From Sphingomonas sanxanigenens DSM 19645 = NX02 (GTDB lineage Bacteria; Pseudomonadota; Alphaproteobacteria; Sphingomonadales; Sphingomonadaceae), in assembly GCF_000512205.2 (NCBI RefSeq), contig NZ_CP006644.1, forward strand, positions 186,001 to 250,000: a stretch of DNA of 64,000 bases, read 5' to 3'. A program made the position numbers and the translations under genes. This document shows positions 1 to 64,000 of this stretch, piece by piece (positions within the stretch are counted from its first letter, which is position 1; every line of letters begins with the position of its first letter). The notes beneath the pieces were generated by a model. The model made no database searches and was not told the DNA's origin. It worked only from the letters and a program-made list of their open reading frames with translations.

Positions 1-226
1 CGTCGCCGACGAGGCCGGCGGGGAGTTCGAGGCAATAGGCGCCGATCGGCACGCGATACTGCTCGACCAGCAGCACATGCCGTTCATCGTCGATCGCGAC
101 GATCACCGCCGCCTCGATGCCGCGCGCGCGGCCGACATATTCCCAGCGTCCGCGGCGCTTGGCGGTGATGAACCGCCCGGCCCACATGATCTCCTCGGGG
201 GTGGCGTCGCGTTCTTCGGGCGTCAT
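1..226 (-). CDS. NUDIX hydrolase, N-terminal part (runs off left edge)
   Basis: Reading left from an ATG at 226 gives 75 codons without a stop before the edge. The translation has the N-terminal pattern of ADP-ribose pyrophosphatase-type NUDIX proteins: a beta strand with AAVIVAIDD, then LLVEQYRVP and LELPAGLVGD just before the edge. The Nudix box itself would lie beyond the window, so catalytic residues cannot be checked. Its ATG overlaps the stop of the upstream TPM gene by 4 nt (ATGA), suggesting translational coupling in a minus-strand operon with the two TPM genes and lemA. Family-level function is hydrolysis of nucleoside-diphosphate-linked compounds; the substrate is not decided here. 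Confidence 0.75.
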   Translation of the reverse strand, partial: MTPEERDATPEEIMWAGRFITAKRRGRWEYVGRARGIEAAVIVAIDDERHVLLVEQYRVPIGAYCLELPAGLVGD

Positions 227-909
227 AGCTCAATCAGCCGGTCGGGAAGTTCGTTCACATCATCCTCGCTCTTGGGGAAATGCCGGGCCAGCACCATGCC
301 GACCTGCGCCACCGCCGCCGCCATGCCCTCGCCGGGGCGGCCGGCGCGAACATGGTCGATCATTGCCGCCATCGCGTCGCCCCAGCATTCGGAGGTCACC
401 TTGGCGGCGATCGCGCTGTCGGCGACGATCTCGGCGCGATGCTCGGCGATCGACAGGTAGATCACGATGCCGACGCGCCCGCGCGTGCGATATTCCGCGC
501 CGACCTTGAACAACTGGATCGCGCGCGCCCGCACCCGCCGGTTCCGCACGCCGCGCGGCGTCAGCGCCAGCCGCAGCGGCCGCCAGGCGAGCAGCAGCCA
601 CGCCGCGGCCGCCTTGATCGCAACCACGCCGAGCAGCACCGGCAGCAACTCGCCCGGCGCGATCGCTTCCTTCCAACCGCCGCCGGTCCAGTGGAACAGC
701 CAGGTGACATGCCCCGGCAGCAGCGCCGCCAGCGCCAGCACCGCAAGGACGACGCCGAGCACCCAGCAGAGCGCGACGTCGCGGTAATCGTCCGACCGGT
801 CGGCGACGATCGTCACGATCTCGCCATCGGTGCCGCGCTCCGCCGCCGCCACCGCCTCGGTGACCAGCCGATGGTCGGCCTCGCTCAGCGTCTTGAAGCC
901 CGTCGCCAT
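223..909 (-). CDS. TPM-domain membrane protein
   Basis: 228 aa if started at the ATG at 909, which overlaps the upstream TPM gene stop (TGATG). A longer frame reaches upstream, but only as Arg-rich sequence antisense to the Gly-rich tail of the neighbour, so it was rejected. Two hydrophobic segments lie at about residues 45-65 and 87-108. A TPM-like alpha/beta core follows (GIVIYLSIAEHRAEIVADS, about 140-165). TPM domains occur in YgcG-like bacterial proteins and in a thylakoid acid phosphatase of photosystem repair; the bacterial role is poorly defined. Adjacency to a second TPM protein and LemA is a recurrent arrangement suggesting a joint envelope function. Confidence 0.8.
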   Translation of the reverse strand: MATGFKTLSEADHRLVTEAVAAAERGTDGEIVTIVADRSDDYRDVALCWVLGVVLAVLALAALLPGHVTWLFHWTGGGWKEAIAPGELLPVLLGVVAIKAAAAWLLLAWRPLRLALTPRGVRNRRVRARAIQLFKVGAEYRTRGRVGIVIYLSIAEHRAEIVADSAIAAKVTSECWGDAMAAMIDHVRAGRPGEGMAAAVAQVGMVLARHFPKSEDDVNELPDRLIEL

Positions 910-1691
910 CACCAGCTCCCCGATGCGCCGCCGCCACCGAACGACCCGCCGCCGCCCGAAAAGCCGCCGCCACCGCCCCAACTCGATCCGCCGCCGCTCC
1001 ACGAGGAGCCCGATCCCCAGCTGTCGCCGCCGCCCCAGATGATCACCGGGGCGCCGCCGCCGCGATAGCTGCGGCCGCCGCGCGCGCGGGAAAGGATGAA
1101 GATGATCGCGAAGAACAGGACCACCAGCACCACCACCCCCAGCCAGTTGGGCGCCTCATCCTCCTTGGCCTGTTCGGCGAGGATGCGCTTGGCGCGGGCC
1201 TCGGCCTGCGGGGCGGGGAGGCGGAGCTGCGCCAGCACCGCATCGGCGCCGGCGCGGATCCCGCCTGGCATGTCGCCCGCGCGAAAGCGCGGCAGGATCT
1301 GCTTCTCGACGATCAGCCCGGTCAGCCCGTTGGTCAGGATCGGGGTGAGGCCATAGCCGACCTCAATGCGGACGGCGCGATCGTTGGGCGCGACCAGCAG
1401 GATCACGCCGTCGTTGATCTCCTTGCGGCCGATCGCCCATTCGCGGCCCAGCCGATAGCCATAATCCTCGATCGGCCGGCCCTCGAGGCTCGGCACGGTG
1501 GCGATCACGAACTGCTGGCCGTTCAGCTTCTCCAGCGCGTCGAGATCGGCGGTGAGCTGCGCTTCCTCGGCCGGCGGGATGATGTTGGCGGCGTCGACCA
1601 CCCGGCCGGTCAGCTTGGGAAAGGTCTGCGCGGCCGCCGGGGTGGCGATCAGTGTGGCGAGCAACGCCAGCAGGACGCCAAGCAGGCGCAT
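909..1691 (-). CDS. TPM-domain protein, YgcG type, secreted and anchored
   Basis: 260 aa. Residues 1-22 form a Sec signal peptide ending in PAAAQ. The TPM domain spans about 25-150, with FVIATVPSLEGRPIEDYGYR and VRIEVGYGLTPILTNG typical of the family. A single transmembrane segment lies near 185-203, followed by a Gly/Ser/Trp-rich low-complexity tail (about 215-260), as in YgcG proteins. It is predicted to place the TPM domain in the periplasm. It starts 3 nt after the lemA stop and ends overlapping the next TPM gene, so the three are probably one transcript. The molecular activity is unknown; the family call is firm. Confidence 0.85.
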   Translation of the reverse strand: MRLLGVLLALLATLIATPAAAQTFPKLTGRVVDAANIIPPAEEAQLTADLDALEKLNGQQFVIATVPSLEGRPIEDYGYRLGREWAIGRKEINDGVILLVAPNDRAVRIEVGYGLTPILTNGLTGLIVEKQILPRFRAGDMPGGIRAGADAVLAQLRLPAPQAEARAKRILAEQAKEDEAPNWLGVVVLVVLFFAIIFILSRARGGRSYRGGGAPVIIWGGGDSWGSGSSWSGGGSSWGGGGGFSGGGGSFGGGGASGSW

Positions 1692-1694
1692 TCG

Positions 1695-2303
1695 CTACTT
1701 CGCGATGCCGCCGAAATCGACGGTCGGCGCCTTGTCGCTGCCGGGGGCGGCCTTGAACGGCGTCATCGGCTTGGAGCCGTAGACGATGTTGGCGCCGATC
1801 ACCGCGGGGAAGGTGCGGATTTCCGTGTTATAGGCCTGCACCGCACCATTATAGTCGCGGCGGGCGACGTTGATCTGGTTCTCGGTGCCCGCGAGCTCCT
1901 TCTGGAGCGCGATGAAATTGTCGTTGGTCTTGAGGTTCGGATAATTCTCGGTGACGACCAGCAGCCGGCCGAGCGCGCCGCTGAGCTGGTTCTGCGCCGC
2001 CTCGAACGCCTCGACCTTCGCCGGATCGGTGAGATCGTCGGCGTTGAGCTGGACGGAGGTGGCCTTCGCGCGCGCCTCGGTCACCTCGCGCAGGGTCGTG
2101 CGCTCCTGGATGGCAGCGGCTTCCACCGTCTTGACCAGATTGGGGATCAGGTCGGCGCGGCGCTGATATTCGGCCTCCACATCGGCCCAGCGCGCCTTGG
2201 CGTTTTCCTCGGCCGTGGGGATGGAGTTGATCCCGCAGCTCGACAACGACAGGATCAGCGCCGGCGCGGCAAGCGCTGCGGCCAGGCGGCGGGCGAACGG
2301 CAT
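1695..2303 (-). CDS. lemA: LemA family lipoprotein
   Basis: 202 aa. The ATG at 2303 is preceded by a GGAG (2312-2315). It opens with a lipoprotein signal whose lipobox is LSSC (Cys at about residue 23). The mature part is the all-helical LemA fold, with ADVEAEYQRRADLIPNLVKT near the start and ENYPNLKTNDNFIALQKEL in the middle, both diagnostic. A longer upstream frame lacks similarity and has no better ribosome site. LemA proteins are membrane-anchored helical bundles, often encoded next to TPM/YgcG proteins as here. Their biochemical role is not established. Confidence 0.92.
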   Translation of the reverse strand: MPFARRLAAALAAPALILSLSSCGINSIPTAEENAKARWADVEAEYQRRADLIPNLVKTVEAAAIQERTTLREVTEARAKATSVQLNADDLTDPAKVEAFEAAQNQLSGALGRLLVVTENYPNLKTNDNFIALQKELAGTENQINVARRDYNGAVQAYNTEIRTFPAVIGANIVYGSKPMTPFKAAPGSDKAPTVDFGGIAK

Positions 2304-2438
2304 TGGAAAACTCCCTCGATCGTCTCGTGCCTGCCGCGTACCGCACCGCCGCCCGCGCCGCAATGAGGGGTTCCATCCATCGTGCGATCCGTCCACATGG
2401 GGGTGGGGCGGCAGGAACGATCAGTCAGGGGACAGTTC

Positions 2439-2885
2439 ATGCTTAACGAGTTCAAGGCCTTCATCGCGCGCGGCAATGTGCTCGACCTTGCGGTCGCGGT
2501 GATCATCGGTGCCGCGTTCGGGAAGATCGTCACCTCGTTGACCGAGGATGTCATCATGCCGGTGATCGGCTGGATCTTCGGCGGCTTCGATTTCTCGGGC
2601 TATTTCGTGCGGCTGGGGGATATACCGGCGGACTTCAAGGGATCGGCGACCAGCTATGCGGACCTCAAGGCCGCGAGCGTGCCGATGTTCGGCTATGGCC
2701 AGTTCATCACTGTGGCGGTGAACTTCGTCATTCTCGCCTTCATCATCTTCCTGCTGGTGCGCTTGGCCAACAAGCTGATCGAAAAGCCGGCGCCGGCGCC
2801 GGCGCCGAAGGGGCCGAGCGAGGTGGATATCCTCAAGGAGATCCGCGACGAGCTGAAGAAGCAGTCGGAAGGCAAGCTTGGGTGA
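2439..2885 (+). CDS. mscL: large-conductance mechanosensitive channel MscL
   Basis: 148 aa. The ATG at 2439 follows AGGGGA and gives the canonical N terminus [20 protein letters not shown]; the 19 codons upstream in frame are not family-like. TM1 is at about 16-45 with the GAAFGKIV pore-lining motif. TM2 is at about 85-110, followed by an Ala/Pro-rich linker and the C-terminal helical bundle ([13 protein letters not shown]). MscL is a homopentameric inner-membrane valve that opens under hypo-osmotic tension. It is transcribed away from lemA and convergent with the small-membrane-protein/polyprenyl-synthase operon, with hairpins between them. Confidence 0.95.
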
Positions 2886-2897
2886 AGTGGGGGAAAG

Positions 2898-3034
2898 CCC
2901 CTCTCCCCTTGGGGAGCTGGGGCATTCCCACATCTGGCTGAGAACCAAATGGTCCTCCCCGGGCTTTGCTCGGGGAGGACATGAACCGATCGCTCGCCTT
3001 CCGATATGTGCATGCGATAGCCGAGGGGAGAGGG
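2898..3034. repeat. extragenic repeat-like element between convergent genes
   Basis: An 11-base CCCCTCTCCCC at 2898-2908 is matched in inverse by GGGGAGAGGG at 3025-3034, with a strong hairpin (2952-2980) inside. The same CCCTCTCCCC theme recurs at 4657-4902. The layout looks like a dispersed sphingomonad intergenic repeat, inferred from these copies alone. Confidence 0.45.
2952..2980. terminator. hairpin, probable bidirectional terminator
   Basis: Perfect 10-bp stem (GTCCTCCCCG at 2952-2961 with CGGGGAGGAC at 2971-2980) and a 9-nt loop. It lies between mscL (+) and the gene ending at 3045 (-), where a bidirectional terminator is expected. There is no U-tract, so it may equally be part of the repeat element. 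Confidence 0.5.
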
Positions 3035-3044
3035 CGTGACGCTC

Positions 3045-3236
3045 CTACAAATCCACCCATTCCGGCCCGCCGGGCCAGATCACATCCTCCACCTTGTCGC
3101 CGATCAGGGTGACGCCGCCCAGCAGCATCAGGACGATCGAGAGATCCAGCAGCAGCACGCCGGCGAACGCGACATAGGGATGGAACGGCCCGACCCGGTC
3201 GAACCCGTCGGAAAGCGGCGCGCGGCGGCGCTGCAT
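3045..3236 (-). CDS. small single-pass membrane protein
   Basis: 63 aa from the ATG at 3236, which overlaps the stop of the polyprenyl synthase gene (TGATG); a TTG one codon earlier is less likely. It has a basic N terminus (MQRRR), one strongly hydrophobic stretch at about residues 22-45, and an acidic/aromatic tail ending WPGGPEWVDL. No family is recognised. Tight coupling to the upstream prenyl synthase supports it being a real gene. Its role is unknown. Confidence 0.6.
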   Translation of the reverse strand: MQRRRAPLSDGFDRVGPFHPYVAFAGVLLLDLSIVLMLLGGVTLIGDKVEDVIWPGGPEWVDL

Positions 3237-4249
3237 CAATAGGCCCGGGCGACCGCGAACTCGACCGCCTCGACCATCGCGGCCTTGGCGGCGCTGGCGT
3301 GGAACCCGCCGATCGCGTCGATCGCGCGCTGGCCGTAGAGGCGGGCGCGGGCCATGGTGTCGGCGATCGCGCCGCTGTCGCGCAGCAGCTGCGTCGCGTG
3401 GGCGAGATCCTCGTCGCTCACCCGGTGGCCGGCGATCGCCTCGCGCCAGAACGCCTTCTCGCTTTCGGACCCGCGCGCATAGGCGAGGATCACCGGCAGG
3501 GTCACCTTGCCGTCGCGGAAATCGTCGCCGGCATCCTTGCCCATCGTCGCGCCGTCGGAGGCATAGTCGATCGCATCGTCGACGAGCTGGAAGGCGATGC
3601 CCAGGTTGCGGCCGTAGGAATCGAGCGCCAGTTCGGCCGTCTCGTCACGCTCGGCCACCACCGCGGCGATGCGGCAGGCGGCGGCGAACAGCGCGGCGGT
3701 CTTGGCGCCGATGATCTCCAGATAGCGATCCTCGCCCAGATCGATGCGGCGCTGCGCGGTGAGCTGGTTGACCTCGCCCTCGGCGATCACCGCGCTGGCG
3801 TTGGAGAGGATCCGCAGCACCTTGAGGCTGCCTTCCTCCACCATCAGCTCGAACGACCGGCTGAACAGGAAATCGCCCACCAGCACGCTCGCCGGGTTGC
3901 CCCAGATGATGTTGGCGGTGCGGCGGCCGCGGCGCATGCCGGAGCCGTCGACGACATCGTCGTGCAGCAACGTCGCGGTGTGGATGAACTCCACGGCGGC
4001 CGCCAGCTTGTGGTGGCGCGATCCGGTATAGTCGAGCAGCCGGGCGCTCGCCAAGGTCAGCATCGGGCGCATGCGTTTGCCGCCGCCGGCGATGAGGTGG
4101 CCGGCGAGTTCGGGGATCAGCGGGATCTCCGACTGCATCCGGGCCAGGATCACCTGGTTGACGGCGTTCATGTCACTCGCAACGAGGCCGAGCATCGCGT
4201 CGAGCGAGGGCGGCCGCGAGGGGTTCATACGATGTACTGTCGCGCTCAT
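3236..4249 (-). CDS. ispB: all-trans long-chain polyprenyl diphosphate synthase
   Basis: 337 aa from the ATG at 4249; an alternative ATG lies at 4228. It has the two Asp-rich metal sites of trans-prenyltransferases: LLHDDVVDGSGMRRG (first, DDxxD type) and LVDDAIDYASD (second). GGGKRMRP for IPP binding and the following Gly/Lys-rich GKDAGDDFRDGKVTLP are also present. This is the octaprenyl/nonaprenyl/decaprenyl class that makes the ubiquinone side chain from FPP and IPP. It is not a GGPP synthase, so it should not be read as the carotenoid crtE. Product length cannot be set from sequence by eye. It diverges from the chorismate mutase-like gene and is followed by a coupled small membrane protein. 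Confidence 0.88.
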   Translation of the reverse strand: MSATVHRMNPSRPPSLDAMLGLVASDMNAVNQVILARMQSEIPLIPELAGHLIAGGGKRMRPMLTLASARLLDYTGSRHHKLAAAVEFIHTATLLHDDVVDGSGMRRGRRTANIIWGNPASVLVGDFLFSRSFELMVEEGSLKVLRILSNASAVIAEGEVNQLTAQRRIDLGEDRYLEIIGAKTAALFAAACRIAAVVAERDETAELALDSYGRNLGIAFQLVDDAIDYASDGATMGKDAGDDFRDGKVTLPVILAYARGSESEKAFWREAIAGHRVSDEDLAHATQLLRDSGAIADTMARARLYGQRAIDAIGGFHASAAKAAMVEAVEFAVARAY

Positions 4250-4348
4250 GCCCGCCCGCATTGGCGCGGCTGCGCGTCGAACGCAAGCACATAGCCCTTG
4301 CAAAGCGGCCCGGCTGCGCCGCAAAGGCGCCGGATGAAGGGAGTGACG

Positions 4349-4628
4349 ATGACCGACGAGACGTTGCAGCGGTACCGCGAGAGCATCGACAATATCGACG
4401 CGGCGCTGGTGTTCATGCTGGCGGAGCGCTTCAAGGTCACCCAGGCGGGTGGGCCAATACAAGGCCGAGGCGGGGCTGCCGCCCGCCGATGCCGGCCGCG
4501 AGGATCGCCAGATCGCCCGGCTGCGCGCGCTGGCCGGCGATGCGAATCTCGATCCCGATTTCACCGAGAAATTCCTGCGCTTCATCATCGACGAGGTGAT
4601 CCGCCACCACCGCCAGCTTCAGGCCTGA
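4349..4628 (+). pseudogene. chorismate mutase, broken by a one-base frameshift
   Basis: The ATG at 4349 follows GGGAG and reads MTDETLQRYRESIDNIDAAL and on to FKVTQA, the start of an AroQ-type chorismate mutase. At about 4447-4452 (GCGGGTGGGCC) the frame breaks. Removing one G gives VGQYKAEAGLPPADAGRED and then FTEKFLRFIIDEVIRHHRQL up to TGA at 4626-4628. The joined product is 92 aa, the usual length. The active-site Arg/Lys/Glu pattern of the AroQ helix bundle is otherwise intact, including the helix-1 Arg. The enzyme would convert chorismate to prephenate for Phe/Tyr synthesis. A single extra G in a G-rich run suggests either a sequencing error or a recent mutation. The remaining codons are undecayed. 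Confidence 0.8.
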
Positions 4629-4656
4629 ACGCCCGGGGGTGATTCGCGATCTAAAG

Positions 4657-4834
4657 CCCTCGCCCCTACGGGGAGAGGGAAAGGTCCGCAGAGCGGACCA
4701 GGGAGAGGGGCAGTCGCGCCAAGCGTACAGGTTCTGACCGGCTCGCTCTGAAAGCCGCAGTGCTGAGCCCTCCGAACCTTTACGCCCCGCGCGACTTCCC
4801 CCTCTCCCCGTCCCTCTCCCCGTAGGGGCGAGGG
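4657..4834. repeat. inverted-repeat intergenic element with internal hairpin
   Basis: A 23-bp sequence at 4657-4679 recurs as an exact inverse at 4812-4834 (core CCCCTACGGGG). Between them is a perfect 7-bp hairpin at 4683-4699 (GGTCCGC, AGA, GCGGACC) just downstream of the chorismate mutase stop, which may act as its terminator. A further GGGAGAGGGG lies at 4894-4903. The 291-nt gap 4629-4919 holds only this; no gene was seen. Confidence 0.6.
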
Positions 4835-4919
4835 GGCGCGGCGGCAGCCCCTCTCAATTCTTTTGCGATCTGTGATCCGATAGTGCCCTTCGCGGGAGAG
4901 GGGCTTAAGCTAAGCCCCC

Positions 4920-6245
4920 TCAAGCGAACGCCGTCTCCGCGAACCGCACGGGCCGGCCCGACGCGGTATTGGCAAGCTGCCCGTCCCACATCACCCGCCG
5001 GCCGCGGATGATCGTGCCGATCGGCTTGCCGGTCAGCGCCATGTCGGTGAAGGGAGACCAGCCGCAGCGGCTGGCGAGCCAGCTTTCCGCCACGGTCCAC
5101 TGCGCCTTGAGATCGACGATGGTGAAATCCGCGTCATAGCCTGCGGCGATGCGGCCCTTGCCGGCGATGTTGAACACGCGCTGCGGCCCCGCCGAGGTCA
5201 GCTCGATCACGCGCTGCAGGGTCGTGCGGCCCTTGGCGACATGATCGAGCATCAGCGGCAGCAGGGTCTGCACGCCCGGCATGCCCGAGGGGCTTGCGGG
5301 ATAGGCCTGCGCCTTTTCTTCCAGCGTGTGCGGCGCATGGTCCGATCCGAGCACGTCGGGCACGCCCTGGTTCAGCCAGTGCCACAGCCCGTCGCGGTGC
5401 GCGCCCGAGCGGATCGGCGGGTTCATCTGCGCGAAGGTGCCGAGGCGCGGATAGGCGTCCTCACCCGCGAGCGTCAGGTGCTGCGGCGTCACCTCGCAGG
5501 TGGCGACATCCTTGTGCCCGGCGATCACTTCGAGCTCGGCGGGGGTGGTCACGTGGAGGATGTGGATCCGCCGCCGCGCGGCACGGGCGAGGGTGAGGAT
5601 GCGGCGCGTCGCCAGCATCGCGCTCTCGTCGTCGCGCCACACCGGGTGGCTTGAAGGATCGCCCGCCACGCGTTCGCCGGCGCGTTCCTGCATCCGCGCC
5701 TCATCCTCGGCGTGGATCGCCACGCGCCGCCGGCCGGAGGCGAGCACCCGCGCCAGTTCGCCGTCTTCCGAAACCAGCAGGTCGCCGGTCGAGGCGCCCA
5801 TGAAGATCTTGACCCCCGCGGTGCCCGGCAGCCGCTCCAGCTCGGCGAGCATCGGCGCGTTGGCCGAGGTGGCGCCGACATAGAAGGCATGGTCGCACCA
5901 CATCCGGTCGTAGGCACGGTCGAGCTTGTGGTTGAGCGCCTCGGCGCTGTCCGTGTTGGGCTTGGTGTTGGGCATCTCGAACACCGCGGTCACGCCGCCG
6001 AGCACCGCCGCGCGGCTGCCCGATTCGAGATCCTCCTTATGCTCCAGCCCCGGTTCGCGGAAATGGACCTGGCTGTCGATCACGCCGGGCAGCACCGTCA
6101 GCCCCGCGCAGTCGATCGTCTCGCCGGCATCGCCATCGACGCCGATCGCCGCGATTCGCCCGTCGCGCACGCCGATCGAGACTTCGGCGGGACCACCCGG
6201 GGTCCACACCATGCCGTTCCTGAGGATGAGATCGTAAGTCGCCAT
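4920..6245 (-). CDS. dihydroorotase-family amidohydrolase (PyrC-like)
   Basis: 441 aa, cyclic amidohydrolase family (dihydroorotase, allantoinase, hydantoinase). Metal-site landmarks are VHFREPGLEHKEDLE near residue 60, GVKIFMGASTG (candidate carbamylated Lys), IHAEDE, IHILHVTTPAE, and GSDHAPHTLEEKA for the catalytic Asp. The first metal His of the usual HxH is replaced: the sequence reads IDSQVHFREPG, giving QxH. I recall this form in other alphaproteobacterial proteins annotated as dihydroorotase, so it may be a clade feature, but true dihydroorotase activity is not certain. The likely reaction is cyclisation of N-carbamoyl-aspartate in pyrimidine synthesis, or related amide chemistry. It diverges from ygfZ with a 41-nt gap. 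Confidence 0.8.
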   Translation of the reverse strand: MATYDLILRNGMVWTPGGPAEVSIGVRDGRIAAIGVDGDAGETIDCAGLTVLPGVIDSQVHFREPGLEHKEDLESGSRAAVLGGVTAVFEMPNTKPNTDSAEALNHKLDRAYDRMWCDHAFYVGATSANAPMLAELERLPGTAGVKIFMGASTGDLLVSEDGELARVLASGRRRVAIHAEDEARMQERAGERVAGDPSSHPVWRDDESAMLATRRILTLARAARRRIHILHVTTPAELEVIAGHKDVATCEVTPQHLTLAGEDAYPRLGTFAQMNPPIRSGAHRDGLWHWLNQGVPDVLGSDHAPHTLEEKAQAYPASPSGMPGVQTLLPLMLDHVAKGRTTLQRVIELTSAGPQRVFNIAGKGRIAAGYDADFTIVDLKAQWTVAESWLASRCGWSPFTDMALTGKPIGTIIRGRRVMWDGQLANTASGRPVRFAETAFA

Positions 6246-6286
6246 GCTGTCTTCCTTTCCGCGCGCCGCCTTCCTACCTGTGCTCC

Positions 6287-7003
6287 ATGCCGCAGACCAC
6301 CCTTGCCGATCGCGCCGTGCTTCGTCTCTCGGGAGAGGATGTCCGCGGCTTCCTCCAGGGCCTCGTCACCAATGACGTGTCCGGGCCGCTGCCGGTCTGG
6401 GCGGGGCTGCTCACCGCGCAGGGCAAGGCGCTGTTCGACTTCATCCTGTGGGCCGATGGCGACGATGTGCTGGTCGACTGCGAGGCAACCCAGATCGACG
6501 CGCTGGCCCGCCGGCTGACGCTTTACCGGCTGCGGCGCCCGATCACGATCGCGCGTGACGAAGCGCTGGCGGTGCATTGGTCGCCGGAGCCGGGGGAGGG
6601 GGTGCCCGATCCGCGCCTCGACGCGCTCGGCCATCGCTGGGTCGCCCCGGCCGACGAACCGGTCGCAGGCTGGCCCGCGCACCGGCTGGCGCTCGGCGTC
6701 ACCGAGGGTGTCGACGAGCTGGGGCAGGACAAGACGCTCTGGCTGGAATGCAACGCCGCCGAGCTGAACGGCGTCAGCTTCGCCAAGGGCTGCTATGTGG
6801 GGCAGGAGAATACCGCGCGGATGAACTGGCGGCAGAAGGTCAACCGCCGGCTGGTCGTCACGCCCGGCGCCGAGCCGACCGACCGCACGCGCATCGCCTA
6901 TCCCGACCTCGGGCTGAAGGTGGAGCATCTGCGCGTGGAGACGATCGACCCCTCGGCCGCGCCGGCGTGGATGCGCGCGGCGCTCGTGGTGGCGGAAGGC
7001 TGA
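6287..7003 (+). CDS. ygfZ: YgfZ/CAF17-like folate-binding protein
   Basis: 238 aa. It has the GcvT-like fold start (LSGEDVRGFLQGLVTNDVSG), LTAQGKALFDFILW, and the signature KGCYVGQENTARM with the conserved Cys near residue 169. YgfZ/CAF17 proteins bind tetrahydrofolate and help assemble or repair certain Fe-S enzymes. The protein is shorter than E. coli YgfZ but normal for alphaproteobacteria. It is divergently transcribed from the amidohydrolase gene. Confidence 0.9.
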   Translation: MPQTTLADRAVLRLSGEDVRGFLQGLVTNDVSGPLPVWAGLLTAQGKALFDFILWADGDDVLVDCEATQIDALARRLTLYRLRRPITIARDEALAVHWSPEPGEGVPDPRLDALGHRWVAPADEPVAGWPAHRLALGVTEGVDELGQDKTLWLECNAAELNGVSFAKGCYVGQENTARMNWRQKVNRRLVVTPGAEPTDRTRIAYPDLGLKVEHLRVETIDPSAAPAWMRAALVVAEG

Positions 7004-7064
7004 GGGGCGATACGTTCGAACACATGATCGGCAGGGCGGTGGCGGCCTGGCGCCTTATAGCGTT

Positions 7065-7238
7065 TCAGCAGGGAATATAGGCTGCCCCGGCGGCGATGGT
7101 CAGCGCGCGATCATCGGTCTCGAACGGGTTCCCGAGCGGCGCCTCGTGCGCGAATGCCGGGGCTGCGGCGGCGACCAGGACGACGGTCGCCAGTGCCAGG
7201 GCAACGATCTTGCCCGGCAGCGAAAGCTGTTGCTGCAA
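7065..7238 (-). CDS. small secreted protein, TTG start
   Basis: 57 aa, starting TTG at 7238 after AAGGA (spacing about 8). Residues 1-29 are a clear signal peptide (basic GK, hydrophobic ALALATVVLVAAAAP, cleavage at AFA-HE). The mature peptide is only about 28 residues (HEAPLGNPFETDD...AYIPC) with one C-terminal Cys. No family is recognised. It sits just downstream of the DUF2141 gene on the same strand. A different frame there is longer but encodes Arg/Ser-rich sequence with no family resemblance. The main doubts are the TTG start and the short length. Confidence 0.45.
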   Translation of the reverse strand: MQQQLSLPGKIVALALATVVLVAAAAPAFAHEAPLGNPFETDDRALTIAAGAAYIPC

Positions 7239-7321
7239 AACGATATTTCCTTCCAGATCTTGAGGCCGGAACGGCCGGAAGCCGGGAAAGGTTGCAACGC
7301 GGTGAACGAAGCGGAACGGCG

Positions 7322-7777
7322 TTAAAGGAAATATTTCAGCCGGATGCTTTGCGGCGCGGCCGACCCGGCAACCGAAAACTGCGCCGCGGCGAAGCGCGGC
7401 GGGCCGAACGCGAGCTTGGGGTTGCGCGAGAAGCCGACGCCTTCGCGCGGAATGCCGGCGAAGGTATCCAGCTTGCCATTGCCGTTTTCGTCATGGACGA
7501 CCGCGATGGCGTAGTCGCCGGCGGGGAGGGCCGGGATTTCGAGGCGCGGGCTGGCAGCGCTGATCGATCGGGTGATCGCGGTCGGATCGCCCTTGCAGTC
7601 CGGAAAGCGGTCCGGATTGGTCGTCAGGCAGATGCGCAGCATGCCCTTCGCCGACCGCAATCCTTCGAAGCGCGCGTCAACCGCGCCGGTCGGTGCCGCC
7701 GCCGCCGCCGGTAGCAGCACGACGGCCAGCATTGCGAACACCGCTCTGGTCGTCCCCGAAAGCGCCGATTCCGGCAT
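7322..7777 (-). CDS. DUF2141 periplasmic protein
   Basis: 151 aa from the ATG at 7777. A signal-like N terminus (FAMLAVVLLPAAAAAP) is followed by the small beta-sandwich DUF2141. Its hallmark is YAIAVVHDENGNGKLDTFAG (about residues 98-117), an EF-hand-like DxNxNGxLD loop, then GIPREGVGFSRNP. DUF2141 proteins are often encoded beside carotenoid or hydroxylase genes in sphingomonads, as here. The function is unknown; the acidic loop suggests Ca binding. Its start lies about 100 nt inside the upstream desaturase-family gene. A start at 7732 would reduce the overlap but lose the basic residue of the signal peptide. Confidence 0.8.
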   Translation of the reverse strand: MPESALSGTTRAVFAMLAVVLLPAAAAAPTGAVDARFEGLRSAKGMLRICLTTNPDRFPDCKGDPTAITRSISAASPRLEIPALPAGDYAIAVVHDENGNGKLDTFAGIPREGVGFSRNPKLAFGPPRFAAAQFSVAGSAAPQSIRLKYFL

Positions 7778-8474
7778 CCGTACCGCACAGCCGGTCCCAG
7801 AACCGGAAATAGAGCCCATAATTGCACCTGTACCGCTCATGATGGCGTTGATGATGGCTCGCGGTGATCAGCCATCGCCCCGCCTTGCCCCGCACCAGCC
7901 ATCGCGGGAAGATTTCCCACCCCATATGGTTGGTGACACCCATAATCGTCATGACCGTCAGCACAAGCGCCAGCGCCCCGACATGGATGGGGATGAGGAA
8001 GACCAGCGCGGGGATCACGACCGCTCCGGTCAGCGCTTCCCAAGGGTGGAAGCTCATCGCCGCCCAGGCGGTGGGCGGGCGGCTGGCGTGATGGACGGCG
8101 TGGGCGATGCGGAACGGCGCGGGCCGGTGCATCCAGCGATGCGTCCAGTAGAACCAGGTGTCGTGCAGGAAGAGGTAGACCAGCACCGACACCGGCAGCC
8201 ACCAGAGCGGGCGGGCCGCGACATCGTCGTAGATCAGGGTCCAGCCGCGGTTCTGCCAGCCCCAGGCGACGACGCCGGCGGGCACGCCATAGATCGCCGC
8301 CGAAGCCAGGCTCCAGCCGATTTCCCGGCGAATCTGCCGGTCCAGCCCGGCATAGAGCCGGGGATGGCGCAGGCGGGTGCCCCAGGCGAAGCCGGCCGAG
8401 ACGATCAGATAGCGCACGCCGACGATCAGCGTCATGGCAAGCGCCGAAAGCGCGATGGCGATGAAGAGGGTCAC
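7677..8474 (-). CDS. sterol desaturase / fatty acid hydroxylase superfamily enzyme
   Basis: 265 aa, GTG start at 8474. It is an integral membrane diiron hydroxylase with the His boxes HDTWFYWTHRWMH (about residues 104-116), HAVHH (about 124-128) and HHQRHHERY (about 206-214). About four hydrophobic helices are visible. The superfamily includes C-4 sterol methyl oxidases, fatty acid hydroxylases and beta-carotene hydroxylases. Its divergent placement 121 nt from crtY makes a carotenoid substrate plausible, but the sequence is not the classic short CrtZ. The last about 25 residues are low-complexity and overlap the DUF2141 start. Substrate is unproven. Confidence 0.82.
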   Translation of the reverse strand: MTLFIAIALSALAMTLIVGVRYLIVSAGFAWGTRLRHPRLYAGLDRQIRREIGWSLASAAIYGVPAGVVAWGWQNRGWTLIYDDVAARPLWWLPVSVLVYLFLHDTWFYWTHRWMHRPAPFRIAHAVHHASRPPTAWAAMSFHPWEALTGAVVIPALVFLIPIHVGALALVLTVMTIMGVTNHMGWEIFPRWLVRGKAGRWLITASHHQRHHERYRCNYGLYFRFWDRLCGTDAGIGAFGDDQSGVRNAGRRAATGGGGGTDRRG

Positions 8475-8595
8475 GACCGCTGCTTAGGCGCTTTCGCCTT
8501 GCAGCGGTAGCGCGCACAGTGGAAACGCGGCCAAAATGCGCAGGTTGCGCGATCGCAGCTTTCACCCCGATGGCAAAGCTGTGTATGCCCCCGCG

Positions 8596-9777
8596 ATGGC
8601 TCGAACGCGCGATTGTGACCTTCTCATCGTCGGCGCCGGCCTGGCCGGTGGCCTGATCGCGCTCGCGCTTGCGCACCATCGGCCCGGGCTGGACGTGGTG
8701 CTGGTGGGCGACGACCCGGCGATTGGCGGCAACCATGTCTGGTCCTTCTTCGATTCGGACCTCGACGCCGCCGGCGCCGACCTGGTCGCGCCCCTGATCG
8801 CGCATCGCTGGCAGGGCTATGACGTGCGCTTCCCCTCGTTCGCGCGCACGCTGCGCGCGACATATCATTCGATCGAATCAGAGCGGCTGGATGCGGCGGT
8901 GCGTGCGGCGCTGCCGGCGGATCGCATCCGCACCGGGCGGCGCGTGCTCACGACCAGCGCGACCGCCGCCGTGCTCGACGATGGCAGCCGGATCGAGGCG
9001 GCCGGGCTGATCGACGCGCGCGGGGCGAGCGATCTGACGATGCTCGATCTCGGCTGGCAGAAATTCGTCGGCCAGGAACTGGTGCTGGCGGCGCCGCACG
9101 GGCTGGAACGGCCGATCGTGATGGATGCCAGCGTGCCGCAGATCGATGGCTACCGCTTCGTCTACTGCCTGCCGTTCGGCCCGGATCGCGTCTTCGTCGA
9201 GGATACCTATTACAGCGACGGCCCCGTGCTCGACGTGTCCGCGATCGGCGATCGCATTGCCGCCTATGCGGCGCAGCAGGGCTGGTCGGTCGCGTCGGTC
9301 GGCCGTGTCGAAACCGGCGTGTTGCCGGTGGCGATGGGCGGCGATTTCGAGGGCTATTGGCGCGCTGGCGGCGAAGGCGTTGCCAAGGCCGGTGTGCGCG
9401 CCGGGCTGTTCCACCCGACCACCGGCTATTCGTTGCCGGATGCGGTGGCGACCGCGCTGCTGATCGCGCGCATGCCCGATCTCGACGGTGCCGCGCTGCA
9501 CGATCGGCTGCATGCCCACGCCCGCGCCCGCTGGCGCAGTCGCGGCTATTACCGGATGCTGGCGAGGATGCTGTTCCGGGCGGGGGCGGCGGATGAGCGC
9601 TATCGGATGTTCGATCGCTTCTATCGGCTCGACGAACGGCTGGTCGAGCGCTTCTATGCGGCGCATTCGACGTTGGGGGACAAGGCACGGTTGCTGGCGG
9701 GCAAGCCGCCGGTATCGGTGATGGGTGCGATCCGCGCGATCGCCGGTGGACAGGTGGGGGCAGAGGCAAGGGCATGA
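8596..9777 (+). CDS. crtY: lycopene beta-cyclase CrtY
   Basis: 393 aa from the ATG at 8596; a longer frame begins at 8536 but lacks family similarity. N-terminal dinucleotide-binding motif LLIVGAGLAGGLIALAL, then GGNHVWSFFDSDLDA, EDTYYSD, and FHPTTGYSLPDAVATA near the C terminus, all typical of bacterial CrtY. It cyclises both ends of lycopene to give beta-carotene, peripheral to the inner membrane, using reduced FAD non-redox. Its stop overlaps the crtI start (ATGA). With crtI and crtB it explains yellow or orange pigmentation; crtE, crtZ and crtG are not in this window. Confidence 0.95.
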   Translation: MARTRDCDLLIVGAGLAGGLIALALAHHRPGLDVVLVGDDPAIGGNHVWSFFDSDLDAAGADLVAPLIAHRWQGYDVRFPSFARTLRATYHSIESERLDAAVRAALPADRIRTGRRVLTTSATAAVLDDGSRIEAAGLIDARGASDLTMLDLGWQKFVGQELVLAAPHGLERPIVMDASVPQIDGYRFVYCLPFGPDRVFVEDTYYSDGPVLDVSAIGDRIAAYAAQQGWSVASVGRVETGVLPVAMGGDFEGYWRAGGEGVAKAGVRAGLFHPTTGYSLPDAVATALLIARMPDLDGAALHDRLHAHARARWRSRGYYRMLARMLFRAGAADERYRMFDRFYRLDERLVERFYAAHSTLGDKARLLAGKPPVSVMGAIRAIAGGQVGAEARA

Positions 9778-11258
9778 CCAAGAAGGTTGCTGTGATCGGC
9801 GCCGGATTCGGCGGACTGGCGCTCGCGATCCGGCTGCAGTCGGCTGGCGTATCGACCGTGCTGATCGAGGGACGGGACCGCCCGGGCGGTCGCGCCTATG
9901 TGTGGGAGCGGGAGGGCTTCACCTTCGATGCGGGCCCGACGGTGATCACCGATCCCGCCTGCCTGAAGGAGTTATGGGCGCTCAGCGGGCACGACATCGC
10001 CGATGACGTGACGCTGTGCCCGGTGTTTCCGTTCTACCGCCTCAACTGGCGCGACGGCACCAATTTCGACTATTCCAACGACGATGCGAAGCTGACGGCG
10101 GAAATCGCGCGGCTCAACCCGCGGGATGTCGACGGCTATCGCCGCTTCCTCGATTATAGCGCCGGCGTCTATCGCGAGGGCTATGAGAAACTGGGCCATG
10201 TGGCCTTCCTCGATTTCGCCTCGATGATAAAGGCGGCGCCCGCGCTGGCGCGCTACCAGGCGTGGCGTTCGGTCTATTCGATCGTTTCGTCCTTCGTGAA
10301 GAATGAGAAGCTGCGCGAGGCGCTGAGTTTCCACACCCTGCTGGTCGGCGGCAATCCGATGACGACCAGCGCGATCTACGCGCTGATCCACAAGCTGGAA
10401 AAGGATGGTGGCGTGTGGTTCGCGCAGGGCGGCACCAACCGGCTGGTGGCCGGCATGGTCCGCCACTTCGAGCGGCTCGGCGGGATCGTGCGGCTGGCGG
10501 ACCCGGTGACCGAGATCGAGACGCGCGGCGACAAGGTGACGGGCGTCGTCACCGCCAGCGGCTGGCGGGACAGCTTCGATGCGGTGGCGAGCAACGCCGA
10601 CATCGTCCACAGCTATCGCGATCTGCTGCGCAACAACAGGTCCGGCCGCCGCGCCGGCCAGAAGCTGGAGCGGAAGCGCTTCTCGCCCTCTCTGTTCGTC
10701 GTGCATTTCGGCATTCGCGGGAGCTGGCCGGGCATCCCGCACCACATGATCCTGTTCGGTCCGCGCTACAAAGGGCTGCTCGAGGACATCTACGATCATG
10801 GCGTGCTGCCGGAGGATTTTTCGCTCTACCTGCACCACCCCACCGTCACCGATCCGTCGATGGCGCCGGAAGGCCATTCCACCTTCTACGCGCTGGCGCC
10901 GGTGCCGCACATGGGCAAGCTGCCGATCGACTGGGCGCAGGTGGGGCCGATCCTCGAAAAGCGCATCCTCGACGAGATCGAACTGCGCCTGATCCCGGAC
11001 ATTCACAGCCGCATCGTCACGAAGTTCCACTATACGCCCGCCGATTTCGGGCGCGATCTCAATGCGCATCTCGGCAGCGCGTTCAGCCTCGAGCCGATCC
11101 TCACCCAGAGCGCCTGGTTCCGCACGCACAACCGCGACGACGAGATCCCCAACATGTATTTCGTCGGCGCGGGCACGCATCCGGGGGCGGGCATTCCCGG
11201 CGTCGTCGGCAGCGCCAAGGCGACTGCGGCGTTGATGCTGAGCGATCTCAGGCTATGA
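9774..11258 (+). CDS. crtI: phytoene desaturase CrtI
   Basis: 494 aa, starting in the ATGA overlap with crtY. Rossmann start KVAVIGAGFGGLALAIRL, EGRDRPGGRAYV and FTFDAGPTVITDP are the standard CrtI N terminus. The C-terminal signature is GAGTHPGAGIPGVVGSAKA. CrtI inserts four double bonds into 15-cis-phytoene to give lycopene using FAD and an electron acceptor. Translational coupling with crtY suggests co-expression. The length matches family members (about 490-510). Confidence 0.96.
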   Translation: MTKKVAVIGAGFGGLALAIRLQSAGVSTVLIEGRDRPGGRAYVWEREGFTFDAGPTVITDPACLKELWALSGHDIADDVTLCPVFPFYRLNWRDGTNFDYSNDDAKLTAEIARLNPRDVDGYRRFLDYSAGVYREGYEKLGHVAFLDFASMIKAAPALARYQAWRSVYSIVSSFVKNEKLREALSFHTLLVGGNPMTTSAIYALIHKLEKDGGVWFAQGGTNRLVAGMVRHFERLGGIVRLADPVTEIETRGDKVTGVVTASGWRDSFDAVASNADIVHSYRDLLRNNRSGRRAGQKLERKRFSPSLFVVHFGIRGSWPGIPHHMILFGPRYKGLLEDIYDHGVLPEDFSLYLHHPTVTDPSMAPEGHSTFYALAPVPHMGKLPIDWAQVGPILEKRILDEIELRLIPDIHSRIVTKFHYTPADFGRDLNAHLGSAFSLEPILTQSAWFRTHNRDDEIPNMYFVGAGTHPGAGIPGVVGSAKATAALMLSDLRL

Positions 11259-11286
11259 GCCCTCCCGTCAGTCAAGGGAGTCATCC

Positions 11287-11865
11287 ATGCGCGTAGCCGT
11301 CTATTGCGGGTCCAGCTTCGGCACCGATCCGATCCACGCCGAATGCGCGCGTGCGCTGGGCACCGAACTGGCGCAGGCCGGCGTCGGGCTGGTCTATGGC
11401 GGCGGCAATGTCGGCCTGATGGGCGCGGTCGCCGATGCGGCGCTGGCGGCGGGCGGCGAAGTGATCGGCGTGATTCCGCAGGCGCTGGTCGATCGCGAAG
11501 TGGCGCATCACGGCATCACCCAGCTCCACATCACCACTTCGATGCATGAGCGCAAGGCGATGATGGCCGACCTGTCGGACGCGTTCGTCAGCCTGCCCGG
11601 CGGCATCGGCACGATGGAGGAATTGTTCGAGGTGTGGACCTGGGCGCAGCTCGGCTACCACGCCAAGCCCTGCGCGCTGCTCAATGTCGGCGGCTATTAT
11701 GACGGGCTCGTCGCCTTCCTCGATTCGATGGTGACCGGCGGCTTCCTGAAGGACGAGCATCGCGCGATGCTCATCGAGGTCGATGCCGTCGCCGACCTGC
11801 TCGACCGGCTGGCGGACCATGTGCCGGAAACGGTCGACAAGTGGATCGGCCGGAAAGATCTGTGA
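11287..11865 (+). CDS. LOG family protein (TIGR00730 type)
   Basis: 192 aa. It has the LOG/lysine-decarboxylase-like motif PGGIGTMEELFE (about residues 104-115) with the upstream Arg of SMHERKAMM, and the VYGGGNVGLMG phosphate loop. Proteins of this family cleave N-glycosidic bonds of nucleoside 5-monophosphates (cytokinin-nucleotide phosphoribohydrolase); true lysine decarboxylase activity is not expected. It sits between crtI and crtB, 28 nt after crtI, and its stop overlaps the crtB GTG start. This placement recurs in sphingomonad carotenoid clusters, but no pigment role is established. Confidence 0.9.
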   Translation: MRVAVYCGSSFGTDPIHAECARALGTELAQAGVGLVYGGGNVGLMGAVADAALAAGGEVIGVIPQALVDREVAHHGITQLHITTSMHERKAMMADLSDAFVSLPGGIGTMEELFEVWTWAQLGYHAKPCALLNVGGYYDGLVAFLDSMVTGGFLKDEHRAMLIEVDAVADLLDRLADHVPETVDKWIGRKDL

Positions 11866-12796
11866 CCGCGCGGCTGCCGGCGCGCGACGCGATCGTCGCG
11901 ACCGCAGAGGAAAGCATCGCGCGGGGCTCCCGCAGCTTCGCGCTGGCCAGTCGCCTGTTCGACCGCCCGACGCGCCAGCGCGCCTGGCTGCTCTATGCCT
12001 GGTGCCGCCGCTGCGACGATCTCGCCGACGGGCAGGATCACGGCCATGATGCCGAGTGGCTGAGCGCCGGCGACGCGGAAGCACGCCTTGCCGAGATCCT
12101 GGCGAAGACGCGCGCCGCCCTGGCCGGCGAGATCGTCGGCGATCCCGCGTTCGACGCGTTGCGGATCGTCGCCGCCGAAACCGCGATGCCGCCGGCGCTG
12201 CCCGCCGAGCATATCGCCGGCTTCGCGCTCGACGCCGCCGGCTGGCGCCCGCAGACCGAGGCGGATCTGCTGCGCTACTGCTGGCATGTCGCGGGGGTCG
12301 TCGGCTGCATGATGGCGGTGGTGATGGGCGTCGCTCCCGCCGACCGGGACACGCTCGACCGCGCGACCGACCTCGGCATCGCCTTCCAGCTGGCGAACAT
12401 CGCCCGCGACGTGGCCGAGGATCATCATGCCGGGCGCTGCTACCTCCCCGTCGAATGGCTGGCGGAAGCGGAGATCGACCCCGCCAACCTGCTCGACCGG
12501 CGCTACCGCTCGCACGTCGCGGTGCTCACCGGGCGGCTGGCGGCGATGGCGGAGCGTTACGAGGCGTCGGCCCGGGTCGGCGCGGCACGGCTGCCGTTCC
12601 GCTCGCGCTGGGCGGTGCTGGCGGCGGCGGGCATCTATGGCGGCATCGCGCGGATCGTCGCGGCGGAGGGCGCGGGCGCGCTCGACCATCGCGTGACAAC
12701 CAGCGGAACGGGCAAGGCCGCCGCGGTGTTGAGGGCGCTGGGCGAGGCCTTCTCGACGCCGCCGCCCGCGACCCGCGAAGGATTGTGGACGCGACC

Positions 12797-12800
<4 letters not shown>
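11862..12800 (+). CDS. crtB: phytoene synthase CrtB
   Basis: 312 aa from the GTG at 11862, chosen because it overlaps the LOG stop (GTGA). A frame starting earlier (11841) is also open. Squalene/phytoene synthase motifs: [27 protein letters not shown] (first Asp-rich site), and [19 protein letters not shown] (second Asp-rich site). It condenses two GGPP to phytoene via prephytoene diphosphate with Mg. Its stop overlaps the macro-domain gene start (ATGA). Confidence 0.95.
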
Positions 12801-13288
<488 letters not shown>

Positions 13289-13312
<24 letters not shown>

Positions 13313-13339
13313 GGGGCATTTAGGGGCATTCAGGGGGCA
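13289..13339. repeat. short tandem repeat, five imperfect units
   Basis: Five tandem units of 9-11 nt built on AGGGG(G)CATT cover the last codons and stop of the macro-domain gene. Units vary between four and five Gs, which points to slippage. One unit supplies the TAG stop at 13310-13312. Confidence 0.7.
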
Positions 13340-13479
13340 GCGGACGCCGCCAAACCCTCCGCCTGCGCCCTTCTGCTTTGCGCAGGGCGAACGGCGGCAG
13401 AATCAACCACTTCGCGCGTGAGCGCAGCCCCGCCCGCCGCTATACCGCCGGGCGATCACACACGCGCACGGGGAATGGG

Positions 13480-14349
13480 ATGGCGATGACGACGGTTGCG
13501 GTGCTGGGCCTGGGGCTGATGGGATCGGGCATGGCCCGCCGGTTGCTGGCGGCGGGGTTCGATGTCGCGGTGTGGAACCGCAGCGCCGCCAAGACGGCGC
13601 CCTTCGCGGATACGCCGGCGCGGGTCGCCGGCAGCCCTGCGGAGGCCGCGGCGGGGGCCGCGATCGTGATCGCGATGCTCGCCGACGACGACGTCTCGCG
13701 CAGCGTATGGGCGGGGGAAGGCGGCGCACTGGCGGCGATGGCGCCCGGCGCGATCGCGATCGAATCGAGCACCTTGACCGGGGAATGGATCGCCGAACTG
13801 GCCGCCGCCGCGGCCGCACGCGGCGTCGATCTGCTCGAGGCGCCGGTGACGGGCAGCCGCGACCAGGCCGCCACCGGCGCGCTGCGCTTCCTGGTGGGCG
13901 GCGAGGCGGCCGTGCTCGAGCGCGCCCGCCCTGCGCTGGCGGCGATGGGCAGCACGATCGTCCATCTCGGCCCGGTGGGCAGCGGCGCGGTCGTGAAGCT
14001 TGCCAATAATTTCCTGTGCGGCGTGCAGGTGGCGTGCCTGGCGGAAGCGGTGGCGCTGTTCGAGCGGCGGGGACTGGATGCCGAGCAGGCGGTGTCGATC
14101 CTGACCGAGGGCGCGCCCGGCAGCCCGCTGGTCAAGGCGGTCAGCCGCCGCATGCTCGACCGTGCCTATGATCCCCATTTCCTGCCGCTGCTGATGGCGA
14201 AGGATCTGGGCTATGCCGCGCAGACGATGGCGGCGGCCGGCATCGAGACCGCCATCGCTCCCGCCGCGCGCCGGCGCTTCATCGAGGCGGCCGCGGCTGG
14301 CGAAGGGGAGAAGGACATGGCGGCGATCGTGGAGCCGCTGCGGCCCTGA
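13480..14349 (+). CDS. NAD(P)-dependent dehydrogenase, 3-hydroxyisobutyrate dehydrogenase family
   Basis: 289 aa from the ATG at 13480; another ATG two codons on is also possible. The nucleotide-binding start is VAVLGLGLMGSGMARRLLAA with WNRS after beta-2, suggesting NADP preference. The substrate loop EAPVTGSRDQAATGALRFLV and catalytic Lys in VKLANNFL are both intact. The substrate loop resembles the GLYR1/succinic-semialdehyde-reductase branch more than classic HIBADH, so a small semialdehyde or beta-hydroxy acid is likely. It is 167 nt downstream of the macro gene and probably an independent unit. Confidence 0.88.
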   Translation: MAMTTVAVLGLGLMGSGMARRLLAAGFDVAVWNRSAAKTAPFADTPARVAGSPAEAAAGAAIVIAMLADDDVSRSVWAGEGGALAAMAPGAIAIESSTLTGEWIAELAAAAAARGVDLLEAPVTGSRDQAATGALRFLVGGEAAVLERARPALAAMGSTIVHLGPVGSGAVVKLANNFLCGVQVACLAEAVALFERRGLDAEQAVSILTEGAPGSPLVKAVSRRMLDRAYDPHFLPLLMAKDLGYAAQTMAAAGIETAIAPAARRRFIEAAAAGEGEKDMAAIVEPLRP

Positions 14350-14367
14350 TCCTGCGGGGCGGGCGGC

Positions 14368-15072
14368 CTAGTCGTTCACGCCCGCGCCGACGAAGCCCTG
14401 CAGGTTGAGCGTCAGCTGCAGGCTGAGCGCATGATCCATCTGCGCGCGTGAACGTCCGCGCGCCGGGCGGAACTGGTTGAGATAGCCGAGATCGGCGGAC
14501 ATCTTGCGCCCGAGGGGCAGGGTGAAGCCGATGATGTTGCGCATCCGCTCATAGCCGCGGCGCTGCCCCCAGCCCGTGGCGTTGGGCAGGTAGAAGCTCT
14601 CATGGCTGGCGAACAGCGCCAGGCCTTTGGCGCCGAGCCTGTGGTTATAGCGGATCAGCGGGCGGATGCGGAAGCCGACCTCGCTGCCGCGCGGGTTAAA
14701 GCGCTCGTCGACGCGGAAGCGTGTCGTCACCGGGCCGAAGGTGGCGACCACCTGCTGGCGGATGCGATTCTCGTCGGCGCCGCTGTTGCCGTTGTGCGCG
14801 CCGACCCAGCGATAGCCGAGCCCGAGTTCGACAGTGGGGCTCAGCCGGATACCCAGCAGCGCGCCGAGTTCGCTCTGGTAGAGCCCGTCCTGACGGTCGC
14901 TGGTGCGGGCGATCTGCTCCAACGTCACGCGCACGTCCTCGGCGATCGGGACGTTCGTGTTCGCCTGGAACCAGAGTTGCTCATCCTGCTGCTGTGCCAG
15001 GGCGGGGGCGGCGAGCAGAACAAGCGGGGCGACGATGGCGGACGGGTAAGGACGATGATCGGCGCGGGCCAA
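14368..15072 (-). CDS. DUF2490 outer-membrane-type protein
   Basis: 234 aa with a signal peptide (VAPLVLLAAPALAQ). The rest is a run of amphipathic beta strands with alternating aromatics (VELGLGYRWVGAHNG, TTRFRVDERFNP, RIRPLIRYNHRL), ending in a strand typical of DUF2490. The pattern suggests a small beta-barrel or outer-membrane-associated protein. Function unknown. It is convergent with the dehydrogenase (18-nt gap) and divergent from the unknown gene at 15216. Confidence 0.8.
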   Translation of the reverse strand: MARADHRPYPSAIVAPLVLLAAPALAQQQDEQLWFQANTNVPIAEDVRVTLEQIARTSDRQDGLYQSELGALLGIRLSPTVELGLGYRWVGAHNGNSGADENRIRQQVVATFGPVTTRFRVDERFNPRGSEVGFRIRPLIRYNHRLGAKGLALFASHESFYLPNATGWGQRRGYERMRNIIGFTLPLGRKMSADLGYLNQFRPARGRSRAQMDHALSLQLTLNLQGFVGAGVND

Positions 15073-15149
15073 TGTCTTTGCTTTCTCTTCGAGCGCGCGG
15101 CCGATGTCACATAACCGTCATATTGTCCATTGCGGTGAACGGCTGCGCG

Positions 15150-15186
15150 TTGACGCGCGTCAATGCCGGCGGCGCCGATCGGCGCC
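15150..15186. promoter_or_regulatory. two perfect palindromes in a divergent promoter region
   Basis: TTGACGCGCGTCAA at 15150-15163 (14 bp, perfect) and GGCGCCGATCGGCGCC at 15171-15186 (16 bp, perfect) lie 7 bp apart between the DUF2490 gene (-) and the gene at 15216 (+). The second ends about 15 nt before the ribosome site AGGGGAGG (15201-15208). They look like operator sites; the binding protein is unknown. Confidence 0.5.
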
Positions 15187-15215
15187 ATAAAAGGCCGTGA
15201 AGGGGAGGATGGCCG

Positions 15216-15767
15216 ATGGCAGCAGATCCGACTGGTGACCGCGTGGTGCCGTTCGCGCGCCGCTGGCACGTAATCCACGAGATCGATCTCGTCCGGCTGA
15301 TCGCGGGGCACCGGATGCGCAGCGACCTGTGCGACCGTCTCGAGTGCGTGGCCGATGGCCTGCCGTCGCGCCCGCCGGCGGATATCGAGGCGGCGCTGTG
15401 CGACATGCTGGCCGGCGCCGTCGCGCGCGATGGCCGTGATGCGCTGGCCCGGCTGAAGGCACTGCTGCCGGGCGGCGGCGGCGACGGATTCGCGAAAGGC
15501 CTGATCGGCCGCATCCGTACGCGTCACGCAGCGGATGCGGCCGCTGCGGATGAGCTTGCCGCCGCGCTGCAGGCGGCGGAGCAACGCGACGCGCTCGGTG
15601 CCGAGGCGTTGGGCTACGCGATTCGTTGTTTCGTGTCGGGGTGCCGGGCGACGATCGAGTTCGAGCTGCTCGCGATCGTCGCGCTTGCCGGGCACCGGCT
15701 GACGACGCCGGCACGTGTGCTGCTGACCGAAAGACTGCTGCCGACCGCATCTGACGATTTGCATTGA
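15216..15767 (+). CDS. conserved-looking protein of unknown function, helical
   Basis: 183 aa. The ATG at 15216 is 7 nt after AGGGGAGG, a strong ribosome site, and codon use is like its neighbours, so it is a real gene. The protein is predicted mostly helical, rich in Ala/Leu/Arg, with five Cys (RSDLCDRLEC, ALCDML, IRCFVSGC). There is no signal peptide and no membrane segment. No family is recognised. Two perfect palindromes upstream suggest specific regulation. Confidence 0.65.
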   Translation: MAADPTGDRVVPFARRWHVIHEIDLVRLIAGHRMRSDLCDRLECVADGLPSRPPADIEAALCDMLAGAVARDGRDALARLKALLPGGGGDGFAKGLIGRIRTRHAADAAAADELAAALQAAEQRDALGAEALGYAIRCFVSGCRATIEFELLAIVALAGHRLTTPARVLLTERLLPTASDDLH

Positions 15768-15777
15768 GTCGCGGCGG

Positions 15778-17442
15778 TCAGACCCCGAGCGTCGTCGCCG
15801 CGACCAAGGCCGCGTCCTGCACCTCCGCGGCCACCACGCCGGCGGCCCGAAGACGGGTGCTGATGATGTCGCCCACGCGCAGCGCGTTCGCGATGATCGT
15901 CAACCCCAGATTGGTGCCGCCGCTGGTGGGCATGAACGCGGAATCGACGATGTAGAGATTGTCCACGCCATGCACCCTGCAGTCGCCGTCGACCACGCTC
16001 GTCGCCGGGTCGGTGCCGGCGCGGCAGGTGCCGCAGGCATGGCCATAGTTGAGCTGCAGGTCGAAGCTGAACGGGAAGGGGCGCAGGCCCCGGAAGGCCT
16101 TGCCGATCAGCTTGCGCGCCATGCGGCTGCGTTGACGCAGTTCATCGCGCACGGTGTAGTGCACGCGGATGCGGCCGGGTGCTTTCGGATCGAGCACCAC
16201 GCGATTCTCGGGATAGCCCAAATCCTCGACGATCATCACGAACACCGTCGCCTCGCCGAACAGCTTCGCCGCGATCTTCGCGGGAATCTTGAGCAGCGGG
16301 AACAGCCGGCGGAGCTTGGGCAGGCGGCTGCGTTCGACCAGATCGACGAGAAAGCGGTAGACATGATAGCCGCTCGCCGAGAGCCCGGTGGACTGGATGC
16401 TGCCCAGCCGCACGCCATCCTTCGCGTAGAAATCCCTCAGCCCGATCGTCTTGCGCGGCCCGACATGCGATGCGCGCCGCCTGGGCCACACCGCGAACCA
16501 TTCGTTGACATGGAACATCAGGTGCCGGCCAACCTGATCGGCGCGGTTGGCGAGCCCGGTGGGCCACGCGGGGGAGGTCGATTGCAGCAGCAGTGCGGGG
16601 CTGCGATAGGCGCCTGCAGCCAGCACCACCATGTGCGCGCGTACGCTGCGCTCGGCGCCGTCCGCGCCGCGATAGGTAACGCCGTGCGCGCGGGCCGCAT
16701 CGGCATCGATGCGCAGCACCTCGCACTCGCTGCGCAGCGTCGCGCGGCCGCCGGCCAGCGCCGGCTCCACGCAGATCAGGCGCGAATCGCTCTTGCAGCG
16801 CATCGGGCAGGGCTTGCCGCCGCATTCGCCGCAGCCGGGCAGATAGGCGAAGCCGACATGGAGGCGATAGGGGTTGAGCCCGATACCGGCCATGTTGTCC
16901 ATCAATTCGGCATCCACCGCGCTGGCAGGGGGCGGCGTCGGCAGCGCCGGCCCGTCATCCTGCGCCAGCGGGTCCATCGTGCCGACGATCCGATAGAGCC
17001 GTTCCGCCTCGCCATAATAGCGATGCAGGTCTGCCCAGCGGATCGGCCAGCCGCCGGTCGGGTGGGGCAATCCCTCCACGCTCTCGATATCGCTGCGTTC
17101 GAAGCGTTCGAGCGTGGCCGCATAGAGCTGGGATGAGCCGCCGGCACCGCAGCCGAGCGGCGCGAACATCTCGGTGGCGTGCCCATCGACCGTTACCGAG
17201 ACGCGGTCCGGCCAATACGCGCGATCGAGGCGCTCGGCGGCGTCCTCTGGCTCGGCGACATCATGCGCGGCAAGCGGCGGGAAGCCTGCCTTTCCCTTTT
17301 CGAGAAACAGCACGCGGTGGCCGGCCTGCGTGAGCCGGTGGCCGATCGTGGCGCCGCCCAGTCCCGCGCCGACGACGATCACATCCCACCATTCCTCCGG
17401 CCCCGGGCCGGACGGGCCGCAGCCCGCGATTTCGGCCTTCAT
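15778..17442 (-). CDS. GMC family FAD oxidoreductase with a Cys-rich insert
   Basis: 554 aa from the ATG at 17442; an open frame continues upstream to 17787 but lacks GMC similarity. It opens WDVIVVGAGLGGATIGHRL (FAD fold), then LEKGKAG and the GMC FAD-binding GCGAGGSSQLYAATLERF. The C-terminal GMC motif is VDSAFMPTSGGTNLGLTIIA. Unusual is a Cys-rich segment near residue 225 (CGECGGKPCPMRCKSDS), where typical choline-dehydrogenase-like enzymes have shorter loops, and another CGTCRAG near 475. These could hold a metal or disulfides. Substrate unknown (alcohol or polyol oxidation). It is 437 nt from the bufferin-linked doxX gene on the same strand. Confidence 0.85.
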   Translation of the reverse strand: MKAEIAGCGPSGPGPEEWWDVIVVGAGLGGATIGHRLTQAGHRVLFLEKGKAGFPPLAAHDVAEPEDAAERLDRAYWPDRVSVTVDGHATEMFAPLGCGAGGSSQLYAATLERFERSDIESVEGLPHPTGGWPIRWADLHRYYGEAERLYRIVGTMDPLAQDDGPALPTPPPASAVDAELMDNMAGIGLNPYRLHVGFAYLPGCGECGGKPCPMRCKSDSRLICVEPALAGGRATLRSECEVLRIDADAARAHGVTYRGADGAERSVRAHMVVLAAGAYRSPALLLQSTSPAWPTGLANRADQVGRHLMFHVNEWFAVWPRRRASHVGPRKTIGLRDFYAKDGVRLGSIQSTGLSASGYHVYRFLVDLVERSRLPKLRRLFPLLKIPAKIAAKLFGEATVFVMIVEDLGYPENRVVLDPKAPGRIRVHYTVRDELRQRSRMARKLIGKAFRGLRPFPFSFDLQLNYGHACGTCRAGTDPATSVVDGDCRVHGVDNLYIVDSAFMPTSGGTNLGLTIIANALRVGDIISTRLRAAGVVAAEVQDAALVAATTLGV

Positions 17443-17879
17443 GCCCGCTGTCCCCCGGTGCGGCGCCGCAACGGCGTCACCGCAATGCAGCGGACCAGCG
17501 GTGTCATTCCCGAAGACGCGCACGTCGGTGCGCCGGGTAATTCTTGCGTTTTCATGCCTTTGCCGTCGCCTGTGGACGAGTTTCCCCCGGCCGCCCCCCG
17601 ATAGGCGCGACACGCAAGGAGCAATGCCCTGCAGCATAGATCTGGTCTCTTCCGAAAACTTATCATCGTGAGACGAACGGCGCCGGAATTGCGTCGAAGT
17701 GTTGCTGAAGTCCGCCGTGCCGATAATGGAACCCATGCGCCGTGCTTTAGGGGGCGGACCGCGACCTTTGGCTCTGCGCGGTCTCATCGCAACCTGCGAT
17801 CATCCTCGACCTTTCTACTTCCGTGTAAGGCCGGATCCGCGCGCGTTGCGCCATTTGCGCACCGTTGTTTCCCGCGCGA
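17443..17879. other. 437-nt gap, no gene recognised
   Basis: Both strands hold only short frames without ribosome sites or family resemblance. It must contain the promoter of the GMC gene and the end of the doxX transcript. No copy of the GTAACC-N16-CGAA element was found here. Confidence 0.5.
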
Positions 17880-18323
17880 TCATCGCGCTTTCGCCAGCAA
17901 CGCATCGAGCGACCACGCTCCGCCGCCGCGGGCGATCAGCGGCAGCAGGATCGCCGTCCAGCTCAGATGGGTCGGCCAGGCGTCGGGATAGACGAAGATC
18001 TGGATCGTTGCCGTCATGCCCAGCAGCGCAAGCGCGGAGAGGCGGGTGCAGAGGCCGGCAACGAGCAGCAGCGGAAAGAGATGCTCGGCGCCGGTCGCCG
18101 CGATCGCGGCGGCATCCGGCGGGATCAGCGGCAGCGCATATTCGCTGCGGAACAGCTCATAGGTGCTATCCGTGATGTGCAGCACGCCATCCACCTTGGT
18201 CCGGCCGGACAGGAAGAAGATCGCGGCGATGCCGAGGCGGGCGACGAGCAGCAGCAGCGTATCGGGCAGCAGCGCCGACGCGGCCCGGGCGAATCGCGCA
18301 TGCAATGCGGCGAGCGAAGCCAT
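17880..18323 (-). CDS. DoxX family membrane protein of the bufferin operon
   Basis: 147 aa with four hydrophobic segments and the DoxX pattern [20 protein letters not shown], followed by [20 protein letters not shown]. DoxX proteins are small inner-membrane proteins proposed to take part in quinone-linked redox reactions. It lies 59 nt downstream of the DUF2282 precursor gene on the same strand, with a hairpin between. The same pairing occurs in the Caulobacter gig/bufferin operon as I recall it. A role in redox handling of copper or of the peptide is inference. Confidence 0.88.
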
Positions 18324-18343
18324 GATGGTCTCCGAATAGAGGG

Positions 18344-18377
18344 ACGGGCCGGGAAGCGGGATCGCCGCCCGGCCCGT
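18344..18377 (-). terminator. intra-operon hairpin between bufA1 and doxX
   Basis: Perfect 10-bp stem (ACGGGCCGGG at 18344-18353 with CCCGGCCCGT at 18368-18377) and a 14-nt loop, with no U-tract. It probably terminates part of the transcripts or protects the 3' end of the precursor mRNA, leaving doxX at lower expression. Confidence 0.55.
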
Positions 18378-18382
18378 GGAGG

Positions 18383-18658
18383 TCAGGCCTTCGGCGTCAG
18401 CGAGCCAGTGCCCTTGGGCGTCTTGATCGATGTGCAGGTGCCGGCCTTCACCAGCGTCCAGGCATTGCCCTGATAATCGACCTTGGAGGTGCCGGCGCAG
18501 CTCGTGCCGGCGCCGGCCTTGCAGTCATTCTTGCCGGCGAGCGACACGCCATAGCATTTTTCCATCTTTTCCTGGCCCGCCTGGGCGCTCGCCGGGGTGG
18601 CGAGTGCGGCGGCGGCGATCGCCAACGTGGCGGCAAGCGTGGCGTGGGTGGTGCGCAT
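18383..18658 (-). CDS. bufA1: bufferin-type precursor peptide, DUF2282 (BufA1-like)
   Basis: 91 aa. The ATG at 18658 follows GAGGAT. Signal peptide 1-25 ([14 protein letters not shown]). The mature part has four Cys at 35, 46, 54 and 75 in the DUF2282 pattern [14 protein letters not shown]...[12 protein letters not shown]...GTC. By my recollection of bufferin work, the two central Cys become thiooxazole groups that bind copper and the outer two form a disulfide. The modifying enzymes would be the DUF692/DUF2063 pair encoded at 20466-22072, since no other pair is in view. Driven by a sigma-type promoter at 18764-18789. Confidence 0.88.
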
Positions 18659-18763
18659 TGGATGATCCTCGAGAATATGAATGCCTCTTCGCGCGGCCCG
18701 GCGGGGGCTGCCGGACCGCGCGGTGACACGGGAGGAGGCGGGAGACCGTGTCACTGAAGCGAA

Positions 18764-18789
18764 TTCGCGACGGGACGTGCCGGGGTTAC
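18764..18789 (-). promoter_or_regulatory. ECF (SigF-like) promoter of bufA1-doxX
   Basis: On the minus strand, GTAACC (18789-18784), 16 nt, CGAA (18767-18764). The same spacing and sequence occur at 18822 and 20060, so this is very likely the promoter read by the adjacent ECF sigma factor. The leader to the bufA1 ATG is about 100 nt. It matches the Caulobacter SigF consensus as I remember it. Confidence 0.8.
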
Positions 18790-18821
18790 GCGGAGGTTCA
18801 AGAAAAAATCGCAATCGCGGT

Positions 18822-18847
18822 GTAACCTGGCCGGCACCCCAGCCGTA
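18822..18847 (+). promoter_or_regulatory. ECF (SigF-like) promoter of the sigma gene
   Basis: GTAACC (18822-18827), 16 nt, CGTA (18844-18847), 20 nt before the sigma-factor ATG. The -10 has T where the other two have A, so autoregulation may be weaker. Its -35 lies 32 bp from that of the divergent bufA1 promoter. Confidence 0.75.
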
Positions 18848-18867
18848 CCTGCGAGCGAGGAGCATGG

Positions 18868-19407
18868 ATGCGGGCGGACGAAGCGCTTCTGCGGCGATTG
18901 ATGGTCGATGGGCTCGACGGTGACGCCGGGGCGCATACCGCGTTGTTGCGCCTGCTCGTTCCCCTGCTGCGCGGCTTCTATCGGCGGCGCGTCAGCGGCG
19001 CCGACGATGATATCGAGGATCTGGTGCAGGAAACGTTGATTGCGGTCCACACACGGCGCGCGACCTATGATCGGGATCGCACGTTTACCGCCTGGTTGTT
19101 CGCGATCGCGCGCTACAAGATGATCGATCATTTTCGCCGACGCCGTCGCCTGCTGCCGATCGAGGGGATGGAGGAGATGCTCGTCGCCGACGATTTCGAG
19201 GCGGCGGTGCTCGCCCGGCTGGATATCGACGATCTGCTTGCGGGGCTGCCCCCCAAGCAGGCGCAGATGATCCGTGCGACCCGGGTCGAGGGTCTGAGCA
19301 TCGTCGAGGCGGCGGAAGCGGGCGGCATCGGCCAATCCGACGTGAAGGTGTCGGTGCATCGCGGCATCAAGAGCCTCATCGCGCGCGTCCACGGAAGCGC
19401 GCGATGA
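18868..19407 (+). CDS. sigF: ECF RNA polymerase sigma factor, SigF-like
   Basis: 179 aa. The ATG at 18868 is preceded by GCGAGGAG. Region 2 contains [18 protein letters not shown] and [20 protein letters not shown] (about 50-92). Region 4 is [19 protein letters not shown] followed by the helix-turn-helix to ARVHGS (about 125-175). The gene is coupled (ATGA) to an NrsF-like anti-sigma gene and flanked by two bufferin precursors, matching the SigF-NrsF arrangement of Caulobacter that responds to copper, cadmium or chromate stress. Expected targets are the three GTAACC-N16-CGNA elements seen here. Confidence 0.92.
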
Positions 19408-20045
19408 AGACCGACGATCTCATCGCCGACCTCGCGCGCGATACCCGGCCGGTGCGGCGCGGCGCCGTCGGGCGGCGCATCGCGACCGGGCTGGTGCTCG
19501 GCGCGCTGGTCTCTGCCTTGCTGGTGACGTTCTGGATGGGCATTCGCCCCGATCTCGGCAAGGCGATGCGCGGTTTCTCTTTCTGGATGAAGTGGGGCTA
19601 TACCGCGTCGCTGACGCTCGCCGCCCTGGTCGTGACGGTACAGCTTGCCCGGCCCGACAGCGATCGGCTGCGGGGGCTTTGGCTCACCGCGATCCCGATC
19701 GCCCTGCTCGCCGTCATCGGCATCCTGGAACTGGTGCGCACGCCGCCCGCCGACTGGCTGGCGATGTGGCTGGGGCATAGCTGGACGAGTTGTCCCTGGC
19801 GGGTGCTGACGCTCGCCGTGCCGATCTTCGCAGGGCTGCTCTGGTCGTTCCGCCAGCTGGCGCCGACGCGGTTGCGCGCGACCGGGGCGGCGGCAGGGCT
19901 CGCCGCGGGCGCTTTCGCCGCAACCGTCTATTGCCTGCATTGCCCAGAGGTTTCGGCAATCTTCGTGCTGTCCTGGTATTCGCTCGGCATCCTGCTGGCG
20001 GCGGCGCTCGGCGCGCTGCTCGGGCCGCGGCTGCTGCGCTGGTGA
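19404..20045 (+). CDS. nrsF: NrsF-like membrane anti-sigma factor (DUF1109)
   Basis: 213 aa with a short cytoplasmic N terminus ([17 protein letters not shown]) and six hydrophobic helices, the DUF1109/NrsF architecture. It has three Cys: Cys130 (SWTSCPWR) and Cys177/Cys180 (YCLHCPE). Two Cys at nearly these positions are reported as needed for metal response in Caulobacter NrsF (from memory, residues 131 and 181). It would hold the sigma factor at the inner membrane until metal binds or oxidises these thiols. The start overlaps the sigma stop (ATGA). Confidence 0.9.
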
Positions 20046-20059
20046 ATTCATCGCTGCCT

Positions 20060-20085
20060 GTAACCTGCCGGTGGGCGGCGGCGAA
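20060..20085 (+). promoter_or_regulatory. ECF (SigF-like) promoter of bufA2
   Basis: GTAACC (20060-20065), 16 nt, CGAA (20082-20085), 15 nt after the nrsF stop and 43 nt before the bufA2 ATG. It gives precursor 2 and the modification enzymes their own sigma-dependent start. Confidence 0.8.
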
Positions 20086-20127
20086 TGTGGAAGGCCAAAT
20101 CGGCAGGATTCCAAGAGGAGAGACCCT

Positions 20128-20403
20128 ATGATGATCACGCAGCAAAGCGCCCTCGGCATCGCCGCCTCCGCCGCCGTCGTCGCAGTGGCGATGGCGTCTG
20201 CCCCCGCCGCCGTCGCGGCCGACGAGGGCGCCAAGGCCGAAGTGGTCCATTGCTATGGCATCAACACGTGCAAGGGCACGTCGGACTGCAAGACCGCGAA
20301 GAATGAGTGCAAGGGCCAGAATGGCTGCAAGGGCCAGGGCTTCAAGGCGATGAGCACCAAGGATTGCAAGGCCGCCGGCGGCAGCCTGACCGAAGCGAAG
20401 TGA
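20128..20403 (+). CDS. bufA2: bufferin-type precursor peptide, six-Cys (BufA2-like)
   Basis: 91 aa from the ATG at 20128 (next codon is also ATG) after AGAGGAG. Signal peptide about 1-31 ([20 protein letters not shown]). The mature part is Lys/Gly-rich with six Cys at 42, 48, 54, 61, 67 and 80 in the pattern [30 protein letters not shown]. It differs from the four-Cys DUF2282 type but has the same start (CYG) and is followed directly by the DUF692 enzyme and its partner. Repeated CKG units suggest several modified Cys and more metal sites. It is probably the main substrate of BufB/BufC. Confidence 0.87.
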
Positions 20404-20409
20404 GCCGGC

Positions 20410-20441
20410 CCGGCCCGGCGGGGGATCACCCGCCGGGCCGG
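20410..20441 (+). terminator. strong hairpin between bufA2 and bufB
   Basis: Perfect 13-bp GC stem (20410-20422 with 20429-20441) and a 6-nt loop (GGATCA), starting 7 nt after the bufA2 stop. No U-tract. It likely causes partial termination or stabilises the precursor mRNA, giving much more peptide than enzyme. Confidence 0.65.
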
Positions 20442-20465
20442 ACGCTGTGCCCGAGGCATGACCCG

Positions 20466-21302
20466 ATGACCGCTCCCCCCTCTTTCGCCGGCTTCGGCCT
20501 CGGCCTGCGCCGGCCGCATTATGCCGATTTCCGGGCGGACCCCGTCCCGGTCGACTTCGTCGAGGTGATCTCGGAAAATTTCATGGTCGAAGGCGGCCGC
20601 CCCCGGCAGTTGCTGCGGGAGGTGCGCGCAGCCTATCCGGTGGCGTTGCACGGCGTGTCGATGTCGATCGGTTCGGCGGACGGGCTCGACGGCGCGTATC
20701 TCGCGCGGCTGCGCGCGCTGGTCGACGAGATCGCGCCGCTGTTCGTCTCCGACCATCTGAGCTGGACGCGGATCGAGGGGTTCAGCGCGCATGACCTGCT
20801 GCCGCTGCCCTATACGCAGGAGGCGCTCGATACGGTCTGCGCCAACATCCATCGCGCGCAGGACGCGCTCGGCCGAACGATGCTGGTCGAGAACCCTTCC
20901 ACCTATATCCGCTTCGCAGGGGCGGACATGAGCGAATGGGAGTTCCTCGACGCGATGTGTGCGCGCACCGGCTGCGGCCTGCTGCTCGACGTCAACAATG
21001 TCTTCGTCAGTGCGACCAACCATGGCTTCGATCCGATCGCCTGGCTCGATGGCATCCCGCACGATCGCGTGCGCCAGATCCATCTCGCCGGACACAGCCA
21101 GGGGGCCGAACTGCTGGTGGACACGCATGACCGCCCGGTGCCGGCCTCGGTGCTCGACCTCTATGCGCATGTGCTGCCGCGGCTGGGGCCGGTCGCGACG
21201 ATGATCGAGCGCGACGACGATATCCCGCCGCTCGGGGACCTGCTGGCCGAACTCGCCACCGTGCGCGGCATCGCCGCCACCGCGCTGAAGGAGGCGGTAT
21301 GA
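20466..21302 (+). CDS. bufB: DUF692 multinuclear iron enzyme (MNIO), bufferin-modifying BufB
   Basis: 278 aa from the ATG at 20466. TIM-barrel DUF692 landmarks: GFGLGLRRPHY, VDFVEVISENFM, VALHGVSMSIGS, FVSDHLSWTR, MLVENPSTYIRF, LLLDVNNVFVSATNHGFDP, IHLAGHSQG, VDTHDRPV and MIERDDDIPPL. The His/Asp/Glu/Asn set binds the iron cluster. MNIOs such as MbnB oxidise Cys in peptides (oxazolone/thioamide in methanobactin, thiooxazole in bufferins as I recall). It needs a partner, encoded next with a 4-nt overlap. Cytoplasmic; it would act before export of the peptide. Confidence 0.93.
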   Translation: MTAPPSFAGFGLGLRRPHYADFRADPVPVDFVEVISENFMVEGGRPRQLLREVRAAYPVALHGVSMSIGSADGLDGAYLARLRALVDEIAPLFVSDHLSWTRIEGFSAHDLLPLPYTQEALDTVCANIHRAQDALGRTMLVENPSTYIRFAGADMSEWEFLDAMCARTGCGLLLDVNNVFVSATNHGFDPIAWLDGIPHDRVRQIHLAGHSQGAELLVDTHDRPVPASVLDLYAHVLPRLGPVATMIERDDDIPPLGDLLAELATVRGIAATALKEAV

Positions 21303-22072
21303 GCCTGCTCGTCTTCCAGCGCGACATGCGCGCCTGGCTCGTGCGCGAGGATGAGGCGGCGGCGGCGCGCATCGGGCCGGATGCGGCGCCGGGCCTGCGC
21401 GTCCACCAGAACAATTATCGCGCGCAACTCGTCGCCTGTCTCGAAACGGGTTTCGAACGGACGCGCGCGTGGATCGGCGATGATGCCTTCCGCGCCGCGG
21501 CGGCATTCCACATCGATCGCGTGCCCCCCGGGGGCTGGACGCTGGATGCCTATGGGCAGGATTTTCCTTCAAGCCTCGCGCTCATCTATCCCGCCGATCC
21601 CGAGGTCGGCGAGCTCGCCTGGATCGATCTTGCGCTCGATGAAGCCTTTGTCGGCCCCGATGCGCCGGCGATAACGGCTGCGGACCTGGCCGATATCGAC
21701 TGGGACCGCGCGGTTCTGCGAATGGTGCCGACGATCGACATCGGCGATCTCGCGACCAATGCCGACCGCATCTGGACTGCGCTGGCCGCCGGCGAGGAAC
21801 CGCCGCCGCCGTATCGGCGCGACGCGCCGGGCGCGATCCTCGTCTGGCGGCAGGGGCTGGTGCCGCGCTTCCGTGCGATCGACACGGACGAGCAGTCGGC
21901 GCTGATCCGCGCACGCGCCGGGCTGCCCTTCACGGCATTGTGCGCGATTGCGGTCGAGGCGCTGGGGGAGCAACCGGGGATCGCGCGGGCGGGAGAATGG
22001 CTTGGCCGCTGGGTGAGCGATGGCCTGATCCGCGCGATCCTGTGCGGCGACGATCGCGCGGTTCATGATTAA
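21299..22072 (+). CDS. bufC: DUF2063 partner protein of the MNIO (BufC)
   Basis: 257 aa, starting in the ATGA overlap with bufB. N-terminal DUF2063 domain: FQRDMRAWLV, VHQNNYRAQLVACLETGFER, AFHIDRVPPGGWTLDAYGQD. The rest is a mixed domain typical of BufC/MbnC-like partners that recognise the precursor leader and complex with the DUF692 enzyme. DUF2063 was once labelled a putative DNA-binding domain; in this context the peptide-binding role is far more likely. Last gene of the operon; an AT palindrome (22067-22081) covers its stop. Confidence 0.9.
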   Translation: MSLLVFQRDMRAWLVREDEAAAARIGPDAAPGLRVHQNNYRAQLVACLETGFERTRAWIGDDAFRAAAAFHIDRVPPGGWTLDAYGQDFPSSLALIYPADPEVGELAWIDLALDEAFVGPDAPAITAADLADIDWDRAVLRMVPTIDIGDLATNADRIWTALAAGEEPPPPYRRDAPGAILVWRQGLVPRFRAIDTDEQSALIRARAGLPFTALCAIAVEALGEQPGIARAGEWLGRWVSDGLIRAILCGDDRAVHD

Positions 22073-22081
22073 AAATTAATC
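22067..22081. terminator. AT-rich palindrome at the bufC stop
   Basis: GATTAA-AAA-TTAATC spans the stop codon. It is unusual in this GC-rich window and could help terminate the operon, though the stem is only 6 bp of mainly A-T pairs. Confidence 0.25.
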
Positions 22082-22186
22082 TGATGTTTAGAATTCGAAC
22101 GTGTATAGTGCTGTAGCCGGGATGCGGAGTTGAGTGGGGAAGCTCTGTTCCTGTTCCGGGCATATCATCATGCTCGGGGAGAGAAC

Positions 22187-22834
22187 ATGCGTTCGGCATC
22201 TCATATATCTTTGGTGATTCGGAACCAGATCATGCGCGAAGGGCTGCGCCGGATGATGGCCGACGATTGCGGACATGTGGAATCCTGCGCCGAACCGGAC
22301 GATCTTTCGCGCATCGTGCCGCGCGGCGAGAATATCATCCTGATCAGCGATCTGTTCGTGCCGCGCGGCGAATATCGCGCGCTCGAAACGCTGCAGGAGC
22401 GGCGCCCCTGCGCGAAGATCGTGGTGATGGGCAGCAGCAGCGATCCGCGGCGTATCTCCGAAATCTTCAGGGCGGGCGCGGCCGGCTATGTCAGCGGCGA
22501 CAGCGCGTTCAACGCGCTTCGATTTCAGCTCGATCTCGTCGCGCTGGGCGAGAAGGTTTATCCGGCGGCGTTGATCGATCATGTTTCCCGTGCGCCGAGC
22601 CCCGCGCCGTCGCGCGCGCCCTGGCCGGACCTCAGCGCGCGTGAAGCCGCCGCGCTCGATGGCCTGGTCGCGGGCCTGCCCAACAAGACGATCGCGCAAC
22701 GGCAGGCCGTGAGCGAGGCAACGGTGAAGCTGGCGCTGAAAACGCTGTTCCGCAAGATGCAGGCGCGCAACCGCACGCACGCCGCGGTGCTGGCACGCGA
22801 GCATGGCTGGAACGCGCGCGACAGGATGCACTGA
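22187..22834 (+). CDS. LuxR/NarL-type regulator with degenerate receiver
   Basis: 215 aa from the ATG at 22187 after GGGGAG. The N-terminal domain has receiver-like strands (ISLVIRNQIMREGLRRMM, IILISDLF, CAKIVVMGSSSD, FRAGAAGYVSGDS) but lacks the acidic pair after beta-1 (RN instead of DD), and the conserved Lys is Ser/Gly. Only the Asp of ISDLF remains. The C-terminal GerE-type HTH is DLSAREAAALDGLVAGLPNK with AVSEATVKLALKTLFRKM. It likely works without standard phosphorylation. It lies 114 nt after bufC, in an AT-richer spacer; any link to the bufferin genes is unproven. Confidence 0.85.
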   Translation: MRSASHISLVIRNQIMREGLRRMMADDCGHVESCAEPDDLSRIVPRGENIILISDLFVPRGEYRALETLQERRPCAKIVVMGSSSDPRRISEIFRAGAAGYVSGDSAFNALRFQLDLVALGEKVYPAALIDHVSRAPSPAPSRAPWPDLSAREAAALDGLVAGLPNKTIAQRQAVSEATVKLALKTLFRKMQARNRTHAAVLAREHGWNARDRMH

Positions 22835-23009
22835 GGAGCGGGCGCGTCCATCCTTGACGGCCTATCCGCCGGCGCGCCGTTCCCATCGCGCGATGCGCAC
22901 CTCCACGCGGACGCGCAGCGCGATCCGGGCGCGCTCGCCGTCGAACGCGCAGTCGCGCACGAAGCCGCAGATCCTGTCGACCGCCGCCGGGGCCGTGCGG
23001 CGCGCCCGA

Positions 23010-24518
23010 TCAGCGCGTGCGGTAGAGCGCCTGCGCATCGGCCTTGAACTGCGCGCCGCTGTCGTTGCGGCTGTAGAACATGTGACCGCCCGGATAGACG
23101 CTCAGCTTGATCCGCTCGGCTGTGCCGAAGGCCGGCATCTGGTCGACGATCAGGCGCGAGGCGAAATAGGGGCAGGAGAGGTCGTCCCAGCCATGGACGA
23201 TCATCACGGCCATGCGCGGATCCACCGCGATCGCCTTGCGCAGATCCTGCACCGGCGTGTCTTCCGGCTTGCCGCGATCCCAGGCGGCGTTCACCGCATA
23301 GGAGAGCGCGTTGAAGCGCGCATCCGTCTTCCAGCCGACCTCGCGCGTGACGAAATCCACCATCGCGCTGGTGGTGGGCGCGATCAGCGCGTCGAGGATC
23401 GGATCGTTGGACTTGCGCTCGGCCGCCCAGGGGAAAGGATCGAAGCCGGTGACGTTGGAATCATAGACGCTGCCGATCGTGCCGGTGCTGCGGCGCACCT
23501 CGCGCAGATAGGTGCCGATGTCGACGCGCCCGCCCAGCTTCTGCACCAGCGCGGGATCGAGCCCGGTGAGCTGGCTGACGCGCGCGACGATGCGCGCGAC
23601 CGCGGCCTGGTCGGTTCGGCCGCGCAGCAGGTCGGTGGCGAATTCGCCGCGCGCATAGGCTTCGATCTCCGCCATCGCCTGCGGGGTCAGCCGGCCCTGC
23701 CGCTCGAGTTCGGCCGCGGCCATCGAAGGCAGGTTGACGACCCAGGGCAGCGGCGAAAGCGCGGTGGCATCGTCGCCCGAGGCGGGATCGAGATAGGGCG
23801 AGACCATGATCAGGCCGTTGACGCCGACACCGATCTGCGACTGCAGTTCATAGGCGATGCGCGGCGCGCGATAGCCGCCATAGCTTTCGCCCATGATATA
23901 TTTGGGCGAACGCAGCCGGCCGGCCTTCACCAGCCAGTCATAGACCACCTTCGAGAGATACTTGACGTCGGGATCATTGGCGTAGAACGCCTTCTTGGTC
24001 TCCGCCTCGTCCACCAGGCTGCGGCTGAAGCCGGTACCGATCGGATCGATGAAGACGAGATCGGTGAAATCCAGCCAGCTGTTGGGATTGTCGACCGCAA
24101 CCGGCAGGTCCGACGGCGCATCGCCCTGCGCGCCGAACTGCACGCGCTTGGGCCCGACCGCGCCGAGGTTGAGATAGACCGAGGCCGCGCCCGGCCCGCC
24201 GTTGAACGCGAAGGTCACCGGCCGGCGATAATCGGCTCCGGGCACGGTATAGGCGGTGTAGACGACCTGCCCGATCTCCTTGCCCTTCTCGTCGCGCACG
24301 GAGAGCGTGCCGACCGTCGCCTCATAGGCCAGCAGCCTGCCTCCGATCCGTGCCGATTGGCGGATGGTCTTGTCGGCGGGCAGCGGCGGGAACTGGCCGG
24401 CATCGTCGGCCTTCTTCTCGTCCGCCTTCTCGGCGGCGGGCTTGTCGGCAGCGAAGGCGGGGGCGGCGGAGAGACTGGCGAGCAGCGAAACGGCGGCAAG
24501 CAGCGGTGCGATACGCAA
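23010..24518 (-). CDS. S10 family serine carboxypeptidase-like peptidase, exported
   Basis: 502 aa. A Sec signal (LLAAVSLLASLSAAPAFAA) is followed by a Lys/Glu/Ala linker and the alpha/beta-hydrolase peptidase. FNGGPGAASVYLNLGAVGP forms the oxyanion region, GESYGGYRAPR carries the nucleophile Ser (about residue 212), VMIVHGWDDLSCP the Asp, and GGHMFYSR the His. S10 enzymes cut C-terminal residues at acidic pH; periplasmic location is predicted. Start at 24518 gives a normal signal peptide. It stands alone between intergenic gaps. Confidence 0.9.
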   Translation of the reverse strand: MRIAPLLAAVSLLASLSAAPAFAADKPAAEKADEKKADDAGQFPPLPADKTIRQSARIGGRLLAYEATVGTLSVRDEKGKEIGQVVYTAYTVPGADYRRPVTFAFNGGPGAASVYLNLGAVGPKRVQFGAQGDAPSDLPVAVDNPNSWLDFTDLVFIDPIGTGFSRSLVDEAETKKAFYANDPDVKYLSKVVYDWLVKAGRLRSPKYIMGESYGGYRAPRIAYELQSQIGVGVNGLIMVSPYLDPASGDDATALSPLPWVVNLPSMAAAELERQGRLTPQAMAEIEAYARGEFATDLLRGRTDQAAVARIVARVSQLTGLDPALVQKLGGRVDIGTYLREVRRSTGTIGSVYDSNVTGFDPFPWAAERKSNDPILDALIAPTTSAMVDFVTREVGWKTDARFNALSYAVNAAWDRGKPEDTPVQDLRKAIAVDPRMAVMIVHGWDDLSCPYFASRLIVDQMPAFGTAERIKLSVYPGGHMFYSRNDSGAQFKADAQALYRTR

Positions 24519-24640
24519 GGCGAAACATCCTCGAACGACGGGAACCCGCCGGTTCTAGGCGCGGTGGCGGGGGGCGGCAAGCGGACCCCACATCGTTTGC
24601 CGCCCGCGTCGCTCCCCGGTCGCCCGCGTGTCGCTGCGGG

Positions 24641-25678
24641 TCAACCGCCGGACGGTATGGCGGTGGGGGGAGCGGGGCCATCGGCGCGGGTGGCATCGAA
24701 TTCCACCACTTCGGCGGGGCGCATGGCCGTGAAGCGATCCGGAGCGATGCCGCGCGCCGCGAGGCCGGCGGCCAGCCGCAACGCGGGATCCTCCCGCGGT
24801 TCGTCGGTCAGCTTGAACGTGCCCCAATGCATGCCGATGGCGGCACCGGCATCCAGGTCGCGCATGATCTGGATGGCCTCTTCGGGATCGGTATGCTGCG
24901 CCGCCATGAACCAGCGCGGATCATAGGCGCCGATCGGGAGGAGCGCGAGATCGGTGGGGCCGAAGCGGTTGCGCAGATCGCGGAAGATCGCGCCGGTGCC
25001 ATAGCCGGTATCGCCCGCGAAATAGACGAGCGCGCCCTTCGCGCGCAGCATGAAACCGCCCCACAGCGCCATGCGCCGGTCCCCCGGACCGCGCGAGGAC
25101 CAGTGAAGCGCGGGGACGATATGCGTTTCCACGCCGGGCGCGATATCGAAGCGGTCGAACCAGTCTCCCGCCGCGATCCGCGCCTCGGGGATGTGGCGAT
25201 GGATGATGCTGTCGTTGCCGAGCGGCGTGACGATCAGCGGATCGTGCTGTGCCGTCAGGCGCTTCAACGTGGCGATGTCGAGATGATCGTAATGATTGTG
25301 GGACAGCAGGATCGCATCGATCGGCGGCAGATCCTCCATCGCAACGCCGGGCGCGGTCACCCGGCGCGGCCCGGCGAAGGCCAGCGGACTGGCCCGTTCG
25401 GACCAGACCGGATCGGTCAGGATGTTGAGGCCGGCGATCTGGATCAGCAGCGTGGCATGACCGATCATGGTGACCCGCAATCCCGTTACCCGCGCGTCCG
25501 GCACGATGGGGGAGACGGGCACCGATGCCGGCCACTGCGTTTTCGGCGCGGTCCGATACCAGCGCAGCGCATCGCGCAAGCTCCGGTCCGTTTCCGGCTC
25601 GCCGGCCGGGTTCAGGAAACGCAGGCCATCGAAATGGGCGGAGGGCGGACCGGCATAATAGCGGTTGCGGGCAGGCAT
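24641..25678 (-). CDS. MBL-fold metallohydrolase (NAPE-PLD/UlaG-like)
   Basis: 345 aa. The metallo-beta-lactamase metal motif is LLSHNHYDHLD (about residue 127), with further ligands in HIVPALHWSSRG and YFAGDTGYGTG and a late HWGTF. The N terminus (YAGPPSAHFDGLRFLNP) is that of the NAPE-hydrolysing phospholipase D-like group, membrane-associated Zn enzymes. There is no clear signal peptide. Substrate not predictable; a phosphodiester or lactone is likely. It is 46 nt downstream of the SDR gene on the same strand, so possibly co-transcribed. Confidence 0.88.
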   Translation of the reverse strand: MPARNRYYAGPPSAHFDGLRFLNPAGEPETDRSLRDALRWYRTAPKTQWPASVPVSPIVPDARVTGLRVTMIGHATLLIQIAGLNILTDPVWSERASPLAFAGPRRVTAPGVAMEDLPPIDAILLSHNHYDHLDIATLKRLTAQHDPLIVTPLGNDSIIHRHIPEARIAAGDWFDRFDIAPGVETHIVPALHWSSRGPGDRRMALWGGFMLRAKGALVYFAGDTGYGTGAIFRDLRNRFGPTDLALLPIGAYDPRWFMAAQHTDPEEAIQIMRDLDAGAAIGMHWGTFKLTDEPREDPALRLAAGLAARGIAPDRFTAMRPAEVVEFDATRADGPAPPTAIPSGG

Positions 25679-25724
25679 TCGGGGATCGTCTCGATCTGTT
25701 GCGTGGGAACGGGAGCCTTAACGC

Positions 25725-26483
25725 TCAGGCGCTGGCATTGAACCAGGCAATCGCGTCGGCCCCGGCGGGGAGCAGCATCGGACAGTCGGGATCGGTCGCC
25801 GCGCGGAACACCGCTTCGGCCACGTCCTCAGCGGTCGTGAGATCGCCGGACAGGGCAGTCCCCATCATGGCCATGGTCTGGGTGGCGAAGCCGTCATAGG
25901 GCGCGGGGAAGAACCCGCCTTCTTCGATGCGTTTGCGTGCCGTGACCGCAAAATCCGTCGTTGGCGCCATGCCCGGCAGCACCACCCTTGCCCGGATATT
26001 GAATTCGGCAAGCTCCAGCGCCGCGGACTCCGTCAGCGCCGTCATCGCGGCCTTGCTGGCGCGATAGACCGACAGCAGCGGCAGCGGCTTGAGCGTTGCG
26101 CTCGAACTGACATTCACGATCACGCCGGATCGCCGTTCGCGCATCCCCGGGAGCACGGCCTGCATCATCGCCACGGCGCCGAACAGGTTGGTCTCGAACA
26201 GGTCGCGCACCGTTTCCATCGGCGTGCCCTCGATGGCGTTGAGCCAGCCGATGCCGGCATTGTTGACCAGAACGTCGATCGGCCCTGCGTCGGCAACCGC
26301 CGCCGCCACGCTTGCCGCGTCGGTCACGTCGAGCGGCAGCACGCGCAGCGCGTCGGCGGCCGGCAAGGTGCTGGCGGCAGGATCGCGCATCGTCGCGACG
26401 ACCGACCAGCCGCGGTCGAGGAAATGAAGCGCGGTCTCGCGACCGAAGCCGGTCGAGCAGCCGGTGATGAGGATGGTGTTCAT
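25725..26483 (-). CDS. short-chain dehydrogenase/reductase
   Basis: 252 aa classical SDR: TGCSTGFGRETA (cofactor Gly motif), NNAG near residue 85, catalytic Ser in VNVSSSATL, and YRASK (Tyr/Lys) near 150. Divergent from a TetR regulator with a 71-nt shared promoter, the usual TetR/SDR pair controlling an oxidoreductase induced by its substrate. Cofactor and substrate not determined. Confidence 0.9.
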   Translation of the reverse strand: MNTILITGCSTGFGRETALHFLDRGWSVVATMRDPAASTLPAADALRVLPLDVTDAASVAAAVADAGPIDVLVNNAGIGWLNAIEGTPMETVRDLFETNLFGAVAMMQAVLPGMRERRSGVIVNVSSSATLKPLPLLSVYRASKAAMTALTESAALELAEFNIRARVVLPGMAPTTDFAVTARKRIEEGGFFPAPYDGFATQTMAMMGTALSGDLTTAEDVAEAVFRAATDPDCPMLLPAGADAIAWFNASA

Positions 26484-26524
26484 GAAATGCTTCCTTGCGC
26501 CGCAATGGGGATGGAGCGAATATA

Positions 26525-26538
26525 TGAAGGATCATTCA
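26525..26538. promoter_or_regulatory. candidate TetR operator
   Basis: TGAAGGATCATTCA, palindromic at 12 of 14 positions, lies in the divergent SDR/tetR promoter, 17 nt before the TetR ATG and 42 nt before the SDR ATG. Position and symmetry fit a TetR operator; the assignment is inference. Confidence 0.5.
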
Positions 26539-26554
26539 GGTCTGGAATTCGCAT

Positions 26555-27217
26555 ATGAACCGCCCCGCGCCATCGCTGCTTCAGCCCCGGAAAATGCCGC
26601 AGCAGGCGCGATCGGCGGCCACGATCGAGGCGATCTACACCGCGACCATTCAGGTTTTGCTGGCCGATGGCGTCGCGCGCCTCACGACGACGCGGGTGGC
26701 GGCGCGGGCAGGCGTCTCGGTCGGCACGATGTACCAATATTATCCGCACAAGCAGGCGCTGCTCTTCGCGATCGTCGAGCGGCAGATGGAAACGATCAGG
26801 GGCGCCATGCTCGGGGCGGCGGCGCGCCTCGAAGGCTGCGACCTGGCGACGATCGCGGAGGGGCTGGCGACGGCGTGGCTCGACGCGAAGATGGCCGACA
26901 TGGTCTCATCGCGCGCCATTTATGGCATTGCCGCCGAATTCGATCTCGGCGAGGTGATGAGCCGGACGATGGCGCAGATGGTGGAGGTGATCGGCCGGTT
27001 GCTCGCTTCCGCGCCCGATGCGCGCTTCGCCGACGTCAAATCGGTCGGCATCATGCTCGCGACGTTGCTTGGCGGTTCGGTGCGTGTCGCGATGGAAGTC
27101 GAGGCATCCGAGGAAAATCTCGCCTGCCTGCGACGCGAACTGCCCCGCGCCTGCCAGGCGTATCTGGCGGCATCGAACGCGCGCGGCCGGGGCGATGCCG
27201 CCGGGCACTACGAATGA
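26555..27217 (+). CDS. TetR/AcrR family repressor
   Basis: 220 aa. N-terminal HTH: ARSAATIEAIYTATIQVLLA, then RLTTTRVAARAGVSVGTMYQ and YPHKQALL (about residues 17-72), the standard TetR_N domain. The C-terminal domain is helical and specific to the inducer. It probably represses itself and the divergent SDR through the palindrome at 26525. Confidence 0.92.
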   Translation: MNRPAPSLLQPRKMPQQARSAATIEAIYTATIQVLLADGVARLTTTRVAARAGVSVGTMYQYYPHKQALLFAIVERQMETIRGAMLGAAARLEGCDLATIAEGLATAWLDAKMADMVSSRAIYGIAAEFDLGEVMSRTMAQMVEVIGRLLASAPDARFADVKSVGIMLATLLGGSVRVAMEVEASEENLACLRRELPRACQAYLAASNARGRGDAAGHYE

Positions 27218-27306
27218 AATACCAAAAGGCGTAACGAAACGGCCAAGTAGTTTACACGTCCGATCATGGTCCACCCGCCCGTCATATCCGCAAGGGACCA
27301 TGGTTT

Positions 27307-28632
27307 GTGAGAATTGTCGTTACCGCAGCGCCGCTTATAGGCCACCTCAACCCGGTTCTGGGAATTGCACGCATATTGCGGGCAGCGGGGCATGACGTCG
27401 TCGGCTATGCGCCGAGCGTTTTTCGCCGGCAGATCGAGGCGAGCGGTCTCGGCTTTCATCCCTTTCCGGCGGCGGCCGATGTCGATCTGGCCGACATGGA
27501 TCGCGTCTTCCCCGAGCGCCGGACGCTGAAACCGGGCTTTCCGGCGCGCAAGCTGGCGTGGGAGCGGCTGTTCGTGGAACGGATGGAGCCTGAATATGCC
27601 GGGCTTGCCGATCTACTGGAGGCGTTTCCCGCAGACCTGATCATCGCCGAAAGCATGACGTTCGCGACGCTGCCCCTGCTGGCGAGGCGGCGCCCGCACC
27701 GGCCGGCGATCGTGCATCTCGGGGCGACCTTCCTGCAGCTTGGGCGCCCCGACCATGCGCCGATGTTCTCGGGCATGCGCCCTGCGGCCAGCGATGAAGA
27801 GCGCGCCGCCTATGCGCGCACGTTCGCCGAAGCCAGGGCCGCCTGGTTCGATCCGATCGATGCCATGATCAACGATGTGCTGGTGCGGCATGGCTGCCCG
27901 CGTCTGCCGATACCCTTCTATGACGCGATGGTCCTGCTGCCGGACGCGTTCCTGCAGACCGGCGTGCCGGAGCTTGAACTCGGCCGCGGCCCGCTGCCGC
28001 CGTCGATCCGCTTCATCGGCGCCAATCCGCCTGCGCCCGGCATCGTCCCGCTGCCCGCCTGGGCGAAGGATCTGGACGATGGCCGCAGGATCGTGCTGGT
28101 GACGCAGGGCACGGTGGCCAACGCCGATCCCGGCCAACTGATCGTGCCGACGCTGGCGGCGCTGGCCGACGAGCCGGATGTGATCGTCGTCGCCACGACG
28201 GGCGGGCGCCCGATCGAGGCGCTCGGGCCGATCCCGCGCAACGCCCGGGTGGCGCCCTATCTGCCCTATGACTGGTTGATGCCGAAACTGAGCCTGCTCG
28301 TCACCAATGGCGGCTATGGCACGGTCACGCACGCGCTGAGCATGGGCATTCCGATCGTCCAGGCCGGCACGACCGAAGACAAGCGCGAGGTCGCCGTGCG
28401 GATCGACTGGACGGGCGCAGGCATCGCGATCGGCAGCAACGCGCCGACGGCAGAGATGGTCAAGGAAGCGGCGCGTCGCGTGCTCACGACGCCGGCCTAC
28501 GCAGCGAAGGCCGCGCAACTGGCGGACGCGTTCGGCCAGCACGATCCGCGGCAGGTGGTGCCGTCGATTGTCGAAGCGCTGGTGCCGAATGCTGCCGGAG
28601 CAAACGCCGCCCGGCTGGAGATGTCCCAATAG
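27307..28632 (+). CDS. GT1-type glycosyltransferase (macrolide/zeaxanthin glucosyltransferase-like)
   Basis: 441 aa, GTG start at 27307 after AAGGGA. GT-B fold: N-terminal AAPLIGHLNPVLGIARIL with the catalytic-type His, and the C-terminal nucleotide-sugar region TNGGYGTVTHALSMGIPIVQ followed by TTEDKREVAVRIDWTGAG. The usual HGG at the sugar-nucleotide loop reads NGG here. Relatives glycosylate small lipophilic acceptors including zeaxanthin (CrtX), polyketides and flavonoids. A carotenoid role is possible given the crt genes 15 kb away but not shown. It is 89 nt after tetR on the same strand. Confidence 0.85.
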   Translation: MRIVVTAAPLIGHLNPVLGIARILRAAGHDVVGYAPSVFRRQIEASGLGFHPFPAAADVDLADMDRVFPERRTLKPGFPARKLAWERLFVERMEPEYAGLADLLEAFPADLIIAESMTFATLPLLARRRPHRPAIVHLGATFLQLGRPDHAPMFSGMRPAASDEERAAYARTFAEARAAWFDPIDAMINDVLVRHGCPRLPIPFYDAMVLLPDAFLQTGVPELELGRGPLPPSIRFIGANPPAPGIVPLPAWAKDLDDGRRIVLVTQGTVANADPGQLIVPTLAALADEPDVIVVATTGGRPIEALGPIPRNARVAPYLPYDWLMPKLSLLVTNGGYGTVTHALSMGIPIVQAGTTEDKREVAVRIDWTGAGIAIGSNAPTAEMVKEAARRVLTTPAYAAKAAQLADAFGQHDPRQVVPSIVEALVPNAAGANAARLEMSQ

Positions 28633-28964
28633 AAAAGGCCGCGCGTCGGCGGAGCCGGGCGGCTCGGCCATGCCCTCTTTGCGCGATGACTGGCGGCAGG
28701 AGAAAGGCCGGGCGACAGGCGTTGCGCGCCATCGGGCCGGGCGAGGCGAACAGAGGGGCTCGGCGCCGATCGATCGGCTCGGGCGGCTTTCAGCGGATTT
28801 CAGAAGCGGGCGATCGTGTCGGCGAGACAGACGGCGACCGATCGTGCTGCGCTTCGTGCGCGGCGAACGGACAGGATCGGGCGGGGGCCTCGGCCTCGCC
28901 GCCGCAATCCTGTCCGTGCCTGTCGCCCCTTCGCGCATTCGCGCCTGCCGCCGGGCGCGGGCGA
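28633..28964. other. 332-nt gap between convergent genes, no gene recognised
   Basis: It separates the glycosyltransferase (+) from the DUF4019 regulator (-). Open frames here are Arg-rich and lack ribosome sites. No clear terminator hairpin was found by eye. Confidence 0.45.
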
Positions 28965-29744
28965 CTATTCGATCGTCACGCCCACCACGCGCCAACGACC
29001 ATCTTCGCGATCGAGCGAGACCGTCTCCAGCGCGTCGGCCTTGTTGGCGTAGCTGGTCCGGAACTTCACCACCTGATAGCCGGAGGGCGGGGCGGGAAGC
29101 TCTTCCTCGCTGACGAAGGTTCGTGAGATCACCGCACCCAGGGGCGCGCGCACCTTCTGCGATGTCGCAGCCCAGACTTCGGCGGTGTTCAGCTTCTGGA
29201 AGGCCTTGCCGGTCGCCCTGTAGCTTTCCTCCCACTGTTCCTGATCCACCAGCGTCAACCATTGGCGGGCAGCGTTCGCCACCTCGGAATGCGGCGCTTG
29301 CGATGCGGCGGGCGCGGGCGGCGACGCCGTATCTGCCTGGGACAGGGTGACGAGTGCCAGAAAGCCGAGAGCGAGCGTCATGAACAGAACTCCGATGATG
29401 ATCCAGGACGGGCGGTTGGCGCCCGCCACGCCGCTGACCGGCGTGCGTTCCTGATCGGCATCGGGCCGCGCCGCGTCCTCCCCTATTTCCGTGTCCCCGA
29501 GAGAATAGGGGGCCGGGGTCTCAGCGCCCTCGCTCTCCTTTTCCAGCAGCAGGCGCGCCGCCTCACGGCTGCTCGACACCGTCATCTTGCGCCGGGCATC
29601 GCGAAGCCGCTCGTTGATCGTATGGACGGACAGGCCGAGGCTGCTCGCAATCGACTTCGCATCATGCCCCCGCACGATCAGGCGGAGGGTCTGCTTTTCC
29701 TTCTGGGTGAGCCCCCAGAAATCGTCCTGCACCGGCATGGTCAT
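28965..29744 (-). CDS. LuxR-type HTH protein with one TM helix and DUF4019 domain
   Basis: 259 aa from the ATG at 29744; an ATG two codons on is also possible. Residues about 8-70 are a GerE-type HTH (LTQKEKQTLRLIVRGHDAKS, LSVHTINERLRDARRKM). A linker leads to one membrane helix (about 128-150, IIIGVLFMTLALGFLALVTL). The periplasmic C-terminal half matches DUF4019 (ANAARQWLTLVDQEQWEESY, ending RWRVVGVTIE). The layout, cytoplasmic DNA-binding plus periplasmic sensor-like domain, resembles one-component transmembrane regulators. Signal and targets are unknown. Confidence 0.85.
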   Translation of the reverse strand: MTMPVQDDFWGLTQKEKQTLRLIVRGHDAKSIASSLGLSVHTINERLRDARRKMTVSSSREAARLLLEKESEGAETPAPYSLGDTEIGEDAARPDADQERTPVSGVAGANRPSWIIIGVLFMTLALGFLALVTLSQADTASPPAPAASQAPHSEVANAARQWLTLVDQEQWEESYRATGKAFQKLNTAEVWAATSQKVRAPLGAVISRTFVSEEELPAPPSGYQVVKFRTSYANKADALETVSLDREDGRWRVVGVTIE

Positions 29745-29937
29745 ACCCGTCGGGACGTAGGTAAGGCATGGGCGTGCGCCTACCCCAAAAAATTTGTACC
29801 CCCAGCGCCGCGGCCGGACCCGGTCGATATGACGATGGCCGTCCGATGCGCGAGTTCGCTGGGGCCGCCAATCGTCGCGTCGTCGAAATGCCTGGCGGCA
29901 CAACCCCGGCGCGCTGCGCGGACGCGCACCGGCGGGC

Positions 29938-30849
29938 TCAAGGCTGTGCGAGGCGTCCGGCGGCGAAGTCGCGCGCGAGCGCGATAAAGGCCTGGAAGGC
30001 CGCGGAGGAATTGCGCCGATTGGAATAATAGAGGCACAGCGGCACGAGCGGCGGCGTCCAGTCTTCGAGAATGCGCACGAGCCGTCCCGCCGCGATGTCG
30101 TCGCGCACATCGGTTTCCATGAAATAGCCGATCCCCACGCCGCTCGTTACCGCGATCCGGGCCAGGGAGGCTTCGTCGAGGGTCATCGGCCCCTCGACGT
30201 CGAGCTGCAATTCTTCGCCGTCTTTCTCGAACCGCCATCGAAACAATGCGCCATTGGGAAGCCGCACGCGGACGCAGGGGTAAGTGAGCAGTTCCTGCGG
30301 CACTTGAGGGATAGCCCTGCTTTCGAAAAAGGCGGGGGATGCGGCAACCGCCATGCGTCGCTGCTGGCCGAGCGGTATGGCGATCGCGTCGCTGGGCACC
30401 AGATCCGCGCTGCGCACGCCCAGATCGAAGCCCGCCGCCACGACGTCGACAAGCCGCCCCTCGGTGACGAGGTCGATATGAACCTGCGGATAGCGGTGCA
30501 GATAGCTCAGGACCAACGGCGCCATGATCTCGCGTGCAGCCGTCGCGAAGGCATTGATGCGCAACGTGCCGGACGGCGTCTCCTGCTGGGAGCGCGCGGT
30601 ATTCATCGCTTTCTGGATGTCTTCGAGCGCCGGCTTGATCTGCGCGACGAAGATCCGCCCAGCATAGGTGAGCGAGACGCTGCGTGTGGTGCGATTGAAC
30701 AACCGCACGGCAAGCTCCCGCTCGAGCTTTCCCACCGCGTTGCTGATGGCGGTGGTCGACATGCCGAGGTCGAGCGCCGCCGCCCGAAACGAGCCGCACC
30801 GAACGATGGCGAGAACCGCCTCGAGCTCGATCAGCGAATGGCGCGTCAT
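29938..30849 (-). CDS. LysR family transcriptional regulator
   Basis: 303 aa from the ATG at 30849 with GGAG 9 nt upstream; a longer start at 30909 adds 20 non-family residues. N-terminal [54 protein letters not shown]. The C-terminal effector domain is of periplasmic-binding-protein type. It diverges from the NTF2/SDR pair, which it probably controls. Confidence 0.92.
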
Positions 30850-30875
30850 TGTCCCGATCTCCGTGACAGCCCATG

Positions 30876-30891
30876 TCGATTTGTCTCGATT
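30876..30891. promoter_or_regulatory. direct repeat, possible LysR site
   Basis: TCGATT at 30876-30881 and again at 30886-30891, one helical turn apart, between the LysR ATG and the NTF2 gene. Weak evidence for a regulator contact site. Confidence 0.3.
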
Positions 30892-30945
30892 ATCAGGCGA
30901 AAAGTCCATCGCTAAATAGGCCTCGTCACCGTCGAGGAGATGAAC

Positions 30946-31275
30946 ATGTCAATGGATCTACCCAAGCCGATCGCCGACTATGTCGAGGCAAACGCCCGTC
31001 TCGATATCGACGCTATGTTGAAGCCGTTCCTGCGCGACGCCGTCTTCATCGACAACGGCAAGCACTTCGAGGGACAGGCGGCGATCCGCCGGCTGTTCGA
31101 GGAAGAAGTGATCCCGGTAAAGGCCATCTTCATGCCCGATACCGTTCGAGAAGAAGGCGGCAATGTCGTGGTCGAAGGTCCCGCCCATGGTGACTTCCCG
31201 GGTAGCCCGCTTCGCTTCACCTATCGCTTCACACTGGCGGACGGCGCCATCAAGACGCTGGAGACCACGGTATGA
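30946..31275 (+). CDS. NTF2-like / SnoaL-fold protein
   Basis: 109 aa from the ATG at 30946, 6 nt after GAGGAG. Short cone-shaped NTF2 fold: helix [20 protein letters not shown], then [19 protein letters not shown] and beta strands to LETTV. Such proteins bind or isomerise small molecules, often paired with an oxidoreductase. The next SDR gene overlaps its stop (ATGA). Substrate unknown. Confidence 0.82.
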
Positions 31276-32060
31276 GCATCAAGGCCGATCCCGCCGAGTT
31301 CGCCGGCAAGCGCGTGCTCGTCAGCGGTGGCACCAAGGGTCTGGGCCGCGCCACGGTCGAGCGCTTCCTGGCCGGCGGAGCCCGTGTCGTCACCGCCGCC
31401 CGCACGATCAAGGATCCGATAGAGGGTGTCGAATATGTACAGGCGGACTTGACGACCGCGGAGGGCGGCGAAGCGCTGGCGAAGGCGGCGCTCGATCGGC
31501 TGGGCGGCATCGACATCCTCGCCCATGTCATCGGCGGTTCGGCTTCGCCGGCGGGCGGCTTCGCCGCGCTGACCGATGACCATTGGCTCGCCGAGCTGAA
31601 CCTCAACCTGCTGGCGACGGTCCGGCTCGATCGACTGCTGATCCCGCAGATGCTCGAGCGGGGCAGGGGCATCGTGGTGCACATCACCTCGATCCAGTCC
31701 GTTCTGCCGCTTCCCGAGTCCACGACCGGCTATGCCGCTGCCAAGGCAGCGCTGCGGACCTACAGCAAGTCGATCTCGAAGGAGCTCGGTCCCAAGGGCG
31801 TGCGGGTCAACGCCGTCTCGCCCGGCTGGATCATGACGGAATCCACCGGAGACTTTCTCGAAATGCTCCGGCGCGCGAACGGCGGCACGATCGAGGACGC
31901 GCGTCAGTCCGTGCTTGATGCCTTGGGCGGGATCTCGATCGGGCGCGGCGCCGAACCCGAAGAGGTGGCCGACCTTATCGCCTATCTCGCCTCAGACCGG
32001 GCCGCCGCGATCCATGGCGCCGAGTTCGTGATCGACGGCGGGACCATCCAAACCGTGTGA
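31272..32060 (+). CDS. short-chain dehydrogenase/reductase, coupled to NTF2 gene
   Basis: 262 aa classical SDR: VLVSGGTKGLGRATVERFL, VIGGSASPAGG region in place of NNAG, ITSIQSV with catalytic Ser, and YAAAKAAL. The C-terminal DGGTIQTV is family-like. Start overlaps the NTF2 stop. The usual NNAG tetrad motif is altered to VIGG, seen in some divergent SDRs. Downstream and in frame after its TGA is a remnant of a zinc-type alcohol dehydrogenase. Confidence 0.9.
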   Translation: MSIKADPAEFAGKRVLVSGGTKGLGRATVERFLAGGARVVTAARTIKDPIEGVEYVQADLTTAEGGEALAKAALDRLGGIDILAHVIGGSASPAGGFAALTDDHWLAELNLNLLATVRLDRLLIPQMLERGRGIVVHITSIQSVLPLPESTTGYAAAKAALRTYSKSISKELGPKGVRVNAVSPGWIMTESTGDFLEMLRRANGGTIEDARQSVLDALGGISIGRGAEPEEVADLIAYLASDRAAAIHGAEFVIDGGTIQTV

Positions 32061-32444
32061 GGACGCCGCCCGGCGGGCTGGATGCGAATAAAGCTGACGC
32101 ATGCCAGCCCGAACCGGCCTGACGTTTTCACCCCGCGCGGGCCGGCCGCCCGGGATGATCCGATGCCCTTCCCAAGGATCTTGGGCAATGACGGCGCCGG
32201 GCTGCTCGAAGATGGAACGCCCGTCGCGATCTGTCCGGCGACAGGGGCGGACAGCTGGGAGAGAGATGAAACGATCGACCCGCACTGGCACGTCCCGAGC
32301 GAGCGTGTGCCTGGGACGATGGCGGATTGTTTCGCCGTTCCCAGGCGCAACGCGGCGCCCCTCCCTGCAGGTCTTTCGGCGCTCAACGCATCGCTGCTCG
32401 GTCATGCCCGGCTCACGGCCTATCGAAAAGGCAAGGCGACCTAG
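32061..32444 (+). pseudogene. remnant of a medium-chain (zinc-type) alcohol dehydrogenase
   Basis: Directly after the SDR stop, the same frame reads PAGWMRIKLTHASPNRPDVF, then FPRILGNDGAGLLEDG and HWHVPSERVPGTMADCF...PLPAGLSALNAS up to TAG at 32442. This resembles the N-terminal catalytic half of MDR alcohol dehydrogenases (GHE-type region, here degraded to GND). The Rossmann half and the first residues are missing. A protein of up to 120 aa could still be made from the ATG at 32082, but the family is normally about 330-350 aa, so it is best read as a truncated gene. Confidence 0.65.
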
Positions 32445-33085
32445 ATAGCGGACCAGCCCAAATAGAGCATTCCGATACCGAAACTGTCGACCAGCGCATG
32501 GGCCACGATTAACGCCCATAGGTTCCGGCCGCTGCGGAACCAGGCCCAACTGAAAATCGCCCCGACCAGACCGGTCGTGATGATGCCCGCCAAGCCCTGC
32601 ATGGAATGCGCCAGACCGAACAGGGTGCTGCTCACCAGGATGCTGCACCATTGCGCTTGATTGCTCGAACCGAAGATTTCGGTCAGCTGACGCAAAAGAA
32701 ATCCTCGAAAGAGAATCTCCTCACCCACCGCGGCGCTGACGAGGGCAAATCCGAGGAGTTGGAGCGCCAATTGGGCATTGCCTTTGAGCGCGCCATAGCC
32801 ACTCAGATCGGCGTGGACGCCAAGCAACCAGTTGATTATCGGCGCCACCACTATTGATGATGAAATCACGCCGACCGCAATCGAAATGGCCCAGACCATG
32901 GTCGAACGGAGGGGGTGCCGGCCCAGTCCGACAGGCTGCAGCGACCTTGCCTCGAGAACTGTCCAGATCAATGCTGCACCGGCGAGCATAATCACGCGGT
33001 ACGGGATCGTAACAGGAATAAAGAGAGTGCCAAAAATCAGCGCGATGATCGCCAACCGGACTGGTGTTTTTTGGAGATAAGCCAT
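32441..33085 (-). CDS. CPBP family intramembrane metalloprotease (Abi/CAAX-like)
   Basis: 214 aa, six or seven hydrophobic segments. The four CPBP motifs are present: EEILFRGFLLRQ (Glu-Glu-Arg), FGLAHSM (His), and AHALVDSFG (His/Asn-like). Family members cleave prenylated proteins or act in bacteriocin self-immunity; the bacterial substrate is usually unknown. It overlaps the end of the alcohol dehydrogenase remnant by a few nucleotides, tail to tail. Confidence 0.87.
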   Translation of the reverse strand: MAYLQKTPVRLAIIALIFGTLFIPVTIPYRVIMLAGAALIWTVLEARSLQPVGLGRHPLRSTMVWAISIAVGVISSSIVVAPIINWLLGVHADLSGYGALKGNAQLALQLLGFALVSAAVGEEILFRGFLLRQLTEIFGSSNQAQWCSILVSSTLFGLAHSMQGLAGIITTGLVGAIFSWAWFRSGRNLWALIVAHALVDSFGIGMLYLGWSAI

Positions 33086-33315
33086 GCTGATAATTTCCTG
33101 CTTGCCGGTGCTCGCACGCCACTGATCTCCGCCCTCGTGCGTCCGGGCGAATCATTATCGATGCCGCCGCCGCACCTTTTGAATGCGAGCGTCGGAAGAG
33201 GACGTCGCGCAGCGAAAGGAATCTTGATCACTCGTTTGCGGCGGATGGAGACCGTGACGGATACCCATTGCGCCTCATGCCGATCGCATATAAATTTCTA
33301 TATTGCGATGTCAAG

Positions 33316-33332
33316 TTTCTGTAGGACAGAAA
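33316..33332. promoter_or_regulatory. inverted repeat overlapping the DUF2975 ribosome site
   Basis: TTTCTGT-AGG-ACAGAAA, perfect 7-bp arms, 4 nt before the ATG at 33337. The AGGA that would serve as ribosome site is inside it. It is a good candidate operator for the XRE protein encoded downstream, or a hairpin that limits translation. Confidence 0.55.
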
Positions 33333-33336
33333 TTAT

Positions 33337-33873
33337 ATGCCTTCTGGCAATAACGAAAAATTGGCGAAGTCGGCCACATTGGGCCTTTTCCTGTGCTGGA
33401 TCGCAACGGCCGTGGCGCTCGCGGGCGGCGTGGTGACCATCGTCGGAAGCTTTGACGTCAATGTCGGACAAACGAGATTGCTGATCCGTTTCAATGAACT
33501 TTACGTGCCAGAATATGCCTCGCGAACCGGCGCGCTTTCCTATTTCGCTTTTTCGTACGCCCTTTGGCGCCTCTCAGCATTCTTGCGCCTGTCGCGTGCA
33601 GGCCAGGTGTTCGCGGCGGACACGACGGCGCATTTGCGTGCTTTTGGCCGCTGGCTTCTCATAGCAGCCACTGCAGCGGCCGTGCTGCCGCTGCTGGCTA
33701 TGGCGATACACCAGTTCGCCTTCCTGCCACCCGGCGCGCGGTATGTGCCACCGATACGAATGCCTTTGTTCAATGGCATCTTCGTCATTGCCGTCGCGAC
33801 GTTGGTGATGACGATCAGCCGGGTCATCGACGAGGGCAGGCGGTTTCGCGAAGAACTGGAAGAGATAGTCTGA
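33337..33873 (+). CDS. DUF2975 membrane protein
   Basis: 178 aa with four hydrophobic helices (about 12-35, 60-80, 105-125, 145-165), the DUF2975 layout (LSYFAFSYALWRLSAFL, AGQVFAADTTAHLRAFG, ending ISRVIDEGRRFREELEEIV). DUF2975 genes are nearly always followed by a small XRE regulator, as here (TGATG overlap). Function unknown. The base composition around it is less GC-rich than the rest of the window. Confidence 0.85.
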   Translation: MPSGNNEKLAKSATLGLFLCWIATAVALAGGVVTIVGSFDVNVGQTRLLIRFNELYVPEYASRTGALSYFAFSYALWRLSAFLRLSRAGQVFAADTTAHLRAFGRWLLIAATAAAVLPLLAMAIHQFAFLPPGARYVPPIRMPLFNGIFVIAVATLVMTISRVIDEGRRFREELEEIV

Positions 33874-34103
33874 TGGCTATTCTTGTTCGGCTCGACGTGA
33901 TGCTGGCACGTCGCAAGGCTCGCTCCAAGGATCTGGCCGCGTTCGTCGGTATAACCGAAGCGAATTTGTCTCTGTTGAAGCAGGGGCGCGTCAAAGGTGT
34001 GAGATTCGACACGTTAGAGAAGATATGTGAGTTTCTAGAATGCCAGCCGGGTGATCTTCTTGAATGGGATGGACGTAAAGCGTCAGGAAATAATGAAGAA
34101 TAA
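33873..34103 (+). CDS. small XRE-type HTH regulator
   Basis: 76 aa. The whole protein is one HTH_XRE domain: VRLDVMLARRKARSKDLAAF, ITEANLSLLKQGRVKGVRF, TLEKICEFLECQPGDLLEW. This is the Cro/CI-like type that partners DUF2975 proteins. Start overlaps the DUF2975 stop (TGATG), so the two are translated together. It likely binds the inverted repeat at 33316. Not a toxin-antitoxin pair as far as can be seen. Confidence 0.9.
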   Translation: MAILVRLDVMLARRKARSKDLAAFVGITEANLSLLKQGRVKGVRFDTLEKICEFLECQPGDLLEWDGRKASGNNEE

Positions 34104-34164
34104 ATCCTGATTATGATCTAAGCCATGAAATCGTAGATGATATTAGGCTTTGGCTGGGAAAGTG

Positions 34165-34196
34165 ATTCAGCCTCCTCCTGCAGGAGAAGGCTGAAT
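34165..34196. terminator. 32-bp palindrome, bidirectional terminator
   Basis: ATTCAGCCTCCTCCTG followed by CAGGAGAAGGCTGAAT, palindromic with one mismatched pair, between the XRE gene (+) and the FAD oxidase (-). It can fold into a long hairpin on either strand. Confidence 0.65.
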
Positions 34197-34273
34197 GCTG
34201 CGGCTGTTTCTCGTCGTCGGTCGAGCAGCGGGCGAAAGCACGCAGCGCGACAAACCGGTCGCATTCCCGTCCC

Positions 34274-35656
34274 TCATGTCCACGGCATATCCGCGCTGTA
34301 GTGGACCGAGTTCGGGTCCACCTTCGCGCGGATGTCGGCGTTCTTGCTGGTCTTGGTGTGCATGTAGCGGAAGCCGCCCTGCGCGATGCACAGCGCGTCG
34401 ATGTCGGCGACGAGCGCCGTCAGCAGTTCGGGGGTCAGGCCGGGGCGGATGCCCAGGTAGAGCATCAGTTCGCAGAACGGCTGGGCCTCGCCGCCCGAAA
34501 GCCAGGCGGATTTGATCGCCTTCACATAGAAGGAGATGAAGGCGAAGGCGTCATGGTCGCGGCGGAAGCGGTCGAGGATGGCGTGGAGGCCGCGGAACAG
34601 CGCCTCGTAGCGGTCCATCGGCGCCAGCACGATCAGCATGCGCAGCGGATCGCCCTCGCTGCTGTCGATGATGCGGTCGCTGAACGTCTCGACATTCTTC
34701 AGTGTCGCATATTTCGGGCTGTAGATGATGCCGAGCATGCCCAGCACTTTCAGCACCTTTTCCAGCCACGCGGCGGAGCGGCCGGCGCGGTCTCCGATCC
34801 AGTGGAGATAGCCGTAGTGCACCCTGTCGACGAAGCGCGCCCAGCTCGACTGCTCGGTTGCATGATAAGATGAGAACTGGCCGAGGGTCAGCATGCGCTT
34901 GCCGATCGGATATTCCAGCCACACGCCGCGCTCCATCACCGCGTCGCCGGGATCGGCGATGATCTTGCCCGAATGCGCGATGAACCTGGTCATGTCCCGG
35001 GTGATGACGCGCCGGTTGTGGACGAGCTCCACCCACTTGTCGACGCGCTGCAGGTCCAGCGTCATCGTCGCGATCACGCCCAGCCGGCCGCACGAACCCA
35101 GCACGCGGTTGAGCCCTGCGGGGTCGGTCGCCTTGTCGTAATGCACGACCGCGCCCTCCCAGGTGACGAGGTCGAGCGCCAGCACCGTATCGAGGAACAG
35201 GCCGAAGCGGTGCGAGGCGGGGCTGATGCCGCCGACCGAGGCGAAGCCGCCCGCGGTGATATGGTTGTGATCGCCGATGATCTTGAGGCCGAGATGATGC
35301 TTGGCCAGTTCTTCGTCCAGGTCGGCAAGCACCGTGCCGGACCGGATCGTCACCTGCGCATTGGGTTCGTCGAGCGCGACGATGCCCGTCATCATCTGGG
35401 TGCCGATCACCGCGCCGCGATCGTTCAGCACGAGGTCGTTGGAGGAATGGCCCTTGCTGCGGATCGTCGGCCGCTGGCCCAGCAGGTGCGTTTCCGTGAG
35501 CACCGCGACCAGATCCTCGGTCGTCTCGGGCAGGTAGATCTTCAGCGGCCGGATGGGCCTGGTCGCGCGGTCGCCGATCCGGCCCCAGTCATAGCCGAAA
35601 CTGTCGATGCTGTCGTGATCGAAGCCCTCATGGCTGGTAAAGCGATAGGCCTGCAT
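34274..35656 (-). CDS. FAD-linked oxidase (PCMH type, aldonolactone-oxidase-like)
   Basis: 460 aa. FAD-binding PCMH domain: RPLKIYLPETTEDLVAVLTE, RPTIRSKGHSSNDLVLND, HNHITAGGFASVGGISPASH, VLGSCGRLGVIATMTLDLQ. The C-terminal ALO-type region ends in RYMHTKTSKNADIRAKVDP and a short tail. Family members oxidise sugar lactones, alditols or other alcohols to ketones/lactones and pass electrons to O2 or a carrier. The His that carries covalent FAD in some relatives is not evident. It is encoded 66 nt downstream of the Cys-type hydrolase on the same strand, so it likely acts in the same pathway. Confidence 0.87.
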   Translation of the reverse strand: MQAYRFTSHEGFDHDSIDSFGYDWGRIGDRATRPIRPLKIYLPETTEDLVAVLTETHLLGQRPTIRSKGHSSNDLVLNDRGAVIGTQMMTGIVALDEPNAQVTIRSGTVLADLDEELAKHHLGLKIIGDHNHITAGGFASVGGISPASHRFGLFLDTVLALDLVTWEGAVVHYDKATDPAGLNRVLGSCGRLGVIATMTLDLQRVDKWVELVHNRRVITRDMTRFIAHSGKIIADPGDAVMERGVWLEYPIGKRMLTLGQFSSYHATEQSSWARFVDRVHYGYLHWIGDRAGRSAAWLEKVLKVLGMLGIIYSPKYATLKNVETFSDRIIDSSEGDPLRMLIVLAPMDRYEALFRGLHAILDRFRRDHDAFAFISFYVKAIKSAWLSGGEAQPFCELMLYLGIRPGLTPELLTALVADIDALCIAQGGFRYMHTKTSKNADIRAKVDPNSVHYSADMPWT

Positions 35657-35722
35657 GATCCTCTCCCCCGCTTGTCGTTTTCGTCGGTTCCGTCGGCTGC
35701 GGCTTCCGCCGCCGGCGCGGCG

Positions 35723-36844
35723 TCAGGCTGCCTGGATCTGGTCCTCGCTCCACGAATGGCGGCGGATGAAATCGAGCATCGCCGGGAACACGTCCTGCGC
35801 GACGTCCTTGCCCATGAACACGTCCTGATGGCCGTAGCCGTCATAGATCTTGAGCTCGTGCAGTCCCGGCGTGATCTTTTCGAGCATCTCGTGGCAGACG
35901 ATATTGCTGTTGGCGAACACATGATTGTCGCGGCCGGTGGTGAACAGCACCGGCGTGGTCACTTCGGCGGCGCGGGAGAGATAATCGTCCGGCAGCCGCT
36001 TCAGGCTCGGGTCGGACGGATCGAGCTTCACCGCATGGCCATGCTTCACCATCTTGTTGACGTGGCGATAATATTGCGGGGAAGTCGGCCCGTAGAGGTC
36101 GCCGCCGCGCTCGTGCGTCACGTCCAGCAGATTGGCGTGCGAATAGAGCGCGGGCCGGCCCGTCCCCCACATGAAGCTCAGCATGTGGCAGGCCTTGTTG
36201 TCGCATTCCGGGTGGAACAGGTCGACGACCTTGCTGACCAGCTTGCCCGGCGTCAGCCCGCGTTCCTCGCCCCAGTTGGGCGCCAGATAGGGCTCGTTGA
36301 TGATGTAATCCATCAGGAAGGGCGCCATCTTGAGCTTCAGCCTGGACCAGCCCGGCACGCGCGGCGCGAGCCCCGCGCTGTTGGCGATCGCGCTGGTCAC
36401 GCCGGTGATGGCGCCGCCGAACAGCCCCAGGCAGAAGGAAACCGCGCCCAGGCAATGGGTGATGACGTGGATGCGCACGTCCGCCCCCGAAATCTCGCGG
36501 ATCCTGGCCAGCGCCGGCGGGAAATCGAACAGCGCGATATGGTCCATCGTGTAGCGATGGCGGGTGAGGTTGTAGGGGTGGCGGTTGCTCATCCGGTAAT
36601 CGAAGCACCACACGTCCGGATAACCGTTGGCGTGAAGATAGCGGACGAGATTTTCATGTTCCGGCATGATGAACATGTCGGATGAGGTGGTCAGCCCATG
36701 GACGATCATCACCACATCGCGCGCCGGCGCCTTGTTGAAGCGCAACAGGCTGAGCCCCAGCATGTCCTCGGTGGCGATATAGTGCGTCGATGTCTCGCAG
36801 TCCGGTACGCCTGCAAGCGTAAACAGCGGAATTATTCGCGTCAT
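35723..36844 (-). CDS. alpha/beta hydrolase with Cys at the nucleophile elbow
   Basis: 373 aa from the ATG at 36844 (AGGGA 8 nt upstream); a longer open frame to 37603 runs antisense to the next gene and was rejected. Oxyanion segment VMIVHGLTTSSDMF. The elbow reads VITHCLGAVSF where most relatives have GHSxG, so the nucleophile is Cys. Asp is in TTGRDNHVF and His in YDGYGHQDVF, completing a Cys-Asp-His triad. Cys-nucleophile members (dienelactone-hydrolase-like) exist. Similar hydrolases accompany cholesterol-oxidase-type GMC enzymes in other bacteria by my recollection. Likely substrate is a lactone or ester made by the oxidases next door. Confidence 0.82.
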   Translation of the reverse strand: MTRIIPLFTLAGVPDCETSTHYIATEDMLGLSLLRFNKAPARDVVMIVHGLTTSSDMFIMPEHENLVRYLHANGYPDVWCFDYRMSNRHPYNLTRHRYTMDHIALFDFPPALARIREISGADVRIHVITHCLGAVSFCLGLFGGAITGVTSAIANSAGLAPRVPGWSRLKLKMAPFLMDYIINEPYLAPNWGEERGLTPGKLVSKVVDLFHPECDNKACHMLSFMWGTGRPALYSHANLLDVTHERGGDLYGPTSPQYYRHVNKMVKHGHAVKLDPSDPSLKRLPDDYLSRAAEVTTPVLFTTGRDNHVFANSNIVCHEMLEKITPGLHELKIYDGYGHQDVFMGKDVAQDVFPAMLDFIRRHSWSEDQIQAA

Positions 36845-36904
36845 GACCAATGTCCCTAAAACGCGGAGCCCCTTGCGCAAGTCGGAGGCATGACCGGCAT
36901 GGGT

Positions 36905-36917
36905 AACAAAACTTGTT
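36905..36917. promoter_or_regulatory. small inverted repeat with -35-like TTGACT
   Basis: AACAA-AAC-TTGTT at 36905-36917, with TTGACT at 36916-36921, in the divergent region between the hydrolase and the gene at 37016. A tentative operator/promoter. Confidence 0.3.
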
Positions 36918-37015
36918 GACTTGGAACAGATCAAATTACGGTGGAAGATGAATTTGCCTTGAATGCCAGTTGGATTCGTGATGATCTGGACACTGGATTT
37001 GGGCGGGGTGCGTCG

Positions 37016-37621
37016 ATGGCAGGGATTCGCTTCAACGAAGCGATGACGGGCGGTTTCGTGCTTGGAGAGACTGATCCCGAAGCGGGACGTCGGCAGGGCG
37101 AACGAACCGGCAGCGCGCTGACGATGCACGCCCAGGTCGCGATCGACGATATCGATCTGTTCCTTTCCGATCCGGGGCACAACGGCACGCTGGGCGGCAC
37201 GCTCGACGTGCCGGGCTGGGGGCAGGGGATCGCCGCCACCGCCGGGGTCTTCCGCCTGTTCAGCCCGTCCGGCCAGCCCAGGCTCAAGCTGATGGTCTAT
37301 GAACTGGCGTTCGCGCATGGCGGACGGCCCTATTACCTGGCCGGCCGCAAGGAGGTGCGCGACGATCCGGGGTTCGACCTGTGGCGGGACACCACCACCT
37401 TGTTCACCCGGCTGCACGAAGGGGTAGACGCGGGCGGGACGGTGGTGGGTGCCGGCACCCTCGCCCTTGGCGTCGCCGATCTGGTGCGGCTGATGTCGAC
37501 GATGCGCGCGACCGGGGCGGCCGATGCCGCGGCGGCGGCGGCGGTGCTGGCGCGCTTCGGCAGGATGTTCCTCGGCGAACTGTGGGACAGTTACGGCCCG
37601 CACGGCCGGAGCGGGGGCTGA
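37016..37621 (+). CDS. companion domain protein of the cholesterol-oxidase-like cluster
   Basis: 201 aa from the ATG at 37016; a GTG start at 36941 would add 25 residues. The core pattern is GTLGGTLDVPGWGQGIAATA, VFRLFSPSGQPRLKLMVYEL, GGRPYYLAGRKEVRDDPGFD and LWRDTTTLFTRLHEG, then a helix near the end (FGRMFLGELWDSYG). I recall this pattern as a domain attached to large GMC/cholesterol-oxidase-like proteins in actinobacteria; here it is a separate gene 20 nt before the GMC gene. Probably binds the lipid substrate or the GMC subunit. Function is inferred only. Confidence 0.7.
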   Translation: MAGIRFNEAMTGGFVLGETDPEAGRRQGERTGSALTMHAQVAIDDIDLFLSDPGHNGTLGGTLDVPGWGQGIAATAGVFRLFSPSGQPRLKLMVYELAFAHGGRPYYLAGRKEVRDDPGFDLWRDTTTLFTRLHEGVDAGGTVVGAGTLALGVADLVRLMSTMRATGAADAAAAAAVLARFGRMFLGELWDSYGPHGRSGG

Positions 37622-37641
37622 CGCCGCGATGGGCCATCGCG

Positions 37642-39225
37642 ATGGACTGTGACACGATCGTCATCGGCAGCGGCTTCGGCGGCGCGGTGGCGGCGGCGCG
37701 GCTGGCCGAGGCGGGTGAACGGGTGATCGTGCTGGAGCGCGGCCGGCGCTGGTCCACCGCCAACTATCCCCGCACCATGGCGGACGAATGGCTGTGGAGC
37801 CAGGACGATCCGGTGAAGCGCAACGGCTGGCTGGACCTGCGCGTGTTCCGCAACATGGCGGTGGCGCAGGGCGCCGCGGTGGGCGGCGGATCGCATATCT
37901 ATGCCAACATCTCGGCGGTGCCGGCCGCATCGACCTTCGATGCCGGCTGGCCGCCCGAAATCGGCTTCGCCGATCTCGCGCCGCATTACGCCACGGTGGG
38001 CGCGGTGATGGAGGTGCAGCAGGTGCCGGACAACCAGTGGCCGGCGCGGATGAAGATGATGAAGGAGGGGGCGGAGGCGATCGGCGCGGGTGCGCGCTTC
38101 CGCAAGCTCGATCTGGCGGTGCGCTTCGACCCCGAATGGAGCTATGACGCGCCCGGCGCGATGACGGTCGCGCGCAGCCGCCGTTCGCTCAACCGGCATG
38201 GCGTGGAGCAGGGCACCTGCGTCCATATCGGCAATTGCGACATCGGCTGCGACGCCGATGCCAAGAACACGCTCGACAAGAATTATCTCGTCATCGCCGA
38301 GGCGCATGGCGCCGACATCCGTCCGCTGCATCTGGTCACCTCGATCGAGCCGCTGGGGCGCAAGGGCGCGGACGGCTGGCGCGTCCATTTCGACCGGATC
38401 GAGGGGGAGCGCCGCGGCGGCAGCGTGACCGCAAAGCGCGTCGTGCTGGCGGCGGGATCGCTCAACTCCACCGAACTGCTGTTGCGGTGCCGCGATGTCC
38501 ACAAGACCCTGCCTGCGCTCAGCGCGTTCGTGGGGCGCAACTGGTCGAGCAACGGCGATTTCCTGACGCCGGCCTTCTACCCCGGGCGCGCGCTCCATCC
38601 GCATCGCGGGCCGACCATCACCAGCGCGATCGACTTTCTCGACGGATCGGTGGACGGCCAATCCTTCTGGATCGAGGATGGCGGCCTGCCGGATCTGATC
38701 AAGGGGTGGATCGAGGCGGCGGACACGTCGCACAAGGAGGTCGCGCGCTTCCTGGCCGTGATGCGCAAGGCGATGGCGGCGCATGGCCCGATCGACTGCA
38801 TGATGCCCTGGTTCGCCCAAGGCGTGGACGCAGCCGATGGCATACTCAGCCTCAGGCGGCGCTGGTGGCTGTTCGGCCCGAAGCGGCTGACGTTGACGTG
38901 GAACATCGCGAAGTCGCGCAAGCTGATGGATACGATCGTCGACATGCATGAGCGGCTGTCGCGCGCGACCGGCGGCACGCCGGTGGTGCCGCCGAGCTGG
39001 TCGGTCGCGCGCTACCTCGTAACGCCGCATCCGCTGGGCGGCGCGAACATGGGCACGTCCCGCAAGGCCGGCGTGGTCGATCATATCGGCCGGGTGTTCG
39101 GCTATGAAGGGCTGATGGTGCTCGATGGCGCGATCGTGCCGGAAGCGGTGGGGGTGAACCCCTCCCGCACCATCGCCGCGCTGGCGGAGCGCGCGATCGC
39201 GTTGCTTGCGAAGGGCGTGGCATGA
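37642..39225 (+). CDS. GMC oxidoreductase, cholesterol-oxidase-like
   Basis: 527 aa from the ATG at 37642. FAD fold TIVIGSGFGGAVAAARLAEA, then LERGRRW, AAVGGGSHIYANISAVP, and LNRHGVEQGTCVHIGNC with a Cys pair. C-terminal PHPLGGANMGTSRKAGVVD and FGYEGLMVLDGAIVPEAVG match class I cholesterol/steroid oxidases and 6-hydroxy-type relatives. It would oxidise a ring or long-chain alcohol using FAD and O2. No signal peptide, so cytoplasmic or membrane-peripheral. Followed 13 nt later by the metallophosphoesterase gene. Confidence 0.87.
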   Translation: MDCDTIVIGSGFGGAVAAARLAEAGERVIVLERGRRWSTANYPRTMADEWLWSQDDPVKRNGWLDLRVFRNMAVAQGAAVGGGSHIYANISAVPAASTFDAGWPPEIGFADLAPHYATVGAVMEVQQVPDNQWPARMKMMKEGAEAIGAGARFRKLDLAVRFDPEWSYDAPGAMTVARSRRSLNRHGVEQGTCVHIGNCDIGCDADAKNTLDKNYLVIAEAHGADIRPLHLVTSIEPLGRKGADGWRVHFDRIEGERRGGSVTAKRVVLAAGSLNSTELLLRCRDVHKTLPALSAFVGRNWSSNGDFLTPAFYPGRALHPHRGPTITSAIDFLDGSVDGQSFWIEDGGLPDLIKGWIEAADTSHKEVARFLAVMRKAMAAHGPIDCMMPWFAQGVDAADGILSLRRRWWLFGPKRLTLTWNIAKSRKLMDTIVDMHERLSRATGGTPVVPPSWSVARYLVTPHPLGGANMGTSRKAGVVDHIGRVFGYEGLMVLDGAIVPEAVGVNPSRTIAALAERAIALLAKGVA

Positions 39226-39238
39226 GGAGGGCGGGACG

Positions 39239-41113
39239 ATGAGGCGCAAGCGGGCGATGACGGGCTGGTACGATCCGGCGCAGCTCGCGCAGACCGGCAT
39301 CCGCGTCGCCATCTCCACCGTGTTCGGCCAGTTCGCCGACAAGCGCGAGGCGCTCGCCGCCGCCAACGCGATCGCGCCGCAGCCGTTCGACGAGAGCTTC
39401 GACTATAAGGGCAAGGGGGCGGACGGTTTCTGGCTCGATTTCGTCGCCGACACCGGCGATGGCTGGAACTCCACCTATGCGATCGCCCGCCTGCTCAGCG
39501 CGAAGAGCCTGACATTCGACGGTGTGGAACTGCCGCGCGGGCAAGTGCTCATGATGGGCGGCGATCAGGTCTATCCCACCGCCAGCCGCGCCGAATATGA
39601 GGATCGCCTGCTCGCCCCCTTCGAGGCCGCCCAGCAGGCCGAGGCGAAGGCGAACGGCTGGCCGGAGGAAAAGGCCCGGCCGGACCTCTATGCGATCCCC
39701 GGCAATCATGACTGGTATGATGGGCTCAACGCCTTTTTCGGCCTGTTCTGCCGCCGCCGCATCGCGATTCCCGGCACGATCGGTCAGGCGCGGCCCGGTC
39801 GCGCCATCGCGGGCTGGGAAACGCACCAGACGCGCAGCTATTTCGCGCTGCAACTGCCCGGCGGCTGGTGGCTGTGGGGCATCGACAGCCAGCTCGAGGG
39901 CTATATCGACCAGCCCCAGATCGAATATTTCCGGCATGCCGCGCGCTATTGGATGCCCAAGGGCTCGAAACTTATCCTCTGCGTCGGCACGCCCAGCTGG
40001 CAATATGTCGACGAGGCCGACCCCGATCCCGGTTTCGCGAGCTTCTCCTATCTCGAGCGGTTGGCCGGGGCGGAGCGCGACGACAAGGGCGACCCGATGG
40101 GGCATCAACTGCGCCTCGTGCTGACCGGCGACAGCCACCATTATGTCCGCTTCGTCGAGGGGGACCGCCACTATGTCACCTGCGGCGGCGGCGGCGCCTT
40201 CCTCCACCCCACACAGCAGGTGACGGACAAGAATTTCACCTCGGAGTTCCCGCCGCCAGGCGTACAGCATCGGCGCAACAATCCGCGATCGCAGCGCAGC
40301 TTCGAAGTCGCGCAGTCCGCGGATGGCACACCCGCAGTCTATCCCGCCGCCGCGACGTCGCGGCTGCTGACCTTCTGGAACCTGCTGTTCGCGGTCAAGA
40401 ACTGGAAGTTCCCGCTGCTGCTCACGCCCGCCTATGCGCTGTTCATCTCGATTCTCGATTTCAACGCGCGGCTGGACCAGAAGGTAGGGCTCGGCGATGC
40501 ACTCCTGCGCGGCGGCAGCCTATGGCGTGCCGTGGAATTATACTGGCAGTTTGTCATTGCGTCGCCGCTTGCGCCGCTGCTGCTCGGCGTAACGCTGGTG
40601 GGCTATCACTTCTTCGCCGACGTGAAGAGCGGGCTGGGCCGTTTCGCCGCTGGAGCGGTGCATGCAGCGGCGAGCGCGGCAGCGGTGACGGTGACGACCT
40701 GTGCGCTCGCCCGGGCCACTTCTTCGATCTGGCCTGAAAAGGTGACGACACTGATCAGTTTCGCCCAGCAGATCGGGCTGATCGCCGGCATCGGCTTTGC
40801 ATCCGCTGTGGTCTCCGCGACGGTCTTCGGTATCTATCTGCTTGTGATGCTGCTGCTGTTCGGTCGCCACGCGAACGAGGCGTTCTCGTCGATCGGTCAT
40901 CGCGGCTACAAGGGCTTCCTGCGGATGCGCATCGACGCCGACGGCGCGCTCACCCTCTATCCGATCGGGCTGACCAACGTACCGCGGGACCGGGGCGAGA
41001 CTCCGCGCAATCCGCCGCTGTCACCGCATCTGATCGAGGCGCCGATCCGGATCGCCGCCGCCGCGCCGGCCGTCAGTCCCGCGCCAGCGCCGCCACCCGT
41101 GGATAGCGCCTAG
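39239..41113 (+). CDS. membrane-anchored metallophosphoesterase
   Basis: 624 aa from the ATG at 39239 after GAGGAGGG. N-terminal two thirds is a calcineurin-type phosphoesterase: FVADTGDGWNS, GGDQVYPTASRAEYEDRL, AIPGNHDWYDGL (metal Asn/His), VLTGDSHHYVRF. The C-terminal third has about four hydrophobic helices (about 385-405, 440-460, 475-495, 520-545) and a Pro/Ala-rich tail. It probably hydrolyses a phosphoester on a lipid at the inner membrane. Position after the GMC gene suggests a shared substrate. Confidence 0.85.
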   Translation: MRRKRAMTGWYDPAQLAQTGIRVAISTVFGQFADKREALAAANAIAPQPFDESFDYKGKGADGFWLDFVADTGDGWNSTYAIARLLSAKSLTFDGVELPRGQVLMMGGDQVYPTASRAEYEDRLLAPFEAAQQAEAKANGWPEEKARPDLYAIPGNHDWYDGLNAFFGLFCRRRIAIPGTIGQARPGRAIAGWETHQTRSYFALQLPGGWWLWGIDSQLEGYIDQPQIEYFRHAARYWMPKGSKLILCVGTPSWQYVDEADPDPGFASFSYLERLAGAERDDKGDPMGHQLRLVLTGDSHHYVRFVEGDRHYVTCGGGGAFLHPTQQVTDKNFTSEFPPPGVQHRRNNPRSQRSFEVAQSADGTPAVYPAAATSRLLTFWNLLFAVKNWKFPLLLTPAYALFISILDFNARLDQKVGLGDALLRGGSLWRAVELYWQFVIASPLAPLLLGVTLVGYHFFADVKSGLGRFAAGAVHAAASAAAVTVTTCALARATSSIWPEKVTTLISFAQQIGLIAGIGFASAVVSATVFGIYLLVMLLLFGRHANEAFSSIGHRGYKGFLRMRIDADGALTLYPIGLTNVPRDRGETPRNPPLSPHLIEAPIRIAAAAPAVSPAPAPPPVDSA

Positions 41114-41190
41114 CCATCGCCAGCGCGTAGCCGAGGTCGAATACCGTCGGGCTCGCTGCCCGGCGTCGATCCGGCTTGCACCTTATCGAA

Positions 41191-41215
41191 TCATGTAATA
41201 GTGATAGTTGCATGA
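41191..41215. promoter_or_regulatory. interrupted palindrome at the Rrf2 start
   Basis: TCATG at 41191-41195 and CATGA at 41211-41215 flank an AT-rich centre with TAATAGTGATAG. It overlaps the start codon of the Rrf2 gene, a typical place for an Rrf2 autoregulatory site. Confidence 0.4.
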
Positions 41216-41676
41216 GTCGCGACAGTCGTCTTTCGGGCGTGCTCCACGTCCTGCTCCACATGGCGGAGCATCGCGGGCCGGTGACCTCCGAGGCGCTGGC
41301 GCGGGTGATGCGCACCAACCCCGTGGTGATCCGGCGGGTGATGGCTGGGCTGCGGCAACAGGGCTATGTCCAGTCCGGCAAGGGGCATGGCGGCGGCTGG
41401 ACCATCGCGCGCGACCTCGCCACGATCACGCTTCGCGACATCTATGAGGGCATCGGCTCTCCGCCCCTTTTCGCCATCGGCAACCGCAGCAACCATCCCG
41501 ACTGCGCGGTCGAGCAGGCGGTAAACGGCGCGTTGGGCGCCAGTCTGGACGAAGCCGAGCGGCAATTGCTCGCGTCGTTCGGCACCGTCACGCTGGCGGA
41601 CCTCAGCACCCATTTTCACGATCGCCTGGCGCAACATGTGCCGGGCGCCTGCCCGGAGCCCGATCATCATGGCTGA
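41212..41676 (+). CDS. Rrf2 family transcriptional regulator, Cys-poor type
   Basis: 154 aa from the ATG at 41212. Winged [43 protein letters not shown] and [20 protein letters not shown]. The three Fe-S Cys of IscR/NsrR are absent; only one Cys (NHPDCAVEQ) and a C-terminal ACPEPDHH occur, so it is the YwnA-like type that senses small molecules or thiol state. It overlaps a methyltransferase gene by 8 nt. Confidence 0.88.
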
Positions 41677-42367
41677 TGCTGCCCAGGAACCGTTCCTGAA
41701 GAATTTCTCCGATCCGGACGCGGTGGCGCGTTATGAGGATGGGCCGCGACGCTTCGTGCCCGGCCTCGAGGCGCTGCACCGGATGACCGGGCTGCTGCTG
41801 GCGGAACGCATGCCCGCCGATGCGCGCGTGCTGGTGCTGGGCGCGGGCGGCGGCCAGGAATTGCGGGCGATGGCGGATGCCCATCCGGGCTGGACCTTCG
41901 TCGGCGTCGATCCGGCGGCGGAGATGTTGCGGCTGGCCGGGCGCGTGCTGGGCCCGCACCGCGAGCGGGTGGAGTTGGTGGAAGGCTATATCGACGACGC
42001 CCCCGCGGGGCCGTTCGATGGCGCAACCTGCCTCCTGACGTTGCATTTCCTCGATGCGGCCGAGCGCGAACGCACCGTCCGGGCGATCCATGACCGGCTT
42101 CGTCCCGGCGCGCCGTTCGTCGCCGCGCATGCCAGCTTCCCGCAGGCCGCCGCGGAGCGGGACGTCTGGCTCGACCGTTATGCCAACTATCCGATCGCGA
42201 TGGGCGCCGATCCCGACCAGGTGAACGGCGCCCGCGCGGCGGTGGCCGCCAGTCTGCACAGCTTCGATCCGGAAACGGACGAAGCCATCATCCGCGCCGG
42301 CGGCTTCGCCGACGTTCGCCTGTTCTTCACGGCCTTCACCTGGCGCGGCTGGATCGCTCACGCCTGA
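41669..42367 (+). CDS. class I SAM-dependent methyltransferase
   Basis: 232 aa from the ATG at 41669, 8 nt inside the Rrf2 gene. SAM motif I is [16 protein letters not shown] (LGAGxGxE), followed by [14 protein letters not shown] and [11 protein letters not shown]. Resembles small-molecule methyltransferases of the UbiE/TehB kind. Co-expressed with Rrf2, perhaps for a volatile or toxic substrate. Specificity unknown. Confidence 0.85.
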
Positions 42368-42540
42368 CCGGGACAGGCCGCTCACCTGTCGGGGACCGTC
42401 CGCGATTGCGGTAGCGGCGACGACGATGTGATCAGCCTATCTCAGCGACCTCGAACTCGACCTCGACAGCTACGGCACCCGCCATGTCGTTCGCGGCCGG
42501 CGGTTGCCAGACACCACCCGGCCGATTAGCTGTCGGGGCA

Positions 42541-43698
42541 ATGAAGGTCGAGCGCATCGGGTTGCCGCTCGCGCGGCGCATCGCCCTTGCCGCGCAGGGC
42601 TTTGGCACGAAACAACCGGATGCGCCGGGTGCGGCGCATTTGCGGCGCAATCTGAAACGGCTGGCGCTGCACCAGATCGACAGCGTCAACGTGCTTGCGC
42701 GCGCGCATTATCTGCCGGCCTTCTCCCGCCTGGGGGCCTATGACCGCGCCGATCTCGACGCGCTCGCCTGGGGCGCGAAGCGCAAGCGCGCGCTGTTCGA
42801 ATATTGGGCGCACGAAGCCTCGCTGCTGCCCTTCGATCTCCATCCGCTGCTGCGCTGGCGCATGGCGCAGGCGGATCGTGGGGACGCCGGCTGGCGGCCG
42901 ATGCGCGCTTACGCCACCGGGCGGCGGGCGGAGGCGATGGCGCTGCTCGATCGCATCCGCGGCGAAGGCCCGCTCGCCGCGTCCGACTTCGAAGCGCACA
43001 AGGGGCAATCCGGCTGGTGGGAATGGAGCGATACGAAGCGCGCGCTGGAATGGCTGTTCTGGGCGGGGCACATCACCACCGCGACGCGGCGCGGCAGTTT
43101 CGAACGGGTCTATGATCTTACCGAGCGCGTCATCCCGGCGGACGTGCTGGCACGGCCGACACCCACGGACGCCGCGGCGCATCGCGCGCTGATCGAACGT
43201 GCGGCCATGGCGCACGGCATCGCCACCGAACGCGAGTTGCGCGACTATTTCCGCCAGTCGCCCGAACAGGCGCGTCCCGCGATCCAGGCACTCGCCGAGG
43301 CGGGGGTGCTCATCCCTGTCGAGGTTCCGGGCTGGCGCCATGCCTGGCTGCACCGCGATGCCCGCCAGCCCCGCCGGATCGAGGCGCAGGCGCTGCTCGC
43401 GCCATTCGACCCGCTGATCTGGGAGCGCGACCGCACCGAAAGGCTGTTCGGCTTCCGCTATCGCATCGAGATTTATGTGCCCGCACCCGCGCGCCTGCAT
43501 GGCTATTATGTGCTGCCCTTCCTGCTCGGCGATCGCCTGGTGGCGCGCGTCGACCTGAAGGCCGATCGGCAGGCCTGCCGGCTGATCGCGCGCGCCATCC
43601 ATTTCGAACCCGGTGCGCCCGATCACGCGCCGGAGGCACTGCAGGGCGCGTTGGAGCGCATGGCGCAATGGCTCGGCCTCGAAGGCGTCGATCGCTGA
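42541..43698 (+). CDS. YcaQ/AlkX-like DNA glycosylase (HTH_42 family)
   Basis: 385 aa from the ATG at 42541; 42484 gives 19 more residues. Family hallmarks: ARRIALAAQGFG, LGLIQID-like ALHQIDSVNVLARAHYLPAF, YDRADLDALAW, LFEYWAHEASLLP (EYWAHE), and LLAPFDPLIWERDRTERLFG near residue 290. These winged-helix glycosylases repair interstrand crosslinks (YcaQ, AlkX, AZL). Catalytic QxD/QxQ-type residues appear as HQID near residue 40. Cytoplasmic, single gene. Confidence 0.87.
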   Translation: MKVERIGLPLARRIALAAQGFGTKQPDAPGAAHLRRNLKRLALHQIDSVNVLARAHYLPAFSRLGAYDRADLDALAWGAKRKRALFEYWAHEASLLPFDLHPLLRWRMAQADRGDAGWRPMRAYATGRRAEAMALLDRIRGEGPLAASDFEAHKGQSGWWEWSDTKRALEWLFWAGHITTATRRGSFERVYDLTERVIPADVLARPTPTDAAAHRALIERAAMAHGIATERELRDYFRQSPEQARPAIQALAEAGVLIPVEVPGWRHAWLHRDARQPRRIEAQALLAPFDPLIWERDRTERLFGFRYRIEIYVPAPARLHGYYVLPFLLGDRLVARVDLKADRQACRLIARAIHFEPGAPDHAPEALQGALERMAQWLGLEGVDR

Positions 43699-43737
43699 AG
43701 CGGGCGCCCGGCCGAACCGGACGCCGACGCCTTCGCC

Positions 43738-44496
43738 TCACGTCCGCACGATCGGCACCGTGTAGTTCAGCCCCAGCCGGCCACCGTCGGGATAGATGGT
43801 CTGCCCGGTGATGTAGGAGGATTCGTCGCACGCCAAGAACACCGCCACCGAGGCGATCTCCTCGGGCGCGCCGGTGCGCCCGAGCGGGGTGCGGCTGAGG
43901 ATGCGGTCTTCGGCGGCCTTGTCGGTCATGATCGACCGCGCCAGTTCGGTCAGGATCGTGCCCGGCCCGATCGCGTTGACGCGGATGCCGCGCGGCGCGA
44001 GCGACAGCGCGCAGACGTTGGTCAACTGCTTCATCGCGCCTTTCGACAGCGCGTAGGGGATCTGGTTGGGGATGCCGAGGACCGCGTTGACCGACGACAT
44101 GTTGATGATCACGCCGCCCGCCTGCATCATCCGGCCCGCTGCCTGCGTGGCCCATAGCGCGGATTTGAGGTTGATCGCGAAGACGCGGTCGAAATCCTCC
44201 TCGGCCAGATCGAGCAGGTCGCAGGCGTGGGTGACGCCGGCATTGTTGACGAGAATGTCGATGCCGCCCCACTGGCGCTCGACCAGCGCGAACAGCGCAT
44301 CGATTTCCGCCTTCCTGCCGACGTCGACGCGCGCCGGGGTCTGTCCCAGCGTGTCGGCGAGCGCGGTCACCGCCGTCTCGTCGATGTCGGCGAGGATCAA
44401 GCTGGCGCCTTCGCGGACGAACGCCTCGGCGATCGCCTTGCCGATGCCATGGGCTGCACCGGTGATGACGGCGCGCTTGCCCTCAAGTCTCTTCAT
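43738..44496 (-). CDS. short-chain dehydrogenase/reductase (FabG-like)
   Basis: 252 aa from the ATG at 44496 after AGGAG. Classical SDR: AVITGAAHGIGKAIAEAFV, ILADIDETAV, DILVNNAGVTHA, IINMSSVNAV (Ser), YALSKGAM (Tyr/Lys), ITGQTIYPDGGR. The Asp after beta-2 suggests NAD. Divergent from the 5-oxoprolinase gene, sharing a 255-nt region with a perfect palindrome. Confidence 0.92.
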   Translation of the reverse strand: MKRLEGKRAVITGAAHGIGKAIAEAFVREGASLILADIDETAVTALADTLGQTPARVDVGRKAEIDALFALVERQWGGIDILVNNAGVTHACDLLDLAEEDFDRVFAINLKSALWATQAAGRMMQAGGVIINMSSVNAVLGIPNQIPYALSKGAMKQLTNVCALSLAPRGIRVNAIGPGTILTELARSIMTDKAAEDRILSRTPLGRTGAPEEIASVAVFLACDESSYITGQTIYPDGGRLGLNYTVPIVRT

Positions 44497-44616
44497 GCTC
44501 TGCTCCTGATTCTTCACGTTCCGCGATCGCACCCGATGGCGCATGATGGTTGTGCCGCTCGGCATGGCTGGCATTCATGCGCGGTCGGCTGCGAATGTTC
44601 CAGAGCTGCATTCATA

Positions 44617-44626
44617 ATCACGTGAT
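44617..44626. promoter_or_regulatory. palindrome in the SDR/5-oxoprolinase divergent region
   Basis: ATCACGTGAT, perfect 10-bp palindrome flanked by AT-rich bases, roughly midway between the two ATGs (44496 and 44752). Probable regulator site; no regulator gene is adjacent. Confidence 0.45.
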
Positions 44627-44751
44627 AATGGTTGAGCATCGGGGGCGCCGGGTTTGTGCGATGCGTTGCGCAGGCCGCGGTGCGGGGCGAACGGGGTTGT
44701 GCGCCGGCATCGGCCACTGGCATGGCGGCCGGGCAATTGGGATGATGGTTG

Positions 44752-47700
44752 ATGTGGCATTTCTGGATCGATCGCGGCGGCACGTTCACGGATCTGGTCG
44801 CGCTGTCGCCGGAAGGCCACATCGTCACCCGCAAGCTGCTGTCCGCCCACCCCGAGCGCTACGAGGATGCCGCGATCCAGGGCATTCGTGATGTGCTGGG
44901 GCTCGCTGCGGGTGATCCGCTGCCTGCCGACCGCATCGCCAGCGTGAAGATGGGCACCACCGTCGCCACCAACGCCTTGCTCGAACGGCAGGGCGAACCG
45001 GTGGTGCTGGTGACCACCCAGGGGTTCCGGGATGTGCTGCGCATCGGCTACCAGAACCGACCGCGGCTGTTCGACCGCAACATCGTGCTGCCCGACCGGC
45101 TGGAACGGCGCGTGATCGAGGCGCGCGAGCGGGTGGATGTGCGTGGCGATATCCTCGTCGCGCTCGACGAGGATCATGTCCGCGCCGAACTGCTGGCCGC
45201 GCGCGAGGCGGGCTGCACCGCCGCCGCCATCGTGCTGATGCACGGCTATCGCTATCCCGCGCATGAGGAACGCATCGCCGCGATCGCGGAGGAAGTGGGT
45301 TTCGCGCAGGTCTCGGTCAGCAACCGCGTCAGCCCGCTGATGAAGATCGTCGGCCGCGGCGACACGACATTGGTCGATGCCTATCTCTCGCCGGTGCTCG
45401 GCCGCTACGTGCGGCAGGTGGCGGAGGCACTGGGGGCGGGCGTGCCGCTGTCGTTCATGCAATCCAATGGCGGGCTTGCCGGCGCGGCGTCGTTCCGCGG
45501 GCGTGACGCGATCCTGTCCGGCCCCGCCGGCGGCATCGTCGGCATGGTCGAGACGGGGCGGATCGCCGGGTTCGAAAAGGTCATCGGTTTCGACATGGGC
45601 GGCACGTCGACCGACGTATCGCATTATGCCGGCACGCTGGAACGCTCGCTGGAGACGGTGGTCGCCGGCGTCCGGCTGCGCGTGCCGATGATGGCGATCG
45701 ACACGATCGCGGCGGGCGGCGGCTCGATCTGCCGCTTCGACGGCACCCGGCTGCGCGTCGGGCCGGAGTCCGCGGGCGCCGATCCCGGCCCCGCCTGCTA
45801 CCGCCGCGGCGGGCCGCTGACGATCACCGATTGCAACGTGATGCTCGGCAAGCTTCAGCCCGACTGCTTCCCGCGGCTGTTCGGGCCGAACGGCGATCTG
45901 CCGATCGACCCCGAAGTGGTGCGCGACCGCTTCGTCGAGGTGGCAGAGGCGATCGTCGCCGCCGGCCATCCGCGCCGCTCGCCGGAGGAACTCGCGGAAG
46001 GCTTCCTCGCGATCGCGGTCGACAACATGGCGAATGCGATCAAGAAGATCTCGGTCGCGCAGGGGCATGACGTGACCGGCTATGTGCTGTCCTGCTTCGG
46101 CGGCGCGGCGGGCCAGCATGCCTGCCTGGTCGCCGATGCGCTGGGCATGCGCCATGTGCTCGTCCACCCGCTGGCGGGCGTGCTTTCCGCCTATGGCATC
46201 GGCCTTGCCGATCAGCGCATCGTCCGCCAGCGCGCGATGGAAGCCGAACTCGACGCAGGCGGCCTGGCAGAGGCGGCACGGCTGCTCGATGCGCTGCAGG
46301 ACGAATGCGGCGCCGACGTCGAGAGCGACGGCTTCGACGTCGGTGCGGCGCAGTACCGACGCAGCCTGATGCTGCGCTACAGCGGCACCGATACCGCGAT
46401 CGAGGTGGCGGAGGCCGATGCCGCGAACGCGCGTGCCGATTTCGAGCGGCAGTACCGGCAGCGCTTCAGCTTCACCACGCCGGGCGTGGCGCTGATCGTG
46501 GAATCGGTCTCGGTCGAACTGATCGTGCCTTCGCAGCGCGCGCAGGCGCGCTTCGGCACCGACCATCTGCCCGAGGCGACGGCGCGGACGGTGGAGACCT
46601 TCATGGCCGGCAGGCCGCGCGCGACGCGGATCATGCCGCGCAACGCGCTGCCGGTGGACAGGCCCACCGCCGGCCCGGCGATCCTCTACGACGACACCGC
46701 GACGATCGTCGTCGAGCCCGGCTGGTCGATCGAGCGGCGCGACAATGGCGATATCGTGATGACGCGCGTCGAGGCGCTGCGCCCGCAGGCCGAGGCGGGG
46801 CTCGCCGCGCTCGATCCCGTCCGGCTGGAGATCTTCAACAATCTGTTCATGGCGATCGCCGAGCAGATGGGGCAGGCGCTGCAAAACACCGCGCTGTCGG
46901 TCAACATCAAGGAACGGCTCGATTTCTCCTGCGCGCTGTTCGATGGCGCGGGTGCCCTCATCGCCAATGCCCCGCACATGCCGGTGCATCTCGGATCGAT
47001 GGGAGACAGCGTCCAGGCGGTGCGCGACAAGGCGCTCGCGACGGTCGGCCTGCGAGACGGCGACGTGTTCCTCGTCAACAATCCCTACAAGGGCGGCACC
47101 CACCTGCCCGACCTCACCGTCGTGATGCCGGTGTTCGACGATGCCGGCACCTGTTCCTTCTTCGTGGCGGCGCGCGGCCACCATGCGGATGTCGGCGGCA
47201 CCACGCCGGGATCGATGCCGCCCGACAGCCGCTCGCTCGACGAGGAAGGCGTGCTGTTCGATTCCTTCCTGCTGGTGGAACAGGGCCATTTCCGCGAGGC
47301 GGCGTTCCGCGCCGCACTGGCATCGGGCCCCTATCCGGCGCGCGATCCGGATCGCAATGTGGGGGATATCCGCGCGCAGATCGCCGCCTGCGCGCGCGGC
47401 GCCGCAGAGATCGGCAAGATGGTCGCCGCCTTCGGGCGCGATGTCGTGCTCGCCTATATGGGCCATGTGCAGGACAATGCGGCCGAGGCGGTGCGCCGCA
47501 TCCTCGCGCGCCTGCCGGACGGTGCCTTCACCTATGCGCTGGACGACGGCTCGCATGTCCATGTCGACGTCGCGATCGACCGCGAGGCGCGGCGTGCGCG
47601 GATCGACTTTACCGGCAGCAGCGGCCAGCAGCCGACCAATTTCAATGCGCCGCCCTCGATCTGCCGCGCCGCGACGCTCTATGTCATGCGCACGCTGATC

Positions 47701-48345
47701 GACGAGGATATCCCGATGAACGATGGCTGCCTGCGGCCGGTCGACCTCGTCATCCCCGAGGCGTCTATGCTCCATCCCGCCTATCCGTCCGCAGTGGTCG
47801 CAGGCAATGTCGAGACCAGCCAGGTCATCACCGATGCGCTCTACGGCGCGACCGGCACGATGGCGGCGGCGCAGGGGACGATGAACAATTTCACGTTCGG
47901 CGACGCGCGCCACCAATATTATGAGACGATCTGCGGCGGTGCGGGGGCGGGCCCCGATTTCGAGGGCACCTCGGCGGTACACACGCACATGACCAACAGC
48001 CGCATCACCGACCCCGAAGTGCTCGAATGGCGCTTCCCGGTGCTGATCGAGGCGTTCGAGATGCGCAGCGGATCGGGTGGGGCAGGGCGCCACCGCGGCG
48101 GCGACGGCGTCCACCGCCGCATCCGCTTCCTCGCACCGATGACCGCGACGATCCTTTCCAACCGCCGCCGCGTGCCGCCCTTCGGACTCGCGGGGGGTGC
48201 GCCGGGGGCGCTCGGCCGCAACAGCGTGCGGCGGACCGACGGTTCGGTGGAGGTGCTGGGGTCGACCCAGAGCGTTGAAATGGCGGCCGGCGACGTGTTC
48301 GTGATCGACACGCCCGGCGGCGGCGGGTTCGGGGCGCCGCAATAG
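44752..48345 (+). CDS. 5-oxoprolinase-type fused hydantoinase A/B protein
   Basis: 1197 aa from the ATG at 44752 (a TTG precedes). N-terminal HyuA part (about 1-665): [47 protein letters not shown] near 280, [18 protein letters not shown]-terminal HyuB part (about 680-1195): [54 protein letters not shown], ending [12 protein letters not shown]. Fused enzymes cleave 5-oxoproline or N-methylhydantoin-like rings with ATP. The long open frame on the opposite strand is a codon-bias shadow. Exact substrate uncertain. Confidence 0.93.
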
Positions 48346-48392
48346 GCGACGGCCCAGAAACGCGCGTTTGGAGCGTCAAGCGATATGTATGA

Positions 48393-48560
48393 ACCGTTCG
48401 CCCTGAGTAGGGACTGAGCGAAGTCGAAGGCCCGTATCGAAGGGGCTGCTCCGCGCTAGGCCCTTCGATGTGCCATTTCGACTTGCCCGTAGGGCAAGTT
48501 TATCCCGAGCGACGCTGCAGGCGGCGTCGAGGGGCTCAATGGCTATTCAGGGCGAACGGT
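48393..48560. repeat. REP-like intergenic element with inverted ends
   Basis: 14-bp ends ACCGTTCGCCCTGA (48393-48406) and TCAGGGCGAACGGT (48547-48560) are exact inverses. Inside is CTTCGA-rich sequence and a perfect hairpin at 48481-48499 (ACTTGCCC-GTA-GGGCAAGT) that could terminate transcription from both sides. GTTCGCCCTGAG...GTCGAAGG is a common proteobacterial extragenic motif. The 236-nt gap holds nothing else. Confidence 0.7.
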
Positions 48561-48581
48561 CCAGACAAAATGCTCGCCGCT

Positions 48582-49655
48582 CTAGGCTATCCGCGTCAGC
48601 CAGCCGTGGCGGTCTTCCGCGGTGCCGGCATAGATGCTCTGCAGCGCCGACTTGAGCCGCGTCGTCACCGGCGTCGCGGCGGGCAGGCCGATCTCCTGGT
48701 CGCCATCGACGAACGTCGCGATCGACGACACGACGGCGGCGGTGCCGCAGGCGAACGCCTCGACCAGCCGGCCCGCGGCGACATCGGCCTTGAGCTGCTC
48801 GATCGAATAGGGCTCCTCGCGCACCGTCACGCCGGCGTCGCGGGCGAGTTGGAGCAGCGAATCGCGGGTGATGCCGGGCAGGATGGTGCCGCCCAGCGGC
48901 GGCGTGACCATCGATCCGTCGTCGAACACGAACATGATGTTCATGCCGCCGAGTTCCTCGATCCAGCGCTGCTCGCGGGCATCGAGGAACAGCACCTGGT
49001 CGCAGCCCGCCTGCGACGCGACCGACTGGGCGATCAGCCCGCCGGCATAATTGCCGCCGCACTTCGCCTCGCCGGTGCCGCCGGGGGCTGCGCGAACATG
49101 CTCGCGCGACACGAACAGGCGCAGCCCGGCCGAGCCGGATTTGAAATAGGATCCGGCCGGCGAGGCGATGATCGCGAACAGATATTCGCGCGCCGGCCGC
49201 ACGCCCAGGAAGGCCTCGGTCGCGAACATGAAGGGGCGCAGGTACAGCGAGGCGCCGTCGCCGCTGGGGATCCAGTCGCGTTCCAGCGCGACGAACTGCT
49301 TGATGCCCTCCACGAACGCCTCTTCGGGCAGTTCGGGCATCGCCATGCGCACCGCGGAGCGGTTGAAGCGCGCGGCATTGGCTTCCGGGCGGAACAGCGC
49401 AGGCGTGCCGTCCGCAAGCCAATAGGCCTTCATCCCCTCGAAGATCTCCTGCGCATAATGGAGCACCGCCGCTGCCGGATCGATCGCAAGCGGCGCACGC
49501 GCGGCGATGACGCCATCGGACCAGCCGGCATCGGCGGTGTAGCGCATCGTAAGCATGTGATCGGTGAATACGCGGCCGAAGGCGGGCGCCTCGAGCAGCG
49601 CCTTGCGATCGGCGTCGGGAGTCGGATGGGCGGTCGGTTCGATACGGAAGGACAT
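48582..49655 (-). CDS. ilvE: branched-chain amino acid aminotransferase
   Basis: 357 aa, fold type IV PLP transaminase of the larger (mitochondrial/BCAT2-like) class. LHYAQEIFEGMKAY, RPEANAARFNRSA, LYLRPFMFATEAFLGVRPA, then GEAKCGGNYAGGL with the PLP Lys (about residue 200), WIEELGGMNIMFVF and LPGITRDSLLQLA. Catalyses the last step of Val/Leu/Ile synthesis and the first of breakdown. Single gene. Confidence 0.95.
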   Translation of the reverse strand: MSFRIEPTAHPTPDADRKALLEAPAFGRVFTDHMLTMRYTADAGWSDGVIAARAPLAIDPAAAVLHYAQEIFEGMKAYWLADGTPALFRPEANAARFNRSAVRMAMPELPEEAFVEGIKQFVALERDWIPSGDGASLYLRPFMFATEAFLGVRPAREYLFAIIASPAGSYFKSGSAGLRLFVSREHVRAAPGGTGEAKCGGNYAGGLIAQSVASQAGCDQVLFLDAREQRWIEELGGMNIMFVFDDGSMVTPPLGGTILPGITRDSLLQLARDAGVTVREEPYSIEQLKADVAAGRLVEAFACGTAAVVSSIATFVDGDQEIGLPAATPVTTRLKSALQSIYAGTAEDRHGWLTRIA

Positions 49656-50057
49656 GGTCTTGCGGGGGCTCCCCGAATGGATGAAACGGGCGGCGAGAAA
49701 CGCACCGCCCGCGGCCCCCTTTGCACGTTTCTGACGCTCCCGTCACCGCCTGCGATGCGAACCGCCCCGTGCGTCCGCTCGTATTGCGCCCGCTCGGATA
49801 AAGCCTGCCGGGCGCCAGCAAACATTCAACACCGATATGGCATTGCCCACGGCGGCAGCGACCGTTACCGAGTCCGTCACAGGATATGTCGTGATCATCG
49901 CCTTTCTGCGCATCGTCTCAACGGCCGACCATATGCCGTTCGCCTTGCATCGCGCCGCTTTGGGCGGCGCGTCGTTGACGGTGCCGGCGACCGGCCAGAT
50001 CGCCGCCCGGTGAGCCGACACCGAACCATGCGCCCCGGCGTGGGCGAGGGCTGAGCC
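49656..50057. other. 402-nt gap upstream of the DedA gene
   Basis: It holds the ilvE promoter and the DedA leader. One open frame of 58 codons (49837-50013, MALPTAAATV...) has a hydrophobic centre but no ribosome site and no family resemblance; it is not called as a gene. Confidence 0.4.
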
Positions 50058-50711
50058 GTGGAAGATGTGATCGCCCGTGCCACCGCCTTCGTGACGGCAC
50101 ACGGGTTCTGGGCAGGGCCGATCGTCGGCGTGCTCGCCTTCGGCGAATCGCTGGCGATCGTCGGTATCTTCATTCCCGCAACCGCGGTGATGCTCGCGAT
50201 CGGCGGACTGCTCGGCACCGGCGTGCTCGATCCCTGGCCGATCATCCTGTGGTCGATGGGCGGCGCGATCGTGGGGGACTGGATCTCCTACTGGATGGGG
50301 CGGCGCATCGGCCCCTCGGTCTACCGCCGCTGGCCGCTCAGCAAGCATCGCCCGATGGTGGCGCGGGCACGGCTGTTCTTCCGCAAATACGGCTTCATGG
50401 CGGTGTTCCTCGGCCGCTTTCTCGGCCCCATCCGCGCGACCATCCCGCTCGTCGCCGGCGTGATGGAGATGAAGAAACGCCCCTTTCAGGCCGCCAACAT
50501 CGCCTCCGCCATCCTCTGGGTGCCGCTGATGTTCGCGCCCGGCTATCTCGCCGCCAACAGCATCGGCCCCGATATGCGGATCACCGAGGGGGACATGATC
50601 CTGTTCGGCGCCGGCATCGTCGTGATGACCCTGGGCGGCATGGCGATCACCACCCGCATCCTCGGCAGCGAACGCTATCGGCGTCGCCGCACGCGGAGGC
50701 GCAACCCGTGA
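50058..50711 (+). CDS. DedA family membrane protein
   Basis: 217 aa, GTG start at 50058. DedA/VTT domain: FGESLAIVGIFIPATAVMLA (FxE near the reentrant loop), GDWISYWMGRRIG, and FFRKYGFMAVFLGRFLGPIR with the essential Arg residues of the F.GRF.P motif. DedA proteins are lipid-carrier flippases/transporters needed for envelope homeostasis. The gene ends 62 nt before the TerC gene and may share its transcript. Confidence 0.92.
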   Translation: MEDVIARATAFVTAHGFWAGPIVGVLAFGESLAIVGIFIPATAVMLAIGGLLGTGVLDPWPIILWSMGGAIVGDWISYWMGRRIGPSVYRRWPLSKHRPMVARARLFFRKYGFMAVFLGRFLGPIRATIPLVAGVMEMKKRPFQAANIASAILWVPLMFAPGYLAANSIGPDMRITEGDMILFGAGIVVMTLGGMAITTRILGSERYRRRRTRRRNP

Positions 50712-50773
50712 CCCCCGACATGAAACCGCCGGCCGCCCCCGATCGCGGTCGCAGGACAGGAGCCTGAACGACA

Positions 50774-52348
50774 ATGGAGATGCTGCTCGATCCCTCAATA
50801 TGGGCAGGGCTTGCCACGCTCATCGTGCTGGAGGTGGTCCTCGGCATCGACAATCTGGTGTTCATCGCGATCCTGGCAGACAAGCTGCCGCCGCATCAGC
50901 GCGATCGGGCGCGCCTGCTGGGGCTGACCCTCGCGCTGGTCATGCGGCTGGTGCTGCTCGCCAGCATCGCCTGGATCGTGGGGCTCAAGGCCACCGTCTT
51001 TTCCGTCGCCGGCCTCGATTTCTCGTGGCGGGACATCATCCTTGCGGGCGGCGGGCTGTTCCTGCTCGTCAAGGCGACCACCGAAATCCATGAACGGCTG
51101 GAAGGTACGCCGGACCATGGCAGCAGCGCGCCGGCGCATGCCGTTTTCTGGGTGGTGATCGCGCAGATCATCGCGCTCGACGCGGTGTTCTCGCTCGATT
51201 CGATCATCACCGCGGTCGGCATGGTTGAGCATCTGGAGGTGATGATGGCTGCGGTCGTCATCGCGATGGCGATCATGATCGCTGCCTCGAAGCCGCTCAC
51301 CGCCTTCGTCGGCCGCCACCCGACGGTGATCATCCTGTGCCTCAGCTTCCTGCTGCTGATCGGCTTCAGCCTGGTGGCGGAGGGCTTCGGCTTCCATCTG
51401 CCCAAGGGCTATCTCTATGCGGCGATCGGCTTCTCGATCCTGATCGAGGGCTTCAACCAGATCAGCACGCACAACCGCCGCCGCGCGCTTGACCAGTTGC
51501 CGCTGCGCCAGCGCGCGGCCGACGGCATCTATCGTCTGCTGACGCCGCGCAGCCGGCTCGACGCCGATGGCACCCCGCAGGAGGCCGAAGCCGGCGGCGC
51601 TCCGCGCGACGCGGAGGAGGAGGCCTTCCAGCCCGCCGAACGCGAGATGATCCACGGCGTGATCGCGCTCGCCGACCTGCCGGTGAACGCGATCATGACC
51701 GAGCGGGCCGACCTGTTCTGGCTCGACGTGGAGGAAGCGCCCGAGACCAACCTGACGCGGTTGATCGAGAGCGGCCGCACCCGCGTGCTGCTGTGCCGCG
51801 GCAGCATCGACACTCTGCTGGGCGTGGTCGAGACCCGCACCATCCTTCCGCCGCTGATGCGGGACGAGCCCGATCTCGGCCGCCACGCCGAACGCGCGCT
51901 GGTGGTGTCGGAGGACATCTCGACATTGCGGCTGACCGACATTCTCCGCGAGACCGGCGAACGTTTCGCCGTCGTCGTCGACGGCCGCGGCAATATCGAG
52001 GGCGTGGTCACCACCACCGACATCTTCGCGGCGATCGCCGGCGACCTCGCCGAGGATGAGGACGAGGCGGAATGGCAGCGCGTCGACGATCATACGATCG
52101 ACGCGGATTCCTCGATCGCGCTGCAGGACGTGACCGAAGCACTCGACCGCCGCCCGCTGACCGCCTCCGGTCGCCACGGCACCCTGGGCGGCTATCTGCT
52201 GTTCGAGTTCGGCCGCATGCCCGACGTGGGCGAGGCGATCGAGCGCGAGGGACTGCGCTTCACGGTGCAGTCGGTGCTGCCGAGCCGGATCGACAAGGTG
52301 CGGGTATCGGTGGTGGACGAGACCCCGGCGGAGGCCGTGGGGAAGTAG
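50774..52348 (+). CDS. TerC-CBS-CorC-domain membrane protein (YegH/YoaE-like)
   Basis: 524 aa. TerC domain in residues 1-220 with about seven helices and the acidic metal motifs [14 protein letters not shown] and [18 protein letters not shown] pair of CBS domains follows (about 290-425: [38 protein letters not shown]). A transporter-associated CorC_HlyC domain ends it (about 445-515). TerC proteins move Mn or Ca ions; the CBS part would sense adenylate nucleotides. Close neighbour of dedA. Confidence 0.93.
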
Positions 52349-52738
52349 AAAGATCGGCGCGGATGGCCCACGGCCAGACGCGCTTCATGACGGCATAGCC
52401 TCCCGCCGCATGGTCCGGGCACGCACGGCGCCTGGGCGAAACCCTCTTCCGATCGGTCGCAGACCGGCCGGGGCGGTATCGGCCGCGCCGAACGACCCAT
52501 CGCGCTCGACCATCTTGTGCACGGCCGCGAAAACGAGGCCGAGATCGGCGCCGGCTTCGCCCGATACCGGCGGTTCGGCGCGTCGGACCTAGCCGTTCGT
52601 ATAGTCCGACCTTGCCCTCCATCGGATCGTCCGCGGGGGCGGCGGACGCTATCCTCGGGGTCGTCGATCAGGCTCGCCCCACCGGCGTCCGGGATCATCA
52701 TGAGCGGCGCAGTGCCGCTCGGGAAAGGATCAGCGCCC
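52349..52738. other. 390-nt gap, no gene recognised
   Basis: Several frames are open on both strands, but none has a ribosome site plus family resemblance. A plus-strand frame joins the following hydrolase gene and is discarded as its 5' extension. Confidence 0.45.
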
Positions 52739-53722
52739 ATGCCTGCCACCAGCGGGACCTTCAATCCGATGACGTTCGATACGAACCGCCGCGACGTGCT
52801 GGGTGGCATGGCGCTCGCGGGGATCATGATTTCGGCGGGGCCGTTCGCCGGCCCCGCGCACGCCCAACGCAGCACGACAGGAGACATGACGATGGCCACG
52901 GTCAAGACGAAGGACGGGACGGAGATATTCTACAAGGATTGGGGGCCCAGGGATGCCCAGCCGATCTGCTTCCACCATGGCTGGCCGCTGTCGGCGGACG
53001 ACTGGGATACGCAGATGCTGTTCTTCCTCGACAAGGGCTATCGCGTCGTCGCGCATGACCGGCGCGGACACGGCCGGTCCGAACAGGTCGCCAACGGCCA
53101 TGACATCGATACCTATGCACAGGATGCCGCGGCGGTCGCCGACCATCTCGACCTGAAGAACGCCGTCCATATCGGCCATTCGACGGGCGGCGGCGAGGCG
53201 GCGCGCTATGTGGCGCGCTATGGTCATGGCCGCGTCGCCAAGGCGGTGCTGATGAGCGCGATCCCGCCGATCATGGTGAAGAGCGCGAGCAATCCGGGCG
53301 GCACCCCGGTCGAGGTGTTCGATGGTTTCCGCAAGGCGCTCGCCGCCAACCGCTCGCAATTCTATCTCGATGTGCCGAGCGGCCCCTTCTACGGTTTCAA
53401 CCGCCCGGGTGCGCAGCCGGTGCAGGGCATGATCTACAATTGGTGGCGCCAGGGCATGATGGGTGCTGCCAACGCGCACTATCTGGGCATCGAGGCCTTC
53501 TCGGAAACCGACCAGACCGAGGATCTCAAGGCGATCACGGTGCCGACGCTGGTGATGCATGGCGATGACGACCAGGTCGTGCCGATCGCCGACAGCGCGC
53601 TGCTTTCGATCAAGCTGCTCCGGCAGGGCGAACTCAAGGTCTACAAGGGCTTCCCGCACGGCATGCTGACGACGCACGCCGACACGATCAACGCCGATCT
53701 GCTCGCCTTCATCCGCAAATAA
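52739..53722 (+). CDS. alpha/beta hydrolase, non-haem chloroperoxidase-like, exported
   Basis: 327 aa from the ATG at 52739 (AAAGGA 9 nt upstream). Twin-arginine-like signal NRRDVLGGMALAGIMISAG ending AHAQ. Hydrolase core: ICFHHGWPLSADDW, HDRRGHGRSEQ, IGHSTGGGEAARY (nucleophile Ser), MHGDDDQVVPI (Asp), GFPHGM (His). It is the cofactor-free haloperoxidase/esterase type with weak perhydrolase activity. An AhpD-like peroxidase gene follows after 86 nt, suggesting a link to peroxide or peracid chemistry. Confidence 0.9.
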   Translation: MPATSGTFNPMTFDTNRRDVLGGMALAGIMISAGPFAGPAHAQRSTTGDMTMATVKTKDGTEIFYKDWGPRDAQPICFHHGWPLSADDWDTQMLFFLDKGYRVVAHDRRGHGRSEQVANGHDIDTYAQDAAAVADHLDLKNAVHIGHSTGGGEAARYVARYGHGRVAKAVLMSAIPPIMVKSASNPGGTPVEVFDGFRKALAANRSQFYLDVPSGPFYGFNRPGAQPVQGMIYNWWRQGMMGAANAHYLGIEAFSETDQTEDLKAITVPTLVMHGDDDQVVPIADSALLSIKLLRQGELKVYKGFPHGMLTTHADTINADLLAFIRK

Positions 53723-53730
53723 ACGCCGCC

Positions 53731-53764
53731 GCGGCGGGACGGCGCAGCCTGCCCGCCCCGCCGC
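53731..53764 (+). terminator. hairpin after the hydrolase gene
   Basis: GCGGCGGG at 53731-53738 pairs with CCCGCCGC at 53757-53764 (8-bp GC stem, 18-nt loop), just past the stop. Likely terminator; no U-tract. Confidence 0.35.
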
Positions 53765-53808
53765 GCATCGACCCCCCGCGGCCGCGGCCGCACTCAAAGA
53801 GAGCGATC

Positions 53809-54288
53809 ATGACACAACGCCTGGACACCTCGAAGACGAGCCCGGAAATCTTCAAGAAGATGGTCGACGTCTCGATGGCGGTGAAGCATGGCAGCGTCGA
53901 GCCCGCCATCCTCCACCTCGCCGAGATCCGTGCCTCGCAGATCAACGGCTGCGCCTATTGCCTGGACATGCACATCAAGGAGGCCCGGATCGGCGGCGAG
54001 CGCGAGCTGCGCATCCATCATCTCCCTGCATGGCGCGAATCGCCGCTGTTCGACGCGCGCGAGCGCGCCGCGCTGGCGTGGACGGAGCTGTTGACGAACC
54101 TGCCGGCCGAAGGGGTGCCGGATGACGCCTTCGCCGCGGCGCGCGCCGAATTTTCCGAGCAGGAACTCGTCGACCTGACCTTCCAGATCATGGTCATCAA
54201 TGCCTGGAATCGCCATTCGATCGCGTTTTCGTTCGTGCCGGGTTCGACCGACAAGCTCTACGGGCTCGACAAGGCGAACCTGTCCTGA
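53809..54288 (+). CDS. carboxymuconolactone decarboxylase / AhpD-like protein
   Basis: 159 aa. The AhpD core is RASQINGCAYCLDMHIKEAR, with redox Cys pair CAYC and the proton-relay His four residues on. Then ERAALAWTELLTNL and FQIMVINAWNRHSIAF. AhpD-like proteins act as thiol peroxidases or peroxidase reductants. It lies 86 nt after the haloperoxidase-like gene. Confidence 0.92.
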   Translation: MTQRLDTSKTSPEIFKKMVDVSMAVKHGSVEPAILHLAEIRASQINGCAYCLDMHIKEARIGGERELRIHHLPAWRESPLFDARERAALAWTELLTNLPAEGVPDDAFAAARAEFSEQELVDLTFQIMVINAWNRHSIAFSFVPGSTDKLYGLDKANLS

Positions 54289-54549
54289 CCGGCTGGGCGG
54301 CGGTGACCGTTCGGCCCACCGCCCCCGTGAGGCACAGCCGCCGCCATTCGGCGTGACGGGACGCTGCGGCTCGCGATCGGCGCGGCCGCAGCGGTCTCCG
54401 GCCGGCAGACCGCCGCGCCGTGGCCGGGACCATATATGCGTGCTGCGTTTCCGTGGTTTCATGCTAGTGGAGACCACCGGCGGCCAAATCCGAGCTGCGC
54501 CCGGTTGAGAGATCCGACATGCTCTCGCTCGCTCCAGCAGGAGCGCCCT
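54289..54549. other. 261-nt gap, no gene recognised
   Basis: Only Arg/Pro-rich open frames without ribosome sites. Probably carries the promoter of the small ORF group starting at 54550. Confidence 0.35.
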
Positions 54550-54723
54550 GTGGACGACCCCAGCTATCTGCATCACCGCCAGCGCATGGCGCTGGCTCTC
54601 GCCGGCGCGGCATCCGACTGCTGCAGTCGTGCGTCGCACGCCGCGATGGCCCGCGCTTATGGCGTGCGGATCGACGCCGTCGATTATGAGCCGGAAGGCG
54701 ACGGCCTGTCGGCAGCGCGTTGA
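54550..54723 (+). CDS. small protein of unknown function, first of three coupled ORFs
   Basis: 57 aa, GTG start at 54550 after AGGAG. Sequence is helical and Ala-rich (RQRMALALAGAASDCCSRAS, HAAMARAYGVRIDAV) with an adjacent Cys pair. No signal peptide or family. The next ORF starts in its stop (TTGA). Ribosome site and coupling favour a real gene. Confidence 0.5.
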   Translation: MDDPSYLHHRQRMALALAGAASDCCSRASHAAMARAYGVRIDAVDYEPEGDGLSAAR

Positions 54724-54914
54724 GGGCACCCGGCTCCAGCGCCTGGTTCGAGCAGGATCAGGCGATGCTGCGGCGCCGCGTCAGCGAAAGCCTCGAGGCG
54801 GCGGAGCGTGCCGGAACGCCTGAGGATGCCGAGCGCCACCGCGGTTTCGCACGACTTTACGAACATGCCCTGCAATCCTCGATCGCGGCCGAGAGCAAAT
54901 CATGTCAGGCCTGA
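54720..54914 (+). CDS. small helical protein of unknown function
   Basis: 64 aa from a TTG overlapping the previous stop; an ATG at 54765 is another option. Predicted one or two amphipathic helices (QAMLRRRVSESLEAAERAGT, PEDAERHRGFARLYEHALQS). No family recognised. Its end overlaps the next ORF by 13 nt. Confidence 0.45.
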   Translation: MRAPGSSAWFEQDQAMLRRRVSESLEAAERAGTPEDAERHRGFARLYEHALQSSIAAESKSCQA

Positions 54915-55117
54915 TGTGCGCCGCCTTCGGCCACCGGGCGGACCGCGGACGCGCGGCGCATGACGGCCGGGACTATTGGTCGAAATGCCGCTGGTGCGGG
55001 AAGCCGCTGATCAGAAGCATGACCGGGTGGCGCGCCGGTGGGGAAACCGAAAGCGACGCGCACCGGCAATTGATGGATGACCGGGATCGCCACCGCACGG
55101 ACGCGGGGCTGGACTGA
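54902..55117 (+). CDS. small protein with a CxxC zinc-ribbon-like motif
   Basis: 71 aa. MSGLMCAAFGHRADRG precedes YWSKCRWCGKPLIRSM, a CxxC pair that with the early Cys/His could bind zinc. The C-terminal half is charged (RQLMDDRDRHRTDAG). No family recognised. Overlap with the preceding ORF suggests one transcript of three small proteins. Confidence 0.5.
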   Translation: MSGLMCAAFGHRADRGRAAHDGRDYWSKCRWCGKPLIRSMTGWRAGGETESDAHRQLMDDRDRHRTDAGLD

Positions 55118-55257
55118 CCGGCGGCATCGCTGGCCCGCGCCGAATCGGGCGCGAGATCGATCATCGGCCCGTCCTTCACTGCGGCCGATCTCGCTGCGAG
55201 GCATGCCGCGGGTGCTGGCCTCAGGGAAGGTGAGACGGAACCGGGCGCCCCGCGATC

Positions 55258-56334
55258 CTAACGGCGCTGCGTGTTCGGGCGACGGCGCGGTGCCGCATCC
55301 GATTGGCGGCGGATGAGTTCATACTCCGCGATCACATGCGGATGGCTCACGCGCCCTGCCGGCGCCTTGCGCATGCGAATCTCGCGCACGAGCAGATCCA
55401 CCGCCGTGCGCGACATCTCGATGACCGGCTGGCGGATCGTCGTCAGCTCGGGCCAGATCGTGGTCGCCAGCGCGGTATCGTCGAAGCCGCAGACGGTGAG
55501 GTCGCTCGGCACGTCCAGCCCGCGGCGGTGCGCGATCGCCACCGTCGCCGCGGCCATGTCGTCGTTGGAGGCGAAGATCGCGGAGGGCGGCTGCTTCACG
55601 TCGAGAAGCTGGTCGGCGGCGTCGAGGCCCGATCGGTAGGTGAACAGCCCTTCCACGACCAGTTCGGGGGCATCGGGCAGTTGCATGTCCGCGAGCGCCG
55701 CGCGATAGCCGTCCAGCCGTTCTGCGCTGGCGGTCTGGTTGGGGTTGCCGGTGATGAAGCCGATGCGGACGTGGCCGAGCCGCGCGAGATGACAGGTCAT
55801 GTCATAGGCGGCCTGACGGTCGTCGATGCTGACCGACAGCGCCCAATCCGGCGCGCGGCCGGTCGCCACCGCGACCACGGGAATGCCGCGGCCTTCGAGC
55901 GCGGCGAGCACGGGCGGCGAGTCGCTGAGCGGCGGCGGCAGCACGATGCCGTCGATGCGGCCGCGCAGCAGATGCTCGATCGCCGCGGCCTCGCTGCCAT
56001 CCTCGTCGCACTTCTCGACGACGAGCTGGACATTGGCGCGGCTCGCCTGATCCAGGCTGCCGACCAGGAAGGCGCTGAGATAGGCGAAGGACGGGTTGGA
56101 ATGGAGCAGGCCGATGCGGATCTCCTCGCCCCCGGCGAGGGTGCGGGCGGCGACGCTGGGCGCATAGTTGAGCGCGGCGATCGCTTCCTCGACCCGGCGT
56201 TTGGTCTCCTCGCGCACATTGCCCTCGGCATTGATGACGCGACTGACCGTCATCGGCGAGACGCCGGCGCGTGCTGCCACATCGCTGATCGTGGGCGCAT
56301 TGCGCTGGCGGCGGGATCCCCTGCTTTCTTTCAT
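55258..56334 (-). CDS. LacI family transcriptional regulator
   Basis: 358 aa from the ATG at 56334 (AAGGAT 5 nt upstream). HTH ISDVAARAGVSPMTVSRVIN (about residues 16-35), then the hinge YAPSVAARTLAG and a periplasmic-binding-type sugar-binding domain (RIGLLHSNPSFAYL, DGIVLPPPLSD, FASNDDMAAATV). It heads the plus-strand ThuA gene and lies beside the GH67/GH3 genes, so it probably controls use of xylan or glucuronate sugars. Confidence 0.93.
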   Translation of the reverse strand: MKESRGSRRQRNAPTISDVAARAGVSPMTVSRVINAEGNVREETKRRVEEAIAALNYAPSVAARTLAGGEEIRIGLLHSNPSFAYLSAFLVGSLDQASRANVQLVVEKCDEDGSEAAAIEHLLRGRIDGIVLPPPLSDSPPVLAALEGRGIPVVAVATGRAPDWALSVSIDDRQAAYDMTCHLARLGHVRIGFITGNPNQTASAERLDGYRAALADMQLPDAPELVVEGLFTYRSGLDAADQLLDVKQPPSAIFASNDDMAAATVAIAHRRGLDVPSDLTVCGFDDTALATTIWPELTTIRQPVIEMSRTAVDLLVREIRMRKAPAGRVSHPHVIAEYELIRRQSDAAPRRRPNTQRR

Positions 56335-56350
56335 GTTTATCCTTTCGCTA

Positions 56351-56368
56351 CACTCGTTACGGCGAGTG
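56351..56368. promoter_or_regulatory. inverted repeat in the LacI/ThuA divergent promoter
   Basis: CACTCG-TTACGG-CGAGTG, perfect 6-bp arms, 17 nt from the LacI ATG and 32 nt from the ThuA ATG. Possible operator. Confidence 0.35.
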
Positions 56369-56399
56369 CACGCCCGTGGGCAAGATCAGGAGAGAGATG

Positions 56400-57209
56400 A
56401 TGTTAGCGATAATCCTGGCGTTGGCAGCAGCGGTACAGCCGGCGCCACCGCCCCGAGATCCCAAATCCTGGCCGACGCCGGTGATGGACAGCACGCCGCC
56501 GGCGATCCCGCAGCTGCGGCGGGGTGCGGTGCTGGTGCTTTCGAAGACCAACGGGTTCAGGAACGAAGAACAGATCGTTGCGGCCAATGTCGCGATCGAA
56601 CAGATCGCGAAGGAAGTCGGTCGGGACGCGTTCGTCACCGAAAATGCCGCGGTGATGAACCCCAGCGATCTGACGCGCTTTTCCGTGATCGTACTGAATT
56701 CGGCGAGCGGCAATCTCTTCACCGAACCGCAACGCGCGGCGTTTCGCGATTGGGTCGAACGCGGCGGCGGCGTGGTATTGCTCCACGGTGCCGGAGACGG
56801 CAGCCACGAATGGCCCTGGTTCGGTGACTCGTTGCTCGATGCGCGCTTCATCGGCCACACCGCCCAACCGGAGCAATTCCAGGAGGCGCGCATCGACGTG
56901 GTCGAACCCGACCATCCGGTGATGCGCGGCGTGCCGCGGCGGTGGGAGCGGGTCGAGGAATGGTATTCGTTCGACAAGCTGCCGCAGGGCAACGGCACCC
57001 GCATCCTCGCGACGGTCGACGAATCGACCTACAAACTGCCCGAGCGGCTGGTGATGGGGCGCGTCCACCCGATGGTATGGACACGCTGCGTCGCCAAGGG
57101 GCGTTCCGTCTTCTCGGCGCTCGGGCACCATGGTTCGGCTTATGCCGAGCCGGCGCATCGGCGGCTGATCGGCAATGCGATCGAGTGGGCCGCAGGGAAG
57201 AACTGTTGA
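56400..57209 (+). CDS. ThuA-domain protein, exported
   Basis: 269 aa from the ATG at 56400, 7 nt after AGGAG (a second ATG is at 56397). Short signal (MLAIILALAAAVQPAP). ThuA glutamine-amidotransferase-like fold: RRGAVLVLSKTNGFRNEEQI, VIVLNSASGN, GGGVVLLHGAGDGSHEWPWF, HPVMRGVP, and a C-terminal GHHGSAYAEPAHRRL. ThuA-like proteins act in sugar (trehalose or xyloside) utilisation; the enzyme activity is not settled. Divergent from lacI, convergent with the glucuronidase. Confidence 0.88.
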   Translation: MLAIILALAAAVQPAPPPRDPKSWPTPVMDSTPPAIPQLRRGAVLVLSKTNGFRNEEQIVAANVAIEQIAKEVGRDAFVTENAAVMNPSDLTRFSVIVLNSASGNLFTEPQRAAFRDWVERGGGVVLLHGAGDGSHEWPWFGDSLLDARFIGHTAQPEQFQEARIDVVEPDHPVMRGVPRRWERVEEWYSFDKLPQGNGTRILATVDESTYKLPERLVMGRVHPMVWTRCVAKGRSVFSALGHHGSAYAEPAHRRLIGNAIEWAAGKNC

Positions 57210-57214
57210 GCGCC

Positions 57215-57253
57215 GACGTTCCTCCCCGGCGCCGCGCGCCGCGGAGGAACGTC
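57215..57253. terminator. strong bidirectional terminator between thuA-like and GH67 genes
   Basis: Perfect 11-bp stem GACGTTCCTCC (57215-57225) with GGAGGAACGTC (57243-57253), 17-nt GC loop, in a 58-nt space between convergent genes. Confidence 0.7.
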
Positions 57254-57267
57254 GTCGGCTTATGGCG

Positions 57268-59370
57268 TTATTGCGGATTGCCCGGTGGATAGGGAAAGCG
57301 CTGCGCCTTGTACCATTCCAGGTCATGCGCCGGTGCCGCCACGCCCGCCGGCAGCGCGCGGCCGTTGACCGACATCCAGTAGGCGAGGCTCGCGTCGCGC
57401 CACCAGCGTGCCTCGCGTTCCTGCACGGCCAGATAGGTCGCGGTCTTCTGCCAGCGTTCGGCGTCGACCAAGGGCTTGAGGCCATCCCATTGCCGGCGCA
57501 TGTCGGCGACGGTGGCGACGCCGCGGTCGTAGCGGTGGACCAGTTCCTCCCACAGCGAGCGGCCCGACTGCGTCTTCCAGTCCCATGACAGGTGGTGGAA
57601 CCACAGCAGGTCGCGCTCGGGCGTCGTCTTCGGATCGGCGAACAGCGTCGCCACCGCGGGCGCATATTGCGCGACGCCGTTGCTGCCGGTCTTCGTCCGG
57701 TCGAAGCCGATGCCCTGCCGGTCGGCGCGGTGATAATAGACCGGGTTCCACTCCGGGCGCTTGAGGTCCGAGACCCAGGGGGCCGGGCCGTAATGATGGC
57801 CGGTGCCCATCAGATGGGCGAGGCCGAGCGGGCCGGTATAATCGACCACCGCCTCGCGCGACGCCATCATCATGCCGACCGCGGGCTCCACGACGCGCGG
57901 GTCGGTGCCGAAGGTCTGCTGCGCCCATTCGCGGGCGATGGCCTCGGCAGACAGCGCCGGATCCCAGGCGAGGCGGCCGAACGCGTACCAATTGGCCTGG
58001 TTGAAGCTCGATCCCGACCAGTCCCGGTCGCGCCCGATATTGGCGACGCCGGCGATGCCGGTCAGCGTGTGGCCCTCGAGCGCGCCCTCGACCACCTTGG
58101 CCACGGTCGATCCCTTGCCGCGGACCCGGGTGTCGGCAGCCAACGTCTCCTCGAACAGCGGGCCGAGATAGGCGAGGTGGGTGGCGAAGCCGAGATATTC
58201 CTTGGTGATCTGGAATTCCATCATCAGCGGCGTCTTCGGCATCGCCCCGAACAGCGGATGGAAGGGCTCGCGCGGCTGGAAATCGATCGCGCCATTCTTC
58301 ACCTGCACCAGCACATTGTCGGCGAACGTGCCGTCCAGCGGCTTGAATTCGGTATAGGCCTGCTTCGCGCGATCGTCGGGATCGGTGTCGGCATAGACGA
58401 AGGCGCGCCACATCACGATGCCGCCATGCGGCGCGACGGCGGCGGCGAGCATGTTGGCGCCTTCGGCATGCGTCGCGCCATAGTCGCGGGGGCCTGGCTG
58501 CCCCTCGCTGTTGGCCTTCACCAGGAAACCACCGAAATCGGGGATCGTGCGATAGATCTCGTCGGCCTTGGCCTTCCACCACGCCGCGACGTCGGGATCG
58601 CGCGGATCGGCGGTTTTCAGCCCGCCCAGTTCGATCGGTGCGGAGAAGCGCGCCGACAGATAGACCCGGATGCCATAGGGGCGGAAGACGTCCGCGAGCG
58701 CGGCCGCCTTGGCGACATAGGGCGCTGTCAGGCTCTCCGCCTTGGCGTTGACGTTGTTGAGGACGGTGCCGTTGATTCCCAGCGACGCATTGGCGCGGGC
58801 ATAGTCTGCGTAGCGCGGATCCTTGAAGTCGGGCAGCGTCCACCAGTCCCACAGCGATTGGCCGGCATAGCCGCGCTCCACCACGCCATCGAGATTGTCC
58901 CAATGGTTGAGCACGCGCAGCTTGATCTTCGGCGCTGAGCGCAGCGCGACATCGGCGGCGGTGCCGCCGGTACCGAGATGGCGGAGCAGCGCGAAGGCGC
59001 CGTAGAGCACGCCGACATCGGTGTTGCCGGTGACCAGCACGACCGGCCGGCCGGCGAGGGTCACGCGGCGGACGAGATAGCCTTCGGGGCCCAGTTCGGC
59101 GGTGGGCAGCCTGAGCGCCGCCACCGCGGCGTCGGTGGCGGCGGCGATCACCACGGGGCCTGCATCGCCGGTCAGACCATGCCGCAGTTCCGCTGCGGCG
59201 ACCGCCAGGGTCGGCGATCCGCCGCGCACATCTATCTGTGCACCAGCGGGCGCGTCGTAGCGCATCCACAGACGGTAGCCGTCCTCGGCGCGCGCGGCGG
59301 TTCCGGGTGTCAGCGTCGCCATGCCGGCGAGCATCGTCGCCAAGGTTCGCAGATGATGCCGCCTGGTCAT
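57268..59370 (-). CDS. alpha-glucuronidase, GH67
   Basis: 700 aa from the ATG at 59370 (AGAGGA 6 nt upstream); ATG 59385 is less favoured. Signal peptide to about residue 28 (TLTPGTAARA). GH67 features: VLNHWDNLDGVVERGYAGQS, TVLNNVNAKAE, and DFGGFLVKANSEGQPGPRDY with the acid/base Glu (about residue 300), then FVYADTDPDDRAKQAY and PLMMEFQITKEYLGF for the other carboxylates. It removes 4-O-methylglucuronic acid from the ends of xylo-oligosaccharides. Periplasmic. Divergent from the GH3 pair. Confidence 0.95.
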   Translation of the reverse strand: MTRRHHLRTLATMLAGMATLTPGTAARAEDGYRLWMRYDAPAGAQIDVRGGSPTLAVAAAELRHGLTGDAGPVVIAAATDAAVAALRLPTAELGPEGYLVRRVTLAGRPVVLVTGNTDVGVLYGAFALLRHLGTGGTAADVALRSAPKIKLRVLNHWDNLDGVVERGYAGQSLWDWWTLPDFKDPRYADYARANASLGINGTVLNNVNAKAESLTAPYVAKAAALADVFRPYGIRVYLSARFSAPIELGGLKTADPRDPDVAAWWKAKADEIYRTIPDFGGFLVKANSEGQPGPRDYGATHAEGANMLAAAVAPHGGIVMWRAFVYADTDPDDRAKQAYTEFKPLDGTFADNVLVQVKNGAIDFQPREPFHPLFGAMPKTPLMMEFQITKEYLGFATHLAYLGPLFEETLAADTRVRGKGSTVAKVVEGALEGHTLTGIAGVANIGRDRDWSGSSFNQANWYAFGRLAWDPALSAEAIAREWAQQTFGTDPRVVEPAVGMMMASREAVVDYTGPLGLAHLMGTGHHYGPAPWVSDLKRPEWNPVYYHRADRQGIGFDRTKTGSNGVAQYAPAVATLFADPKTTPERDLLWFHHLSWDWKTQSGRSLWEELVHRYDRGVATVADMRRQWDGLKPLVDAERWQKTATYLAVQEREARWWRDASLAYWMSVNGRALPAGVAAPAHDLEWYKAQRFPYPPGNPQ

Positions 59371-59427
59371 ACCGTTCCTCTCCATCATTCTTTTGGCGCG
59401 GTTGACAACCGCGTCCGGTCTCGCGCA

Positions 59428-59441
59428 TGTTACCGCTATCA
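59428..59441. promoter_or_regulatory. candidate LacI-type operator
   Basis: TGTTACCGCTATCA, an imperfect palindrome close to the TGTTAGCGCTAACA form I associate with LacI-type xylose regulators in alphaproteobacteria, in the divergent GH67/GH3 promoter. A good candidate site for the LacI protein encoded at 55258. Confidence 0.55.
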
Positions 59442-59482
59442 AGAGCGTATGCAAGCGCGGGATCGAAGGCAGGAGGGGTGTT

Positions 59483-61855
59483 TTGAACCGCATCGTCGCA
59501 ACCCTGGCGCTTGCCGCTGCGCTGCCTGCGATATCGGCGGTCGCGTCGCCGGTGGGCGCCCAGGCGGTCAAATCCTCCGCTCTCGCGCCTTACCGCGACG
59601 CCGGTCTGCCGGTGGAGCAGCGCGTCGACGATCTGCTCGCGCGGATGACCCTGCCGGAAAAGATCGCGCAGATCCTGTGCATCTGGGACGGCAAGGTCGG
59701 GATTCTGGACGACCGGCTGCAGCTCGATCCTGCGAAGCTGCGCGCGCGCTTTCCCAACGGCCTCGGCCAGTTCGCCCGCCCGTCCGATGCGAAAGGGTCG
59801 GGGTCGCCGCGGCTGGTGCCCGGCCGCGATCCGCGCCAGACGGTGGCGCTGGTCAACGCGCTGCAGCGCTGGGCGGTCACCGAGACGCGCCTGGGCATTC
59901 CGATCCTGTTCCATGAGGAGGGGCTGCACGGCTATGCCGCGCTCGGCGCCACCAGCTTCCCGCAGGCGATCGCGCTGGCGTCCACCTGGGATCCGGATCT
60001 GATCCGGCAGGTCAACGAGGTCATCGCCCGGGAGGTCTCGGCCCGCGGCGTCAGCCTCGTCCTTTCCCCGGTGGTCGATGTCGCGCGCGATCCGCGCTGG
60101 GGCCGCATCGAGGAGACGTTCGGCGAGGATCCCTATCTGGTCGGCGAGATGGGGGTCGCCGCGGTCGAGGGGCTGCAGGGGCCCGGCCGCGCGCGGGTGC
60201 TGCAAAAGGGCAGGGTGTTCGCCACGCTCAAGCATCTGACCGGCCATGGCCAGCCCGAAAGCGGCACCAATATCGGCCCGGCGCCGCTCTCCGAACGCGA
60301 ATTGCGCGAGCGCTTCTTCCCGCCCTTCGAGCAGGTCGTCACCCGCACCGGGATCGAGGCGGTGATGGCCTCCTACAACGAGATCGACGGCGTCCCCAGC
60401 CATGCCAACCCATGGCTGCTGCAGGATGTGCTGCGCGGCGAATGGGGGTTCCGCGGCGCGGTGATGAGCGACTATGCCGCGATCGACCAGCTCCAGAGCC
60501 TCCACCACATCGCCGCGTCGCTCGACGAGGCGGCGGTTCGCGCGCTCGATGCCGGCGTCGACAGCGATCTGCCCGAGGGCCTGTCCTACGCCACGCTGGA
60601 AAAGGCGGTGCGCGATGGACGGGTGAGCGAGGCCGCGGTCGATCGCGCGGTGCGCCGGATGCTGGAGCTCAAGTTCCGCGCCGGGCTGTTCGAGCGGCCC
60701 TATGCGGATGCGGCGAAGGCGGTGGCCGACACCAACACCCCGGCGGCGCGCGCGCTGGCGCGCAAGGCGGCCGAACGCTCGATCATCCTGCTAAAGAACA
60801 ACGGCATGCTGCCGCTGGCCGAAGGCGGCACGATCGCGGTGATCGGCCCCAACGCCGGCGTCGCGCGGCTCGGCGGCTATTATGGCCAGCCGCCGAAGAC
60901 GGTGTCGATCCTGGAAGGGCTGCGCACGAAGCTCGGCGGGCGCACCCGCCTGCTGTTCGCCGAGGGCGTGAAGATCACCGAGAATGACGATTGGTGGGCG
61001 GACGAGGTGACGCTCGCCGATCCCGCGCAGAACCGCCGGCTTATCGCTCAGGCGGTGGAGGTCGCGCGCGGTGCCGACAGGATCGTCCTCGCGCTCGGCG
61101 ACACCGAACAGACCAGCCGCGAGGGGTGGGCCAGCACGCATCTGGGCGACCGCACCAGCCTCGATCTGGTCGGCCAGCAGCAGGAGCTGTTCGATGCGCT
61201 GAAGGCGCTGGGCAAGCCGATCGCGGTGGTGCTGATCAACGGCCGCCCCGCCTCGACGGTGAAGATCGCCGAGCAGGCCGATGCGCTCGTCGAGGGCTGG
61301 TATCCGGGCGAGCAGGGCGGCAGCGCGATGGCGGACGTGCTGTTCGGCACCGTCAACCCGGGCGGAAAACTGCCGGTCACCGTGCCCCGCAACGTCGGCC
61401 AACTGCCGCTGACCTACGATCGCAAGCCTTCTTCGGGTCGGGGTTATCTGTTCGACAGCACGGAGCCCTTGTTTCCCTTCGGCTGGGGGCTGAGCTATAC
61501 CAGCTTCGCGTTGTCGTCGCCGCGCCTGTCGGCTTCCAGTATCCGCCCCGGCGGCAGCGTCACCGTTTCGGTCGATGTCGCCAACACGGGGAACCGCGCT
61601 GGCGACGAAACGGTGCAGCTCTATGTTCGCGACAAGCAATCGTCGGTCACCCGCCCATTGAAGGAGCTGAAGGGCTTCAAGCGCGTGACCTTGGCACCGG
61701 GCGAGACGCGCACGGTGACGCTGACCATCGGCCCGGAGCATCTGCGCATGTGGAACGACCGGATGGAACGCGTGGTGGAACCCGGGGAGTTCGAGATCAT
61801 GACCGGCGCCAACTCGATGGCCCTCGAGGCTGCAACGCTCACGGTGACGCAATGA
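59483..61855 (+). CDS. GH3 beta-xylosidase/beta-glucosidase, exported
   Basis: 790 aa, TTG start at 59483, 6 nt after AGGAGG; an upstream ATG-like start at 59393 lacks a ribosome site. Signal peptide to about residue 27 (PAISAVASPVGAQA). GH3 N-domain with KHLTGHGQPESG and nucleophile Asp in GAVMSDYAAIDQL (about residue 330). C-domain RSIILLKNNGMLPLAEGG, then a fibronectin-III-like end (VANTGNRAGDETVQLYVRDK). Trims xylo-oligosaccharides or glucosides. Overlaps the next GH3 gene by 4 nt. Confidence 0.93.
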   Translation: MNRIVATLALAAALPAISAVASPVGAQAVKSSALAPYRDAGLPVEQRVDDLLARMTLPEKIAQILCIWDGKVGILDDRLQLDPAKLRARFPNGLGQFARPSDAKGSGSPRLVPGRDPRQTVALVNALQRWAVTETRLGIPILFHEEGLHGYAALGATSFPQAIALASTWDPDLIRQVNEVIAREVSARGVSLVLSPVVDVARDPRWGRIEETFGEDPYLVGEMGVAAVEGLQGPGRARVLQKGRVFATLKHLTGHGQPESGTNIGPAPLSERELRERFFPPFEQVVTRTGIEAVMASYNEIDGVPSHANPWLLQDVLRGEWGFRGAVMSDYAAIDQLQSLHHIAASLDEAAVRALDAGVDSDLPEGLSYATLEKAVRDGRVSEAAVDRAVRRMLELKFRAGLFERPYADAAKAVADTNTPAARALARKAAERSIILLKNNGMLPLAEGGTIAVIGPNAGVARLGGYYGQPPKTVSILEGLRTKLGGRTRLLFAEGVKITENDDWWADEVTLADPAQNRRLIAQAVEVARGADRIVLALGDTEQTSREGWASTHLGDRTSLDLVGQQQELFDALKALGKPIAVVLINGRPASTVKIAEQADALVEGWYPGEQGGSAMADVLFGTVNPGGKLPVTVPRNVGQLPLTYDRKPSSGRGYLFDSTEPLFPFGWGLSYTSFALSSPRLSASSIRPGGSVTVSVDVANTGNRAGDETVQLYVRDKQSSVTRPLKELKGFKRVTLAPGETRTVTLTIGPEHLRMWNDRMERVVEPGEFEIMTGANSMALEAATLTVTQ

Positions 61856-64000
61856 ACACGCGGCGCGACCTGTTCCGCTTGGCCGCCGGCGCCTCGCTGC
61901 TGGCCTTCCTGCCGGCCGCCACGCGCGGGGATGCGCCGCTCTACAAGGATGCGCGCGCGCCGATCGACCTGCGCGTGCGGGATCTGATGGCGCGGATGAC
62001 GCTGGACGAGAAAGTGGCCCAACTCGTCACCTTGTCGACCACCAAGCGCGATGTGATGGATGGGGCGAGCGCGTTCGATCCGGCGAAGGCGGACACCGCC
62101 TATCCCCACGGCATCGGCCAGATCGCACGGCCATCCGATCGCGGCGGCGCTGCAACCGCCAACGACACCGGCACCGAGGTCACCGGCCGCTGGCGCGCGC
62201 CGGCGGATACGATCGCTTTCGTCAACGCGGCGCAAAAATGGGCGCGCGAGCGCAGCCGGCTCGGCATCCCGATCCTGTTCCACGAGGAAACCCTGCACGG
62301 CTATATGGCGCCGGAGGCGACCAGCTTCCCGCAGGCGATCGCGCTCGCGGGCAGCTTCGATCCCGATCTGATGCGCCGCGTGAGCGCGGTGATCGCGCGC
62401 GAGGCGCGCGCGCACGGCACCGCGCTGGCGCTGTCGCCGGTGGTCGACATCGCCCGCGATCCGCGCTGGGGCCGCATCGAGGAGACATTCGGCGAGGATC
62501 CCTATCTCTGCGGCGAGATGGGCGTGGCCGCGGTCGAAGGGCTGCAGGGCAACAGCAACATCCTCCAGCCCGGCAAGGTGTTCGCGACGCTCAAGCATAT
62601 GACCGGGCACGGCCAGCCGCTGTCGGGCAACAATGTCGCGCCGGCGCCGATCGGGCGGCGCGAACTGCGCGAGAGCTTCTTTCCACCCTTCCGCGCGGTC
62701 GTCGAGCGGACCGGCATCGCCGCGGTGATGCCCTCCTATAATGAAATCGACGGGGTGCCGTCGCACGGCAACCGCTGGCTGCTGACCCAGGTGCTGCGCG
62801 GCGAATGGGGGTTCGACGGTGCGATCGTCAGCGACTATGCGGCGGTCCCGGAACTTGCGACCTTCCACCATGTCGCCGCCGACATGGGCGATGCGGCGGG
62901 GCAGGCGTTGATTGCGGGCGTCGATTGCGACCTGCCGGACGGGGTCGCCTATCGCACGCTTGCCGATCAGGTGCGCGCGGGCAAGGTTCCTTCGGACGCC
63001 GTCGATGCGGCGTGCCGGCGGATGCTGACGATGAAGTTCCGCGCCGGGCTGTTCGAGGCGGACCCCATCGACCCTGCCGCGGCCAGGCGCCTGACGGCCA
63101 ATGCCGAGGCGAAGGCACTGGCGCTGGAGGCTGCGCGGCGTTCGATCGCGCTGCTGGTCAACGACGGCACATTGCCCCTGACGGCCGGCGCGCACAAACG
63201 CGTGGCGGTGATCGGGCCCAATGCGGCGGTCGCACGATTGGGCGGATATTCGTCGCTGCCCACCGGGCCGGTGTCGTTGCTGGAGGGCGTGAAGGCACGG
63301 CTCGCGGGAAAGGCCGAGGTCGTTCATGCGCAGGGGGTGTTCATCACCCGGAGCGAGGATCGTTCGGCGAACGACGTGCTGCTCGCCGACCCCGCGAAGA
63401 ACCGCGCGTTGATTGCGGAGGCGGTCGCAGTGGCGAGGACCGCCGATATCGTCCTGCTGGCGATCGGCGACACCGAGCAGACCAGCCGCGAGGGCTATGC
63501 CAGGAACCATCTCGGCGACCGCACCGATCTGGACCTGCTCGGCGAACAGAACGCGTTGTTCGCGGCGATGAAGGCGACCGGAAAGCCGGTGGTGGTCGTG
63601 GCGCTCAACGGCCGCCCGCCGTCATGGCCGAGCGTCGTCGCAGGCGCCAATGCGCTGCTCGAATGCTGGTATGCCGGGCAGGAGGGCGGAACCGCGATCG
63701 CCGAGGCGCTGTTCGGAGATGTCAATCCGGGCGCCAAGCTGCCCGTCACCGTCATCCGCGACGTCGGCCAGATCCCCTATTTCTACAACCACAAGCCGTC
63801 GGCACGGCGCGGCTATCTGTTCGCGGACAAGGCGCCCCTGTTCCCGTTCGGCTTCGGGCTGAGCTACACGCGGTTCGAGGTCGGCGCGCCCCGGCTTTCC
63901 GCGCCGCGCATCGCTATCGCGGGCACCGTCACCGTCGAGGTGGACGTCGCCAATGTGGGCGAAAGGGCCGGGGACGAGGTGGTCCAGCTCTATGTGCGCG
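61852..64000 (+). CDS. second GH3 glycosidase, runs off right edge
   Basis: 716 codons visible from the ATG at 61852 (ATGA overlap). Tat-like signal NTRRDLFRLAAGASLLAFLP. GH3 landmarks: FHEETLHGYMAPEATSFPQA, KHMTGHGQPLSGN, nucleophile Asp in GAIVSDYAAVPEL, RSIALLVNDGTLPL, and the fibronectin-III-like VANVGERAGDEVVQLYVR at the edge. Only about the last 60-70 residues should be missing. About half of its residues match the upstream GH3 by eye, so the two look like an old tandem duplication with divergent specificity. Confidence 0.93.
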   Translation, partial: MNTRRDLFRLAAGASLLAFLPAATRGDAPLYKDARAPIDLRVRDLMARMTLDEKVAQLVTLSTTKRDVMDGASAFDPAKADTAYPHGIGQIARPSDRGGAATANDTGTEVTGRWRAPADTIAFVNAAQKWARERSRLGIPILFHEETLHGYMAPEATSFPQAIALAGSFDPDLMRRVSAVIAREARAHGTALALSPVVDIARDPRWGRIEETFGEDPYLCGEMGVAAVEGLQGNSNILQPGKVFATLKHMTGHGQPLSGNNVAPAPIGRRELRESFFPPFRAVVERTGIAAVMPSYNEIDGVPSHGNRWLLTQVLRGEWGFDGAIVSDYAAVPELATFHHVAADMGDAAGQALIAGVDCDLPDGVAYRTLADQVRAGKVPSDAVDAACRRMLTMKFRAGLFEADPIDPAAARRLTANAEAKALALEAARRSIALLVNDGTLPLTAGAHKRVAVIGPNAAVARLGGYSSLPTGPVSLLEGVKARLAGKAEVVHAQGVFITRSEDRSANDVLLADPAKNRALIAEAVAVARTADIVLLAIGDTEQTSREGYARNHLGDRTDLDLLGEQNALFAAMKATGKPVVVVALNGRPPSWPSVVAGANALLECWYAGQEGGTAIAEALFGDVNPGAKLPVTVIRDVGQIPYFYNHKPSARRGYLFADKAPLFPFGFGLSYTRFEVGAPRLSAPRIAIAGTVTVEVDVANVGERAGDEVVQLYVR

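Follow-up and report, generated by a model that had tools for sequence, protein, structure and literature searches.

The locus described here raises the question of whether one pair of modifying enzymes can serve two precursor peptides from different families. The principal survey of MNIO gene clusters left open whether a single MNIO/partner pair acts on several precursors or leaves those in excess unmodified (PMC12452194). In the window, the whole stretch of 64,000 nucleotides of Sphingomonas sanxanigenens NX02 that was analysed, positions 17880–22072 carry on the minus strand the genes for a DoxX-family protein and a four-Cys DUF2282 bufferin (Buf1) and, on the plus strand, those for an ECF sigma factor, NrsF, a six-Cys bufferin (Buf2), an MNIO, and a DUF2063 protein. 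We interpret the region as a bufferin locus in which Buf1 and Buf2 units are combined. All the genes claimed in the first-pass annotation are present at their coordinates and match their family profiles, the Cys counts given for the two precursors are correct, and the proposal of a bufferin-type regulon with two precursors from different families is supported.

The plus-strand precursor (20128–20403, 91 aa, six Cys, Cys-Lys motifs) had no Pfam match at E ≤ 0.1 and matched NF050166, “BufA2 family periplasmic bufferin-type metallophore”, at 104.9 bits, where the cut-off is 60. This match rules out a new or expanded precursor: the peptide earlier suggested to be an expanded metal buffer is an ordinary BufA2 of the standard Buf2 type, in which 90% of precursors have six Cys (PMC12452194). 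Directly downstream lie the plus-strand genes for BufB, an MNIO (DUF692; 20466–21302), and BufC, a PME-type 1 partner with a DUF2063 and an RRE-like domain (21299–22072). The BufA2-BufB-BufC order, the six Cys, and the NF050166 and NF050167 matches agree with the Buf2 (BUF_6/12Cys) clusters of the survey. However, sigma/NrsF genes were reported there for Buf1 clusters and not for those of the Buf2 type (PMC12452194), whereas here they stand directly before BufA2, with a DUF2282-DoxX unit attached; an ECF sigma/NrsF pair directly precedes BufA2 in this locus and in 12 more loci of the family.

The minus-strand precursor, BufA1 (18383–18658, 91 aa, four Cys; PF10048, 86.2 bits against a cut-off of 22.4), is the sole DUF2282 protein above the cut-off in the whole genome, and its N-terminus, judged by eye, resembles a signal peptide. 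Downstream of it is the DoxX-family membrane protein gene (17880–18323, minus strand; PF07681, 62.3 bits). BufA1 has no MNIO and DUF2063 genes of its own directly downstream, as in the bufABC order, and is divergent from the MNIO gene instead. An adjacent MNIO is absent for sizeable proportions of the precursors in the survey, being a common feature and not a strict one (PMC12452194). No Buf1-type MNIO was found in the genome, both of its MNIOs being Buf2-type.

The three units of the locus point to a common regulator. The ECF sigma factor (18868–19407, plus strand; Sigma70_r2 and Sigma70_r4_2) is assigned to the sigma-F type from its NrsF partner and the promoter matches. The anti-sigma factor NrsF (19404–20045, plus strand) is above the Pfam PF06532 cut-off with 260.7 bits and below the NCBIfam NF042994 cut-off (190.2 of 300), and its Cys130 and Cys180 are found in 57 of 57 NrsF rows from the family loci, this one included. 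Pattern matches to GTAACC-N16-CGAA precede BufA1-DoxX (18764–18789, minus strand) and BufA2-BufB-BufC (20060–20085, plus strand), and one ending in CGTA precedes the ECF sigma gene (18822–18847, plus strand). As these are the only three sigma-F-type sites in the 64 kb, where 0.12 are expected, and one stands before each unit, they argue for a single regulon. Across the genome, base composition predicts about 12 occurrences of GTAACC-N16-CG[AT]A, and GTAACC-N16-CGAA occurs four times among the genome-scan matches (two in the window and a further two near C1:6.046 Mb, 1.4 kb from each other). The looser pattern GTAAC-N17/18-CGAA is not enriched genome-wide (27 matches versus 52 for the reversed control), and the promoter case rests on position.

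The sigma-F regulon of Caulobacter comprises CC3254–3257 (DUF2282, MNIO, DUF2063, DoxX), CC2907–2905 (precursor, MNIO, DUF2063), and sigF-nrsF (PMC3511200). It shares with this locus the gene families, the GTAACC-N16-CGAA site, the association of DoxX with DUF2282, and the control of both bufferin units by one ECF sigma/NrsF pair, but its two bufferin operons lie apart and have an MNIO and a DUF2063 apiece, whereas here there is one locus with one pair. Both Caulobacter precursors are given as DUF2282 (PMC3511200); our guess is that CC2907 is the C. vibrioides Buf2 mentioned in PMC12452194. Bufferin clusters with tandem precursors (PMC12452194) likewise have more than one precursor per MNIO, but their precursor genes are in tandem, whereas those described here belong to two families, are divergent, and have a promoter match each. 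In the captophorins (fontiphorin, gonophorin, and oxazolin), an MNIO and a PME1 also work together and install 5-thiooxazoles on the Cys of secreted peptides (PMC12668002, PMC13097082), although the precursors there are of a Lys-Cys repeat type that is absent from this locus.

The enzymes themselves are of the Buf2 type. BufB scores above the cut-off for PF05114 (359.7 bits) and for NF050167 (370.9 bits against 310), and its relatives in the PDB, by alignment, are 3BWW, TglH (8HCI/8HI7), and MbnB. It falls with the Buf2-type MNIOs in both MNIO trees (the first omitting two of 86 rows, shorter than 150 aa, and the second four distant rows besides), and its selectivity site reads IERDD. An Asp after the catalytic Asp is the signature of Cys-Lys (Buf2) enzymes (PMC12668002); both MNIOs of the genome have it, as do 38 of 42 BufA2-adjacent MNIOs versus none of 27 MNIOs behind DUF2282, the remaining 17 of the 86 rows, with no precursor called in front, not being counted. 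For BufC (PF09836, 60.4 bits), a sequence search against the PDB returned nothing useful, whereas the fold of its AlphaFold2 model (pLDDT 94.2) matched 3DEE (E 6.6e-7) and TglHI (E 2.6e-6); matches to RRE proteins such as TbiB1 and PqqD were far weaker (E 0.8 to 4.9).

The enzyme set is single within the window, as the first-pass annotation had it, but not in the genome, which encodes two MNIOs, each directly behind a BufA2. The other MNIO gene, at C1:4.706 Mb, is accompanied by one for a DUF2063-type partner; the enzyme shares the Buf2-type site, and it is conceivable that this pair modifies BufA1. The 7-kb stretch around it (C1:4.7 Mb) contains no sigma-F-type site, so the second pair seems to be under other control. 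It has, however, its own BufA2 in front, so that, judged by position, the DUF2282 precursor has neither pair to itself. The annotation had named a second pair elsewhere, dedicated to one of the precursors, as a finding that would speak against sharing; a second pair exists, but behind another BufA2. Among 199 genomes of the family, a divergent DUF2282 lies opposite 34 of 43 BufA2 genes, and 23 of the 33 genomes with such a facing pair encode just one MNIO, whatever its kind, which makes modification of BufA1 by the second pair highly improbable. In 22 of the 33, DUF2282, BufA2, and MNIO are each represented by exactly one gene. Three genomes (G001, G094, and G196) have the ECF-NrsF-BufA2-MNIO-DUF2063 array without a facing DUF2282, and in these a DUF2282 at another site in the genome has a Buf1-type MNIO behind it. 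A scan of 385 alphaproteobacterial genomes found DUF2282 in at least 135 and MNIO in at least 149, and most DUF2282 genes among the matches listed have, read by eye, a nearby co-directional MNIO; three divergent cases (L181–L183) involve other kinds of MNIO (VEWDD) and were left out as support.

A different objection comes from the enzymes. As MNIOs sort by precursor family, with selectivity-site residues that differ between the types, and are known to carry family-specific selectivity residues (PMC12452194), a Buf2-type MNIO may reject DUF2282; FonBC, for example, did not process a Cys before a charged residue (PMC12668002). Only BufA2 would then be modified, and the DUF2282 peptide would act unmodified, as a thiol/disulfide metal binder together with DoxX, and be merely co-regulated, an alternative that the survey names for genomes in which precursors outnumber enzymes (PMC12452194). 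We regard this as unlikely in view of the fate of the cysteines. Among the DUF2282 copies of 33 genomes that have no Buf1-type MNIO, 39 of 39 retain all four Cys, with MNIOs typed by a bit-score line of 344 taken from the tree plus hand assignments and seven, including that of G052 (L074), set aside as neither type. In contrast, in genus g52, where both genomes examined lack an MNIO, both DUF2282 copies are without the two central Cys and retain the outer two (alignment of 99 of 100 rows, one having fallen out).

The enzymes also persist where BufA2 does not. At three loci of genus g42 (L068, L107, and L141), the MNIO and DUF2063 genes are kept facing DUF2282, with one MNIO per genome; no BufA2 was found, either as a genome match at E ≤ 0.001 or as an ORF matching the BufA2 profile at the locus, leaving DUF2282 as the only precursors found. 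All nine BufA2 loci found among the 61 genomes of this genus have a divergent DUF2282. The pN/pS of the MNIO is 0.148–0.186 in the three (3 pairs) versus 0.123–0.290 in their siblings (21 pairs; seven of the nine BufA2-bearing loci, L278 and L283 left out), and, judging from these ratios, the MNIO/DUF2063 of the three BufA2-less relatives is under purifying selection. The three form one clade (100/99 in the first MNIO tree and 98 in the second), which nests with four siblings at an SH-aLRT of only 87 in the second tree; the loss of BufA2 in g42 and that of Cys in g52 each amount to a single event. In the control genome, that of Caulobacter vibrioides, the BufA2 model gave no match although a Buf2 is reported for the species (PMC12452194), so it is possible that the three g42 genomes encode a divergent second BufA2. 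In G191, a Buf2-clade MNIO is part of one operon with two DUF2282 genes, with no BufA2 above the cut-off, which also speaks against modification of BufA2 only. Retention of MNIO and DUF2063 without BufA2, and of the central Cys unless the MNIO is absent, favor a shared enzyme. Together with the facing arrangement and the genomes with one gene of each kind, this comparative evidence backs the pairing proposed at the outset, and BufA2 and the divergent BufA1 are most likely both substrates of the BufB/BufC pair of this locus.

The history of the locus bears on a further explanation, that it is a decaying remnant in which BufA1 has lost its own BufB1/BufC1 and is itself being lost. Two complete enzyme sets stand back to back in G020 (L053) and Sandarakinorhabdus rubra (L203) and apparently in G166, split over contigs, which makes loss of BufB1/BufC1 a plausible origin, and one degenerate DUF2282 copy each occurs in G122 (L112) and G154 (L126), in both cases a copy other than the divergent one. 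Ongoing loss of BufA1 is nevertheless scarcely credible, as its pN/pS is 0.08–0.32 in genus g42, 36 of 36 divergent copies have the four Cys, and DUF2282 has a strict promoter match before it at 12 of the 18 long loci and 15 of the 29 short ones, the architectures and promoter classes being defined with profiles built from these same loci.

Under the shared-enzyme reading, metal stress, the inducer suggested by the Caulobacter sigma-F regulon (PMC3511200), would relieve NrsF and free the ECF sigma factor, which would read its own promoter and those of BufA1-DoxX and BufA2-BufB-BufC. BufC, through its DUF2063 and RRE domains, would present the precursors to BufB, which would convert Cys to thiooxazoles. 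BufA2, encoded in the same operon, would be the cognate substrate, and BufA1 would presumably undergo the same chemistry; both would then be exported by Sec and may buffer periplasmic copper. For the Sphingomonadaceae as a whole, we lean on balance towards a true two-family enzyme, a Buf2-type MNIO/PME pair that may form thiooxazoles on both the six-Cys BufA2 and the facing four-Cys DUF2282, after loss of the enzymes of the latter, and that may have been handed over entirely to DUF2282 in some lineages when BufA2 was deleted. Should this hold, the partner protein's recognition and the selectivity of the MNIO would be broad enough for two precursor families, which would help in engineering thiooxazole peptides that bind copper and in predicting what gene clusters produce. 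The locus makes the question of substrate breadth testable, with precursors of two families, one enzyme pair, and one regulon in dozens of genomes, and with natural controls in which BufA2 is missing and the enzyme kept, or the enzyme missing and the target Cys lost.

Two smaller sets of observations concern the peptides and the typing of MNIOs. Inspection by eye of the N-termini and signal peptides at 26 loci revealed no clear leader motif common to both precursors, a point against the shared-enzyme reading. BufA1 reads NDCKAG, with a Lys after the Cys, and a Lys follows Cys2 of DUF2282 in nine of ten long-gap loci of the family sample. We rejected this Lys as an adaptation to the Buf2-type enzyme, since it occurs at no short-gap locus and four co-directional DUF2282 copies (two at L054, L100, and L145) likewise carry a Lys after Cys; predicted for divergent DUF2282, it failed as a general rule and is better seen as a clade marker. 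The MNIO of G052 is about 40% identical to the Buf2-type MNIOs, and a GKCG-type precursor-like ORF overlaps its open frame.

Gene calls and family profile matches across 17880-22072 bore out the genes named in the first-pass annotation. On the minus strand, the four-Cys DUF2282 precursor BufA1 (18383-18658) is followed by DoxX (17880-18323); the plus strand encodes an ECF sigma factor (18868-19407), NrsF (19404-20045), a six-Cys peptide matching NCBIfam BufA2 (20128-20403; 104.9 bits, cut-off 60), the MNIO BufB (20466-21302) and its DUF2063 partner BufC (21299-22072). The DUF2282 peptide matches the BufA2 model weakly (29.1 bits, under the cut-off), which agrees with the structural relatedness of Buf1 and Buf2 models reported in PMC12452194. 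In profile and fold, BufC combines DUF2063 with an RRE domain (model pLDDT 94.2; fold-search matches to 3DEE, E 6.6e-7, and TglHI, E 2.6e-6).

The sigma-F site of Caulobacter is given as GTAACC-N16-CGAA in the available part of PMC3511200. GTAACC-N16-CG[AT]A matches the 64-kb window exactly three times, at 18764-18789 (-), 18822-18847 (+) and 20060-20085 (+), once ahead of each of the three units and oriented toward it; base composition predicts 0.12 matches by chance, and the reversed pattern has none in the window. Among the fetched loci, this strict site lies upstream of DUF2282 in 12/18 window-type loci (ECF and NrsF between the precursors) and 15/29 short-type loci, upstream of BufA2 in 15/18 and 21/29, at both precursors in 10/18 and 11/29, and at one or more in 17/18 and 25/29. 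The comparison classes gave 19/42 (DUF2282 with an adjacent co-directional MNIO) and 7/68 (BufA2 without DUF2282), and the reversed strict pattern was absent from every class. A looser pattern had a nonzero reversed control across the fetched loci (10 rows altogether) and no enrichment over the whole genome (27 matches versus 52 for the reversed control), so the regulon case is based on site position. The functionally important Cys131 and Cys181 of Caulobacter NrsF (PMC3511200) have positional counterparts here in Cys130 and Cys180, which are kept in all 57 NrsF rows of family loci, the window's own among them. The three units form a predicted regulon. Another GTAACC-N16-CGAA site, on the genome's own contig C1 (6045410-6045435, minus strand; L191 2411-2436), precedes by ~24 bp a gene for a DUF417 membrane protein, which is followed by one for a glutamate-synthase-domain protein; the site may mark an additional sigma-F target or be a chance match.

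The single MNIO/DUF2063 set first described does not extend to the genome (6.58 Mb, two contigs), which holds a second pair, although that pair has its own BufA2. Profile searches found one DUF2282 over the cut-off, two BufA2 and two MNIOs. The second operon (C1, L006 6212-9017) runs BufA2, MNIO, a DUF2063-type partner (by our own profile) and a DUF1206 membrane protein; the 7-kb stretch around it has no sigma-F-type match, and it would be a bufferin operon under other control. No MNIO lies co-directionally behind the genome's DUF2282. It is very improbable that the second pair acts on BufA1 in NX02. Of the 33 family genomes that carry a divergent DUF2282/BufA2 pair, 23 contain just a single MNIO, whatever its kind, and in 22 DUF2282, BufA2 and MNIO are each present in exactly one copy.

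DUF2282 keeps its four Cys in 39/39 copies from 33 genomes without a Buf1-type MNIO (G052 and G119 included, each with a further MNIO of neither type), in 39/39 from genomes with the Buf1 type only and in 17/19 from genomes with both, the exceptions being a fragment with an internal stop and a copy without the last Cys. At L126 (G154 C6), the DUF2282 ahead of a Buf1-type MNIO has a TAG in its reading frame; G154 also has an intact divergent copy. Both sampled genomes of genus g52 (G051, G127) lack any MNIO, and their DUF2282 has lost the two central Cys and kept the outer two, a single event in one genus; the central ones are those reported to be modified in Buf1 (PMC12452194, Fig. 3 legend).

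The converse case comes from genus g42, where G041, G120 and G179 have DUF2282 opposite MNIO-DUF2063. These loci contain no BufA2-profile ORF, and searching the three whole genomes at E<=0.001 gave no BufA2 match either; each genome has one MNIO and a second DUF2282 elsewhere. BufA2 exceeds the cut-off in 9/61 g42 genomes; all nine loci have a divergent DUF2282, and MNIO and DUF2063 are visible in eight, the ninth being masked behind BufA2. Since the three MNIOs form one clade (100/99 in the tree of 84 MNIOs, 98 in a second tree) adjoining four BufA2-bearing siblings (SH-aLRT 87), BufA2 was probably lost once. Their pN/pS of 0.148-0.186 (3 pairs), against 0.123-0.290 among seven siblings (21 pairs), indicates MNIOs still under constraint, the ratios being rough because synonymous sites are near saturation. 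In two of the three, Glu replaces the Asp thought to touch the BufA2 Lys. Genome G191 combines a Buf2-clade MNIO (IERDN) and two DUF2282 in one operon, with no BufA2 over the cut-off; this MNIO falls inside the Buf2-type fork (99/94, 84-MNIO tree), its exact place being unsure.

Against a shared enzyme, the two MNIO types differ in selectivity residues. The selectivity site follows the catalytic Asp and is Asp with Cys-Lys (Buf2) precursors, according to the available part of PMC12668002. In family loci, Asp occupies it in 38/42 BufA2-adjacent MNIOs versus 0/27 behind DUF2282, counts that omit 17/86 MNIO rows with no precursor called in front. The window MNIO reads IERDDD, and the two types separate in the 84-MNIO tree, whose Buf2 side holds both own-genome MNIOs. 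Further points against sharing are that no leader motif common to BufA1 and BufA2 was seen and that decisive loss events are few. The BufA2 model also had no match in the Caulobacter control genome, so its silence on a far BufA2 relative is weak evidence. Lys-after-Cys in DUF2282, considered as support, failed.

In the family sample (199 genomes), DUF2282 occurs in 65, MNIO in 69 and BufA2 over the cut-off in 41. A divergent DUF2282 faces 34 of 43 BufA2 genes. In 24 cases the gap is short (275-384 bp from one domain match to the other), and in 10 it is that of the window's locus (1517-1594 bp, occupied by ECF and NrsF). Among the nine that lack one, two come from genomes whose DUF2282 is on a different contig (G031, G151), two more (G025, G134) lie on contigs <6 kb, and G001, G094 and G196 show ECF-NrsF-BufA2-MNIO-DUF2063 without DUF2282 and, elsewhere, a Buf1-type MNIO behind DUF2282. 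ECF and NrsF directly precede BufA2 in 13 family loci. Of 80 named public BufA2 loci among the matches listed, 12 have a divergent DUF2282, and eight of these, from Sphingobium, Novosphingobium and Sphingomonas glacialis, share the window's form; another 64 lack DUF2282 within the stretch covered, and in 60 of these BufA2 adjoins an MNIO. An uncultured Caulobacter (L200) carries both precursors and one MNIO in one operon, DUF2282-DoxX-BufA2-MNIO-DUF2063. The gammaproteobacterium Luteimonas kalidii (L220) has a divergent DUF2282/BufA2 locus with NrsF; its MNIO nests among those of sphingomonads (99 with L122), pointing to horizontal transfer.

In Caulobacter, NrsF releases its sigma factor under metal stress (PMC3511200, available part). 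By analogy, metal stress would free the sigma factor here, leading to transcription of all three units. BufC would deliver precursors to BufB, with BufA2 the cognate substrate from the same operon and BufA1, most simply, a second one; export and copper buffering would follow as described in the accessible text of PMC12452194. Back-to-back enzyme sets in G020 and Sandarakinorhabdus suggest that the locus may have arisen by loss of BufB1/BufC1, the Buf1-type set. PMC12452194 differs in reporting sigma/NrsF genes in Buf1 clusters but none in Buf2; it describes precursors in tandem and does not settle whether a single enzyme pair can act on more than one. Our literature search, with figures, supplements and most subscription papers (the original bufferin paper included) outside its scope, found no description of the divergent two-family locus. 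All parts were already known; the novelty, as far as seen, lies in their combination and in the comparative argument for a two-family enzyme.

Other MNIO kinds were also observed. L050, L057 and L105 hold a separate group (GLGLRNV start) behind a ~240-aa Cys-rich protein (HACMGLNSCKA..., CHVQNDCKNQGGCG) that lacks a Pfam match in its L057 copy and may be a larger substrate of these enzymes. At L074, a third kind is followed by DUF2063 and DoxX and preceded by a signal-peptide-like ORF with GGKCASGKCG, by its motif a Lys-Cys, captophorin/oxazolin-like set; its sphingomonad host, G052, carries a divergent locus besides. In G556, an ORF that resembles a precursor and contains CKGQ/CKGH repeats (L183 3869-4225, minus strand) adjoins an MNIO; our BufA2 profile missed it.
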